DNA from: Massospora cicadina
Taxonomy: Eukaryota > Entomophthoromycota > Entomophthoromycetes > Entomophthorales > Entomophthoraceae
Assembly (NCBI GenBank): GCA_022478985.1
Contig: JAKSZP010002683.1
Location: 124,001 to 188,000, forward strand
Length of the DNA: 64,000 nucleotides
Direction: 5' to 3'
A program made the translations under genes and the position numbers. The notes under the pieces were generated by a model. The model worked only from the letters and a program-made list of their open reading frames with translations, made no database searches and was not told the DNA's origin. Positions 1-64,000 of the stretch are shown here, piece by piece (the first letter of the stretch is position 1; every line of letters begins with the position of its first letter).

Positions 1-740
1 CGGGTGGTTCCTATACTGCTGAATTTTTTTAAAAAATTCATCTGGTGCAATCTCAATTTTCAGTTTCTGCTAGCAAGATCCATTGTGGAAAAAATTGGGA
101 TCCAGCAAATATCGTAAGTAGTCTTCAATCATAGGTAGCGGGTAGCTATCCTTCCAAGTAATGGCATTTAGATGGCTGTAATCCATTACTTAACAATGCC
201 CTCCATCCTTCTTCCGCACAAGCAACAACGGCGAGTCCCAGGGACTCTGGGATGATTTTAGCAACCTGACATCCTATAGTTGTTTTATTTCTTTTGTGAC
301 ATGGGCTTCCTTGACTTTAGATTTCAGATAGGGGTGGGCGCTAATTGCAGGACATCTCCAGTCATCACTTGATGTTACACCCCCTTCATCAACCCAAAAT
401 CCTCTGGGCTTTGGAGAATATATCAGCATATTCTTTGTTTGGGGCGGTAGCTTGTTGTTGTTTGCAAGTGAGAGTGTCACTGATTTCCACCTCAACTCGG
501 GTTATTGTAATATTATTGTCCATTCTTATATCTTGCAGTTCTCCACATCCTTGGACGGACTCAATCTGGTCAATGAACAATATCTGCAAATATGCAGCAG
601 TTCTGTTATGAGTTATCTGCATAAGCCAATCAGTAAAGTTGGCCATTATGACAGTCAATGTCCCAGTAAGCAGGATATAGCACTACAGGACGTATAAGGG
701 GTTTTTGGATATCCAGATTACTCTATCCTTGAATTTACAA
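1..740 (-). pseudogene. E0 Ty3/gypsy reverse transcriptase, N-terminal part and pre-RT linker, cut by window edge
   Basis: Read on the minus strand, this is the entry into a gypsy reverse transcriptase. A linker (about 740-330) ends in a segment like AHPYLKSKVKEAHVTKEIKQL minus its last residue, which matches the pre-RT segment of E5 near 34100. Next come SPLLLVRKKDGG, a degenerate DYxxLNxIT block and KDSYPLPMIEDYL, which are RT motifs 1-2. The part that should read DLASGYW is scrambled, and the catalytic YxDD would lie beyond base 1. Several in-frame stops show it is dead. It belongs with the protease and gag remnants at higher coordinates. Confidence 0.8.
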
Positions 741-1019
741 TAATTGGTCCAGCGGTATGGTAACTTGGAGACCAGTCTCCCCTAGGATCTGCGATTTAGG
801 CAGTATGACTATGCAGTCAGGCGCATACGCAGACATTTTTTTAGTAGCCTCTGCGCTAGGAGGTGGCAGCTTGGTTTTTGGCCCAATTAACTGATACTCT
901 ATCCATTCAATGAAGTCCTGGTGCTCCAGTAAGCAACATAGAGGTTTCTTATTCTCTTTTTCCTTAGTTTTCCTTCCCAGTCATAAGATTGAGGTACCCT
1001 AATATAGAAAAGTATGAAC

Positions 1020-1330
1020 TCTTGTGGCTTTTTAGAGTATTGAATTCAACTAGGAACTTCTATGAATTAAGCAATTCATATCTGTCATTTTTTAAAACAA
1101 TTGCTGGAGCTGTAACAACCAAGGAACCAAATTGAAGAGGCAAGGAGGATTAGGCTCCCAGGGAGCAGGTACAATGATATCCCGCCATTCTGTAGTTTAG
1201 GGAGTGAGTATAGTTTGGTGAAACCTTTACCCGCCTGATCAGCTGAGAGGAAATGACGTTGACGGGGGAGCCAGTGTCAATAATGGCCAAGATTTTCACC
1301 TTTTGGATTTTGAACTTTACTTGAGTAACT
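1020..1330 (-). pseudogene. E0 retropepsin-like aspartic protease remnant
   Basis: The minus strand encodes IIDTGSPVNVISSQLI at about 1300-1250, the active-site loop of a retrotransposon aspartic protease with the catalytic Asp intact. About 45 codons on (1140-1050) comes VVTAPAIVLKNDRYELL, the flap region and the second hydrophobic motif. E2 (SAPAIVLTNQIYYILIG) and E6 (SGPAVALTNNTYDLLIG) have the matching segments. The ILIG/LLIG motif has decayed here to LLNS followed by a stop. The protease would have cut the Gag-Pol polyprotein. Order on the minus strand is gag, protease, RT, as expected for Ty3/gypsy. Confidence 0.75.
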
Positions 1331-1339
1331 TCAGTGCTA

Positions 1340-3283
1340 AAAAGGGGAATTGAGAAATGGAGTTTCCTGGAGGGAGCGGTCCAGAAAAGGAAGAGTAAGA
1401 GGAAGTTAAGCCTTTATTTAAGATCATGAAATCTGGAACTTCCAATTCATCATGTTTCACCAGAACACAACTCTTAGAGCGCGGAGTGGAAGAAGGTTGA
1501 GGTTGAGGCCTTGCGTTGTCAGCAGAGGTGCTCATACCCTAAGCTGACTCCGCTTTTCCTGATTAATCAACTTTCTTCTTACAACAGGAACTTTCTTAGT
1601 GGCTAAAGATTCCACAATACAAATATGGGTCATAACAGGGTTTTGAGCTCTGAAAGTGCCTGAATGCGTGGATATTGGGTCAATTCCCTTATTTTTGCTT
1701 GGCGTACTTCTGGTTCATGCAATTCCAATATTGACTCCTTAATGTCGAGGATGGACTTAAAAATCTTCTTGGCGTTTTGATATATAATACCAGTTTGGTA
1801 CTGTGTTGGAAAATGGAGAAGCCGACTGAGATGGCATCATTTAATGTAACCTGGTCACAGGAAGCTAAAGCCTGTAATTCATGATAGAAGCTCTCCGCAA
1901 ATTCAGTATGAGTCTACCCTTGTCTTGGGCGTATATGCATGAAAGCCTGCTTATGTCTAGAGAGGGTTAAATTCATTCTGAATTCTTTGATAAGGGCCTC
2001 CTACTGGCTGCCCACATGCTTCATGTCTTGAAATAAGGCATCATAATTTCTTGGGCCTTACCATCCAGACATGTTTGTATATGCTGACATTTTTATCAGT
2101 TGTTAGCCTGCTCCATCGTGCCCTCATATACAAAGAAGTACAGCTACATTGTCTCAACTCCAGGGACGTTCTTCTCCTAAATTTAGGTTTGAAATATCTG
2201 ATGGGTTTGGATAGGACATGAACGGCAGGAGAGAGTGGCCATTCCAAGTCATTGGGTTCCGTGGTGTCTATATCAGTATGCAAAATAATCATATCAAACT
2301 ACATCGGATCTTTTCCATGTCATACTAGATTGTGGCATAGCATTCATTGACGTACTTAAGGGGGCAAAGAATACAAAAGCTGGCATAGACTCAATCTTTT
2401 CAGACTGTTGGGCTAATTGTTTGGAGAGAGCATCCTATTTAGCTTCTATTGTTTGGAGTCATGTAATTATCTACTCAATATGGCGATTTGCTTGGTTTTG
2501 TGAGGCGACCAGAATGGCGCAGTTACCATTGATCTTTGCATAGTGGTTTTACAAGAGGGGAAGGTCAAAGCATAATCTGATTGTTCCGCCTTGATAGTCA
2601 TCTCAGCTCGCTGGCCACCAGTAAAAGTTGTTGTTCAAGAGTAATAAATTGGGCTTCATAGTCATCATAGAAAAAGGATCCAGCAGGTGAGGAGGCACCC
2701 AGAGGACCTTGCGGACCTCCAGGACCAGGGGGCCCTTGCTCTTTTTCTCTCCCACTAGGTTCTATTTCTCTGAGCGCCTCATGTTGCACTGTAGCTTCTG
2801 GAGTCAGCATCGTTTTATGTTATTTGCTCAGAAGCTAGATACAGTTGAACAAATCTATGAGTAAAGAATCAGTCACTTGGCGATCTTCAGAAATTTGGTT
2901 GAGGAGGATGGGTAAATCATGCTCCACCCTTTGGTCCATGCCAATGGTTAATTAGACCATCCGCTGGGCGAATTAATCCTGCAAGTATTGGACAAATCTA
3001 GTGTCAATTTGCGCAAGTTGGAGTTGGATGTTATTGATCTCCTGACAGTTGCTCAATTATTCTTCCATTTATATCAACCATAATTATAGGTGACATCATA
3101 TAACTCAACGAGCTGAGAGTGAATCTGGTGAAGAAATCCTAGCTGTCGCTGCATCTCCATGTGGTGGAGGGCGAGCAACCATGTGTTGGTGTAAGGCAGG
3201 ATGCACAAATCGTTGGTGGTATAAATATGTATGGGTCCTCCTATATCTATGCTCAAAAGCTCTGCTGAGGTAAGAAAAGGCAC
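1340..3283 (-). pseudogene. E0 gag remnant (capsid/nucleocapsid polyprotein)
   Basis: This minus-strand region upstream of the protease is open only in pieces (3283-3074, 2810-2598, 2292-2041, 1535-1317). A capsid-like stretch at about 1980-1750 reads LSRHKQAFMHIRPRQG, then FAESFYHELQAL. It resembles the gag of E7 (QQQKQAFM) and E6 (ASFAKRIYIKAQPLL). At 2810-2598 there is a Gly/Pro-rich piece, GPPGPGGPQGPLG, followed by a helical EAQFITLEQQLLL segment. I found no intact CCHC knuckle. The assignment rests on position and on the similarity to the other gags; the N-terminal boundary is uncertain. Confidence 0.6.
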
Positions 3284-3370
3284 ATTTTAATAGTCCATGT
3301 AGAGCTTCTATGACTATTCACCCACCAGGGGTTACAATTTCACCTAGAAGCTCACAAATTGTTTGGGCGA

Positions 3371-4125
3371 TGTCAGTTATTTGCCTTTACAGCTGAAAAA
3401 GAAGAATGTTTTAGGTTGATCTCAGCTGAAAAAGGGAAATGTCAATCATTTGTGATTAACTGAGGATTTTAAGAGTAATTCCACAATAGTAAAATCAATG
3501 CTATTGAAAATTTCAGTCAAAAGTCCCTGGCCGACTCTCTCTGTGGAACCCAATTAATCAGGGTAACTTGAGTTAAAACCTCTACAGGCACTGAACATAA
3601 AATCCACCGGTTGGAATACTCTGATCTCACCACAGACTTCAGGGCCATCATCAGATGGCCCTCCCCTGACCCCAACAAACTCCTCTAGCGCACCTACACG
3701 GGGACCCCCCCTTTTATAGGCTGGGTGGGGGTCCTCAAGGTGTAAAATTTCTTGGGCGCTGATTGGCTCAAGTTCATAAGAATATCACCTCACAGGAATA
3801 TTCTGGCCAATCACGATTCCTCTTCTTTTGCTCCTCTGCCCTGATGTATGTTCTCAAGTTGTGATACGCTATTCCAGCATATTATCTAAATTGGAAAGCA
3901 CCAAAGCTATTCTAAACCTATCCCTAAATCCCTCTGACCTTTAAAGTGTATAAATATTAATCCTTGAAAGTCACAAAGGGATCACTTCTCATTTTTTACC
4001 ACCGCTCTCATAAAAAAACCATAAAACCCAATTTCTATAGTTTTATAAATTTTTATTCTATTGAAAACCTTTGTGGGATCCTGTGGTTTAGCACCTAGCG
4101 AGCGCAACTAGGTTAAATTCCTACA
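3371..4125 (+). repeat. Solo LTR (755 bp), plus orientation, inserted in E0
   Basis: It begins TGTCAGTTATTTGCC and ends ATTCCTACA, the TG...CA ends of an LTR. It is homologous to the reverse complement of the E9 LTR at 37047-37754; both carry CAGCTGAAAA...GGGAAATGTCA near the start, then GTGGAACCC and GGGTAAC. Flanks are GGCGA (3366-3370) and GGCAA (4126-4130), a five-base target duplication with one G-to-A difference. No gag-pol follows it, so it is the product of LTR-LTR recombination. A TTTTATAGG block at 3710-3718 is TATAAAA on the opposite strand. Confidence 0.75.
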
Positions 4126-4399
4126 GGCAACAGTAGGGAGCCTTAATTTGATAGGTGGATTTATTAGGCACTAAATTAATTTTATCAATACCATTTGGAT
4201 ATTCCATAAGGGTCAAAGAGTTCAAACCCACTAAACAACAGACAGATGAAATAAGGCTCGTTGGTCCTCTGAACACACTTGAAAATATAATAAAATAGGA
4301 GTAATTGCCTCAATGACACTTTTATTTATATAATAAATACAGCAATTATTTGCTGTTCCACACTCTCTAAATTACTAATAACCTAACATTTTAAATTGC

Positions 4400-4868
4400 C
4401 CCATCTCACTTATATATCAGCGACTTTAGACAATACCATTCTCTTAGCTTAGACTATTCTGTTCCACTGATTCTCATTAGTTTGGGATGTTATTCTCAAT
4501 TCTATATCGCCTTAGTTCAAGGCGATCCAAATTATATTTATCATATGTTGACATCACCTTATTGACTTATTTGTGGGCAATCCAATAATAATCCTTTATG
4601 CCCAATTTGCCTCATTTCAAAGCACTCAAATACTCATAAATATTCATCCTAGTTGGCAGATTCTCACTAATCCGCTGTAGCTCTTCAGGGCTTATCATCC
4701 AGTCATATTAGAACTTGAAAATCACCAAGATAATTTAAGCATGGTCACACAGAACTCAAATTCTCACGGTAAAGTAGCGTCACATCTTGATTATTGATGG
4801 AGATCCTTCAGTCAAATTCATATTCTACTCCATATTAATAGGGTTGTCTTCATTGGAGTTATTCATGT
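4400..4868 (-). pseudogene. Possible gag N-terminus just after a primer-binding site
   Basis: About 35 bases inside the primer-binding site, the minus strand has an ATG (about 4868) opening MNNSNEDNPINME. The same frame then runs, with stops, through MISPEELQRISENLPTRMN, IYEYLSALK and DKYNLDRLELRRYRIENN. The position matches E2, E3 and E4, where gag starts shortly after the primer-binding site, but the sequence is not like their MSYKEE gag. It may be the start of E0 gag, separated from the rest by the solo LTR, or a different old element. Confidence 0.35.
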
Positions 4869-4902
4869 GGAAGGTAATTCTTCACCAGGATCCTTGGAAA
4901 GA

Positions 4903-5180
4903 CCTTGCAGGGAGCACCAGTTTGTAGGACTTTGTTGTCCTCTCTGAAAGTCAAGGCCTTTGAAGGCTATATAACTATTAGTCAAATGCGGTTCCAGAAG
5001 AATCTTTTTAGGGGCTGAGTTCCCTAAGGCAATATTTTTATTGGAAATTTGTTATTAAGGCTACTCTGTTTGAATTAAACAGGAAAGGACTTTTGTATAA
5101 GAACAGGTAAAATAATTGCTAGTGAAATTAATTAAGAAATCTGAAGGTATTTTTATTAGCCAAATTAGGGAGTTTTTATA
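4903..5180 (-). other. Primer-binding site and 3' end of a minus-strand 5' LTR
   Basis: On the minus strand, 4919-4903 reads TGGTGCTCCCTGCAAGG, close to the TGGTGCTCACTACAGGGG primer-binding site of E2 and E5. Just before it is CCTACA then AAC, like the LTR end and three-base spacer of E2, so the LTR would end at 4923. A TATAAAAA sequence (minus strand, 5178-5171) lies about 250 bases upstream, a reasonable promoter position. The start of the LTR at higher coordinates could not be located because no second copy is in the window. Confidence 0.5.
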
Positions 5181-6439
5181 GGCCGCCAAGATATTTGGGA
5201 TTGACTAGGGGGGCTTGTCATGATAATCTGGAATGAGTAGGGTAAGGAGACCTCTTTTTTGATGTGGAAGGTGGCATAGGTTTTTTTAAATCTGACTCTC
5301 TTTTTCCAGGCTGGCAGTTTCTGAGGACCTCTGATCGGCTAAATCTTCATTAGCTTACTAAGTGCCTTTGTTAATATAATTGGTGGATCCTTCCAGAATT
5401 TGAGTTTCCTTTTGCTCGCTTGAAGTTTACCTGTTTGAGTCAGTCTCAACTTTCATTGAAAAGGTGGCGCTTCTATGAATAAGTTTCAATTTGAGTACTG
5501 TTCAAAATCTGCTCATGTTCATATATTTCTGATGATTACAGACAGCCAGTCAATTTCTAGCATGAGTGATTTCTTTCAAACACTAGTAATTCTCAAAACG
5601 AAGTTATTTCCACCTCACTGGAAGCTAATTGATAATTAGAGGTAAACAAATCCTCAACAACTTCAATTTATAAATAAACATAATAAAGAATCCTTAAATA
5701 TAAAGTGTCCAAAGATTTAAGGTGTTTTCTATTACTAAAATTAGAGATATTGTATAGTGCAAGAGTATTAGAAGACATGTGTAAGATATTAATCATGTGT
5801 AGCACAATTTTCTTGCAATGCTTAGTTGATAATTAATATTGGTTCATATTATGAACTTTATAGAACAACATGTTTTCAAACTTAGATATCCCCTCCTGGA
5901 AATTAAATAACAGCGTACTGAAACGCTACTATGATCAGCTATTGAATTAAATTTTGCAACCAATTTAAACTAGGTAGCTCCCATTTTTTTAATACAATTT
6001 ACAAATCGCAATGTTGTTGGCATTAGTCCCCAATCAATAAATATTGTAACTGAAATCAGATTTGCAATCCTTGTGAAATAAATCGATTATTTAAATGTTA
6101 ATTATTGCCAATCAAATAGATTGTCAAGTAAAGCTTCTAAAAATATGAAGCTATAAGCTTAGATATAATTTAAACAATTGAGAAAATATTAAATGAATTT
6201 AATATCAAGCAAGTTAGGTAATGTGTAAATACCAAAATATTAACAGATATATGAGGAAAGATGGGTAGCTTAAAGCATTATTAAAGGAAGTTGAATTTTT
6301 GATCCTGCTCAGGAAACCATTCAAAAGAAACATTTTTGGATTAGATGGACCAAAGGCATGTTAAGTAGTAAACTTAGAAATGAACTATCTGCATCATCAT
6401 ACAATCTAAGGAACACTTTAAAGTCTCTAAGGCTTTAAG
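5181..6439. other. Degenerate AT-rich stretch, no gene recognised
   Basis: No long open frame and no second LTR copy is visible. It lies downstream, on the minus strand, of the E1b reverse transcriptase, so it may hold RNase H or integrase ruins plus the rest of the 4923 LTR. I could not read conserved motifs in it. Confidence 0.4.
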
Positions 6440-7130
6440 GTGGGGCATCTTCAAAATTGCGGCAACTATGTTTGAAAGAGGCCAGCTCTTTTTTTGGTGA
6501 CTTTATGTCCAAGGAACTCCACCTTGGGTATAAAATGATCATTTAGAAGGCTTGAGCATGAGGGAGGTCTCCTTAGCCAGTTTAAGACTTGAAAAGATGT
6601 TCTAGATTCCCATTGAAAGTTTCAGAAAATTAAAATGTCAATAAATAAACTAATATGCACGTTACCCTATATTCACCCAGAAGTCCATCCATAGCTCATT
6701 TAAAGGTAGTTGAGATTTGCATAGCTTAGTGATGTTCATGTTGGCTCTAATAGTCTTTTGTTGGGAAATTATAAAACATTTGGCTCAGTTGTTAGGGTTA
6801 GCTAATCTACCAAAACTTATTTCAAGATCCATTACCAAAAAAATTAATCTATATCTAGGAGGCGTAGTGATTGTATAATTCAGGGCATTGGATACCCGTC
6901 CTTCTTGGTTACCAAATTAAACTCTTGGTAGTTCATGGCAACTCATTTACTGCCATATTTATTGCGAACAAGTAGGGAGAGTGATGCATTTTGGCTTTGA
7001 GCTGAATCATCAATCATAACTCTAATAATTATTAAGCTCTGTAGCAACTTGATCCTAACATACTTTGCTTTTCTAGTAAGGCAGCGCTTGTATAGGGGAG
7101 CATCTCCAATTTCTACAACATACATACCCC
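6440..7130 (-). pseudogene. E1b Ty3/gypsy reverse transcriptase remnant
   Basis: Minus-strand order: VEIGDAPLYKRCLTRK (the usual Gag-Pol stretch before RT), SLSLLVRNKYGSK, a decayed NYQEFN, then VTKKDGYPMP. Near 6570-6440 come LKPSK and a VPW-plus-HQKK piece, which correspond to the LKPSKC...VxFLGHxVS motif after the catalytic site. Stops interrupt every block and the YxDD region is not readable. The GDAPLYKR style differs from E2-E6, so this is a different, older gypsy lineage. Its gag lies beyond the E2 insertion. Confidence 0.65.
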
Positions 7131-8306
7131 TTTCATCTTACCAAAGTCATATGTGAAGTTGGAGAACAAGCTACCGTACCTCCATTAGCTCTTCAGCATT
7201 TTTCCTTTGCTCATAAGTCAAGTCTTCTTTATTTAAAGTAGCGACTAGCGCACTGTAAGAGGAGCCTCCACCCCAAAAAATCACAGAGCCACACAACTTA
7301 TTGAATACCTTCTTTCTTGTCAACAGATAGTGGGCATACATTTGTTATTGGGTGTTTGGACCCACTATATGCGTCTTGGATGTCAAATTGTCCAATATCA
7401 TGGATATGAGGTCAGCGTAGGCAGGGTTAAGGATTCCATGACAAATTATTACCTTTTTCTCTGATGTTTAATAACATCTCATATTTCAAATAGGCTTCTG
7501 GGTGAATGTTCACGCGCACTGAGGTAGTGATTATGATTTGGGATCTTGAAGGTATTTCTTATGGTCCAAAGGATATAGGGGTTTTCTTCTGTCTCATCAA
7601 CCACATGTGGTTGTAGTCACATGTGGAAACCCTGGACATTGTACTCAATTTGATTAATTTTGTCATCTGAGATATCAAGCAGGTTTGAGCTTTTGTAGAC
7701 TTCCTTGCAATCCTTGGTGGTCTCAAATACTAGGGGGAGCGTTTCAAAGTAAGGATAAGAATCCTTAGGCGTTATGGATTATGTTATTATACTCCTGGAG
7801 TTGACCTCTAACAGAATACTGTAGCTGGGTTTGTCAAGAGCCACTGATAATGCGTCCAGGGATAGTGTATCAAACCTTAGTGGGAGCGCAGAATATGCCT
7901 GATAGACATTGTACATTATATGCTGAAGTTACATGCTCCATGTTATATGGCTAGTTTTAGATGTTTATATTTTCATCACATCTTTATAAAATGGCATTAA
8001 CTAATGATCTGCTATCTTTTTTCAGGACGAAGATTTCATAAACTTTAACAGTGACCAAGTTTCCTAGGCTCTTGAACTGTTGTGGAAAAGCAAGTAGCAT
8101 TGGCAACTCGTCAGAGAAAGAATAAGCAGTATAAGAATCTATAATGTCAAAAGTAGATAGTTTTTATATCCAAATATCCTTGGAGGAAATCCTTTTAGGA
8201 TGGTATTTTAGTATATCTAGTTAAAGGCATCTTAATAGAATAGTTATCAAAAAGAGGCTCGTTTTTATGCTAATCATTCATTTTCCTACAGCTCTTGTTC
8301 CACCTC
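7131..8306. other. Degenerate E1b segment upstream of RT
   Basis: By position, between the E1b RT and the E2 insertion point, this should hold protease and gag-pol linker of E1b on the minus strand. I could not identify a DTG/DSG protease loop. The last five bases (ACCTC, 8302-8306) are the left target duplication of E2. Confidence 0.4.
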
Positions 8307-9449
8307 TGTTGGGATTTTTGCCCATATTCCCAGCCTTCTAGATTACCTGGTATCTCTAGGGAAAATTCCTAAGACGAAGTGAATTGGAAATTGGTTGGCC
8401 CAAATTATGGAGGAACTACATATGGGGGAATTTGAGATATTCTCCTGGTCATATCCATTGGGGATTGATCTGGATGAATACTTAAGATCTCATCAGGTGG
8501 AGTTGCCAATGAAATAGGGGTATCTGAAAGTGATTAACTATTAGGTGTACCAATTGGGATCGGTCAGGTTTCATCACCAACTGATTGAGAATGAATAGTA
8601 AGTTGTGAGGCGAGTGATGCCACCTGCAACTACCGAATCAATTGGTTGGTGAGTGGCCTGCCATAATGGGTAATAAGTCCCATTACCTAAGAAGGTCGCC
8701 AGCCAATTATGGTTGGTTCGATTGGATTGAGAGGAATCCGTTAGGTACATGTTTTCTAACTCTTTCCAGTTTGAGGTCTTGAGGATGTCCAATGATGGAA
8801 TCCTTGCCAGGATGGGGAAGACCATCACTGTTAAGACGAGAATGGGTGATTTAACAGCAACAGCTGCCATTTCATCTAAGAGGTGTCAACTGAGGGTTAG
8901 ACAGATGAATCCCAACTATATAACTCCCTAGGATTTACTAAAATTAAAAACAGTATTTACAAAAACAGTAAATATAAAAGCATTATCTACAGGAATATTT
9001 TCAATTTGGTGTATAGTTAGACTATCAGCTTCTATTGTGTCATTCTATCTCAAAGATATTATTGCAGAGGGCAATTTTTGGAAGACTCTCAGAGAGAAGA
9101 GTAAAGATTTGAGTGGAGATCTAGAGACAAAGGAACCACAATTAGGAATAGCTGCCAACTGTGTGTTGGGCTGAGAGAGACTGACACTGGGGTATCTTAA
9201 CGAAGATTGGGTGGACAACAATATAGGGAACGAATCCCTATGAGTACAACTTCAAGAGTATTTAATTGGAAATACTGGCAAAGCGTTGGGCCAAATAATA
9301 GTTAAATCTCAACTATGGATGATAGTCTCCATATTATTATTGATTAATATATTCTATACAACGTGACAAAGTGCACAAGGAAATTGAAACTGTGCATAAA
9401 AAGGTTACTGGGTTGATGGCCGGTAATCAATTTAGAGTAAATTTTTACA
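8307..9449 (+). repeat. E2 5' LTR
   Basis: Starts TGTTGGGATTTTTGCCC and ends TTTTTACA. The copy at 16694-17843 aligns along its whole length. A TATATAA at 8917-8923 (17308-17314 in the other copy) is a likely promoter element, about 530 bases before the primer-binding site. The first bases match the E4 LTR in the sense direction (TGTTGGGACATTTGCC), showing the two elements are related. Confidence 0.92.
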
Positions 9450-9452
9450 AGC

Positions 9453-9470
9453 TGGTGCTCACTACAGGGG
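9453..9470 (+). other. E2 primer-binding site
   Basis: TGGTGCTCACTACAGGGG sits three bases after the LTR. Its complement ends in the CCA of a tRNA with acceptor strand ...AGTGAGCA-CCA. The tRNA could not be named. E5 (33488-33505) has the identical 18 bases, and E3, E4, E6 and E7 have variants. Confidence 0.85.
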
Positions 9471-9494
9471 TAGTTGAGTAAAGAATCTATTATA

Positions 9495-10740
9495 ATGTCA
9501 TATAAAGAAGAAATATGCAAGTTGTGGACTGAAATTGCCACTGTGAACCAGAATGCCTTAGACTCAGCGGACCATTGGGAGTTCGCGGCCTTGGAAGAAT
9601 GAGTCGCCAAGGTGGAGGAAGGAGTAGAGAATGTAGCCAACTTTGGGAATGAGTTACTCGGCAAAGTAAACTTGTTGAAGAAAGAAGGGGACCTTGTTCG
9701 AGAGGTCCTATACCTGAAAATGAGCGAGAAGCAGATTGCGTTCATTTAAGAAAATTTGGTGTGGATATTGAGGAATTAGTCAAACAAGTGGAGGAACTTA
9801 AAGCTCACAGATGTTATTGTGAGCCTGATATGGCAAGTGATGCCAAAGAAGGAAGTCCTCACACAATACTTGAAAGTCAAATACCTTAAGGAACATGCCA
9901 CCTGCTTTCAATGCCATTTTGGAGATGATGCCCAAAGTCACTTCGCAAGTTAGCTGAGTAGCCAAACCAAGAGAATCAGCTAGAAATACTTGGAGGAATT
10001 TAGGGCAAAACCATAATTGCCAACATTCCATTGGGATAACACCCCAGCATTTTTCTGATTAGTTTGACATGACTATGAACGGCTACAGAGATTGTCAAAA
10101 GGCGTTGATGTTCATGAATTTCCTGGACACTGACTGTTAAAACTTAGAGTTACCTCACCTGGAGGGGGACAGCAGGTCATATGCTGAGGCGAAGGCGGCC
10201 ATCATGAAGGAGTTTGGGAGTCCAACCCGCAGGTCAAAATGCAAACAAGAATTTAAGGGAATTCAGTTCCACTAAGACGAGTCTCTTGCTAGCTTCGCAG
10301 ATCAATTTTATCAAGAGTCGCAGATCCTGGCTAGAGCGAAAGTATTGGATGACTTTGATGCTAGAATCGCACTGCAGGCGGCCCTTCAGCCCTATCACAA
10401 TTTGCATCATATGATGTCTTCTGTGTTTGCGACAGAAATAACTACCTCACAAATGGTAGACAACTTGAATTTTTTTGGGAGTGACATTTGATGCCCCAAA
10501 TAGAAGCTTCAAGTCCAATCTGGTATGAAATCCAAATCCCATGAAGGGAAATGAAGGAGAAAAGGAGGCTACCAATCAAACTGTGAAGGAAAATAAGCCC
10601 AAAGAATTCAGACAGTTAAGCAAGAAAGAGAAGGTCTGCTATCAGTGTGGTGGGAAAGGACTTCGCCGTACACTGTAAAAAGCTGAAGGATCAGATTAAC
10701 GTGGTCCAGGCCAAGGAGACAGCAGCCGCCAAGGATTCAT
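9495..10740 (+). pseudogene. E2 gag remnant
   Basis: The ATG at 9495 opens MSYKEEICKLWTEIATVNQ, the same start as E3 gag (22935, MSYKEELQKLWAEL) and E4 (45817, MSYKEAVKDV). The N-terminal part looks helical and coiled-coil-like (EEGVENVANFGNELLGKVNLL). Capsid-like sequence follows with many stops. Near 10640 a CCHC knuckle begins CYQCGGK, but a frameshift throws its DFAVHC half into another frame. Gag would have formed the virus-like particle and bound element RNA. Confidence 0.8.
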
Positions 10741-11149
10741 GAAAAGGGCCCACTGCCTAGACAAGGAACAGTCTAAAGCAGTGGAGAAACTGTTCCTCCC
10801 ACTATCATGAATGAAGAAAGATATTATCAATATGTTCGTAGATGATGAGCAGGATCAGCTATACCAAGTGTTCAATATGGATGTGAATGCTGTGACCAGA
10901 GCTGTGGAAAATAGAATCGACCACAAGATAATCCAGGAAGTTGCCCAGCAGTATGACTGACAAATGGCGGAGAAGATCTGAACCGCCAAGGATCCTGTAG
11001 AGTTATCAGACGTCCATTTAGATGAGGCCAATCTATCTATCCTCTTCAGTGTGATAAAAAATTGTTTCCTGAATTATTGGCGCAAATTATTCACACCTAG
11101 ATTCATCTAATAACGCCGCCATTCACTTAGTAAATACTATATTACAATA

Positions 11150-11620
11150 CTCCAAGTGTACATATATAGATATATATTTGAATTGAGTGAGGGTGAGGGC
11201 GATTGTCAACAGCGGAGCACCCATCAATATTGTTTCAACCAAGCTGGTAAAGAGGATGAAGATCTCGCTGGACTTAAAGCATAAGAAAGAATATGGAACA
11301 GCTGGGCCAAACATCATTGTTTCCTGTGGAGCGTATAGTGGGCTGCAACTATAATTTGGGTCGTTGGTGGTATCTGCGCCAGCCATAGTTTTGACGAACC
11401 AAATCTATTACATCCTGATCGGAATGGAGTTTCTATGGAAGTATGGAGTTAAATGTATATTTGAGGATAATATGTTGACCATCTTGGGTCAGATGTTACC
11501 ATTGGTATACCAGAAGGATGGTGAAGCACCATTGAATCGGACAAACAACTTCATCAATCTAATATACAATGATGCCATTGTCCATATTCAATACCAATTA
11601 GTTGGTAGGAAGCGACGTTA
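11150..11620 (+). pseudogene. E2 aspartic protease, catalytic Asp lost
   Basis: VRAIVNSGAPINIVSTKL is the retropepsin active-site loop, but the catalytic Asp of D-S/T-G is Asn (AAC, 11208-11210); a G-to-A change from GAC explains it. Downstream SAPAIVLTNQIYYILIGMEFL (given here minus nothing but its last two residues varying) is the flap and second motif, at about 11365-11430, in a frame open to 11621. The same blocks occur in E0 and E6. The lost Asp alone would abolish polyprotein processing. Confidence 0.8.
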
Positions 11621-12159
11621 AATGTTGACAGAAATCCTAGAGAACCGGGGAATTCCACTAAGGATCAAGAAAGAGAGGACCATACTGGCTGGATTGAAGA
11701 TAATAGTTAACACAGGGTTGACTTTGGAGGCTCTGGAGCTATTGTATGGGAAGGCCAGAAGCCCCTGGAAGAAGTCAGAGTTGAGCTATGGGTGGCTCCT
11801 GGGATAATAATGCTGGGCCATGGAGAAATTCGAGTTCTCCTGGTGAATTTGATTGAATTCTAATGAAGATCAAGAGAAATCAGATCATCGCGTTTATTCA
11901 TCTGATCCTGACGGCCAAATTGAGATGATTCCACAATTTTGGATCTTTTGATGAAATGAGATTACCAGCTGGGGTAGCCAAAAGCATCAACCTATTGGTT
12001 AATTGAGAGCAGCTCGCTGATCCGCCAGAAGGCCAGCAGGAGGAGGTGCTTGAAAATTCAAGAAATTTTGGGAAGTGTTTGCTCAGGATGACCACGATTT
12101 GGGATGCGCATGAGATGTAATTCACAAGGTTAACACCGGGGAAAACTTATCAATAAGGA

Positions 12160-12850
12160 TGAGACCAATATGAAGATTGAAAGCCGCCAAAGCAGTAGCG
12201 GAGGATGAAAATCAGCAAACTAGTGAAGCATGGGATTCTAGTTCTGTCGTCAAGTCCTTGGGCGAGTCTAATTATGAACGTGAAGAAGAAGGATGAATCA
12301 AACTGGGTAGTGATTGACTACCAAAGGCTGAACAAAATTATGAAGAAGGATCTGTATCCCCTACCAAGGATTGATGATGCACTGGATCATTTAGGAGAAT
12401 TGAAGTATTTCTCCGCGATGGATATAATCTTGGGATATTGGAAGATCGACTTGCCAAAGGAAGACCAAGAAATATGCGCGATTATTACCAGCAGGGGCTA
12501 TACCAACTGACAAGGATGCCCTAGGGTCTCCGCAATTGCCTGCAACGTTTCAGAGGGCCATGGATGTGATAATAAGCGACTTGAAGTTGTCATTTGTCCT
12601 GGTATATCTGGACGATATCAACATGTTCAGTAGGACGTTTACTGATTACTTGAACCACTTGGAAGATGTTTTTAATTGACTGTCCATGGCCAACCTGAAG
12701 ATCAAGACAAGGAAGTGACACTTCTTCATGAAAGAGTTGGAATACCTTGGATTTATAATCAACTCAAGTGGATTTCAGCCGCAAACCCAGAAGATAGCAG
12801 CTATAGAGCGTATGGCTGTACCTAAGAGTGTATGAGACATCTAAGTATTT
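12160..12850 (+). pseudogene. E2 reverse transcriptase
   Basis: The open block 12205-12510 covers SSSPWASLIMNVKKKD, VVIDYQRLNKI, DLYPLPRIDDALDHLG and FSAMDIILGYWKIDLP, which are gypsy RT motifs 1-3. After a frameshift near 12510 come the LCN.PATFQRAMD region and YLDDINMFS. Both catalytic Asp codons are intact at 12611-12616. Unlike E4, E5 and E9, where YLDD is YLDN, E2 keeps this site, but the frameshifts make a full enzyme impossible. Confidence 0.88.
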
Positions 12851-12959
12851 TTTGGGATGGTCAGATACTATAGAAGATTTATTCAGGACTTCGCCTGAAT
12901 AGCCAAGCCATTATTCCATTTATTAAAGGGTCCAAAAAAAGGATTTGTATGAAATGAAG

Positions 12960-13440
12960 AGGCCCAGGACTTCTTCGATGAGTTATGCCAGTATTTGATA
13001 AAATCACCGATTCTGAAATATCTAAATTTCAATTGGGAGTATATCATTCAAACTGATGCTTCATTAATGGCGATTGGCGCTTTACTGAGCCAAGTAGGCA
13101 AACTTGAGGATGAAGATCTGGTGGCCTATGTGAGCCAAACATCTCAGCTGCTGAGAGGAACTTCCCTATGACTGAGCGGGAATGCCTTGTGGTCATTTAT
13201 GCATATAAGCAGTTTCAGGTATGTCCACGGAATGCACTTTAAGGTGGTAACAGACAACTCTTTGCTGCGTTGACTGCACAATCTAAGAGAACCGGAAGGA
13301 TGACTGACCTGGTGTCACTTAAGCTTCAGGCTTATGATTATGAGATAGTCCATTGAGCGGGGGCTTCTCACTAGAATGCAAATCGCTTATCGCGATTGCC
13401 AATGGTCCACTTTGTATACCTGCAGGTGGATGAGCTATTC
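12960..13440 (+). pseudogene. E2 RNase H
   Basis: QTDASLMAIGALLSQ carries the first catalytic Asp region of gypsy RNase H. It is followed by a damaged AERNFPMTERECLVV block and by FKVVTDNSLLR, the last conserved Asp. Several stops are explained by single transitions: CGA to TGA in the HRAG motif (VH-stop-AG) and TGG to TGA in the LLRWL motif. Confidence 0.78.
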
Positions 13441-13539
13441 CATAGAATGGTCAAAGGAAGAATTGGGGATGAGCCCCGAGAAATCCAAGGTGCTCTTTGA
13501 AAAGCGATGGAAAATACTAAGACTATGGAAGGAAAAGTA

Positions 13540-14600
13540 TTCTAGACATTAAATGGGAAGCAGCTATTATTCCCAAAACTGTCAGAAAGAGCAGCTATAG
13601 TACAAGCAGCTCACAAGGTTTTTGAGCACGGAGGCCTGAGGAAAACAACTGACCATATTTGCCAGTATTATTACTGGGAATTGATTAACTACAATGTCGC
13701 GGATCATCTGGCTTGTTGCGTGGAGTGCCAGCTGCACAAATCACACAAGAATTCAACTGGATACTGACGGGTCCGCCCTGGATTTGAATGGCACATGGTG
13801 TCCATCAACGTGATGGGACCACTGATGATGAGCATGGGGGGAATCATTTACATCATAGTTGCCATTGACCATCTGACAAGATGGGTCGAGATGAAGGCCC
13901 TAACCAGAGTAGATGCTACCAGTACCATGAGGTTCATCTTGGACCAAGTGGTATACCAGCATGGATGTCCGCAGGTCCTGCTGAGTGACAATGGGATCAG
14001 CTTTAAGTCTCATGTGATCCCAAGGTTAAACAAAATAATGGGGATCCAAGGAGTCATTCAGTACATACCAGCCAGAGACAAACAGACTGGTAGAATGGGT
14101 CAATGGGACGCTGGCCATGACGCTAAGGAAGCTAGTCACAGGGAGAACTTCCACATGGGGAACATACCTGAGTTTGGTGACAATTGCCTACATTAGTCAT
14201 CATATGGCGACGGGAAAGACGCCATTTGAATTATTATATAGAAGAAAGGCCGCGTTGCCGCCAATTTTATATTTGGTGGTGGAACCTACATTGTAGATGA
14301 GTACCAAGCAATACTTGAACCTACTGACGAGTATCCTGATCAATATGAAATCACAAGCATTTGATACTGCCTTGAAGAGAAGGATACAAGCGAAATTGAG
14401 GGATGACAAGAACCAACTGGCAGTAGAAGAATATTAAATAGGGGAAAGAGTCGCCTATTGCAATATGCATGGTTTCAGATGAAGAAACAAATTAGATGCA
14501 TTGTGGTCAGGTCCAATTAAAGTAAACGCCAAGACGGCAACCAATGCTTACTCCATCATGAATCTCTTGGATGGAAGAGATGTAAATCAAGTCCACGCTA
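13540..14600 (+). pseudogene. E2 integrase
   Basis: An HHCC zinc domain is readable: AAHKVFEHGG, about 30 residues, then CCVECQLHK. The core follows in an open block, 13795-14196. The first catalytic Asp is Asn (INVMGP, AAC 13807-13809); the second is intact (LLSDNG). The region of the catalytic Glu is damaged (GRMGQWD where an LVEWVN-like motif is expected). The C-terminal part runs to about 14600 in other frames. With the protease, this is the second catalytic Asp-to-Asn change in E2. Confidence 0.87.
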
Positions 14601-14629
14601 AGTATCTAAAGCGGGTGATCAATGAAAAG

Positions 14630-14860
14630 AATAAAAGAGTTCCCAAAGGACCAATGAACCATTAAGTTAATCATGTCTGGATAATTAGGTCAAGTCTGAA
14701 AAAAGGACCTCTGAACCAATCTAGATGGTTAAGTCCAAAAAAGGACCTTTGAACCATGGAAAACTAGTAGGTTTAAGTACCCATGACCCACTTTGGGGGA
14801 AAAGATGGACTCTTGAACCAAAACAAGGTCAAGTCCCATAGGAAAAAGGAAGAATAAAGA
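14630..14860 (+). repeat. Hairpin-prone tandem repeats at the integrase/antisense-ORF junction
   Basis: Three or four degenerate units of about 40 bases share GGT(T/C)AAGTC, an A-run, GGACCT(C/T)TGAACC. Within a unit GGTTAAGTCC can pair with GGACCTTTGAACC around an A6 loop, with small bulges. E4 has the same repeats in the same place (41600-41880) and a second block at 44560-44880. They sit where the sense pol and the opposite-strand frame converge. Confidence 0.7.
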
Positions 14861-14964
14861 TAAAAAGTTGATAGGAGATATTGAAAAAAATTACAAATGC
14901 ATAGATAAAAAAGCAATTATATTTTTTAATTCAATTTTTATTTTTATTGATTGTCCTCAGTATG

Positions 14965-16115
14965 GGGATGATTCTGCCTATGTCACCTCTTGGGGGAGGG
15001 AGTATGGATTGTGGTAGGAATAAACAGCCCGTCAAAATCATTATGCAATCAGACGCTTGTGAGGGCGAGTCCTACAGGAAGCCATGGTCGTTGAGTGGAT
15101 GCTGAGCCCTGAGAAAAAGCGACTAGGGGAAGGGAAAATTGAGATGTCAGAGGAAAACAATTGCAAAACCCCAGAGCATGGAGGAAAGCAGCAGTATAAT
15201 AATAGGCAAATTGAAGAATAACCCCAAGTAATCCCAATAAGGCACTGGAGCGGAAGATTAGTCCTGAGCGCCTGCCAACAGGCTTCATCAATGACACTGG
15301 ACATGTGGGCCAGCAACAAAGAAGGAATGCTCAACGGGGGTTGCCAAATCATGCCCCCTATCAATGCCATCAGCAGAAGATACCAATGGGAAGCTTAAAG
15401 AAGAGATAGGTGCGCAGATAGCGGATTGCATCCTGCAAGTGGCGACTACAAGCTTTTGGAAGCTAAAGCTGAATGAATGGTGGAACCCAGGCGAGGCTGG
15501 AAGCTGAATGGACCTTTTCGAAGAACTTGGCCAGCAAAGTGAAGAGCATATGCGGCATTATCCCAATCCAGAAGGTTATCAAGATCAGAGGGATTCAGCG
15601 CTAAAGTCAAAGCCTTGGTGATTTGGGTCCAGAGTTCAGCATAGGGGAGCTCAAAGTGAATGCTGTTACCAATTGAGAGCTCGGAGACCAGAACAACAGT
15701 TTATAAAATTGACTGAGTCAGAAGAGGAACTCAGGGAGCAGGTCCAACCCAGCCAGAAACAAACGATCCAGCGCAGCCATCATAATCTCCAGAGCATCTA
15801 CAATGTCGTTTGGATCATCAGCAAAAGGAGCCAAATTCAGGAGGGTTTTGAAGCCCAAATCTGAAATTGACTGCAGAGGAAGAGTCAGCCGAGAGTTGTT
15901 CAAAATGATGGCCTGCTTGGTTTCATAAGGGTTAATTACCATCTCTGGTAATTTGATGGAAGGACTAGACGCTTGTGCCAGAGTAGGCGTAAAGTCCCAG
16001 AAGGACCATAAAAGAGGTTCTGTCGAGCATCCTGACTCATCTGCTGGAAGAGGCGGAGGTCTAGATCAGACAGACTATTGAGGAGCTGCTGGTAGCAAGA
16101 TTTGGAATTTGACAT
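14965..16115 (-). pseudogene. E2 antisense ORF (aORF), about 350-380 codons, unknown product
   Basis: On the strand opposite gag-pol. The ATG at 16115 (MSNSKSCYQQLLNSLSD) has an in-frame TGA 30 bases upstream. One frameshift near 15960 is needed to join the frame holding SDLGFKTLLNLAPFAD (15860-15800) and, in that same frame, QFSLPLVAFSQGSASTQ (near 15130-15080). E4 has the matching protein at 40372-41520. In aligned blocks most base differences are at third codon positions: over 15 codons of the LGFKTLL block I count six third-position and one first-position difference, and over 14 codons of the LPLVAFSQG block all six are third-position. Both copies have TGA after FLF (15718 here). No known domain was recognised. 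It sits in the same place as the antisense ORFs of some plant Tat-type elements. Confidence 0.75.
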
Positions 16116-16144
16116 ATGAGCTGGATGAGAGGGTGGATGTCAGA

Positions 16145-16152
16145 CTTATATA
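16145..16152 (-). promoter_or_regulatory. Possible TATA element for the antisense ORF
   Basis: TATATAAG on the minus strand, about 30 bases upstream of the MSN start. E4 has TATTATAAAA at the matching place (40333-40342, start at 40372). The spacing is short for a TATA box and a start codon, so it may drive a short leader or be chance. Confidence 0.35.
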
Positions 16153-16349
16153 GCAGTTGACATTATGCACTCTATAATCCATTAGGCTCCCATTTTGGGG
16201 AAATTAATCTCAAAATTAATGAGATAAGCTTCCAAGGGAAGATTAGGAATGACTTATGCTAAGAGGTTATGAGTGAAATAACAAGGGCGAATAAGAAGTA
16301 AAGTATTCTTAATTAAGCCACAAAACAAACATTAGTGGCAAGAGTCTCC

Positions 16350-16685
16350 TGTCTAGGACGAGAAGAAAATCAGGAAATCAAAGACTCCAGACCAAGAATC
16401 CTGAATATGACAGCAGGTCATATACCCTGATGGGGGGAAAACTAAATCTGGGACTAATATCATCATGAGTAAATCGATCAGCCTGGCATTACAGAAGGTT
16501 GTGGGGACCGCGCTCTGAGAAGGCGGTAGCAAGAAGGAAGAGGAAGAACGCCATATGCCAAAGGTCATCCTGAGCAGCATTGAGTATTGACGAGTGTACT
16601 CCACTTGAATCAATGAAGTATTTGACCAGGTGTCTGAAGCAGTGTTCTCATGTTCCAGTCCTTTTCTTTCTGAAAATCTAGGCAA
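16350..16685 (-). pseudogene. E2 conserved antisense segment upstream of the aORF
   Basis: A 110-codon minus-strand frame (16685-16353) starts beside the polypurine tract. E4 39860-40240 and E3 26940-27400 contain homologous sequence in the same relation to their 3' LTRs; PTTFC.ARL, LLM.IL and the nucleotide run TATGACC.(G/T)CTGTCATATTCAGGATTC are shared by E2 and E4. Which frame was coding is unclear, since similarity switches frame. It could be an upstream exon, a separate small ORF or an antisense leader. Confidence 0.45.
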
Positions 16686-16693
16686 GAGGGGGA
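16681..16693 (+). other. E2 polypurine tract
   Basis: GGCAAGAGGGGGA lies directly before the 3' LTR (TGTTTTG), where plus-strand DNA synthesis would be primed. E3 has CAAGAGGGGGGATA in the same place. Confidence 0.85.
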
Positions 16694-17843
16694 TGTTTTG
16701 TAATTTTTGCCCATATTCCCAGCCTGCTAGATTACCTGGTATCTCTAGGGAAAATTCCCTAAGGTGAAGTGAATTGGAAATCAGTTGGCCCTAGTTTCAG
16801 AGGAACTATGTTTGGGGGATTTTGAGATATTCGCCTGGTTGTATCCATCGGGGATCAATCCAGATGAATACACAAGATCTCATTGGGTGGAGTTGCCAAC
16901 AAAATAGGGGCATCTGATAGTGATTTAATACCAGGTGTACCAATTGGGATTGGTCAGGTTTTATCACCAACTGATTGGGAATGAATAGTAAGTTGTGAGG
17001 CGAGTGATGCCACCTGCAACTAGCGAATCAATTGGTTGGTGAGTGGCCTGCCATAATGGGTAATAAGTCTCGTTACCTAAGCAGGTCGCTAGCCAATTAT
17101 GGTTGGTTCGCTTGGATCAAGAGGTTAACATTAGGGACACATTTTCTGACTCTTTCCAGTTTGAGGTCTCGAGGATGTCCGATGACAGAATCCTAGCCAG
17201 TATGGGGAAGACCATCGTTGATGAGATGAGAATGGGTGATTCAATGGCAATGGCCGCTGTTTTATTGAAGAGGTGTTAACTGAGGGTTAGACAGCTGAAT
17301 CCCCCACTATATAATTCCCTAGGATTTACTATAATTAAAAACAGTATTTACAAAAACAGTAATTAGAAAAGCATTATCTACAGGAATATTTTCAATTTGG
17401 TGTATAGTTAGACTATCAGCTTCTATTGTGTCATTCTATCTCAAAGATATTATTGCAGAGGGCAATAATTGGAAGACTCTCAGAGAGAAGAGTAAAAGAT
17501 TTGAGCGGGGATCTAGAGACAAATGAACCACAATCAGGAATAGCTGCCAACTGTGTGTTGGGCTGAGAGAGACTATCACTGGGGTATCTTAACGAAGATT
17601 AGGTGGACAAGAATATAGGGAACAAATCCCTACAAGTATGACTTCAAGAGTATTAAATTGGAAATACTGGCCAAAGCGTTGGGCCAAATAATAGTTCAAT
17701 CTCAATGAAGGATAATAGTCTCCATACTATTATCCATTAATACATTCTATACAATGCGATGAAGTGCACGAGGAAATTGAACTTGTGCAGTAAAAAGGTT
17801 ACTGGGTTGATGGCCAATAATCAACCTAGAATAAATTCTTACA
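16694..17843 (+). repeat. E2 3' LTR
   Basis: Copy of 8307-9449, from TGTTTTGTAATTTTTGCCC to TTCTTACA, followed at once by the right-hand ACCTC duplication. The two LTRs differ at scattered positions, many of them transitions, so the insertion is old. Confidence 0.92.
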
Positions 17844-18560
17844 ACCTCCTTAACTCAACGCTTATAACTTCGGTCCATGGTATGGCTATGACCTTTGTAT
17901 TAGGAGCATATGGGGATGTTTTTGTCCTTTGCTTCAATAAGGTCTATAAAAGGCTGACTGAGGGCTTAGAAAGATAATAATATATTCAATGTAGCAGCAG
18001 AAGATCTTTTTTTGCCTCCTTGATTTCTTGGATAATACTGAAAGTCCATTTGAGCTTAATCATATGTAATTGGACATCAGGACAGGACTTTAGGTAAGAG
18101 ATAACTTTGGCAATGGCTTGATCTAGAGAAATGTGATTAATAACACCGATGGGCGAGTGCTTTCATAGACTCGCTTAAAGAAGTTGGTGGGACTTTACCT
18201 CTTATTTGGGTGGATTGAAATACAGGGTTCCTTTTAGTTTGAGAGAATTGATCACTTAACAACTCCTAAACTAAAGCGGTCTTGACTTGCGCCTAGGTCT
18301 AAAATTCACGCTGCTTTTTGTTCATGATTTCTTTAGCCTCTCCACAAAGACAGGAATGGTGTGTGTCACTTTCTACCTGTTGTTAGCCTCCTCTATAGCA
18401 CTTTAATAATCATTTAAAACGACGCAATACTCTCCTGTCCTATTTGAACATCTCCTTGTAGTTGGGGTTAAGTCTAGAGCAAGAAGCGAGACATAAAGTT
18501 TTTAGGCTGGGCTCAGAACTACAACTCAACTCAGAGAAAAACTCTCCACATACTCGCAGA
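17844..18560 (-). pseudogene. E1b gag-like remnant beyond the E2 insertion
   Basis: If E2 is removed, this joins the minus-strand E1b sequence ending at 8306. The minus strand at about 18480-18250 reads in pieces such as VLNDY, SAIEEANNR, IPVFVERLKKS and SVNFRPRRKSRPL, with stops between. Length and position fit a decayed gag capsid; no zinc knuckle was seen. Assigned mostly from context. Confidence 0.4.
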
Positions 18561-19269
18561 GGTTATTAAGTCCATTTGTATTATTTTATTTTCCACATCA
18601 TCTTTTAGCTCATTCCATCATTGGATAAGGCGGCTTCACTGGCTTTTATGCTGTATCTGAACTTTCAGATTTGTATTTTTGGTTTATAACTTTGGGCTTC
18701 TCAAGGTCAGTACACGATTGTTCCATCTGATTGTAACAGTTATTAGTGATATAAGATCTCAGGGACTAGCCATCAAGATGGAAAGAGTTGTACATCCCTT
18801 TAAAACCAAATAGGGTTTTTCATAGGCATTCCTTCTACTCAATTAGTTGATCTAAGGAAACACCCTGGAAGGGATATGGAGATGCGGAGCCGCCCTATCT
18901 AGCTCCTCCCACTACCCTGTTACCCCCAGGCTCAAATATGTTAAAATGTAAAAAGATTCTGAACAATCTAGTGCAGAAGATCCAACAATTTTGTCGCGAA
19001 TTTATGAGTTTTCTGTAATATTAATGATACTAGGACAAAAATCTCTACCAAGCATTAGATGCCAAAAAAGTTCTCAAGCTGTTAATTCAAACCTGAAACC
19101 TGTGATAAGCCCAAGAAAAACTTTAATATTTTCTCCTATAAATAGAAAAGTATATAAAAAGAGCTTTATTACATGTGGCGATAGTTTTAACAAGTTTTAG
19201 TTTAAAGAAAAGTATTGCAGATAATTGCAGCTCGAAATTGGCTTATTGATTTATGAATTGAGTGCACTC
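18561..19269. other. Unassigned stretch between E1b and the LINE
   Basis: Only a 69-codon plus-strand frame (18991-19200) without recognisable motifs. It may contain the 5' LTR of E1b, but no second copy is available to define it. Confidence 0.35.
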
Positions 19270-19399
19270 ACACAAAAAAAGAAGGCAAATGTGCTAGAGC
19301 AACAATGTGGAGAGGCAGGGCTTGAGGAACTTCCCTTCCCTCCTAAGGAGCGATGGGGGTCTCTTTGACTATAGGAACGTTTTTAGCACTAAATACAAG

Positions 19400-20250
19400 C
19401 CTCTCCATCCTAGGCTAAAAACTGTTTTTTAAAACAACCTACCTGTGGACATTCTGGCCATACAGGAATCCCAATGTCTGTATGGTGCCGAGGATGCATG
19501 GGCAGCTATGCTCCTCCCTTCCCAATCCTTTTGGCGCTGCACTGTGGGTGCTTATATGCGTGAACCATAACTTTTAGATTTTTATCCAAAAATACCTTTC
19601 TTGATGGTTATGTGCTAATTGTGTCCTTTTTGTGTGGGTCAAAGTGCACATAATAGCTAACTTTTACGCCAAAACATGAGCTCAGATTCCTGAGAGTTCC
19701 TCTAGGCCATGGCTTCTATTCCCCTCACCCACAATTCCTTTGTGGTTGATGACCTGGACTTCTGGGCCAACCCAACCAAAGACTTCTGGCCATTAACACT
19801 TGCCCATCAAGGGCATGTCAAACCTTACATCTTATAACCATCATGGGCCTTTTTGATACCCTTTCCAAGCACTCACCTCTGCTATTCAACATATCCCATC
19901 CCATGTGCACAACGGACAGCTTATGTATATGGCCCACATAGGTTTCATTCTTGCATCATTTAATTTCAGATCCCAAATCTCACACTTCACGATTATTAAA
20001 GTAGAATTCTTTCATCACAGGATGTTATTGGTTACCCTTATTTTGTTATGCCCAGTGGCACAGGCACCAAAAATGGAGTAAACTTCGCTCACTGAACTCA
20101 TGTTGCCAGCGTTTTTAGCTGAATGGACATTATACCTTAAACTAGGAGTTCTTAACTCCTTTCTGTGTGATATTTTATCATCATGTTCAACTTTTAAAGC
20201 AACCACAATCTACCAGGCACGCCACATCTTGACGGGTCATTATTGAGCTG
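19400..20250 (+). pseudogene. LINE endonuclease domain remnant
   Basis: PVDILAIQESQCLYG at about 19442 matches the D-I-x-A-L-Q-E-T motif of the APE-type endonuclease that nicks target DNA, with the metal-binding Glu retained. A stretch through NFYAKT and PSSRPW follows in changing frames. Later motifs (GDFN, SDH) are not readable. Confidence 0.6.
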
Positions 20251-20639
20251 CCTTATCAGTCATTAAGCACACCCTAGAGGAGGTGGACCACCTGGAGAGT
20301 AATGTCCCCGCTGCAGGGTACAGCTCTGCTTTGGGCCATAAATGGGCAGAAGTGTCTCCCATCCAAACTCGCTGGTAAGAAACACAAGTATCAAGTTTGT
20401 GTTCAGTATAAGGCAAAAATATCATGGCTGGCGAAATGTTTTCCAGCCAATTCTATCTCCAATTTTTCACCCCATGGAAGAGTTTGGCCTGCACACAGGT
20501 GAGGCAGCCAGACAATTCTATCCTGGAAACACCGGAGGAGGTGTCAGCTCAGATTTAAAACTATTACTCCGATTTGTTCAGGTCTGGCCCAGTCAAACCT
20601 GCCGAAATTTGTAAATTTCTCACTGGAGCCACATATCTG

Positions 20640-21500
20640 CACCATTTTCCACTACCTAGAGTTAATAAAATTGACACTTGGACAAACTCTGGTCTGCCGT
20701 TTGCAATGCATTGCACATGAAAATCCCAGGTCCATATGGGATTCCTTATGAGTTCTATAAAAAATGTTTTAAATATATATCCTCCCTAATACTAGCTTCA
20801 ATGAAAATTTGTCTCTTAGAACACGTCTCTTTCCTGGGGGCCAAGAGGCCTATATGGTAACTTTGTTTAAGAAGGGGATAAAATAGACTTGGCTAACTGA
20901 GCCATCGATCCCTTATTAATATAGATACTAAAATAGAACTAAAATAAAGGCTAACTGCCTAGGGAAGTTGCCTCTGAGGTAATCTCCCTGAGTAATTTAG
21001 CTTTATCCCCAAGTGATCAATATGGGACAATATATACACTGTAGCCAATATCTGCTAATCTCCAGATACTGGGACGCTTGTTTTCTTAGACCAATAAAAT
21101 CCTACAATATGTCAAATGGGATTACCTCAGGGACTGCCTTCACAAGTTCCAACACCCCTCCTGGCAGAAAATCTGGGTATTGTTTCTCACAGAATCTGTC
21201 ACAATGGCAGTGCGTAGTCTAGGTTTCTTCACTAATTTGATTCTCTCTCAGCTTGGTCTTTGTTTAGGAGACTCTTTGAGCCCACTGTTAACTTTTCAGC
21301 ATATACCCACTTGTCCACAGTGTAAATGCACATCTTACCAATGTTCAAGGGAAAGGCTAGTCACCAGTCAGGATGCTTTCATTCGCTGATGACTGTGTGG
21401 TTAGGGTCTCTAGCAGCCATGATGCACGCTTTCTGGAGTCAACTATCTGGGGTACTCCAGGGTCACTATCACGGCCCACAACGTCTCTAAGATTGAAATG
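20640..21500 (+). pseudogene. LINE reverse transcriptase
   Basis: KIPGPYGIPYEFYKK (20715-20760) is the LINE motif usually read K-x-P-G-P-D-G-I-P-x-E-F-Y; its Asp is Tyr. LFKKG and a decayed DLANRAI block follow near 20860-20910. LGDSLSPLLTF (about 21265) corresponds to G-x-P-Q-G-D-P-L-S-P. FADDCVV at 21382-21399 is the catalytic motif with both Asp codons intact (21388-21393). Frames change at least three times. Confidence 0.83.
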
Positions 21501-21978
21501 TATTCTCCTTGAAGATACCAGGCCCACTGATTACCGGCGTCCTTTAATCAAAGTGATTCATCTGCACTCTTTCTTATTAGCTTACTCAGTAAGTCACCCC
21601 CATTTAGCCCCTCCAGTACTCCATTTTGTATCCAAACCCACAGCTGGTTTATTGCGTCTCCGGAGTATGGCTTAGCTGGGAGGGCAAGCCGCTTTGGTAA
21701 TGGAGCTACACATCTTAGACAACGTCAAAAAAGCGCATTACCTCCCTCAGAGTCCAACATACTAGTATAACGGCCCAAGTAGTGCTTGCCAATTCTCTGC
21801 TCCTATCAAAAGTCTAAGTTTTCTGCCCATGCCATCGCTTTCCCCCTCCTTCTTTGCTTCTCTGTACTCTCTAATCCAAGGATGACTCTAGCTAGGCCGC
21901 CCTCCCCTTTGCTCCTGGATGTCCTGTTTGGCCAACACCATAGTGGTGGTATGGGCCTGCTCAACTACATGGCCCATG

Positions 21979-22882
21979 TGTCAGAATTGCAGATGACCAC
22001 ATAATCCAACCTTTTAACTGATTAATAGATTTGATGATTAACTTATAGTCATATACAATTGGCAACAGCGGCCAAAGGATGAAATTACTATCAGGCATCA
22101 TCCCTGATGATATTTGAGGCCGCTGACAAATGAGAATTTTGTCGAGCATCATCCCCAATAAAATTAAACAATAATTTGATATAGAATAACACCCAATAGT
22201 CAAATTGTAGGGAATTGTTGAGAGTGGAAATGATTGGAGTTGTCAATGAAACTACCAAAACGTTTGAACGCCGGAGGAAGAGTAGAATTGTCTTTGGATG
22301 AAACAATTGGTTTTGAGTCCCTAAATCCAATTGTTTGGTCCACCAAACACCCAAGGATTACACTGCCTAAGAAACTCAAGGCAACGGTACCCAAAGAGAT
22401 TTGGTGCCTAACACTGAGGGCAAATTAGATTAGTAGCACAAAATAATTCCCAGCGGACAGCTGAGAAGTTGTGTGCTGATTATAACTATAAAACCCCAAA
22501 TTATTCCCTAATATAAGCAGATTCAAACTTGATATTAACTAAGTTTTTTAACATTAGTTTTTTAAGATTACTCTTAAGAGAAGAGTGCAAGGATCAGATA
22601 TTCTTAAGTTGTTACTATCAAGTCTCCACTTGGCTCAGCGTGAAGAGAATAGGGAAAGTGTTCCCTACCAGTACTAGAATATTTTCAAGACGAAGAAGCA
22701 CCAGTTTAGCATTATATTTCATTTAACGTGGCTTTGAGGATTCAACCCTAATAATAGTCTTCATACTAACATTGCCCCAATTACTCAATTTCAATCAAGT
22801 AATTAATGCAAGGATCCACAAATCTGTGCAGTTGAAATCTAGGGCCAGAAGCGAACAACTAACCAAGCCCAAGATGTTAACA
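21979..22882 (+). repeat. E3 5' LTR
   Basis: From TGTCAGAATTGCAGATGACC to GATGTTAACA. Aligns with 27413-28373; the 3' copy has extra internal sequence, including repeated TCATCCCCAATGAT units near 27530-27600. TATAAAA at 22487-22493 (27971-27977 in the other copy) is a probable TATA box. Confidence 0.9.
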
Positions 22883-22883
22883 T

Positions 22884-22901
22884 TGGTGCTCACAGCAGGG
22901 G
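22884..22901 (+). other. E3 primer-binding site
   Basis: TGGTGCTCACAGCAGGGG, one base after the LTR; a variant of the E2/E5 site differing at two positions. Confidence 0.8.
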
Positions 22902-22934
22902 TAGTAGAGTTGTCAAAAGACAAATTAAACAGTA

Positions 22935-24250
22935 ATGTCATATAAGGAAGAGCTTCAGAAGCTATGGGCGGAACTACAGGCCGTCAACCAGTTGTGCTCA
23001 GCTTGGCATCTCAAGCTGATGTTAGTACCTTAGAGGAGTGTATGATCAAGGCGGAGGAGACGCTCAAACAATTAAACATAGTGAATAAAGACCTGTGTGG
23101 GAAAGTTGCCTCTTTGAAGTGGAAAGAGGGAGAACTTGTTAAAGAAATTTTATTTCAGAAAACTGAATGGGAAGCGGATTGAGAATGCATCTGACAGTTC
23201 CATGAGGCGATGGAGAAAATGACCAAGCATATTGAGGAATTAGAAAAACACAATATGTGATTGTGAACAATTTGAGGCAAATGAGGCTGAAGCAAAGGCA
23301 TGTGAAACGCCAATTGGGAAGACCTGTCCACCCCAAAAAATGCCTAAACTATTTGCTGGTGTGTTGGAAATTACTCCCAAAGCCACTCCTATGGCTTCTC
23401 AAGTAGATGGGTCAGAATCTTCTTTAAGCGGAGCAATTGAGGAATTTTAAAAAGCACTAAATATATCACCTTTCACTGGGATAACGCCCCGGCGTTTTCC
23501 ACTTATACAAGATGACCATGTTTGGCTATGCAGACCATCAAAAAGTAGTGACTGCAATGAACTGCCTTATCACAGACTGCCAAAATCTGGTGCTATTTCA
23601 CCTCAATGGAGACAATTGGTTGTACGTGGAAGCAAAATCAGCCATTATGTTGGAGTTTGGAAGCCCTACTCATCAGATGGTGAATCATAAACAAGAGATC
23701 ATGGGGTTCCAATTCCTCAAAGATGAGACCCTGGGTAGTTTCACCAACCATTTTTACTAAGAAGCCCAGTTCTTGGCAGAAGCAAATGTGCTAAGTGACT
23801 TTGATGCACGCATAGCCATGCAGTCAGCACTTTATCCCTAACAAGAATTTTATTGGAGTATGGTGGCAGTGCTAGTGAATCAAACAACGATATCTCAGAT
23901 GGTGGACCTTCTGAAGATGCTTGGAGCCACATTTTATGCTCCCAATTACACTTTTAAAGTAATTCAAATGAAGGCTTAAAATATTATAAAATTTGCAGAA
24001 CCATCTAAAGAATCTGAGAGTCAAGTTGCTTCAGGAAGTAAACCTGAAGTTCAAAAACAAGTGGGCAAATTACCAATTCGCTGTTTCCAATGCGGGAAGT
24101 CAGTCCATGTAATTTTCCAGTGTCAGGAAAGAAAGACAAAAGATCAGATTAAACTCATTCAAACCCAAGGAACTGGTTCAGATTTGGGACAAGGACCAGC
24201 AGTCTATATCAGGGACGTTCTAGTACTGCTGATAAACCTGTTCCGCTAGA
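22935..24250 (+). pseudogene. E3 gag
   Basis: MSYKEELQKLWAELQAVNQ starts at 22935, as in E2. After a frameshift, a helical segment (STLEECMIKAEETLKQLN, 23010-23180) follows. A capsid-like open block lies at 23512-23760 (GYADHQKVVTAMNCL, FLKDETLGSFTNHFY), then one with LSDFDARIAMQSAL. The knuckle CFQCGKSVHVIFQC (24082-24123) is a full C-x2-C-x4-H-x4-C and lies in an open frame, better kept than in E2. It would bind element RNA. Confidence 0.82.
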
Positions 24251-24932
24251 TATCTACATGGAATAAAGTCGTTGGCAGGACAAGCTCAGGTTGCAACTGG
24301 GTCTGCTGTGAGAAGTCCTGAGGCATTAGATGAGATCAGAAATGAGAGGCGATTAACCCAGGGAATAGTAGATGAAGTCAGTTGATCTTAAAATAGTTAT
24401 TTAATGAGCAAATCAAAAAATGCCAAGAATAGTATCTGATCCAAACATCTTTAGCAAAGAAAAAACGTTACCAAATTAATCTGTGCGAGTAGTGGATCAT
24501 TTACAGATCTATCAGCAGAATTAATCAAACGTTCTTGTTGGCAATTAAAGTCAATAAATAGGATCAGATCTAGATAAAATTTGATAGAGAAAAATGTATC
24601 CATTGACAAGAATTAGGATCAGATCTTGACGAATTTGGATTGAGAAAAACGTATCAAGTTAATCTGTATGTTTGAGTCAACAGGTAACGATGGTGAGAAA
24701 TTTAGAAAAAAGGAAAAAAGAGTTGGATGCCTATGGATGGGACTATTCAAAATTATCAAGTCAGAAAATGATGCCTTTACAATCAAATATTGAAGATGTT
24801 CAAATAGTCAATAGGTCTACACAAAATTCTAAAGTATTGGACTTAAAAGGAAAAGAAATGGAAAAATATATTGTAAAAAGATATAAAAATAAAAAGATAA
24901 AAAGAAAAAGATTTTTTTCTTTTTCCGCTTGA
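24251..24932 (+). pseudogene. E3 post-gag region with short repeats and a Lys-rich ORF
   Basis: Between the knuckle and the LINE segment. Degenerate repeats of about 60-70 bases lie at 24455-24665: AGGATCAGATCT, then a block like GAGAAAAA(T/C)GTATC, then TTAATCTGT. An 86-codon frame (24672-24932) starts MVRNLEKRKKELDAYGWDYS and ends in a very basic tail (KRYKNKKIKRKRFF) translated from A-rich sequence at the LINE junction. No protease motif was seen. Function unknown. Confidence 0.45.
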
Positions 24933-24935
24933 ATT

Positions 24936-26935
24936 CACTTTCAAGCAATTTTATCAAGAAAAACCAAAAAGTAAGTAATACAATTAGCGATCAAATGCCA
25001 ACCACAGCTGATCTATCTTCAATGACATTGGATTTGCCACCGGCACTCCAGTGTGGGGCAGAGGAGAAACCCTGCCTAGCATTTTCCATCCAGCAGGAAA
25101 ACGTGCTCAGACTGGATCATCCAGTCCCAACAAGTCCTTGGGTCGGTTTAGTCCACCCAAGGATCTTGCCATCCACCTGGCATGAACCCAGGTGGTACCT
25201 CGCAGCCCACTCATTCTCCCTTGCTCCCAGCTCCATTTTGGCCTTTGGGTTGAGTACAAAATATTGTTCCCATATGAGGAACAAGCAATTATTGACCTGG
25301 CCCAGGTGGTGATGCAGCCAGCCAGCTTCATTGACTTCTGCCCCTTTAAGGGGTATTTTGACCTCGGCTTCACCTGTGAAGCTGACGCCGCCAATGCAGC
25401 TTATGTGCCCCTGGTTTTCAAGGGCACACCCATTCCCACCACATGCACCCAGCTCCCCACCAACACAACATTGGTAGTCCAATTCGTGGGGCTGCCCACT
25501 CACCTCCCCCCGCAGTACTACATAGGGAGTTGCTGGAAGGATTGGCCGCTTATGGCTCCAACCTCATCCTTCAGTTTGTGGTCCCCAATGGGGCCACCTG
25601 CCTAGCCGGGCCTCAGGCATTTGCCACAATCAGCCCAAAAATTTGAAATTTTCTTTGTCACTTCCACCCCATGCCATCGTACCCTCTGCCCCCAATCACC
25701 CATTCTGGGCCCATGTAGAGGGCGGGAGGACAATCTGTCCTTCCTGCTTTGAGTTATATCACTCAAAGTGCAAATGCCCATCCCTTGCAGCTTCCTCTGA
25801 CCCAGCGCGGTCATTGCAAGGCCCACACTTTGCCTTAAGCCCCACCACTTTTCTGACATGGGGTACAATACTACCCCCTCCCACAAAGCCTGCTGCCGCC
25901 TTGGGGCCTGCTGCAGCCAATCAGCCCCTTCCTCAGGCCAGTGCCACCTGCGCCTCACCCAGTGCCACTTGCACCTCATCCAATCAGGAATCATATTGGA
26001 CTAATGTGGATTCCCACATTATTCTACAATCACCAGTCACACCACTTCAATTTGTGGACCCCAATTTTGAGTTTGACTTGAACCCATGGTCCTCATTGGC
26101 TGAAACAGATGAGATGGGTAATTTTATTGAGGCCTTGCAGCCCGCATACAACGAATTTATCCAGAGTCAGAATCCCAAACTGGTCATTCAATGATTTTAT
26201 GCCCCCCAACCAAACGCCGTGGAGTTCCACTTGGACCACCAGCTTGCTATTGCAGCAGCCACCCACCCTGAGGTAACCACTATCTGTGAACTGGCCGAGT
26301 TGGCAGTAGCAGCACTAGCCACAGAAAATTTCGCCCCCATCCTCAAGACATCCACACCTGTTAACCACAAAGTCGCCATTGAGATTGCACACAGGTGCAC
26401 TGAGGATGCCATCCAGCAAGTGGTTTCCGCCTTGCAGGCCAACTTTTGAGTTACCTGAGCCTCCATGGCTTCACTGTCCCATCTCCCTGCCCTCCGCATT
26501 AAGGCGGAGGCCACCATATCCAAATACATCAGCGACTTGCTGTTGTACAATCAATTCCCCAGGCAGCCACTTGTTACCAACCTCGCTCCCCATGTCGCTG
26601 ATCACCTCACCCCTTTGCTCTCCTCCATGGCCATGCTCTCGCTGATGATGAGCATGATTCTGAGAATGAGCCACCTGATCCCCCTCCCCTTCCGCCATGG
26701 TAGGATGAGCGCCTCGGTGCTGTCCCTCCTGGTAGGTTGGTGTTATAATCGTTATGTTTCACTTTTCTTTGATCAGTTGTTTTAATTGGTCTGAGAATTT
26801 AGTTAGTATAATTTTTGTCACTTTCTGCACTTTGGTAATGTCCATCTCCTGGTTGGTGTGCCTTGTAATAAATTTAAAAAGAAAAAAAGATGAATAAAAA
26901 TATAAAAAGTAAAAAATATTAAAAACAATTTTAAA
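24936..26935 (+). mobile_element. LINE ORF1 segment with A-rich tail, inside E3
   Basis: Pro- and Ala-rich, more GC-rich than its surroundings, and read in successive plus-strand frames: 24996-25312 (MPTTADLSSMTLDLPPALQC), 25192-25605, 25643-26194, 26219-26449 and 26465-26785. CPSCFELYHSKCKCP near 25740 is a C-x2-C-x4-H-x3-C zinc motif of the kind found in LINE ORF1 proteins. The segment ends in an A-rich stretch (26868-26935) whose ATGAATAAAAATAT resembles the tail of the split LINE at 29403. A-rich DNA also precedes it (24840-24925). ORF2 is absent. Host or other LINE origin is inferred. Confidence 0.6.
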
Positions 26936-26939
26936 TTGA

Positions 26940-27400
26940 GAAGTGATGCATATAGCGAAATTCCACTTACTGAACATGGAGTAAGGGATGAATAAATGGG
27001 CACAAGTCCCAAGCGTTGGCAGGATCAGGATGGGCTGAAACTAGATCCGCTGGAATAGTCCCTATCAACAAAATGTTGAGACCCGTCCTGGGGTTTAAAC
27101 AGGTGGTAGTGCCAACAAGACTGTCTTGGGGTTTGTACAGGTGGACCAGTTGATCATTCAGAAAATGATGTGAATATGGGACTGGCACAGCATAATGTTT
27201 TGGGAACCGCTCTCAAGAAGAGGTGGCAACTGGTAGCAACCAAGGATACAAAGTCATTGAACTACCCAGAGCATATGGGCGTTGAGTGTGGACAGACCTG
27301 CACTCCGCTGAGGACATAGAGATATGATAAGCCAAATATGAGCTCAAGCTAAGGCTGTTTTTATCCCCAAGGGCTCTATCTTCCAATGGAGATCTGTTCA
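26940..27400 (-). pseudogene. E3 piece of the conserved antisense region
   Basis: The minus strand reads in two frames (27443-27213 and 27188-26967). The nucleotide run GTTGCTACCAG...GAGAGCGGTTCCC near 27215-27240 matches E2 at about 16520 (CTTGCTACCGCC...GAGCGCGGTCCCC), and PYALGSS corresponds to FGIWRSS. This is the segment upstream of the aORF in E2/E4. The aORF itself is missing, displaced or deleted at the LINE ORF1 junction. Confidence 0.45.
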
Positions 27401-27412
27401 AGAGGGGGGATA
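27396..27412 (+). other. E3 polypurine tract
   Basis: GTTCAAGAGGGGGGATA immediately before the 3' LTR start at 27413, matching the AAGAGGGGGA of E2. Confidence 0.8.
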
Positions 27413-28373
27413 TGTTGAAATTGCAGATGACCACATAAATCAACTTTTAACTGATTAGTATATTTAATGATTAACTTATAATAATATACAATAGTCAACA
27501 GCAGCCAATTGATGGGATTATTGTTGAGCATCATCCCCAATGATTTTTGAGGCCACTGACTAATAAAAACTATTGTCAGGCATTATCCCCAATGATATTT
27601 GAGGCTGCCAACAGATGAGAATTTCGTCAGGCATCATCCCTGACAAAATTAAACAGTAATTTGATATGGGAATAACACCCAATAGTTAAATTGTAAAGAA
27701 TTGTTCAGAGCAGAATGGATTGGAGTCATTTTAAACTACCAAAACTTTTGAATGCCAGAGGAAGAGTAGAATCATCATCAGCTCAAACAATTGGTTTCAA
27801 GTCCCTAATAACAATTGTTTATTCCATCAAACACCTGAAGATTACACTGCCTAAGAAACCCAAGGCAACAGTACCCAAAGAGATTTGGTGCTTAACACTG
27901 AGGGTCAAATCAGTTTAGTAGCACAAATAATTACCAGCGGACAGCTGAAAAGTTGTGTGCTGATTCTAATTATAAAACCCCAAATTATTCTCTGATGAAA
28001 GCAGATTCAAACTTTATTCTAATTAAGTTGTTTTAACCTTGGTTGTTCTAAGATTACTCTTAAGAGAAGAGTGCAAGGATCTAAATATCCTTAAGTTGTT
28101 ACTATCAAGTCTCCACTTGGCTCTGCGTGAAGAGAATAGGGAAAGTGTTCTTTACCTGTACCAGAATATCTTCAAGACGAAGAAGCACCAGTTTAGCGTT
28201 GGACTTTTCACTCAACGTTGCTTTTGAGGATTCAACCCTAATAATAGTTAACACTACTATTATTGCCCCAATTTCTCAATTTCAATCAAATAATCAACGG
28301 AAGGATCCACAAATCTGTGCAATTAAAATCTAGGGCCAGAAGCGAGCAACTAACCAAGACTAAAATTTCAACA
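27413..28373 (+). repeat. E3 3' LTR
   Basis: TGTTGAAATTGCAGATGACC to ATTTCAACA, then the CCATG duplication. The terminal sequence is like that of the E4 LTR (sense end AAATTTCAACA), linking E2, E3 and E4 as one group. Confidence 0.9.
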
Positions 28374-28378
28374 CCATG

Positions 28379-29370
28379 CCTCTATAACCTTGGCGCCTGG
28401 ATTGCACAAGTAACCAGCCCCACACTCTCTGCCCAACCCTTGTTGCACCACCACATTCTTTCTGTGGGCCCTCATGGGACCCCTGGCCACTTCAAGAGAA
28501 TTATCCTGATTATGCGGTGCTCAGAATGGAGGATCAGCATCAGTGGCGACTACTCCTAGAGGGGTCACCCTACCCTCCATTTCAAGCGTAAAGTCTGTGA
28601 GCAAGTAATATTACATAATTTGGTACCCCGTTGTCCCTCTACCGTTGCCTGTGTGGACTTTCTTAACATGATGAGCGTCTTAAACTCTTTGGAAACTCAT
28701 AATAACATTGGAGGTACTCCCACCACCCTTTATTACAGCCCTGGATTAGCGCCCATGCATTGAGATGCCTGAAGTGGGTATACCACACTGTGGAGCAGTT
28801 CAACGTCTCTCATTCTTTGTGCGTCATGTGTGGCCAATATGGGACTTTAATTCATCGTTTGGAGATTTCCGCCCTCACAGACGATTTGGCGTGATGTTAT
28901 GCATCTCTTTTACCAGGAGCAAGAACAGGCTGAAAGCCTGTTAACAACATCTTTACCATTTCCATGACCTTCAAATTCACCCTTCTTTCTGCGCCTTAGT
29001 AATACCTATCACTTTGTAGAAGATATACGCTGTTGTCCTTGATACTCATTCTGGCACTACTACCAACGTCTGCAAAGCTGTGAGTTGCTTCCATTCTCAT
29101 CTTATGGATCACTTCCAATCCTGGCTGTATGTCTAAAAGACATCCCGCCAACAACGGTTGGTTTTATACTGGTTCCCTGCCTGGTTCCTCTCCTCAAAAA
29201 ATTTCCTTCCTTCATGCTCAGTATTGGCTCAGGCCTTTCTGACGCTCCCCTCTTCCTTCCACTGGTGGTCCTGCTGGCAACAAGATGCAGCCTTAGCTCC
29301 TCTGGGGCGCCTCTCATGTATCTTGGTGTTCTGTTGTTGTTCTTTATTGGAAGTGTCCTTCCCAAGGTCA
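28379..29370 (+). pseudogene. LINE ORF2 C-terminal region
   Basis: After the E3 gap the frame reads HALRCLKWVYHTVEQFN then LCVMCGQYGTLIHRLEI (28815-28870), a C-x2-C...H zinc-binding region typical of LINE ORF2 C-termini. More degenerate sequence runs to about 29370, then the AT-rich tail. The expected final Cys of the CCHC set is missing. Confidence 0.62.
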
Positions 29371-29415
29371 GCCTTACCCAAATAAAATATAAAATTTTAA
29401 AAATGAATAAAAATA

Positions 29416-31740
29416 TGGATTGAAATACTTAGTAATAGTATAGGCGAGTTCCTTAGACATTGTATCTCATGACCCCATGCCTCCTCCCACCTAGTATACA
29501 AGCCAGCAACCTTCACTTAGAAAGTTGTTGGTTTAGCTTTTATAATTTCTCTTGTTTATATAGAATATATTAAGAAAAAACATCTATTTTTTTTCTAGTA
29601 GATTAAATGGTAAATGGGAATCAATTCTCAAATCCACCCCTTTCCAACTCTTCCCTGAGCTGGCCTCTCACACTCCTTGAGATTAGTGGAGCCTTGTGGA
29701 TTGCGGTTGCCTTAATGGGTTATAGCATGCCCACTAAGAAATCCAGGTCTTTCCTTGGCATGTTGGGTTCCATACAAATGACCTTGGATGCATGCACATT
29801 TTATATCTCTTTATCCTGTGGCTTCAAACTTAGTTTGGGGTCACTAGGATAATTATTGTAGAGGATTCCTCAACCTTATGAAATTTGATTCATCTGATTA
29901 TATAAATCCTCAATTTTTACCAAGATCATTCTTCTTCATGAATTTTTAGCACCCTCAGCGTAGAAAAGTGAACCCAGGGGTTCAGGTGACCCTTCTGCTC
30001 CTTCATAACGATTAGTCCTTCCAGACCCTTTTTGACCTCAATTGCTGTCAGAACAATAAGTTCTGGTGTGACCTCAAGACTCTTGACCTTCAGGCCTGAG
30101 AGGAACTTTGGGCCCTTGGACTACTGATGCTATGATAGTTCCTGAGACATTTTGTTGCAGTCCTAAAATCAATTATTCATCTATATCAGACGTTGCAATA
30201 AGCTAACAAAAGATTCTGGGTTCAGCCAAAGTGTTTTGAGGAAGTTTAGTGCACATGTTTTCATATGTTGGCTTCCAAGCTTTGTAGATGGTGAAAGAGT
30301 TAATTATCCATGTAGCCTAAAATTACAAGGCTAATAGAGCGATATAGTTCTGAGCATCATTAATGAGGCGTTTATCAACCTGGATTGCCTCACACTTATC
30401 TCAGTTATACGCATAAATGGCTTCTTATCCTTTAAAAAAGTTGGAGTTGAGGTTCATCAATCCCAGCTAACGTAATACCTCCTGATGATGCAGTCATCTT
30501 ATTACGATTCTGGATGATTTTATATATATGTGTATCTAATGGTGGAAGTTTGATAATCACTGAACACCACTTGTTAACTTTTGGTGGATATGGCTAATTT
30601 CGCTGAGCTGGTTGCACAGGCAAAGACCCCTTGAGCAACAGAAAAGTGATATGATGATCGCAGATCCCCAATAAATAATAAAAAAAAGTAATTATATAAG
30701 GAGCTATTGACCTGATGATACCCCTTTTATATAATATATTACTAATGATCACTTCTGTTTTTTTTCCTTACTATCTTCCTAATCTAAAAACCTTTTCTTC
30801 TCATTCCAACGCTCAACACCTATACTTGGAATAACTCGACAAGTTTCAGCCCCTTCCGCTCAGTAAATCTCTATTGGCTACAATTGTAGATTTGTTCAAT
30901 CATTGAGGCTTTGGGGGAATTCCATTGATTTGCTGAACCATTATCACTTTGTTCAATTTGCTTAGCATCAACATGACCTATCGCTCAATCTTGAGGCTCA
31001 CCTCAACTCCTAACTACAATCCGCCAGATAGGTTACTTATCATCCAGTTGTATCAATTTCATGACAACACTAGAGAAAGGAGATGGAATATGACATTTTC
31101 TATCCCTCAGTACAATAGAAAAAATGTAAAACAGTAAACGTTTACAAAATTTATCATTTTTATTATCAAAAGGCCTCGCTACCACCCAGTCTTAGTTATC
31201 TTTCTTTTTTCTCTCTTATGCCATCAGATACTCATTACCAGTTAATCTTTGAAATTTATACGCTTTACTCTCTATATACTGTTGCCTTGTCATCCATAGA
31301 TCTTAGACTGTTTACCTTGGCCACATGTATATCACACTTAAACCCTAAAAAGTATATTTTAAAAATTGGCAGCTAATCAGGGCCTGATATTCTCAACTTA
31401 GCCAATTTCCCTCAGTATTCATTCTTAATTGTGTTTCCCAGATTTAAGTCATGTATATCCATCATTTTATTCATCAAATTTCTTGACGACATTGATTGAA
31501 CGTTGTTCTATAAGTATAATAAAATATTTTAGCCGCTTATTTGCCTAATACATACATTGTAAAAAATTCAAGCTTATTTCTCAATTAAATCATTTTTTTT
31601 AAAAAAAAACCCTTAAAGTGAGAAATAGTATCATTTTAGTGCAATTTCTGCATATTTGGTAACTGCGCATAAAATGTCTGGGACCACATTTGATCTTTTT
31701 CAGACCCACCTAGCATCTTAATTCCTAGATTGTAAGCGTA
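29416..31740. other. Unresolved degenerate stretch
   Basis: Frames are short on both strands. On the minus strand, 30300-29600 has protein-like pieces (INSFTIYKAWKPTYENM; EGSPEPLGSLFYAEG; PLISRSVRGQL) that might be an old gag, but I could not match them to the other gags here. Plus-strand frames at 29607-29852 and 30949-31137 have no recognisable domain. Confidence 0.35.
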
Positions 31741-32700
31741 AGGAGGATACATGATATTTGAACTCTATCTCGTTGCCCAACTTCCCTGACATTCCCACCG
31801 AAGACAATGTCCCTATAATTGATGCTCAAAGTGTCCTATCTCAGGAAGAGCTTATTCCAGAGTTTTCCAGCCACCTGATGTCCTGGAAGGTTTCATTTAA
31901 TAACATTGTACCTTGGTTACAACTGGTTTGGAGCCTTTGTAGAGGCCTTTTTTATGGAGGATGTGCAACTTATGGCCAAATTCTTTGCTTCCCTAAAACT
32001 GGTACCGGCTATCAGTCATTACTCATAGTTCAGATAAGTTAAATGCATCTTGAATTTTGTACGCTGGGTCCTTTTAAGATATCTAGGGAGACTATTACAC
32101 ATCATATCATTTTTCAAGTTTCATGTTATTTCCATATAATTGTCTAAATTGTATGCACGCTGGAGTGTCTGCTGCATTTATGGCATTTGATGAGGTTATT
32201 GAGAGATATATCCCATTCATGTCCCTTATTGGTAACATGGGATTCTTCTCATCGCCATTTGAGCCTCGTCCTGGACTGGTTTCCCACCGCGCAACAGCTT
32301 AATGGATGTGCAGGCAGCAAATTCTGTCACTACACCCATTCCTGTAGTTTAACCTAGCATCAACAAATTCTTAGTTTATCTCTCACTAGTCTCATTTTTT
32401 CTCTCTGGTTTGGTATGCAACTGCCAAATCATCATCCACTCCAATCATGCCCCTTTTGTTGCTTAGTTTTCTATATCTATTGACATTCAGAGGCTGTGGT
32501 TCAAATGTATTCTCTTGGTTGCGCAGTAGCGCTTTAACCTAAAAGTTGCTCTGCCATTTTACTTTTTTAAAGTCCTGACCAGTGAGCTCCTAGTCATTGT
32601 TGTCTGCAGAGCCATCCGTGGAAACCTTTCTCCATCCTGAGGGCAGATCATCTCTCCTGTTGTTGCCAGCGCTGCCCTTTCCTATGATTAAACCTTATAA
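31741..32700 (+). other. Possible decayed coding segment, plus strand
   Basis: A 94-codon frame (31758-32042, MNSISLPNFPDIPTEDNVP) continues in a neighbouring frame with MEDVQLMAKFFASLKLVPA. Composition resembles LINE ORF1 sequence, but there is no zinc motif or match to the segment at 24996. Not recognised. Confidence 0.25.
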
Positions 32701-33149
32701 AATGTAAGAGGAAGATTTGGTAACTGAGGCGACTTATTCATCTGAGAAGAATAGGCTAAAGTTAAAAAAGCGGGCATTCAGTTAGTGTTTGGTGCAGTAA
32801 GTGACTAGAGTAGGTTAACATCAAAAGGATAGACATGTTGAAAGATCTAAGGGATATGAATCTGTAGTTTACTTGCTGGTTTAAATGCTTTATTATTATA
32901 CTATCTACTGGGTGTTGTTATTCTTATTATTGTATTTCTTAAATTTATAAGTATTTTTAAATTTTTTCCATATATATTGCTTTCTGTTTTTCTTTTTCTC
33001 TTTTATATTGTTTTGTATGTGCAGATGACTTGGCATAAATGCAGTTGACAGCCCATCAGTTTGTTAGCTCTTTTATTATGTGGGCGTTGGCAGATTTCTT
33101 TTTCTATTAATCTAAAAGTTTTCAATCCATATATGCCAGTTTAAACTTC
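32701..33149. other. AT-rich flank of E5
   Basis: No gene seen; T-rich runs at 32940-33010. The last five bases (ACTTC, 33145-33149) are the likely left target duplication of E5. Confidence 0.4.
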
Positions 33150-33486
33150 TGTCAGGATTTCGCTAAATTCCCTTATTTCTGAAAATTTCACCCCATTGAT
33201 TACCCCAGCATCATCGGAAGGAGTGAGCAATGAATCTCAATCTATCAAAATTGATGATCAATCTCATCCCAATCAACTGATTGAAGATTCAATCACGCAG
33301 AGATTAATTTCTAGAATAGATTTATAAACCGTTAAAAAGCCTATAAATATTCCCTCTTTTCATAATAAAAATTAGGTCAAATTATAACCTATATTTTCAT
33401 TTAAATTTATCGATTTTTGGAGAATCCACTCAATGTAACTTCGAGATAAAACTGCCCCATTGGAAGTGTAATTCAAAACTTCCAGA
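33150..33486 (+). repeat. E5 5' LTR
   Basis: TGTCAGGATTTCGC to AAAACTTCCAGA. Very similar to 36578-36916. TATAAAT at 33342-33348 (36770-36776 in the other copy) is the probable TATA box. The short length is unlike the 0.7-1.15-kb LTRs of the other families. Confidence 0.88.
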
Positions 33487-33487
33487 C

Positions 33488-33505
33488 TGGTGCTCACTAC
33501 AGGGG
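33488..33505 (+). other. E5 primer-binding site
   Basis: TGGTGCTCACTACAGGGG, identical to E2, one base after the LTR. Confidence 0.85.
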
Positions 33506-33659
33506 CAAAAAGGTCTTAATCACTTCAATATCACGTTGGAGATTCTCATGTAAAGTTACCTCCTACATCAGCTGATATTGAAGAGGGAATGCCTATATAC
33601 TCCCCCAAAAATTTAGTCCGCCAAAATCACAGGTAATTGTTAACATTTCTTTGCATTTT

Positions 33660-34730
33660 TCAATTTTTAAAGGACATTTGTTACAAACTCAAGGCATTTT
33701 TAACCCATCTGCTAAAGAACTCTTGCCTTGCCCTGGAGTATTGGATTATTCTTATTCAGGATCTTTATCTGTCTTACTGACAAACCTTACCAAAGAGCCA
33801 AAACTGGTAGATTGAGAGTATCCAATTGCTCATGTCAAGTTACTGCCCTTATCTCAGGTTTATGATGTTGAACCCTTTGGAAGTTTACAAGATTTTGGGT
33901 TGGAAAGTGATCAGGAAATCCTTACTGTGTGTCCTGCTATCAGGAAACACCTCTCTAAGGAACAGGAGAAACAAGTGCTTCAATTTTTAAATGAATATTC
34001 TGACATTTTCACTAAGCATACTTGCAATTTTGGGAAGATGAAAGGAGTAATGCACTCTGTTGAGACTGGTGATCACCTTATTATTCGTGCAAAGCCTTAT
34101 CATAAGTCTAAAGTAGAAGAAGCCCCGGTTACTAAGGAGCTGCAACAATTGTTGGAGGCTATATTTTTTCCTCCAATAGTCATTGGGAATCTCCGTTTTT
34201 ATTGGTTAATATTAAAGACATTTCTCACTGAGTGTTATGGATATCACAGACTGAATACTATTACTCGACAAGGTTTCCCCTTACCTTGGATCAATGATTC
34301 CCTTAGGTTGTTGGCCGGATCCACCTATTTTTTGGCCATGGACTTAGCCAGTGGCTACTGGTAAATCGAGTTATCACCAGATGATGGTGCCAAGTGTGCC
34401 CTGATATCAAGTGAAGGGTTGTTTGAACCAACTTGAATGCCTCAAGGACTAAGCAATGACCCAGCAACTTTCTAAAGGGCTATGGACAGTATGTTACAAA
34501 ATCTAAAACTTACTTGTGTTCTGGTATATCTTGATAATATTACCAAGTTTTCCAAAACTTTTACCGAGCATTTGGACCATATATAAGAAGTTTTCAAACA
34601 AATTCGGAGCTCCTCCTTAAAACTCAAACCCTCCAAATGTTAATTTTTTGAAAACGAAATGGACTTTTTAGGACCTCAGGTCTCAGCTAAAGGGATTTGA
34701 CACCTCTTAGATAAAATTTAAGCCATACAA
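33660..34730 (+). pseudogene. E5 pre-RT linker and reverse transcriptase
   Basis: The open block 33900-34364 runs from a linker (HLSKEQEKQVLQFLNEYSD) through AKPYHKSKVEEAPVTKELQQ to FLAMDLASGYW, RT motif 3. A CAA-to-TAA change then makes a stop (W-stop-IELSP). Beyond it come MPQGLSNDPATF and YLDNITKFS, where the second catalytic Asp is Asn (AAT, 34536-34538). The SPVLLVKKKDG block is altered to VIGNLRFYWL. Confidence 0.88.
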
Positions 34731-35330
34731 AGAATGTATCCTCCAACTTCTCTGCGGTATATTCAGGTCTTTCTCGGCATGGTTGGGTATTACCAGCAAT
34801 TTAAACCCAACTTTGCTGGTATGACTGAGCCTTTATTCCACCTATTGCAAAAAGGAGTGCCCTTTGTTTGGGGATCAGCTCAAGAACAGTCATTCAATTC
34901 TTTATGTACTGCTTTAACCAAGGCTCCTGTTCTAATTCATCCCCAGTTTGACAAGCCTTTCTTTTTACATACTGATGCCAGCAGTGTCACTATTGGGGCT
35001 ATCTTATCCCAGTGTGATGAAGAGAAGAATGATCATCCCATTGCTTTCTATAGCAAAACTTTGTCAAAGGCTGAACGGAATTACAGTGTCACTGAGCGGG
35101 AGTGTTTGGCTGTAATATTAGCAATCAAGCACTTCCGTCCCTTCTTATATGGTAACCATTTCACTGTGATTACCGACCATTCATCCTTAAGATGGTTGCA
35201 GAACATGAAGGATCCTGATGGGAGATTGACTATTGGGCTTTAAGGTTGCAAAATTATGATTTTCTCATTTGTTCTTCGTTCAGGTGCTCAACATCAAAAT
35301 GCTGATGGGCTATCCCAATTGCTGTTCTGA
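34731..35330 (+). pseudogene. E5 RNase H
   Basis: Open from 34734 to 35243. FLGMVGYYQQFKPNFA and PLFHLLQKGVPFVWG are the connection region after RT. FLHTDASSVTIGAILSQ, ERNYSVTERECLAVILAIK and FTVITDHSSLRWLQN carry the Asp, Glu and Asp expected of gypsy RNase H. Nearly intact over 169 codons. Confidence 0.9.
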
Positions 35331-35399
35331 TTTTGGAACTAGATAGGGAAGAACGCTCATATAAACTTATTGGATGACCTGAGTTGTGGGATTAAGAAA

Positions 35400-36540
35400 C
35401 AGAAGAGGATCAAGCCTTTCTAAAATCAATTACTAAAGATACTATGATTTGGGATATAGCTTTGTATAAGAAAGTCAGATCCAAGTGGTTGCCCTTTCTG
35501 CATCCCAACTCTAGATTTCACGCTGTAATGGAAGGTCATGAACAAGTTGATCATAGTGGCCTAAAGAAGAATCAAGAATGGTTAAAGACTTAATACTATT
35601 GGAATAATATGGTTGAGTTCATCCAAGAAATCCTTGCCTCATATCTTATTTGTAAATGCCATGGAGCGACTAACCCTACTCTTCAACATCGAGTTATACC
35701 ACCAACTAAGGCATTTGAGATAGTTAGAATTGACGTTGTAGGTCCTTTTCCTCAAGGATTGCATGGACATCAGTATATCATTATGGCTGTCAACCATTTA
35801 ACTAAAATGGGTTGAGGCCATTTCCATTGCTACCCCCTCAGATAAAACTACAGAACAATTCCTATACCAACATATCATTTCTCAACATGGGTGTCCCAAG
35901 GTCCTTATGTCTGATAATGGAACTAACTTCACCTTGCAACTTATACAGGAGTTATCCAAATTATTTAACACTGCTCAGCGATTTGTTGTCCCCTATAATC
36001 CATCTACAAATGAGGCCATTGAACGAGTTAATGGAACCCTAGTCTCAATTCTAAGGAAGATGGCCTCCAATGACCCAACTCGGTGGAATTTTTATTTGCC
36101 TAGTGCCTTGTTTGCTTATCAGATAAGCTATCATCGCATTATCAAGATGTCCCCTTTTAAATGTATATATGGGTGGGATCCTTCAGTTCCTTCTAGTGTT
36201 CAGACAATCCTTGAGGAAAACTTTCCAGAGAATTCTGATTTGATTATGAGGAATTTGGCTGATGAGATTATCTGTCTTCAAGATCAAGCAATGAAATCAA
36301 TTAAAACAACCACTTGAAGAGAGACTCAAAGGTGTAATCAACACAAACCTGCCTTATGTGAATACCAGATTGAGGATTATGTTATGTACTAACATTATTG
36401 GCCTCGTGGACGAACTGAAAAGTTAGGAACTAATTGGTCTGGTCCCTATCAAGTTATTTTTGAAAAGGACTAGAGTACTTGATTGTCATGTTGATATTGG
36501 TATAGTGGTAAATTATATTCATCCTAGGTTTTTAAGAAGT
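35400..36540 (+). pseudogene. E5 integrase
   Basis: A partial zinc domain (GHEQVDHSGLKK; CKCHGAT, where C-x2-C is now C-x-C) is followed by the core: IDVVGPFPQGL (first Asp), a frameshift near 35815, MSDNGTNFT (second Asp) and NEAIERVNGTLVSILRK (Glu). The 136-codon block 35907-36317 covers the latter half. All three D,D-35-E residues survive, but in two frames. Confidence 0.9.
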
Positions 36541-36565
36541 CGCCCTCTACCACTAAAATTGAATC

Positions 36566-36577
36566 CTGAGGGGGAAG
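36566..36577 (+). other. E5 polypurine tract
   Basis: CTGAGGGGGAAG directly before the 3' LTR. Confidence 0.8.
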
Positions 36578-36916
36578 TGTCAGGATTTCGCCAAATTCTC
36601 TTATTTCCAAAAATTACACCCCATCAATTCCCCAGCATCATAGGAAGGAGTGAGCAATATATCTCAATCTATTAAAGTTGATAATCAATATCATCCCAAT
36701 CAACTCTTTGAAGATTCGATTATGCAGATATTAATTTTGCTCTGATAGATTATGAACCATTAAAAAGCCTATAAATATTCCCTCTTTTCGTAATATTAAA
36801 ATAGGTCGAATTATACCCTGTATTTTCATCTAAATTGATTGATTTTTGAAGAATCCACTCAGTGTAACTTCGAGAGTAAACCTGCCCCATTGGAAGTGTA
36901 ATTCAAAACTTCCAGA
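36578..36916 (+). repeat. E5 3' LTR
   Basis: Copy of 33150-33486, TGTCAGGATTTCGC to AAAACTTCCAGA. Confidence 0.88.
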
Positions 36917-37046
36917 TCTTCCAACAATATCCTTGAATTTCATAATACAACACATATTCAAATATCTTGAACTGTGGTATTTTAGCTCATCATTTTTGAT
37001 CAATTTTGTAGAACCAGCTGAGTTCTTGCTCACTGGAGCTTCATGC

Positions 37047-37754
37047 TGCTGGATTCCTCAATGGGTTCTTTAAATTACAAGTAAAATACTAACAAAAAGC
37101 TGTTCTTTTAAGATTTTTATTAGAATTGTAGGAAAAGAATGAAAACTAAACCCTCTCAATATCTGACCAATCAGTAGTTAAACTGTATCAAAGTTTGAAG
37201 GGATTTAATCATAATTTCATAATGGCTTGTTTCAGTCTGAATAAGTAAATATGTACATTCAGCTTATTGAAGCTCAAAATACTCGCCTCACTTTGACTGA
37301 AGGACGGATGGGGAGTTCACTTTTGGCAATATGCACCCATAAGGTAATAATTCAATGAGCTTCAGTCAATCCTCATCAAAGAAAAAAATTTACCTTGGGT
37401 TACCACTGCCACACCTATAAAAGGGGGTGGTCTCCATGTCAGGGCTTAAATGGACCTGGTTCCAGCTGGATAAGTACCATCTGATGGACACCCCAGGGTA
37501 CGCCACGTAGTCAGAGTAATTTGGCTTCTCGATCTTGTTTTGATTTCCTGTGGAGTATTTTAAATTGTGTTACCCCAATTTGCGGGGTTCCACCAAGAAT
37601 CAACCAGGGTCTTTTAGCCAATGAAATTATTATTATTATTATTAAAAATGTTTTATGATCATTGAAAACTTGTAGATGGCTGACATTTCCCCTTTTCAGC
37701 TGATTTTGACCCAAAACATCTCTATTTTGCAGCTGAGAGGGCAAATGTTCAACA
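37047..37754 (-). repeat. E9 3' LTR, minus orientation
   Basis: On the minus strand it starts TGTTGAACATTTGCCC and ends GAATCCAGCA. It is homologous to the solo LTR 3371-4125 and shares with the E6/E7 LTRs the block seen on the plus strand as CCTATAAAAGGG.GG(T) then GGTCTCCA. An (ATT)6 run lies at 37625-37643. Integrase sequence abuts it at 37769, so it is read as the 3' LTR of E9. No clean target duplication was found. Confidence 0.7.
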
Positions 37755-37768
37755 AATGTCATACTTCT

Positions 37769-38660
37769 TCACTTTTTTGTTAATCTAGTAGAGTAAGATT
37801 CATTTTGGAGCAAAAACAGATATGGTGCTAAATTTTTGACAACACTGGGGGTCCATACCAGCAACTGTCTTCTATACATGAAATAGTAAGGGTTGGGACA
37901 GGTTTCATCAATACAGAGTTGGAACAGACTCTTTCCAGTTGTGGAGTGGTAGCTGATGTTATATGCAATCACATTGTTGAGGAAAGGGGTGCTCCAATAT
38001 GACCGCTGGTACATCACAAACTTATAAAACTATGTTCATTAGAGTGTTATTAACGCATTCCACATTTCTGTTAAACTATATTATCAAGGTGTTTTCAGAA
38101 CAGTGTGAATAGCCATCAGGTCATTAAGTTTGGGAATGCCATGCAAAGTAAAGATTGTTCTTGTATATGGGAGAATAGACAGGGGGCAACTGTTTCACCA
38201 AATAATGAACACTATAGTAGCTTTAATAATTGTTATGAATAGGTCCTAGATGGATTGCGCTTCCTCTAACTTTTGTCAGTTGGCCTATAGCTACCATGAT
38301 GTAATTGGAATGGTTTTCCCTGGTATGAAAAAGGCCTAGAACGTCAATGGACATCATGTGACATACAAACTAAGTCTTCACCAGCCATTATGAAGTCTAT
38401 ATTTTGCAAGGGCTTCTCCATCTGAAACTGGTGGCAGCATTATAACTTTAAGGATACCACATTCTCTAGTTTGTATTGTGCCTTTATAAGACTCATTAAC
38501 TTCCTTATACCCCATGCCATAAGCCTTGTGGGCATTAAATTATTAAATTTAGTCACTCTATCCGTCTTATCAAGCTTACGTTGACTTTTTGTGTTTTCTT
38601 TAATATCTCAACATTCTTCCAGAGAATAACTGCCCTCATCTCATTTAGGGAATTTATCAC
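37769..38660 (-). pseudogene. E9 integrase, downstream half of an element split by E4
   Basis: Minus-strand order: AHKAYGMGYKEVNESYKGT (zinc-domain start), MSIDVLGLF with the first Asp, NYIMVAIGQLTK, then VIAYNISYHSTTGKSLFQL (end of core; matches E4 TFAYNISHHTAMGKTPFEL), in the open frame 38017-37769. Frameshifts lie between. The rest of pol is at 46987-48260, beyond E4. Confidence 0.75.
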
Positions 38661-38670
38661 TCATGGCAGT

Positions 38671-39792
38671 TGTTAAAATTTAGGGGCTTCTCTGCTTGTT
38701 AAAAAGTATTAACCCCTAATTGATAACTGCACAGGTTCGATGTGTGCACCCTTTGCATTGTCTTATGATATATGATATATGATTGATAATAGTATGAAGA
38801 CTTTTATCCATAGTTGAATAGATTACTAGTGTTTGTCCAACGCTTGACCAGTATTTCTCCTTGAGTTATTCTAGATTTCATTAATAGGGATTAATACCCC
38901 TTATCCACCTAACTTGATCTATGCTCAGATCCCTAGTTTATGGCCTTTCTTCTGGTGACACAAAGTCGGCAGCAATTCCCATCTCAGCTTAGCTTCTCTT
39001 CTAAGGATCCTTGATTCTTACTCTTTATCCTTTTGAAGAGTTCCAAATTAAAGCACACAACAATAATTACCTGAAGATATATGGAACTAAAACCAATAAT
39101 GAATTCTTCTACTCAGGTTTTTTCATGTATCTGAGGTTTTTCATGTTTTCTATGTGAATTTACAGGGGAATTTATAGAGGGAATTCAGCGCCCAATCCTC
39201 AGTTGGCTCCTCAGACTTGAAACGGCAGCCATTGCTGTTTAAATTACCCTTCATCATCTCATCAGCGAGGGTCTTCCCCATCCTGGTAGGATTCCTTCAT
39301 TAGTCATCCTTGAGACCTAAAACGGAAAGAGTCAAAAAACGTGTTTCTAACATATTCCACTTGATCATACCAAATCAACCATATTTGGAAAGCGACCTGC
39401 TTAGGTAATGGGACTTGTTAACCAATATAACAGGTCACAAACCAACTGATCAATTTCTAGTTGCAGATGGCATCACTCACCTTGCAACTTGCTCCTTAAA
39501 TTCCCAGTCGTTTGGTGATAAAACCTGACCTATCCCAATCAGTACACCAGATAGTTAACCATCACAACTATCAGATGCCCCCATTTTGTTGATAACTCTG
39601 CCTTATGAGATCTTAAGCATCCATCCAGATTGATCCCGAGTAGATCTAAAACAGGAAAATTACCTAAAATCTTCCGAACATTATTAACCCAAAATTGGGG
39701 TCAGCTAATATTTAATTCACTCGCTATCAGGTATTATCCCCTAGTGATCCATGGTAATCTAGACTGCTGGAAAGATGGAAAAAATCCCAACA
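38671..39792 (-). repeat. E4 3' LTR
   Basis: Plus strand TGTTAAAATTT...AATCCCAACA; sense ends TGTTGGGATT and AAATTTTAACA. Shares with the other copy a TGATATATGATATATGATTGAT block (38766-38790 here) and a six-way match to the E2 LTR start. Confidence 0.88.
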
Positions 39793-39806
39793 CATCCCCC
39801 CGCTTG
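39793..39806 (-). other. E4 polypurine tract
   Basis: The minus strand reads AAGCGGGGGGATG immediately before the 3' LTR. Confidence 0.75.
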
Positions 39807-39859
39807 ATTATTTTTCCTGTGAGAATAGGATTGGGATAGGAGAATACACCTTGGACACA

Positions 39860-40240
39860 AGGTCAAATACTTCTTGGGTTGTAATGAAGCACAGTCAATC
39901 TTTACTCAATGCTGCTCAGGACAACCTTCAGCATGCAGTTCTCTTCCTCTTCCTCCTTGCTACTGCCTACTCAGAGTGCAATCCCACAACTTTTTGTTAA
40001 GCCAGGCTGGTCAATTTACTCATGATAATACTGATCCAGAAATTCAGTTTCCTCCCTGTCAGGGCATATGACCTTCTGTCATATTCAGGATTCTTGATCC
40101 AGAATCCTCAATTTACTAATTTTCTTCCTTGTTCTCAACAGGGGATTCTTATTGTCAATGTTCATTTTGTGGCACAATTAAGAATGCTCATTTATATTTG
40201 CTCTTATTATTTTCTCATAGTAACTTCTTAGCTCATATCA
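39860..40240 (+). pseudogene. E4 conserved antisense segment upstream of the aORF
   Basis: Homologous to E2 16685-16353 and located the same way next to the 3' LTR. Shared pieces include AAQDNLQHAVLFLFLLATA and YDLLSYSGFL. Best similarity moves between frames, so indels have occurred or it is not a simple ORF. It ends near TTTTCTTCCTTGTTCTCAAC-AG, which looks like an intron acceptor, though E2 has CTTCTCGTCCTAG at the same place and splicing is unproven. Confidence 0.45.
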
Positions 40241-40332
40241 TTTTTAAATTCTTGGGATAACTTATCTCATTTATTTTGAGATTAATTTTCCAAAATTAGA
40301 GCTTATTTGATTCTGAAGTGCATAATGTTGAC

Positions 40333-40342
40333 TATTATAAAA
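40333..40342 (+). promoter_or_regulatory. Possible TATA element for the E4 antisense ORF
   Basis: TATTATAAAA, 30 bases before the ATG at 40372, in register with TATATAAG of E2. Confidence 0.35.
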
Positions 40343-40371
40343 TTCCAACCTCCCCCTCTTGTCCAGCTCAT

Positions 40372-41520
40372 ATGTCGAATTTGAGTTCTCAGTATCAACA
40401 ACTGCTTGACAGCATGTCTGATAAAGATGTTTGGCTCTTCCAACTGATGAGTCAATCTACGTGATGGAGCCTCTTCTATGGTCCTCCCAGGACTCATACT
40501 CCCAGTCAAGTGCCCATGACCAGTCCTTCCATGGAATTACTGGAAACAGTATCTGTCCCTGACAAAACCAGGTTAGCAATCATTTCAAATGACTTGCAAC
40601 CAATCCTTCCTCTATCTTTAATTCCTGAGTTAGGTTTCAAAACTCTCCTGGATTTGGCTCCATTTGCAGATACTCCTAAAATCATCATTAAATCTCCTGA
40701 AGCAATGCCCTCCACTTTTGATTGATCATTTCTCACTGGATCAGACTTGCCTCTAAAGTTTCTTTTCTGATTCAGCCAGTTTTATAAATTAGCTGTTATG
40801 TCAACTGAATTAGCCATCAGAAACTGTGAACATTTTGTTGCCTCTACACAGAATTGAAGACCTGAGTAACTGAGTCTCTATTCATAGCTCTGAACCCCTC
40901 TAATCTCAAAAGATCCTAGATTGAGACGTTATGGCCTATGCTCTTCGCTTTGCCATCCAAGTTCTTTGAAGTTGGGCCATGAAGCTTCCAGCCTCTCCCA
41001 GCTTCCATCGCTCATTCTGCTTTTGCTTCCAAGAATCACATAACTATCATATTCAGTATGCCATTCAATCCCTGCATAATTATATCGTTTCTGGCATGTC
41101 CCATTGGTACCTTCCCCTGAAGGCTTTGATCAGGGGATGATTTGGCAACCCCCACCTAGTACCCTTGTTCAATGCTGGCCCATATATCCAATGTTCTTGA
41201 CATAGCTTGTTAGCAAGTGCTCAAGACCAATCTTCCAGTTCCCATGCCATATTGGCATTACTCAGGATTATTTGCTGACTGACTCTTCTTGTTCTGTTGC
41301 TCCCCCCAATCCGGGGTATTGTGTTTGGCAAGTACCAACATTTTCATCTCTCTTCCCCTAGTTGCGTTCTCACAGGGTTCAGCCTCCACTCAACATAATT
41401 GCCTTCAAGTAAGTCTAGCACTTGCTAGCGTCCAATCTCACATAGATTTCAACGGTTTGTTCACTTCTACGGCAACACATCATCCCTCCCCAAGAGGTGA
41501 CATAGGCATAATCAAGTTGA
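40372..41520 (+). pseudogene. E4 antisense ORF (aORF), homologue of E2 14965-16115
   Basis: MSNLSSQYQQLLDSMSDKD begins at 40372. The frame runs to 40725 with a single internal stop; that TGA lies opposite CGA (Arg) of E2, a C-to-T change. It includes PELGFKTLLDLAPFAD. A frame change then leads to SLPLVAFSQGSASTQ (in the open block 41289-41573) and LALASV..H.DF.GLF. Codon-by-codon comparison with E2 shows mostly third-position differences (for YQQLL: TAC/TAT, CAG/CAA, CAG/CAA, CTC/CTG, CTC/CTT). Product unknown; no signal peptide or membrane segment stands out in the first 120 residues. Confidence 0.75.
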
Positions 41521-41599
41521 AGATAACCAATAAAAATTATAAAAATATATATCTTTTTTCTGTGCGTTTTTAATAATTTTTTCCCACTATATTTTTATC

Positions 41600-41880
41600 A
41601 ATCTTTTTTACTTCTTCTTTTTCTTATATGGGACATGACCTTCACTTGGTTCAGCGGTCCATCTTTTTTATTCATTTCCCCAAACTAGTTCTGAGGTATA
41701 CTTAGTCCTGCCAGTTTTCTATGGTTTAGAGGTCTTATTTTTTAAGACTTAACCATATAATTTGGTTCAGTGGTCCTTTTTTTGGACTTAACCAAACCAT
41801 CAGGACATACACATCTAAAGGGTTCAGAAGTCCTTTGGGAACACTCTTTTTATTATTTTTTGATCCACTGATTCAAATAT
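41600..41880 (-). repeat. E4 hairpin-prone repeats after integrase
   Basis: Sense units such as GGTTAAGTCC, A-run, GGACCACTGAACC match those at 14630-14860 in E2. At least four degenerate units. Confidence 0.7.
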
Positions 41881-41889
41881 TTAGCATGG

Positions 41890-42900
41890 ACTCAATTTAC
41901 AATCCTTCCATCCAAGAGTTCTTGATGGAATAGACGTCTTTCACTAAATTGGTGATAATCTCAAATGGACCCAACCATAACGCATCTAGCTTGTTTCTTA
42001 TCCTGAAACCATGAACGTTGCATTAGGCAACTTTTTCTCTATTTGGTATTCTGATAAGGCCAGTTGGTTCATATCATCCGCCTTTTTGCATTGATTCTAT
42101 TTCTTCAAGGTTATATCACGTGCTTGCAATTGCATCACAAACTGGATATTCAACAATTCGATCATGTACTGCTTGGTACTCATCCTTAATGTTGGTTCTA
42201 CCATTAAATATAAAATCGTTGGCAACGCTCCTTACTTACATATAGTAACTCAAATGGAGTTTTTCCCATTGCTGTATGATGACTTATGTTGTATGCAAAT
42301 GTCACTGAACTAAAATATGCTCCCCATGCAGAAGTTCTCCCTGCAACCCGCTTCCTCAGCATTGTCGCCAGCTTTCTATTAACCAGCTCTACCAGTTGGC
42401 TCATCTCCGGCTGGTATGGTACAGACACAACTCCTTGGATCCCCATTATCTCATATAATCTTAGGACACATGAGACATGCAATTCGTTCCATCATTGCTC
42501 AATAAGACCTGCAGGCTTCCATGTAGATATACTACTTGATCCAGAATAGACCTTGCAGTGCTTTTAGCGTTTACATTTGCCAGGGACTTCGTTTCAACCC
42601 ATTTTTTCAGATGGTCAATTGCAACTATAATGTATTTAATTCCCCTGTACTCATGGTTAATGGTCACATTATGTCAATGGACACCATATTCCAGGTAATC
42701 CAGGGAGGACCAGTTGATATCTGGTCATGTTCTTGTGAGGCTTGTGCAACTGGCACTCCACACAACAAGCCAGATAATCCGCTACATCTTAGTTGATGGA
42801 CTACCAGTAATAATACTGGCAAATGTGATTGGTCATCTGCATTAAGCCTCTATGCCCAGATAACCTTATGTATGACTTGAACAATAGCCGCTCATTTCAA
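41890..42900 (-). pseudogene. E4 integrase
   Basis: The zinc domain reads NHICQYYYW then CCVECQLHKPHKN, near identical to E2. The core is in open blocks 42667-42461 and 42482-42204: KYIIVAIDHLKKWVE, VLLSNDGTN and TFAYNISHHTAMGKTPFEL. The second catalytic Asp context LLSDNG is swapped to LLSNDG, so the Asp is shifted by one residue. The first-Asp region is broken. Confidence 0.83.
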
Positions 42901-43079
42901 TGGCTTTGGGAATAGTAATTGTTTCTAATTGATCATCTTAAAAACTTGTCCTTCCATGGTCTTAGTGTTTCCATTGCTTTTCTAAGTGCACCTTGGATTT
43001 CTCGGGGCTTGTTCCAAAGTTCTCCTTTGACCATTCTCTGGAATAGCTCATCTGCTTGCTGGTATAACACTTGGACCAA

Positions 43080-43500
43080 GGTTAACCTTGATATGCCATC
43101 CGCATTCTGATGAGAAGCTTCAGCTCTGCGGACTTCTCATATTTGTAGGCCTGTAACTTTATTGCTCATTAGCCAGTCATCCTTCTGGTTCTCTTGAATT
43201 GTGTATAAAATGCGATAAGGAAGTGGTCCATCACCACTTCAAAGTGCGTTTTATGAATATAAACCCAAAAATGTTTACATGTTTTTTACTTCAGGTCATG
43301 CTTGCTCAGTCACTGTGTAATTCCTCTCAGCTGCTGAGATTGTTTGGCTCACATATGCTACCAGATGTTCATCCCTAAGTTCATCCATTTATCTCAGGAT
43401 GGCACCAATTATAATTAATGAAGCATCAGTCTGTATTGAAAATTCTTGGTCAAAATTTTTGATATGACAAAATCAGAAAATCTATTAAGTACTGGCATAG
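43080..43500 (-). pseudogene. E4 RNase H remnant
   Basis: In minus-strand order between RT and integrase: a TDASLIIIGAIL-like block near 43420-43380, EQA-like sequence near 43300, and the end of the domain near 43100 (AEASHQNADGIS). Heavily interrupted; assigned from order and its likeness to E2. Confidence 0.6.
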
Positions 43501-43699
43501 CTCATCAAAAGAACTCTGGGCCTCTTCACTCCAAACAAATCCTTTTTTGGATCCTTCATCAAATGAAAGAGGGACTCAGCAATTCTTGTGAAATTTCATA
43601 TGAATCTTCAATAGTATCCAACCATTCCAATAACCACTTGGATATCTCAGACACTGTTTGGCACAGCCTTCATCCTATGGCCTCAATTTTATAGGCTTG

Positions 43700-44530
43700 C
43701 GGCTGCAGTCCACCAGATTGATAATGAATCCCAGATATTCCAACTCTTTCTTGAAGAAGTTTCACCTCCTTTTCTTGATCTTCAGGTTAGCTGCGGACAG
43801 TCTCTTTAAGACTTCTTCCAAGTGGTGTAAATGGTCAGTAAACGTCCTACTGAACACATCTATATTGTCCAAGTACTCCAGGACGCATGTCAACTTCAGG
43901 GCATTCAATATGGCATCCATGGCCCTCTGGAACGTCGCAGGCACATTACATAGACCTTGGGGCATCCTTGTCAGTTGATACAGCCCCTGCGCGGTGATGA
44001 TCACACATTTCTCCTGGTCTTCCATTTAAAAATTGAATTACTAATATTCTGATATTAGATCCATTGCAGAGAAATACTTTTCTTCTCCTAATCATTATAG
44101 TGCATCATCAATTTGTGGTAGTAGATATGAATCCTTCTTCATTATTTTATTCAGCTTCTGATAATTGATCACCACCTGATTAGAGCCATCCCTCTTCTTC
44201 ACAATTAGGATAGGGCTCGCCTAGGGACACAATGATGGAACTAGAAGCCAATGCTTCACTATTTTACTGATTTCTTTCTCCACTACCACTTTGGCCACCT
44301 TTGACCATCAAATCAGTTTCATTCTTATTGAAAAGTTTTCCCCGATGTCAACTTTGTGAATTACATTTCTCACATATCCTAGATTCTGGTCATCCTGGGA
44401 GAATACTTCCCAATACTTGTTGAATAAATTGAGCACCCTCTCCTGCTGTTTGTCCATCAGCTCTGCGAGTTGCTCCTGATCATCCAATAGATTGCTACTC
44501 CTGGCACACGCTTGCAATTTCCATCTTGGT
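43700..44530 (-). pseudogene. E4 pre-RT linker and reverse transcriptase
   Basis: The open frame 44517-44308 (LLDDQEQLAELMDKQQERV, FNKYWEVFSQDD) is the linker. A damaged motif 1-2 region spans 44290-44040. The open frame 44025-43762 then has CVIITAQGLYQLTRMPQGL, FQRAMDAILNALK and YLDNIDVFSRTF. The second catalytic Asp is Asn, from GAC-AAT. Confidence 0.85.
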
Positions 44531-44559
44531 GAAGGTCCCAGTCATGGAATTTTTAATAT

Positions 44560-44880
44560 TTACAATACAGATGTTTCTTTATATCCATTTCTATATTTTT
44601 TGCAATGGGACTTTAACCTACAATTAGGTTCGGAGGGCCTTTTCCCCTCCTTTTAAACTGGTTCCAAGGTATACTTTGACCTACCAATTTTCATGGTTCA
44701 AAATCTTATTCTCTTTATACTTTTTCATCTAACTTAGTTAAGAGGTTCTCTTTTAGGAATTAACCAAAATAATAGTATATAACCATTTTTTGATTCAGTG
44801 GTCCTCTGAAAACACTGCAACTAATTTCTTTTCTGATACAATACTTTCAGTTTTTAGTATTGACCTTTTTCACTATATGG
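44560..44880 (-). repeat. Extra copy of the hairpin repeats between gag and pol of E4
   Basis: Homologous to 41600-41880 (shared plus-strand runs ATGGGAC, GAGGTATACTT-type and TTCAGTGGTCCT). E2 has no such block between gag and protease. It sits where the gag C-terminus and protease should be, so a rearrangement replaced them. Confidence 0.6.
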
Positions 44881-45817
44881 CCAGCAGCGCTGTTACTTCA
44901 CGTATAGGCAACACTTGCCAACTTTGGCAATACTCACAATGTTTCCATAAAATGGAACTTCAATACTGACTTGGCAATCTTCCAACAGGTCCTAATCTCA
45001 ATTCTTATCTCAGCAACTGATACATGAGACTTCATACCTCACAATATTGTAAATTTCTCATTAATTGGCAGTTCCATTCAATTGCCCTTATCAATTTTCT
45101 TTAAACCTATTTTTGGCATGCGTTGCCATCCAAAACATTTGGAGTAAATCCACTGATGGCTCTGGAAACGATCCCCTAATCAATCAGATTGATATAGCAA
45201 CGTTTAATTTTATTTAATTACATCTTGAATTGATGATCCTTGTCTCCAGCAATTTCTGCCTCATTGATAGGATAATTTTGGGTCAAACAATTCCCTCCGC
45301 TATCCTGGATCTATCATTTCCTTTTTTTACCTTGCACTCTTCATTGTTATTGTATCCTAATACTCTGAATTTATTGCTTTCTGTATCAACTTATCCAATG
45401 TCTCATCTAACACCTCGCTCCTTGGGACTATTTCTAGGTACCTAATATTAACCTGAGTTGGCCCTGCTGTAATTTTTCATCTTAAGCAGATGTCTGGTGG
45501 AGCAGGTTTTCTTTCAGCACTAGACAGCTCCATATCTAGGTTGCAAGTCCTTTACCCTGAATCTTGAGTATTTTCTTTGCCATCATATACCATATGTCAC
45601 ATTCACATGTCTAATTCTTTTGTTCTTTAGTTTGCTTCATTAGTTACTCCACATCTGAGTTGAGTGAATGAAATCAAACCAATCTACTTCACGTTCCATC
45701 TTTAAGAATAAAATCTTCGCAGACTAAATCACACTTTTCCTTTTTCATTGAAGTTACTTTTCTGAGTAAATCATGGCCAAAATTGTAAACATCTTTGACT
45801 GCTTCCTTATATGACAT
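44881..45817 (-). pseudogene. E4 gag N-terminus and unreadable remainder
   Basis: ATG at 45817 opens MSYKEAVKDVYNFGHDLLRKV, whose second half matches E2 NFGNELLGKVNLL; about 45 residues present in E2 between these blocks are missing. From 45600 to 44881 the frames are broken. A piece SRAISGFTPNVLDGN (about 45170) is not recognised. No CCHC knuckle or protease loop was found. Confidence 0.55.
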
Positions 45818-45845
45818 TTTTGATTGGCGTATTCTACTCAACTAT

Positions 45846-45863
45846 CCTCTTTAGTGAGCACCA
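45846..45863 (-). other. E4 primer-binding site
   Basis: The minus strand reads TGGTGCTCACTAAAGAGG, two bases inside the 5' LTR; it differs from E2 at two positions. Confidence 0.82.
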
Positions 45864-45865
45864 AT

Positions 45866-46986
45866 TGTTGAAATTTATGGGCATCACTGCTCGTTCATAA
45901 ATATCAACCTTAAATTGATAATTCGCACTTGTCAGTTTGTGCACCCTTTGCAATGTCTGATGATATATGATATATGATTGATAATAGTATGAAGACTATT
46001 TTCCATAGTTGAATAGATAACCAGCGTTGGTCCAACGCTTGACTAGTTTTCCTCCTCAAAATACTCTAAATGTTTTCAATAGGTGTTTATATCCTTATCC
46101 ACCTAACTCGATCCTAGCTCAGATCCCTAGTTTACAGCATTTTCTCTTGTGACGCGAAGTCAGCAGCAATTCCCATCTCAGCTCAGCTTCTCTTCTAAGG
46201 ATCCTCGATCCTTACTCTTTATCCTTCTAAAGAGTCCTCAATTAAAGCACACAGCAATAATTTCTGAAGATGAATAGAACTAAAACAATAATAAATTCTG
46301 CTACTTGGGTTTTTCATGTATCTGAGTTTTTTGTGTTTTTATTAAGTGAATTATCAGGGGAATTTATATAGGGAATTTGGCGCCCAACCCTTGGTTGGTG
46401 CCTCAGCCTTGAAATGGCAGCTATTGCCATTAAATATCCCTTTGTAGTCACATCAGTGAGGGTCTTCCACATCCTGATTAGGATTCCTTCATAATACATC
46501 CTCAAGACCTAAAACAAAATAGTCAGAAAACGTTTCCCTAACGTTTTTCACTCAATCCCAGCAAATTAACCATATTTTGTAAATGACCTGCTTAGGTAAT
46601 GGGACTTGTTACCCATTATGGCAAGTTGCAAACCAAAGATCAATTTTCTAAATTCAGGCAGCATCACTCATATCACAACCTGCTCCTTAAATTCCTAATT
46701 GGTCAGTGATGAAACCTGACTGATCCTAATTGGTACACCTGATTGTTAATCACCAATCAACTATTAGATGCTCCATTTCGTTGGTAACTCTGCCTTATGA
46801 GATTTTTAAGCATTCACCCATAATGATCTTCAACAGATCTGAATCAGGCGAAATACTTAAAATCCTTCAAACATTATTAACCCAAAATCGTGGTCAACTG
46901 ATATCTAATTCACTAGCTATAGGGAGTTATCACCTAATGATCCATGGTTATCTAGACGGCTAGAAAGGTGGGCAAATGTCCCAACA
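45866..46986 (-). repeat. E4 5' LTR
   Basis: Sense TGTTGGGACATTTGCC to AAATTTCAACA. TATATAA on the minus strand at 46370-46364 is a likely promoter element. Partner of 38671-39792. Confidence 0.88.
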
Positions 46987-48260
46987 GCTGTCTATAAAAA
47001 TATTTCCTAATAATCATCTTTAGACCTAATCAGTAAGGTCCACTATGATGCTTATATTATATAACCACAAAAGGCATTTGCGTTTTGGTTCCTTATTCCA
47101 GGGGGATGGATTAACTCAAAGTTATAAGCCTGGATTTTAAGAGCCCAATGCACTAGCTGCCATTCTGGATCTCAATAAATTTGTAGCCATCAGAGGATGT
47201 CATGGTTGGTCACAATCTTGAACTCACTCCGTTCAGGTATACTCAAAACTGTGTGAAAAGCGTATATCATGGCTAAGCAGTTTAATTGTGATAGTTTAGT
47301 TTTGCTTATGACATTTAAGCTTTGTCTGAATTAAACAAATGGATGTTCCACGCCCTCTTCATCCTGTTTAGAGAGTATACCTCTATGGTTGAGAGACAAG
47401 CGTTTGTTTACACCAAGAGCTCCTTTAATAGTCTAGGTACATACCACCAGGGCGCTTACCTTTGCTGTTATGAAGATGTTGAAGGCTCTCTGGAAAACTT
47501 CTGATCTGGGTAATGGCACGTCTTTCATCAAATCCTGAAAAGTGGTTCCTCAATGCAACTAAAGTTAGAAATGAAACGTCAGTAGTATTTAACCATTTCT
47601 GAAAACAATAGTACATAGTACTTACTGTTTGTTTTTACCACTTTTTAATAGAATAACTCTTGAAAAGTTTAGGTCTGTTAGCCATTGGCTCTATTGTAAA
47701 TCATTATTTTTTATATTTTCTTTAATAAAAATGCATTCTTTCAGAATCTATCTTCACACTTGCGGAAATAAGTCATCAGAAAGCCTCTTTTAGGCTCCTA
47801 AAGTTCTCTAAAAACGTTTAAAAAAGTTACATTGTCCAGGTATATGATGATACAAGATAGCTTAAGGTTGCATAAAATGGTGTCCATAACCCATTAGTGT
47901 TGTGGGACATTGAAAAGCACTTAGCATTTGAGTGGGCTTGTATAATCCTTGATGATGTAACTATCATGCACTTCTCCTGCTCAGCTTCTGGCATTTCAAT
48001 TTGCTAATTTCCTGTAATTAAGTTCATGGAAAAAGTGCCTTGCGTCTCCTAAGTGGTCTAATGCATTGTCAATCCTTGGTAGAGATTACCAGTCTATGTA
48101 AGAATATTTTACAATCTGCGGTAGTCTATCACTGTCCAGTTAATACTATCTTACTTAATAATAAGTACTGTGGGAAGCCCAAGGAATCTTTAATGGCTTC
48201 AACATTACATGTTTTATTATCTTCCATATTTCTTATACACAACTTTTTCTACTGTACGTG
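46987..48260 (-). pseudogene. E9 reverse transcriptase and RNase H, upstream half beyond E4
   Basis: On the minus strand RT includes LPRIDNALDHLGDARHFF (about 48095-48040), a decayed LFNVPQH..VMDTILCNLKLSC and YLDNVTF near 47850-47830, again with the second catalytic Asp as Asn. The RNase H portion (47450-46987) is hardly readable. It joins the integrase at 37769-38660 when E4 is removed. Confidence 0.7.
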
Positions 48261-49007
48261 AATAGAAGATCAGATGCTACTGGGTGAGAGAATGGTCAAC
48301 TATATTTACACAGTGAACAACGTTGTAGAAACAGCATGAGTTGTAATATTTAGTAGCAAAAATATCACAGTAATTTTCAAACCAGTTAATTTCCTGACTC
48401 TTGATTCTTAGCTAATCACAAAATTTTTTTAGAAGAAAAATCATGAATCAAATAGAAGTCTTACTATAAAGAAATTTTTAATGATCTTAATTCATGGACA
48501 GTATGTAACTCATTGATAGGGATTAGGTGTAGAAAAGCTACTACTGGTGTCTCTTCACCATCAGGGGCTCCTTCTGCAAGTTGTATATTATGATCTTTAT
48601 TTCTTTATGCCCTGTTAGTATCAAGCTAAGGCCACATTTAAATCAATATGAGAACGGTGGTATGATACAACTACTTTGTCATAAAGCCCTTTGGGTATGT
48701 CTACCTCCAGTTTTCTGCCCCTATCGCTTAGTGTCTGAAAGGTATCACTAAACTTCAGTTTGAGCTTAATGGTAGTCCTTTATACTTATGGGCTGATTTG
48801 AAAAATACTCTCATCTCTTCATTAGTCATCTATACCATAATGAAACTTCAACAATTATTTTTTATTGTTACCCAAAATCTCAGGACCTAAGGGAATTCCA
48901 TAACATCAATGGTTGATATTCAACTTACCATTTAGGGGTGATTTAGTTAAGTCTTCTTTGAATAAAATTATGTAAGTTTTTAAATTTAGTTTAGCTCTGG
49001 ATAGCCA
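48261..49007. other. E9 upstream region, unresolved
   Basis: Expected to hold E9 linker and protease on the minus strand. No protease loop was identified. The last five bases (AGCCA, 49003-49007) are the left duplication of E6. Confidence 0.35.
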
Positions 49008-49673
49008 TGTTGGACAATACAAGTCTAATATTGTAGTAAGAGTGTTTTGGCTCATAATTCAGACGAAGTTGGCTAAAAATCCTGGCCAGTTCTCAGTGGA
49101 ACACCGTGAATTTGGGTAATAATTCCATTATCACTTGGTAAAATAAACCACATTTAGGCAGTCAGATTGCTTCAAATTGTCAGCCAGATCTTGGGATCCC
49201 TTATAAGGTCCCTCTCCTTCATACTGCACAGCTAATACAACAAATTCCATGGAGACAGGCCCCTCTTATAGGGTTGGAAGGGGTAGTGCCACGTGCAAAA
49301 ATTCCCGTCAAATGATTGGATAAAATACATCAAAACCTTACCTCATGGGTCAATACTACCTATCATAGTTGATTGTTCCCATAAATGTGAGTCAGATCTT
49401 GACCAATCCAATAGGTTGAATCTCAATATTTCCTAATTCTGATTTTACTAAGCAATCCAAACTTTGAGCATCGTTATCTTAAATACTAATTTTTGACTTA
49501 TTAAGGGGTTTGTTTATTATCCCCTTTTGGGAACTAATAATACTATAATAACCACAACTTTCTAGTTTTTAGAGTTTATTTATTTTTATTATCCTCTATG
49601 GTTTCAATCCCCACTTTGTTGAAGTTTAGGCCTAAATAGCACCAGCGAGCCTAAAAAATCCTAAAATCCAACA
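49008..49673 (+). repeat. E6 5' LTR
   Basis: Inverted ends TGTTGGA and TCCAACA. The sense strand has CTCTTATAGGGTTGG, the counterpart of CCCTATAAAAGGG on the opposite strand in E7. Confidence 0.92.
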
Positions 49674-49675
49674 AG

Positions 49676-49693
49676 TGGTGCTCTTTACAGGGG
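49676..49693 (+). other. E6 primer-binding site
   Basis: TGGTGCTCTTTACAGGGG, two bases after the LTR; two changes from the E2 site. Confidence 0.82.
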
Positions 49694-49729
49694 ACCCTGT
49701 ATACCACCAAAACCCTGTGAACATAACAA

Positions 49730-51000
49730 ATGACAACTAACTTGGTTCAAGAGTAGCTGCGTTAAAGTAACAACCATCCAGTGCTTTGTCTTGCCTCAAA
49801 AATTGAGCAGCACTCATTGCAAGGCCCTTTTGGGGCCTCCCCTGGTATCTATAAACCCCCTTTTAGGGAAAAGTTTACCCTGGGTGAAGAAAGTGTTGCT
49901 TCTTTCCTTTTTATGTATGAAGTTGCTATGGAAGGGGCAAAGGACCACCTTAGAATAAAGTGCTTCCTTCCCTGCTTGAGTCGTGGCACCCAAGAGATAA
50001 TGGTTTCACACATGGCCACCATCAGCACCTGGGAGGAGGTGTAGCAAGCACTCACTGAGGAATTTGGTTCCCTAAAAAGTTTAAACAGGCAAAAAAGGCC
50101 TTTATGTGCCTTAGCCTGCAATATGGTGAATCAATTGCTTCTTTTGCCAAACGCATTTACATTAAAGCTCAACCCTTATTGCTTGCAAAAATGTTGCCCC
50201 TAAATAATGCTATTGCGGCTATCTTAGCTGTCCTAGAGTCCCATCCCTCCTTGGCATTGCACCTTTCTTCTGTAAAGCGCTCATTTAAAAATGTACTAGA
50301 TATTAAGGAATTTTTGCTAGAGGTGGCTGATCTTTATGAACTTGACCTTATGCAAGGGTCTTTGAGCCAAGCATCTATGCTGACCATTTAGCCTCTACTA
50401 CCGCTGCTTCCCTCTGGAAACCTGCTCCTATGGAGTTGCCACACACACTGTTTCTTATTCCCATAACAATAATCAGATGGTAATAGCTGTGACGGGGCAG
50501 TTCTCTCCTTTGTCTTCAGCTCCAAAACCAGGGTGTTGAAAGAAGTAATTCCTTTTCCTTGCCCATCTTTTTCTCCAGAGCAACCTTCTCAAGTGGTTCC
50601 AAGTTCTGCTCCTAAGTCTAAACCCCTTTCAGGGGTGCTAATCGCCCCACTAACATTGGGTTAAATGACCCAGTTACAAAAGTCAAGCTTCCTGTTTCAC
50701 AAAAACACACAGCCACTGAACGGCCTAAAGCTGTCATAAAAAACATCCCCTTCCACGACGCTATCTTCCTCAACCTCTCAGCCAGCTAACTTTTGTTTGA
50801 ATCCTGTCTCCATGAGGCAGCACAAACTCCTACTTTGAAGGTCAAAAATCAAGCTGTGACAATTTTAACGTCTCACCCAAAAGTTAATAAGGTGGAGGAG
50901 ACACACCAGGACCTATCATGCCCTAAAGGAAGTCCTAAATCTAACTCACCCCCTATGGCCTCCCTAACCTGAATCAATAATCCCTCTAATTATGAATCTG
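49730..51000 (+). pseudogene. E6 gag
   Basis: An ATG at 49730 (MTTNLVQE) precedes LASKIEQHSLQGPFGA, which matches E7 gag (LKRLEQHSSQGFYGA). A capsid-like block, ESVASFLFMYEVAMEGAKD and LPCLSRGTQEIMVSHM, is open at 49781-50044; a second, SIASFAKRIYIKAQPLLLAK, is at 50104-50391. A Pro/Ser-rich broken tail follows. No CCHC knuckle was seen. Confidence 0.82.
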
Positions 51001-51049
51001 AAGGAGGTGGCGAAGATAGAAGTCACTATGACTTAGGAGCCCCATATGA

Positions 51050-51650
51050 AGTGGAGATACCTGACAGGTTGAACCCTGATAGAGTGGATTGGGCTAGGAT
51101 CCCCCGCCAAACTTATCTCCGCCAAGTTTTGAGAGGTTTTGAGGTCATTGACACTGCCAGTGACGCTGACCACTTTATTGCCACCATGATCCACCTGAAC
51201 CAATGTTTTCATACCCTGCAGTCTATCCAAGAGAAACACCTGAGACAGTTAAACTACTTACCTCTTCTCTAAAACTCAAGGAGGTTCTCTCTCTTTCCCT
51301 CAACTTGGGTGGAACTTTAACCAAAGTGAAAGTCATAGTCAATGGAGTGCGGGTTAGAGCTATCCATGACCCTGGGTCCCCTGTAAACGTTGTGTCATCA
51401 TAACTCATTTCAAATATTAAATTGGCCCTCAATCTCAACTATACTCAAGAATTTGTGACTTCAGGCCCCAATAATACCTGTGTCATCAGGGAGTACTCTT
51501 CTCTGCACATCCGTTTTGGGAAGCTCATCTTTTCAGGTCCAGCGGTGGCCCTAACTAACAATACCTATGATCTACTCATTGGTACCCAGTTCATTCTCAA
51601 GTGTGAAGGGAATATTACTTAAGCAGGGTTATCTCTCCCTTCTTAACTAC
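51050..51650 (+). pseudogene. E6 aspartic protease
   Basis: VRAIHDPGSPVNVVSS at 51354-51402 is the active-site loop with Asp kept but the usual Thr/Ser changed to Pro (D-P-G). LIFSGPAVALTNNTYDLLIG (51527-51586) is the second conserved block. Upstream, DRVDWARIPRQTYLRQV and LLTSSLKLKEVLSLSLN are the region linking gag to protease. Confidence 0.82.
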
Positions 51651-52249
51651 AAGTTTCCCCTGATTTTGACGACTGAGGAGCACAATAAAAAGGACTATGT
51701 TTTCACAGTTGAGTATCTCTCGACTGCTTTATCTCTGCATTATACCACAACAAACTGTTGCCTCAATCAGTGGCCGCCTAGAAGGTATCCCTTTCTATGC
51801 TTCTGAAGAAGTGGTTATCAAGGCTGGCGAACAAAGGGTAGTTGACACGAAGATTACCTTGCAAATCCCACACAATTGCCTTCTGAACCTAGTTAGAATT
51901 AATGGAGTTAGTCCTTTGGAGCCCAGAGTGTTTCCAGGTGTGTTGACCCTCCTATCAACTACATATCAATTTTCTGTTAGGGAATCTTACAAAGAAGGGT
52001 ATGATTGTAAAAAACATCAGGAGATTGTAATAGGCATGTTGATTCCCCTTGAGTAAATAAAGCAAGTTCACTGTATTGGATCTATGGTGGATATGGGTTT
52101 AACCTTAGACCAGTCGATATGTACCCTACCTTCCATTCATATCTCCAATGAACTAACTCCAGCTGAGCTGGAGAAAGTCTACACACTGCTTGAGGCTTAC
52201 AGTGACATATTCTCCAAATCTGACACTGACTATGGGCACATGAGGTTGG

Positions 52250-53080
52250 ACTCATACCATTGACGTTTGTGATGCTCAGTCTATCCATTCCAAACCCTAC
52301 AGCAAATCAAAAGTTGAGGAGCAACAGATGCGGATGGAGCTTAAACAGCTGCTGGATGCTGGGTTGTTGGTGCCTTCCAAAAGCCATTGGTCGTCCCAAC
52401 TCCTCTTAATAAAGAAGAAAAATAAAGGTCATCAGGTAGTTATAAACTACCATAAGATGAACAACCTCACTAAGAAGGACAGCTACCCTATCCCCCACAT
52501 CGATGATGCTCTGGACCAACTCTCTGGGTCAAAGTCTTATACGCCATGGACTTGGCTAGCGGGTATTGGCAGATGGTCCTTTCTCCACAGGATCAGGAGA
52601 AGTGCGCCCTTATCTGCATTGAGGGTCTGCTCCAACCCAATCAGCTACCTCAGGAGTTGCATAATGCGCCTACCACTTTTCAGCGGGCTATGGATCACAT
52701 TCTCCAGGACCTTAAGCTGAGAAGTGTGATTTTCTACCTCTTTGACATCACAGTCTTCTCTGTAACGTTTAACGAGCATCTCACGCACTTAAAGGAGGTT
52801 TTTAAATGCTTGTGAGCATCCAACATTAAACTAAAGCCCTCAAGGTGGACTTTCTTCCATAATAAGCTGGATTTTTGGGCACACCATATCTCAAGATGGG
52901 ATATAACCTCTGCAGGATAAGGTTAAAGCAATATCCAAGATGCCAACGCCTAAAACTCTTCACAGCATAAAAATCCTTTTGGGCATGATGAGGTATTACC
53001 ATCAACTTTTCCCAAAATTCGCCCAATTCAGTGAGCCCCTTTTCCGCATCCTGGCTAAGAACACCCCCTTCTACTAGGGA
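52250..53080 (+). pseudogene. E6 reverse transcriptase
   Basis: LKQLLDAGLLVPSKSHWSS, LLLIKKKNKGHQVVINYHK and KKDSYPIPHIDDALDQL are in one frame (52328-52540). A frameshift follows, then MDLASGYWQMVLSP and FQRAMDHILQDLKL. The catalytic box is YLFDI (about 52735-52750) instead of YLDDI. The remainder (LKPSRWTFFHNKLDFW) shows more frame changes. Confidence 0.86.
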
Positions 53081-53089
53081 ACTGAACAA

Positions 53090-53560
53090 AAGGCCGCGTT
53101 TGAGACCTTGAAGGAGTTATTGCAAAGAATGCCAATACTACGCCAATCTGATTATGGCAAGCCCTTCATGATGTTCACGGGTGCCTCTGATTAAATCATT
53201 GGAGCTATCTTGCTCAGTTGGAAGAAAATGAGGTCAATCACCTCATGTCTTATTTTAGTAAAGTGAATTTAGAGGCTGAGCGCATTTTACAGCTTCACTG
53301 AGAAGAAGTGCCAGGTTTTCCTGCTCGATGTTAAACACTACCATCCTTTTCTATATGAGTGATCATTTAAAGTGATTACCAACCACGCCTTATTAAAATG
53401 GTTACAAAATATGAAATATCCTGCCGGGCGGTTGGCTCACTGGGCTCTTAAGCTCCAGCATTATGATATGACCATTAAGCATTGAGCAGGGACACGCCAA
53501 ATAAATGTTGATAGGTTAACGCGTCTGCCTGTCCTTCACTTTGACAATAGTGAATCCAAA
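53090..53560 (+). pseudogene. E6 RNase H
   Basis: A damaged TDAS block (TGAS after one base change, about 53178), then EAER...SFTEKKCQVFLLDVKHY, FKVITNHALLKWLQNMK (Asp to Asn in the D-H motif) and AHWALKLQHYDMTIKH, with the HRAG Arg codon now TGA. Confidence 0.75.
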
Positions 53561-53599
53561 AGGTTGCGTGACCTCCTAATGACTCCTGATGCATGGGCT

Positions 53600-54740
53600 G
53601 ATGAAGATGAACCTGTACAAAAGATTTTAGTGTGACATTCCCACAACACAAAAGTGGAGAACGGGAATCTATATAAGAAAATAGGGGTGAATTGGTTGCC
53701 CTATCTCAGACCATCAGAGCGAGTACCCGTGATTTTGGAGTCCCATACCCTTCTAGGGCATAGCGGAACACAAAAACCCTTATTAGCGGGTTAAAGAGGG
53801 ATATTAATGGGAGGGCATCATGGAGACAATAACTGAAGTCCTGGTTGCTTTATGAGCTGCATTAAGCAATCTAGACAAGACCAGGTATCAGTATCAGCCC
53901 ACTAAGCCTCAACAAACCTTTCACACCATAAGTCTAGATGTTAGGCCCCTACCTCAGAACACTGGTAGCAATCATTATATCTTGGTCAGTATCAATTAAT
54001 TTACCAAATGGGTTGAAGTTGTGGCCCTTCCTGCTCAAACTGCAAAACAACTGGCCACTTCATTTATCAATAATTATTTTTCAGCATGGTGTCCCCAGGT
54101 CCTGCTCTGTGACATTGAGAAAATTTTTACCTCCTGAGTGGTGAAGATCCTTGCTACCTCCTAGGTCATGCAACAGCTCTTTTCTTCCCCCTTCAACCCC
54201 TTGACCAATGGTACTGTGGAAAGAGCAAATGGGACCTGGTCTCTATTTTACGCAAAATGGCCACTTCTGATCCTCTTCACTGAGATCTTTACTTACTCAG
54301 TGCTCTAAGTTTACCATATCATCTATATCCAGATCCTAAAATGTTGCCATTATGAGTATTATATGGGTCAGAACCCAGGGTGCCAGCATTACTAGCAAAA
54401 GATATCTTCTCTGATAGACTGATCCTGAGCAAGCTATGAAGAAGTTAGCCCAGCGCATTATAGTTGCAATCATAGGCGATGATCATCTTGGCAAAGATGG
54501 AGACCAAAGAGGGTCAAGCAGCTAACAAGCTCTAACCTCCTCTACCTAACTTCCAAGTGTCAGACTTAGTGCTATACTAATATAATTGTATCACTCCCAG
54601 AAGTGAGAATCTTGGGTCTATCTGGGAAGGCCCTTTTGTTATCACATATAAGCGAGGGGATGAGTAATCTATAAAATCCCTGGCTACTGGAGTTACCATT
54701 AACTGTGTCCATGGCCTAATCTTGCACCCTTACTCTTCCC
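53600..54740 (+). pseudogene. E6 integrase
   Basis: NGNLYKKIGVNWLPYLRPS and SHTLLGHSG open the zinc domain. SLDV at about 53932 holds the first Asp; VLLCDIEK (54097-54120) stands for VLLSDN with Asp kept; a T-V-E-R-A-N block near 54213 holds the Glu. The tail, with LVLY and SIWEGPFVITYKRGDE (54565-54670), matches E7 (IWEGPFVVTYKRGVE). Confidence 0.8.
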
Positions 54741-54762
54741 CTAACACTCTTGAAGGAGGTAT

Positions 54763-55431
54763 TGTTGGACAATTACAAGTCCAATATTGTAGTAAGAGTG
54801 TTTTGGTTCATAATTCAAACAAAATTCGCCAAAAGACCCTGGCTGATTACCAGTGGAACACCGTGGTTTGGGGTAATGATTTTATTACCACTTGGGAAAA
54901 TAACCCACATTTAGGCAGTTAGATTGCTCCAAATTGTCAGCCTTATCTTGGGATCTCTTCTGAGGTCCCTCTCCTTTATACTGCACAGCTAATACAACAA
55001 ATTCCATGGAGACAGGCCCCTCTTATAGGGTTGAAGGGGGTACCGCCACGTGCAAAAAAATTCCCATCAAATGATTGAATAAAATACATCAAAACCTTAC
55101 CTCATGGGTCAATACTACCTATCAATAATTACTTGCTCCCTAAATGTGTGGCAAATCTTGACCAAGCCAATAGGTTGAATCTCAATATTTCCTACTTCTG
55201 ATTTTACTAAGCAATCCAAACTTTGAGCATAGTTACCATAAATACTGATTATTGACTTATTAAGGGTTTGTTTATTATCCCCTTTGGGAACTAATAATAC
55301 TATAAATACCACAACTTTCTAGTTTTTAGAGTTTATTTATTTTTATTATCATCAAAGGTTTTAATCCCCCATTTTGTTGGAGTCTAGGCTTAAATAGCAC
55401 CAGCAAGCCTAAAAAATCCTAAAATTTAATA
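54763..55431 (+). repeat. E6 3' LTR
   Basis: Starts TGTTGGAC after the purine tract CTTGAAGGAGGTAT. Its end reads TTTAATA where the 5' LTR has TCCAACA: three C-to-T changes in seven bases. Confidence 0.92.
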
Positions 55432-55436
55432 AGCCA

Positions 55437-56625
55437 TTAAGAATTGGAATTCATTAGGCGCCTACCCCTAAACTATCTAATTATTTTAGCTTTTTTATTT
55501 TGATTGTAATTTTATAATGGTGATAAAATCACTCCCAGTTTCAAATAATATCTTTCACATTGTTCCATAAAATAAACTTACCAATTTTCCAAAAACTTAC
55601 AGTTTTAAAATTTTCATATAAATACTAATAGAGTTACCCAGCGTTTCTCAGGTTTATGAGATCACACTGAGTCTAAAGGCTGTGACAGCACTATGCTTGA
55701 GCCAATTGGACTAATAGCTTCGCTGTTGCCCTTGTGGATGGTGATCTGGTTATCCTAAATCTAACTAATAATTTATAATATTCTATTTAAAACTCTACAG
55801 CTAATTTTTGTAGGTTTTGTGTGAGCAATTTGGTAAATTATTTAATAATATTCGCCAATTCTCACCCACTTGTCAAAAAAGATTGAACCTTATCAGACTC
55901 ATTTAGCTTCAGGTGTGCAATTTGGTGAATTACTAGATAATATTTACTAATTTTTATCCAATCGCATAAATAGAGTGAACCTATAAGACTCAATAGTTTC
56001 AGATTCAATAATTGCAATTTTCACCCACTCACCCTAATAAATTGAACCTATCAGACCCAAAACTTTTAAATGTCAGGTAGTCAGTTAGTGCACCAGTAAA
56101 TGTGTTTTAAGTAGATTGGGTAAAATTCATGGTCAAGTTTTATTTAGATAAATTAGTTTTGGGAAAGCAATTTGGTAAATTATTTGATATATTTGCCAAT
56201 TCTCACCCACTAGCCCAAATTATATTGAACCTATCAGACTTGAAGGTCTCATATGTCAATCAGTTAGTATGTCAGTACAACAGTACATCAGTGAATGTGA
56301 TTTTAAGTAGATAAGTTTGTCTTACAGCATCATCAGGGATGAAGGAACCCCTTGATGCCATTGCTAACTTGGTAGTATGTAAGCAAATCCATATACCCCA
56401 AAGGTAACGTGATTAGCTTGGCCACCATACCTCTGCCAGGTATGCCACCATAGTTAGCCTTATAATGCCTGATATTGCAGCCTACATTATGAGCAACTTG
56501 TTTCTTAAAATCAGAAAGATACCTAAATCACCTTTTTATTGAAATATACATTCTTTTAGCATGAGGTTCATCTGCACCATAATTTATGGTATCTTAAGAA
56601 ACCTTTAGTGTTACAAAATTCTAAA
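55437..56625 (+). repeat. Degenerate tandem array and first copy of a segmental duplication
   Basis: At 55824-56312, units share GCAATTTGGTAAATTATTT, then CCAATTCTCACCCACT, then TTGAACCTATCAGACT, repeated about four times with period drifting between 90 and 150 bases; the last two also share TCAGTTAGT...TTTTAAGTAG. The flanks (55520-55640 and 56328-56620) are homologous to 57170-57590, so the array looks like an insertion or expansion within one copy. No coding function seen. Confidence 0.6.
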
Positions 56626-57169
56626 CTCAAATTCATTAATATAAAATAATGTCTATCCTACCATGCATACCCAACCTCATTTCCTATCATACCAGTTCTC
56701 CCCTTTACTTTGGTAGGGGAGGTTAGGGATGCCTATTAGACTTCTGAAAGTTGAGGTCTCTTGCGTCTGTTAAAGTCCTCCAAGGGAAGCGTTGACACTT
56801 TCCAGGGCCTCTGGAGATTATATGGACCTTTCTATACCTCCCAATATGAAGAGATTACCCACTGTATGCATGGCCAGGAGTTTCACCCACACTTAGAACC
56901 AACAAAGCTCTTTTTTGATGAGGGGCAATTTAATAAACAGTTTTGACCGTTATTATTCCCCATATGCTGAGATCTAAAGGAATCAAATAGCAGCAATGGT
57001 TGGTTTCCAATACTCTACTCAAAGAACATCAGGTATATTGCTTTAATTATACATAATTGACTTTTTACTCTAGTTTAGCTTCTTTTATTATCAATGCTGG
57101 GATAAATTAAGTTCTTAAACCTAGAAAAAAATTTACTTTAACTTTTAGTCTACTCAAATGTTGTGGTGG
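56626..57169. other. Spacer between the duplicated segments
   Basis: One 61-codon plus-strand frame (56761-56946) without recognisable motifs; otherwise AT-rich. Confidence 0.35.
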
Positions 57170-57590
57170 CGATTCCATTGCTCCAGAGCTGAAATTTATC
57201 TGCTGCATTGCCCCATAAAATAAACTTTCTAATTTTTAAATATATCTATTTTCTTTTAACTATGCAAAAAAATGTTTTTTTATAAGTGTGAGTGAGGAAA
57301 AAAGATCCGCTTGATGATATTGCTAACTTGTTATTGTGTAAGCAACTCCATAGACCCCAAAGGTAATCAAATTTGCTTAGTCACCATACTTTTGTCAAGT
57401 GGGCCACCAAAATCAGCTGTGCAATGCCTGAGATTACAACCCACATTCAAGAAGGATTACTCCTTTAAATTGTAAAATTTGGTTTCATCGTCATTAGACT
57501 GAGGAAACTATCTTTCAGAGGGGGTTCATTTGCCAATGTAACATTTGGGAAGTAGGAACTTGAGTGCTACAGAAACCACTATGTCCCAAT
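57170..57590. repeat. Second copy of the segmental duplication
   Basis: Matches 55520-55640 plus 56328-56620: shared CCATAAAATAAACTT, GATGATATTGCTAAC-type, ACCCCAAAGGTAA, CACCATAC and GGGTTCAT blocks, in the same order. Lacks the tandem array. Confidence 0.6.
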
Positions 57591-58352
57591 ATTTAAGGTT
57601 AATGTTGGAAGTATATGCCATATTTTTGAGGATGTCATTTGATGTAAAGTAGACCAAAAAAGCTTTGCCTAAGGTTTTTGAAATTTCTTCTGATATAATG
57701 ACAACAACTTCAAAATAATGCATGAATGCCACTTAAATTAGCATATTGTGATTTTAGTTTTGGCATCATGATCATGGGGGCTGACACAGCAATTAATTTG
57801 AGTCAGAGGGGCAGGGAGTTATAACTCCTATAATAATAAAGTACTCTCCAGGCCCTCAGTGCCATACATTAATCCTATGTATGACACCTTGATTTAACAA
57901 TAGCTTGGCCATTATTTTTGTAGATACAATATCTACATGACCTTATTGTTAATAATTATGTGAATTTTAATCTTTGCCACAAAAATATTGCAGTATGTAC
58001 ACTCATAATAGAAGGAATCAAGGTTACCTAGTTCATATACTTTGAGGGAGTCTCATTAGTCCAGAAAGGTTTTTATGCCATTTCTTATTTGGGGTTACTC
58101 ATTAACAATAATGTCCACAGGTATGGCTATGTTCACATCTTTGAGATATAGTACATTGGCTTAAAGGCGTGACTCTCCTGTTAAGTTTTGTTATAATAGT
58201 TGATTGATGTAAGGTTTTTAATCTTATGGTGAGCTTCCTGGTAGCAGTCATCTTTTTTGGGAGCAAGTTAGATAGAGTACATCGTTGGTAGCCTGTTAAT
58301 ATAGAAGAGCATTTTTGGAAGAGCAGAGCTCATTGGGAAAAGATATTGCATC
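57250..58352 (-). pseudogene. Possible integrase-like remnant (E8)
   Basis: The minus-strand frame 57732-57526 reads MHYFEVVVIISEEISKTLGK and ILKNMAYTSNINLKYWD. Further on are FPQSNDDETKFYNLKE and LPLGSMELLTQ. This loosely follows the integrase-core pattern (RYFEV, SDN, HPQSNG.xER, LP..xAYN), but the catalytic residues cannot be pinned. E7 is inserted at its upstream end; the left E7 duplication GCATC is 58348-58352. Confidence 0.35.
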
Positions 58353-59071
58353 TGTTGGAATTCAGGCTTTTTGTAGGCTCTCTGGTGCTTTTTATGCCTA
58401 AATTACAATTCTTTGCAGTAGAAGTTAATTTCTCTACTGCAGATTATTCTTTTTAGGGGGTTAATAGACCACTAATAATAAAAACGTAAATAGAGTATAA
58501 TGCTTTATAGATCTATTTATAACCTCAGAGGGAAAGAAAAAACGAATCATCTCAGTATCTAGTAGCTTTGTATTTAAACTATATCAAGGTTTGAAGGGAC
58601 TTTGATGGGGAGTTCAGAGTGCTTAGTACTGGTTGAATTAGGAAATATGGGCATTTTACCTATCAGATCACTGGAGATTTGCCTCGTTTTGATGGAACAG
58701 TTAATGGAAAGTCAATTGCAGGTAGTATGTGGCCGTGAAGCAGCAATTTTATTAATTTTACCCAATCATTGGGCGCAAAATAATTTTTATCTTGTTGGAC
58801 CCCTTCCAACCCTATAAAAGGGACTGGTCTCCACAATGTTGGTGTTACTAAATTCGTTGTAAAAGGGGAAGAAACCTCAGAAAGGCTATCAGAATCAGTT
58901 GACTAATTTGCAAACTGACTTCCCAACTCATTGTTTTTGCCCAAGTATTATTAGAAGTATTACCTGATTTGAGGGGTTCCGCTGGGAATTGACCAGGGTC
59001 TTTTGGCTGATTTTATTATCATTTTCATATAAAAAGCTCTTTTACAATATTGGACTTGCAATAGTATGACA
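58353..59071 (-). repeat. E7 3' LTR
   Basis: Sense start TGTCATACTATTGCAAG after the purine tract CTTGAAGGGGGTAA (59085-59072); sense end CCTGAATTCCAACA. The plus strand carries CCCTATAAAAGGGACTGG at 58809-58826. Confidence 0.88.
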
Positions 59072-59129
59072 TTACCCCCTTCAAGAGTTTTAGGAGGTGA
59101 ATAAAGGCATAAAAACTGGTCATTAACCC

Positions 59130-60213
59130 AAATGATGGTTACCTAGAAGCAAGGTATTTGATGTAGTATTCAACTCCACGCTTATATGTGACTACAAATG
59201 GTCCCTCCCAGATATTCCTAAGCTTCTCACTCCTAGGAGTGATCCGATTATGGTAATACAGTACCAAATCAGAAACTTTAAAGGTTGGAAGAGGGGACCA
59301 GATCTCATTAGCAGTTTGACCTTCTTTAGTAACAATCTTTGCCATGTTAGTCATAGCCTCAGAATGAAATTGGATATTTTATGGGCCAACTTTTTCATGG
59401 CTCATTCAGGATCAGTCCTGTCAGAGAAGATAGCTTTGGCTAATAAAGCTGGCACCTCAGTTTCTCGCCCATATGCCACATGGAAATGGGACATTTTAAG
59501 GATACAATAATGATTTATATGATAGACCATAAGCGTGCTGGTTAAGTAGAGATCCCAGTGGAGAGGGTCTGAACTGGCCATTTTTTGGAGTCTAAAGACC
59601 AGGGTTCCATTGAATCTTTCTATAGCACCATTTTTGGATGGATTATAGGGGGCTGAGAAGAGTTATTGTGTCCCCACGGAGGTGGCTCAAAGCTTTATCA
59701 CTCTGGAAGTGAAGTTTTCCCCATTGTTACAAAGGAGGACCTGGGGCAACCATGCTGCGTGAATATATATTGATGCAAGAAAGTAGCCTGGCTTTTTCAG
59801 TCAGAGTGAGAAGAGCCACATCTTCAACCCACTTATTGATATGATAATCCCCAACCAAGATATATTGATTGCCCCCTGTAGTCTGAGTGAGAGGACCTAC
59901 CACATCCAAACTTATGGTGTGGAAGGGTTGTTGGGGCGTCGTAGGTTGATAATGATAACTGGACTTGAAACTGGATTGTTTTTTGCTGGTCAGACAAGCA
60001 TCCAGGTCTTCAGCTATGGTCTCCATGATTCCCTCCTAGTAATATCGCTCTTTAACCCACTCATAGGTTTTTTGGACTCCAACACGGTCCATTATAGTGT
60101 GAGACTCCATGATCACAGCTACTCATTTGGATGGCTGGAGAAAGGGCAACCAGTTTACTCCTATTTTCTTGTATAACTTCCCGCTTTCCACCTTGGTGTT
60201 GTGGGAATGCCGT
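59130..60213 (-). pseudogene. E7 integrase
   Basis: After the deletion junction (about 60213) the frame gives the zinc-domain entry (ENRSKLVALSPAIQMSS), then ISLDVVGPLTQTTGGNQYILV with the first Asp, in an open frame 60026-59727. The C-terminal block 59354-59139 has FKVSDLVLYYHNRITPRSEK and IWEGPFVVTYKRGVE, matching E6. The second Asp and the Glu regions (59727-59360) are broken. Confidence 0.82.
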
Positions 60214-60687
60214 GCTAGCATCTTTTGTTAGCAACAGAGGCTGAGCTTCACTATAAAAGTGCTCAACAAAAGAGGGTATCAATTCTCTCTTCTGCAGGCT
60301 AAGTCACATAAAGGCCTGTTTTTGCTGTTGTAAGCTTTGTGTGGAGCCTAATTCCTCATTAAGTGCTTGCTTAACCTCCGCCCAAGTGCTGAGATTGACC
60401 ATGTGATGAATCATTATTTCTTGAGTCATATGCCTCAAGAAGGGGAGGATGTACCTGAGTTTTTGCTGGTCAGTCGCTCCTTCCATTACTGATTCATATT
60501 CATACAGGAAGGATGCTATACTGCCCTTTCCAGAGGCAAACTTATCTCGGAGAGGGGGTTTATGGATGGCAGTGGAGGCCCCATAAAAGCCTTGGGAAGA
60601 GTGCTGCTCAAGCCTTTTAAGGCGATACAAAACACTAGCTAACTATCGTTCTAAAGCAGCTAACTTGGATTCAGATGCTGTTGTCAT
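60214..60687 (-). pseudogene. E7 gag, C-terminally truncated
   Basis: ATG at 60687 (MTTASESKLAALER) and a 108-codon open frame, 60630-60304: LEQHSSQGFYGASTAIHKP, SIASFLYEYESVMEGATDQ, LPFLRHMTQEIMIHHM. It ends in FVEHFYSEAQPLLLTKD, then fuses to integrase sequence. Very like E6 gag. Confidence 0.85.
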
Positions 60688-60717
60688 GGTTAGTGGAAGA
60701 TTTGTCGTGAACAGGGA

Positions 60718-60735
60718 CCCCTGTATTGAGCACCT
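60718..60735 (-). other. E7 primer-binding site
   Basis: The minus strand reads AGGTGCTCAATACAGGGG, two bases inside the 5' LTR; the first base and one other differ from the E2 site. Confidence 0.8.
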
Positions 60736-60737
60736 CT

Positions 60738-61462
60738 TGTTGTAATTTAGGCTTTTTGTAGGCTCACTTGTGCTTTTCACGCCTAAATTACAACAATTCT
60801 TCTCAGAAAATTTAATTTATCTATTGTAGTTTATTTTTCTGTAGGGGGTTATTAGACCAATAATAATAAAAACGTAAATAAAATACTATGTTTTTATAGG
60901 GATTTATTTAAAAACAGCAGAGGGAATGAAAAATGAACTCTCTCAGTATCTAGTAGCTTTTTATATAAACTATATTGAGTTAGAAGGAAATTAATGAGAA
61001 AGTTTGGAGTTCTTAGTACTGGTTAAATTAGGGAATATGGGCATTTGACCTATCGGATCACTGGAGATTTGGCTCATTTTTGATGTAACAGCTGATAAAA
61101 AGGTGATTGCAGTTAGGATGTATCCATGAGGCAGAAATTATATCAATTTTACCCTATACTTGGGTGCAAATAATTTTTATCTTGTTGGACCCCTTCCAAC
61201 CCTATAAAAGGGACTGGTCTCCACAATGTTGGTGTTAAATTTTCTGTAAGAGGGGGAGGGACCTCAGAAGGGTTCCCCAGAATCAGTTGACTATTCAGAT
61301 CAATCTGACTACCCAAACTTGTGGGTTTTGATTGAGTGATAATAGAAGTGTTACCCAAATTTAAGGGTTCCACCAGGGATTGACCAGGGTCTTTTGGTCG
61401 ATTTTATTATCATTTTCATCTAAAACGCTATTTTTACAATATCTGACTTTCAATTGTCAACA
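60738..61462 (-). repeat. E7 5' LTR
   Basis: Sense TGTTGACAATTGAAAG to CCTAAATTACAACA; partner of 58353-59071. TATAAAAGGG on the plus strand at 61203-61212. Confidence 0.88.
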
Positions 61463-61562
61463 GCATCTAAGTATGACTATAAGGGTCATCTTGGTGGAAG
61501 TAGTGTTTACCCCCTCTACTTTGCCCATTCTTTTCCTGATTGTGCAGGGTAGTTTGCACATC

Positions 61563-62000
61563 ATTTACTGAGCTTAGGAGGGCAGTGCATGGCGAAGTGG
61601 CCCTGTTGGCTACAGATGTTTAGGTCATCTGATAGGTGTTACATCTTTGAATATCATTAATGGTTTAAGAATTTAAAGTGGGCTGTTAATAGTTTGTTAT
61701 CTGGAGGGAGGCTTGGGCCAGTGGAATGGCTACTATAATTGTTATTTTTTATAATTTTAGAGGTCTCAAGGTAACTGATAATTGTATTAGATCCCTGAAC
61801 ATATTGAGAATGGGCTCATCTCCTTGTATAACAGGTTCATAGCATTGAAAATCTCACAAAGAATTATTACTGCTGAGGCCATTGTGAGTTCAGTTTTGGC
61901 TTAAAGAGTTTTATGGCCTCAAATAGTATGGAGGATTCTTGGGTGAACCAGAGCAAATTAGAATAGACTCTCATTCCACTGAAAGATGATGGTCAAGATT
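61563..62000 (-). pseudogene. Gag zinc-knuckle remnant (E8 or other old element)
   Basis: The minus strand at about 61620-61575 reads ICSQQGHFAMHCPPKLSK, the C-x4-H-x4-C half of a CCHC knuckle; the first Cys has been lost. A stop follows. Sequence upstream to 62000 is too damaged to read. It might belong with the remnant at 57250-58352, both on the minus strand around E7. Confidence 0.5.
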
Positions 62001-64000
62001 TCTGCAATTTTTAAAGCCGTCTTCTTTATTCCTCTAACACCCTCATTCCAGCTAGCTTAACTTCTTGATAGACAGCTGAGTTATCATTCAGAAGATTGGT
62101 GCAATAGTCAAATTATCAACACCTAGATAAGAAATTAATAGCTTTTTCTTACATTAATTCAAGGCCCTTTACAGAAACTAAAATCACATGAAGAAGCCAT
62201 ACATGCCTCTATCCTGATTGAATTAGGAAGCTTATCAGTGCACAATAAAATCCTATTCTGGGCTATGAGCTTTCAATGTCTTGTGCTTCATAAAATTTGA
62301 ACTTGGGCAAGGAGAGAAGTAGATCAGAGTATAAGCTAGTTTTACCAGAGGTCTTGTGTGCTATGAAGCTTCTTCAACTGGCATAATAGCAACCACCAGA
62401 GGGACCCCTCCAGGGTGAAACAAAGCAAGGTATCATAAGCCTTTTCTATAAATCAGCCCATTTCTTTCACATTCCCAATTTAAAAAAATCTAAATATAGC
62501 AAGCTCCTTAGCTTTGACCTTAATGAAGCAGCATCGCACTTCCTTTGATTCTTTTTTTGCTTGTCTATTTCTCAAAGAAGGTCTAAACATTTTTCTCCTC
62601 ATTCAGTTCTTGTTAGATGCAATTCAACAGTTCAACTGTGTTTTCTTAAATGCTTTTCATTTAGGAACATATATGGCCAACGTTATGGAGTTGGCTTGTT
62701 ACATCCTTTAACTAGTCATAGATACAAATATGCCTGCAACATAATTTGTTATTGGCTTTAAATAATGTGACTAATAAGTTCTCTATTTTGGTTTACTCTA
62801 CTAATTAAGAGATTGAGAGGGCCAAAGTTCTGGATTGAAATGTGTTCCTGGAAACTTTTAGCTGGTTCATGATAACAGGTATTCATCTTAAGTCCTTAAG
62901 TTCCAATGATGAGGTATCTGATATCCCTTCTTGTCGTGAGTTACTCATCTCTCTCTGAAGTTAACTACCTTCAGCTGCTGAAAAAAATTTTGTTTGATGA
63001 TGAGGTGGTCTATGTATAGAACTCAATCCCAAATATGTGCCACCACATTTAAATCTCTGTGACCAGTAGGTCAATTTTTTCATGAGCCACTTGTTATTAA
63101 CACAGCGTGTTAACATTGCAAACCCATACTCTGGTTAACCCATTACAGGTTATGGGATCTCCCACAACCTGCGGAAGCTCCTGGTTCAGCTGAGGCATGA
63201 GTTGATTCTTGCGGTAGTACGTTTTAGTAATCTGACCATGTACTTAGAGTACTGTTCCTTAGACCTCCATATCATTCTGTCAGAATGTTCTAGGAGTTAC
63301 TGTCATCATTATGTTTTTACTGAAAAATTCTCATTACATCTCTGATCTCAATGTTGTGTTGTTCCAGTAAGCGCTATAGCTGGAATATGGAAGTTTGGAT
63401 TCAAGAGACTAGATATTCCAACATATTCTGGTATGATTTCTCTCATCTGTTGGGAGCGATGGTAATTGACTTTTGGTATGAAATATAGAGTTCATATTGT
63501 TCTGATATTATCTTTGTTGGAAGAACACACTAATAAAGTTTTTTTTAAGTCATTGGATATAGTCATTATCCTCTGAGGAGCCATTCTATTATTGATCTGA
63601 ATTACTCAGGGGTATCATTGGTCTCCCTTCCCTGATGTGACGATTCTATTCCTAGATAGGCAGCAATTTTTCTTTCTGTCAATGAGTCTACTTTCTCTTG
63701 GGAAGTTCCACATGTATGATGGATGGCTTTTTATCTAATATCTCCATGAACTCCATGGTGTATTTTTTCTTGAAGCCCAATAGGTCTTTGCAAAGATAAT
63801 GTGTGAGTTGTTGTTTGAGCTAGGAGGATCTAACATAGCTTTTTTGAGTTAAAGGTTTTGTTAGTTGATTATTGGACCTCTGTAATGAGCATCACTATTA
63901 CGTTTCCATTGTATAGATGTCTATATATGCGTTGTCTTGCAGAATTTTGCACAGATCTAGATATTACTAAATCAATGGAATGGCATTATGATTATTGCTG
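62001..64000. other. No recognisable feature
   Basis: AT-rich, short frames only (longest 66 codons), no LTR ends, primer-binding site or conserved motif found. Probably older transposon debris. Confidence 0.4.

What the first reader, a model, noticed from the sequence alone, without database searches (positions are those of the whole stretch)
14965..16115. Antisense ORF in a Ty3/gypsy element, conserved with E4 and showing third-position substitution bias
E2 (minus strand, 16115-14965) and E4 (plus strand, 40372-41520) each carry a homologous frame opposite to gag-pol, between integrase and the 3' LTR. Both start MSN and share YQQLL, LGFKTLL.LAPFAD and LPLVAFSQGSASTQ. In the LGFKTLL block I count six third-position against one first-position difference; in the LPLVAFSQG block all six are third-position; YQQLL differs at five codons, all synonymous. 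That pattern needs selection on the antisense protein. No domain was recognised. Plant Grande and Tat/Ogre-type elements have antisense ORFs in this place; a fungal-type counterpart would be new to me.
Basis: partly seen in the sequence, partly recalled or inferred. Interest (0 to 1): 0.88.

Follow-up and report, generated by a model that had tools for sequence, protein, structure and literature searches.

The report
Antisense gene in fungal retrotransposon
A very abundant family of jumping genes in a giant, probably fungal, genome carries a real extra protein gene written backwards behind its usual genes; such backward genes were known from plant elements and one other fungal element, but this protein resembles nothing in the databases searched.

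Summary
E2 and E4 share a homologous frame opposite to gag-pol, between integrase and the 3' LTR; both copies are broken. Copies fetched from the host genome (1.47 Gb) show that it was a gene. Of 68 fetched E2-type copies, one is open for 331 codons from the ATG. Stops are 1.1% of codons in this frame against 4.0-6.4% in the other five. Variants private to one copy (decay after insertion) have N/S 3.12; variants shared by five or more have 0.62 (Fisher p 4e-19). A repeat gave 3.08 and 0.52, and integrase, as positive control, 5.11 and 0.52. Between E2 and E4 groups dN/dS is 0.21. The gene runs tail to tail with pol, with a TATA-like box before its ATG, AATAAA at its stop and a basic C-terminal tail. 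No relative was found. Best reading: an accessory gene with its own antisense transcript, perhaps a nuclear regulator; transcript and function untested. A new member of a known kind.

The parts
8307..9449 (+). E2 5' LTR (about 1.14 kb; 0.896 identical to the 3' LTR over aligned bases)
   Evidence: local alignment 8314-9453; TGT...ACA edges by eye
11187..11351 (+). E2 protease piece
   Evidence: Pfam gag-asp_proteas E 0.0025, below curated cut-off
12199..12676 (+). E2 reverse transcriptase pieces (two frames)
   Evidence: RVT_1 E 1e-6, just below cut-off
12953..13168 (+). E2 RNase H piece
   Evidence: RT_RNaseH_2 E 5.5e-15
13546..14193 (+). E2 integrase zinc-binding and core pieces
   Evidence: Integrase_H2C2 E 1.5e-11; rve E 1.3e-7 (just below cut-off)
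14483..14662 (+). E2 last open piece of the pol side (integrase tail); end of pol at about 14662
   Evidence: open frame; no Pfam match; in copy L002 it follows integrase pieces in one frame
14944..16115 (-). E2 antisense gene (broken): ATG at 16115-16113, stop TAA at 14946-14944
16145..16152 (-). TATA-like box 37 bases before the antisense ATG
   Evidence: TATAWA within 70 bases upstream in 56 of 68 copies; exact 8-mer in 77% of 66, rank 77 of 560 leader 8-mers
14943..14948 (-). AATAAA overlapping the antisense stop (poly-A-signal-like)
   Evidence: 61 of 66 copies
16116..16693 (-). leader between the antisense ATG and the 3' LTR
16694..17843 (+). E2 3' LTR
   Evidence: local alignment 16703-17847; edges by eye
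40372..41520 (+). E4 antisense gene (broken copy of the second subfamily; E4 itself lies on the minus strand)
38667..39792 (-). E4 3' LTR (0.824 identical to its partner)
45862..46986 (-). E4 5' LTR

Best explanation
The frame is an accessory protein gene of a very abundant Ty3/gypsy LTR retrotransposon family, coded on the strand opposite to gag-pol and tail to tail with pol. Shown: it is homologous and collinear in two subfamilies; it was open and under purifying selection at the protein level while the elements were spreading; the copies have since decayed, largely neutrally. Inferred: it is read from its own short antisense transcript, starting at a TATA-like box just before the ATG or in the leader/3' LTR and ending at the AATAAA at its stop. 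Inferred, weaker (about 0.4): the product, about 390 residues, predicted helical, with a basic C-terminal tail, enters the nucleus and regulates the element's own cycle (transcription, RNA export, copy number or escape from silencing), as has been proposed for the antisense protein of maize Grande.
For: Strand asymmetry: 27 open frames of 150 aa or more overlap the region in 70 loci, 27 of 27 on the antisense strand (26 distinct, since L040/L045 are one place). Stops: 248 of 23466 codons in the antisense frame against 949-1490 of about 23400 in each other frame, 68 copies; E4 group (11 copies with E4) 83 of 3550 against 158-209 of about 3545. Selection: private against shared variants N/S 3.12 and 0.62; 3.08 and 0.52 with another copy as coordinates; integrase control 5.11 and 0.52 (frame checked against integrase pieces). 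Fixed differences between the groups by codon position 23 of 239, 20 of 263, 67 of 209; dN/dS 0.21 over 150 sampled pairs. Start codon ATG in 61 of 68 copies. TATAWA in 56 of 68 copies, AATAAA in 61 of 66. Basic tail: of 40 copies in which the tail motif was located, 23 read on through it and 15 of these carry KRRHR. Both AlphaFold models are all-helical.
Against: No RNA data were available. The shared TATA and AATAAA motifs could be kept by common descent alone; the TATA 8-mer is only 77th of 560 leader 8-mers by conservation. The models have mean pLDDT 49 and 51 and pTM 0.28 and 0.30, so they say nothing firm about fold. Calling the basic tail a nuclear signal is recall, not a test. In 28 of 68 copies the tail motif was not found. 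The C-terminal part taken alone has few shared variants (7 synonymous, 9 not), so selection there is not established. Within the E4 group alone dN/dS does not single out the antisense frame (0.50, against 0.50 and 0.54 in two sense frames), and in 2 of its 10 fetched loci the longest open frame is on the sense strand. The copies are not independent: they share ancestry, so p-values are indicative.
Confidence: 0.8

Rival explanations
1. The frame is a by-product: the selection acts on a sense-strand protein whose third codon positions coincide with those of the antisense frame.
For: The mirror sense frame shows a weaker drop (N/S 3.56 to 1.40; 3.58 to 1.40) and dN/dS 0.30 between groups. The integrase control shows that neither phase nor a drop in N/S alone can tell the strands apart: there the mirror frame drops from 3.50 to 0.79 and even has fewer stops (2.6% against 3.2%).
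Against: Here the mirror sense frame has 1490 stops in 23403 codons, at least 17 in every copy, and 209 in 3545 in the E4 group, against 1.1% and 2.3% in the antisense frame. No sense open frame of 150 aa or more overlaps the region in 70 loci. N/S and dN/dS are lower in the antisense frame.
Confidence: 0.02
2. The antisense RNA, not a protein, is the working product (double-stranded RNA or antisense control of the element); the open frame is incidental.
For: Antisense noncoding transcripts of retrotransposons, and silencing by double-stranded RNA as a possible role, are discussed in PMC7264820 (passages).
Against: RNA function does not predict third-position excess, low N/S and lack of stops in one frame. 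It may act in addition to the protein.
Confidence: 0.06
3. It is an envelope-like gene or another structural particle protein rather than a regulator.
For: The position between pol and 3' LTR is that of env; the models are all-helical, which Gag-type proteins are too (recalled).
Against: Orientation is antisense. The best 19-residue hydropathy mean among five open stretches is 1.61 (L002), no convincing membrane segment. No convincing Pfam or PDB relative.
Confidence: 0.15
4. A host gene fragment captured recently by some copies.
For: Gene capture by transposable elements is known (PMC7264820, passages).
Against: The frame is present in two subfamilies that differ at about 30-33% of its sites and fixed differences between them show selection. 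No database protein resembles it. Host genes were not searched apart from repeats, and an ancient capture is not excluded.
Confidence: 0.1

Closest known systems
brtn of the fungal LTR element Boty (Botrytis cinerea, Sclerotinia sclerotiorum; Zhao et al. 2011, seen only as a citation and in review passages)
   Same: Fungal LTR retrotransposon; one extra antisense gene between pol and the 3' LTR (PMC7264820 passages; PMC8365987 passages, which place brtn in BcGypsy1).
   Different: Different host; I did not have the brtn sequence, so relatedness is untested. The passages seen mention no selection test for brtn.
GENE23 of maize Grande
   Same: Antisense, between pol and 3' LTR. Reported to have its own promoter and a nuclear product (PMC7264820 passages), as inferred here.
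   Different: Plant element; here own promoter and nuclear site are not tested, and the sequences were not compared.
Retand-type plant Gypsy elements with TRP28-domain antisense ORFs
   Same: Antisense ORF between pol and 3' LTR conserved in the lineage (PMC11963269 passages).
   Different: No TRP28 domain found here. The pol-to-3' LTR region of E2 is about 2.0 kb, against 2.9-6.6 kb in Retand, and has no tandem array.
HTLV-1 HBZ (antisense retroviral gene)
   Same: Antisense gene of an LTR element (PMC11963269 passages; antisense promoter in the 3' LTR, PMC7264820 passages).
   Different: HBZ is a bZIP protein (recalled); no Pfam bZIP match here. The TATA-like box lies outside the LTR, near the ATG.

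Membership tests
Antisense additional ORF between pol and 3' LTR (aORF-3R) | Frame on the strand opposite to gag-pol | tested here: met
Antisense additional ORF between pol and 3' LTR (aORF-3R) | Lies between pol and 3' LTR | tested here: met
   pol side ends about 14662, antisense gene 14944-16115, LTR from about 16694
Antisense additional ORF between pol and 3' LTR (aORF-3R) | Present in most copies of the family | tested here: inconclusive
   150 scored protein matches and 40 scored DNA matches for each of two subfamilies, but the copies were found with the frame itself, so copies without it would be missed
Antisense additional ORF between pol and 3' LTR (aORF-3R) | Antisense transcript | not testable with these tools
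   no RNA data; TATA-like box and AATAAA only
Retand lineage | Antisense TRP28 (PF04195) domain | tested here: not met
   no Pfam match with E up to 1 in the first query; among 18 members of A2, two chance-level hits, both to other families
Retand lineage | pol-to-3' LTR region of 2.9-6.6 kb | tested here: not met
   about 2.0 kb in E2
Boty / brtn | Homology to the brtn protein | not tested
   brtn sequence not held; whether the protein database searched contains brtn is unknown
Ty3/gypsy LTR retrotransposon | Order protease, RT, RNase H, integrase between LTRs | tested here: met
   protease, RT and integrase-core pieces score below curated cut-offs in this decayed copy, RNase H and integrase zinc pieces above
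Envelope-like gene | Sense orientation and membrane segments | tested here: not met
   antisense; no convincing membrane segment in five open stretches

The most novel reading that the evidence does not exclude
Antisense accessory genes arose independently in plant and fungal gypsy elements, including an early-diverging fungal lineage, because the antisense position lets an element make a regulator whose dose follows the number of integrated copies rather than genomic RNA. Here such a regulator (anti-silencing or copy-number control) helped one family grow to very high copy number in a genome of 1.47 Gb.
Probability: 0.2. Interest if true: 0.75.

Novelty: new member of a known kind. Interest (0 to 1): 0.5.

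Why it matters
In the papers I saw, antisense genes of LTR elements are described mainly as conserved open frames of unknown role. Here the abundance of dead copies gives a built-in neutral yardstick, and the protein proves to have been held by selection of roughly the same order as integrase. If, as seems likely but is not proven, the host is an entomophthoralean fungus, a group whose giant genomes are rich in Ty3 elements (PMC11105155 passages; PMC9584336, part read), the gene belongs to one of the families behind that growth and becomes a concrete candidate for what let it spread.

Tried and rejected
Protein relatives: none with E up to 10 among 6589 candidates and 7647 candidates. Pfam: 0 for the first query; for A2, 2 chance-level hits in 18 members (E 0.028 and 0.24). 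NCBIfam: 0 for 3 proteins. PDB sequences: 0 and one chance hit at E 0.23. Viral contigs and genome contigs: no relative confirmed (the tool says that records near the window's own genome may be left out). Rfam: 0 in the window at the gathering threshold. Structure: two models, all-helical but of low confidence. Fold searches did not complete and would have meant little. A 149-row alignment to deepen the model misaligned its fragments and was dropped; a 38-row one was used instead. Other LTR elements of the window: a search with the L002 protein found only E2 and E4 (next-best places E 1.7 and worse). Frame lengths alone settle nothing there, since E4's own longest antisense frame is only 86 aa. 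A plant host was considered; the plant-marker control (PF00504) did not complete, so only the chitin synthase result speaks to it.

Full report
What is there. The window lies in a genome of 1,469,884,898 bases in 16,968 contigs. E2 is an LTR element on the plus strand with LTRs at about 8307-9449 and 16694-17843 (0.896 identical); E4 is its relative on the minus strand, with LTRs at about 38667-39792 and 45862-46986 (0.824 identical). E2 carries protease, reverse transcriptase, RNase H and integrase pieces in the Ty3/gypsy order; protease, RT and integrase-core pieces score below the curated cut-offs in this decayed copy. The last open piece of the pol side ends at 14662. The antisense frame begins with an ATG at 16115 and, in copies that keep the end, runs to the stop that lies at 14946-14944 in E2. 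The two genes therefore point tail to tail, with about 280 bases between them, and about 580 bases lie between the antisense ATG and the 3' LTR.

The observation. E2 and E4 are collinear here. Tracked along the frame of a real open copy (331 codons), they differ at 92, 76 and 157 sites of codon positions 1, 2 and 3 (326, 321 and 326 sites; p 4e-8). Neither copy is open: 2 stops in E2 and 8 in E4 in the projected frame, plus frameshifts.

Copies. The first look of the genome search gave 8511 loose candidates for the E2 stretch by DNA (40 scored, 40 matching), 17,201 by protein (150 scored, 150 matching) and 7837 for E4 (40 scored, 40 matching); true copy number was not measured. I fetched 80 loci: 70 from the E2-type searches and 10 for the E4 group. 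L001/L041 and L040/L045 are the same places, so most counts use 68 copies. One of these, L002, is open for 349 codons, 331 of them from the ATG; 27 open frames of 150 aa or more overlap the region and 27 of 27 are antisense (26 distinct). One search lists other long open frames (up to 331 aa) at places that I could not fetch. In the E4 group (10 fetched loci) the longest antisense frames are 66-131 aa and the longest sense frames 63-103 aa; in 2 of 10 the sense one is longer, so this group is more decayed.

Stops. Over 68 copies the antisense frame has 248 stops in 23466 codons; the other five frames have 949-1490 in about 23400 each. No other frame has fewer than 9 stops in any copy. In the E4 group (11 copies with E4) it is 83 of 3550 against 158-209 of about 3545. 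Of the 248 stops, 94 lie at three columns where other copies show CpG-type alternatives; CpG observed/expected in the window is 0.31. CpG decay after insertion thus accounts for a large part of the breakage.

Selection. After insertion a copy decays freely, so a variant found in one copy only is a neutral yardstick, while a variant shared by many copies mostly arose in the spreading lineages. Outside CpG contexts, private variants in the antisense frame are 146 synonymous and 456 not (N/S 3.12; 201, 208, 193 by codon position). Variants shared by at least five copies are 104 synonymous and 64 not (N/S 0.62; 45, 25, 98 by position); Fisher p 4e-19 (the stretch begins 54 bases before the ATG; variants found in 2-4 copies and CpG-context transitions were left out). 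With another copy as coordinates, starting at the ATG, the values are 3.08 and 0.52. The integrase tail in its sense frame, as positive control, gives 5.11 and 0.52; one search confirms that this frame reads integrase pieces. In that control the mirror antisense frame also drops (3.50 to 0.79) and has slightly fewer stops (2.6% against 3.2%), so the drop alone does not name the strand; stops do so for the antisense gene. In four of the other five frames over the antisense gene shared N/S is 3.2-8.3. The exception is the sense frame whose third positions coincide with the antisense ones (1.40); it has at least 17 stops in every copy. A second integrase stretch had few shared variants (11 synonymous, 8 not, in the lowest sense frame; 35 copies) and breaks across frames in the coordinate copy, and the C-terminal part of the antisense frame also had few (7 and 9; 65 copies).

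Between subfamilies, 23 of 239, 20 of 263 and 67 of 209 sites at codon positions 1, 2, 3 are fixed differences. Mean dN is 0.254 and dS 1.295 over 150 sampled pairs (median ratio 0.21); the mirror sense frame has 0.30 and the other four 0.66-1.14. Within groups the ratio is higher (0.39 and 0.50), as expected when neutral decay dominates; within the E4 group the antisense frame does not stand out (0.50 and 0.54 in two sense frames). Against L002, 68 sequences differ at 0.109, 0.112 and 0.160 of sites by codon position (transversions 0.024, 0.023, 0.046), while the upstream flank shows no third-phase excess (0.108, 0.117, 0.100). The flank is no faster than codon positions 1 and 2, so it is not a clean neutral reference; the private variants are.

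Signals. The ATG is kept in 61 of 68 copies. A TATAWA motif lies within 70 bases upstream in 56 of 68 copies (about 6 expected by shuffling), mostly at -37/-36, and AATAAA lies near the stop in 61 of 66 copies (about 12 expected). Common descent alone could keep both; the TATA 8-mer ranks only 77th of 560 leader 8-mers. The C-terminal tail is basic: of 40 copies where the tail motif was located (28 of 68 not located), 23 read on through it and 15 of these have KRRHR; in L022, L033 and L052 the tail is in one open frame with the preceding part. That this could be a nuclear signal is recall and inference.

What the protein is. No relative was found in a database of about 5.8 billion proteins, Pfam, NCBIfam or PDB sequences. 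Two AlphaFold models are all-helical but weak (mean pLDDT 49.1 and 51.3); the first 30 residues of the second are its best part (block means 71-80).

Host. Chitin synthase (PF03142) gives 36 matches, best 934 bits, which points to a fungus; that family also rings in 4 of 14 control genomes, all four bacteria. Size and contig number resemble the 1.488 Gb, 19,694-scaffold assembly of Massospora cicadina (PMC9584336, part 1 of 3 of the text read), whose relatives have giant genomes rich in Ty3 elements (PMC11105155, passages). This identification is a guess; no call proves it.

Known kind. [quoted passage not shown] PMC11963269 passages; PMC8365987 passages). The Zhao et al. 2011 paper itself was not read. 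For Grande the review reports transcription from a promoter upstream of gene23 and a nuclear product, which is the closest working model for the present gene. I saw no report of this family in the listings; several listings were cut (20 of 171 papers, 15 of 18, 12 of 23, 10 of 19, 10 of 235), and the library holds open-licence papers only, so this is no proof that it is unpublished.

Verdict. A real antisense accessory gene held by selection: confidence about 0.95 for coding and selection, about 0.6 for its own antisense transcript, about 0.4 for a nuclear regulatory role. It is a new member of a known kind, with unusually firm evidence of selection.

Noticed in passing
E2 about 16685-16695 and 16128-16138 (minus strand reading): A polypurine-tract-like stretch next to the 3' LTR recurs just before the antisense ATG; the two 8-mers are identical in 91% of 64 and 88% of 67 copies, among the best-kept of the leader; E2 itself has one extra base in the second. 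It could be a second plus-strand primer site.
   Followed up: partly
window 1-64000: CpG observed/expected is 0.31 with TpG raised to 1.17: strong CpG decay, suggesting DNA methylation in this genome.
   Followed up: no
G000, contigs listed: More than ten dispersed matches, most with stops, cover the same part (about positions 180-340) of the chitin synthase profile; this looks like a gene fragment carried around by a repeat.
   Followed up: no
window 25526-26194: A 222-aa open frame inside an element with repeats at 22249/27733, with other open frames of 132-148 aa opposite it or nearby; no convincing Pfam match for the 222-aa frame.
   Followed up: no
window 33816-36317: A different, better preserved Ty3/gypsy pol (RNase H E 5e-41) lies before E4; the antisense protein has no match behind it.
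   Followed up: partly
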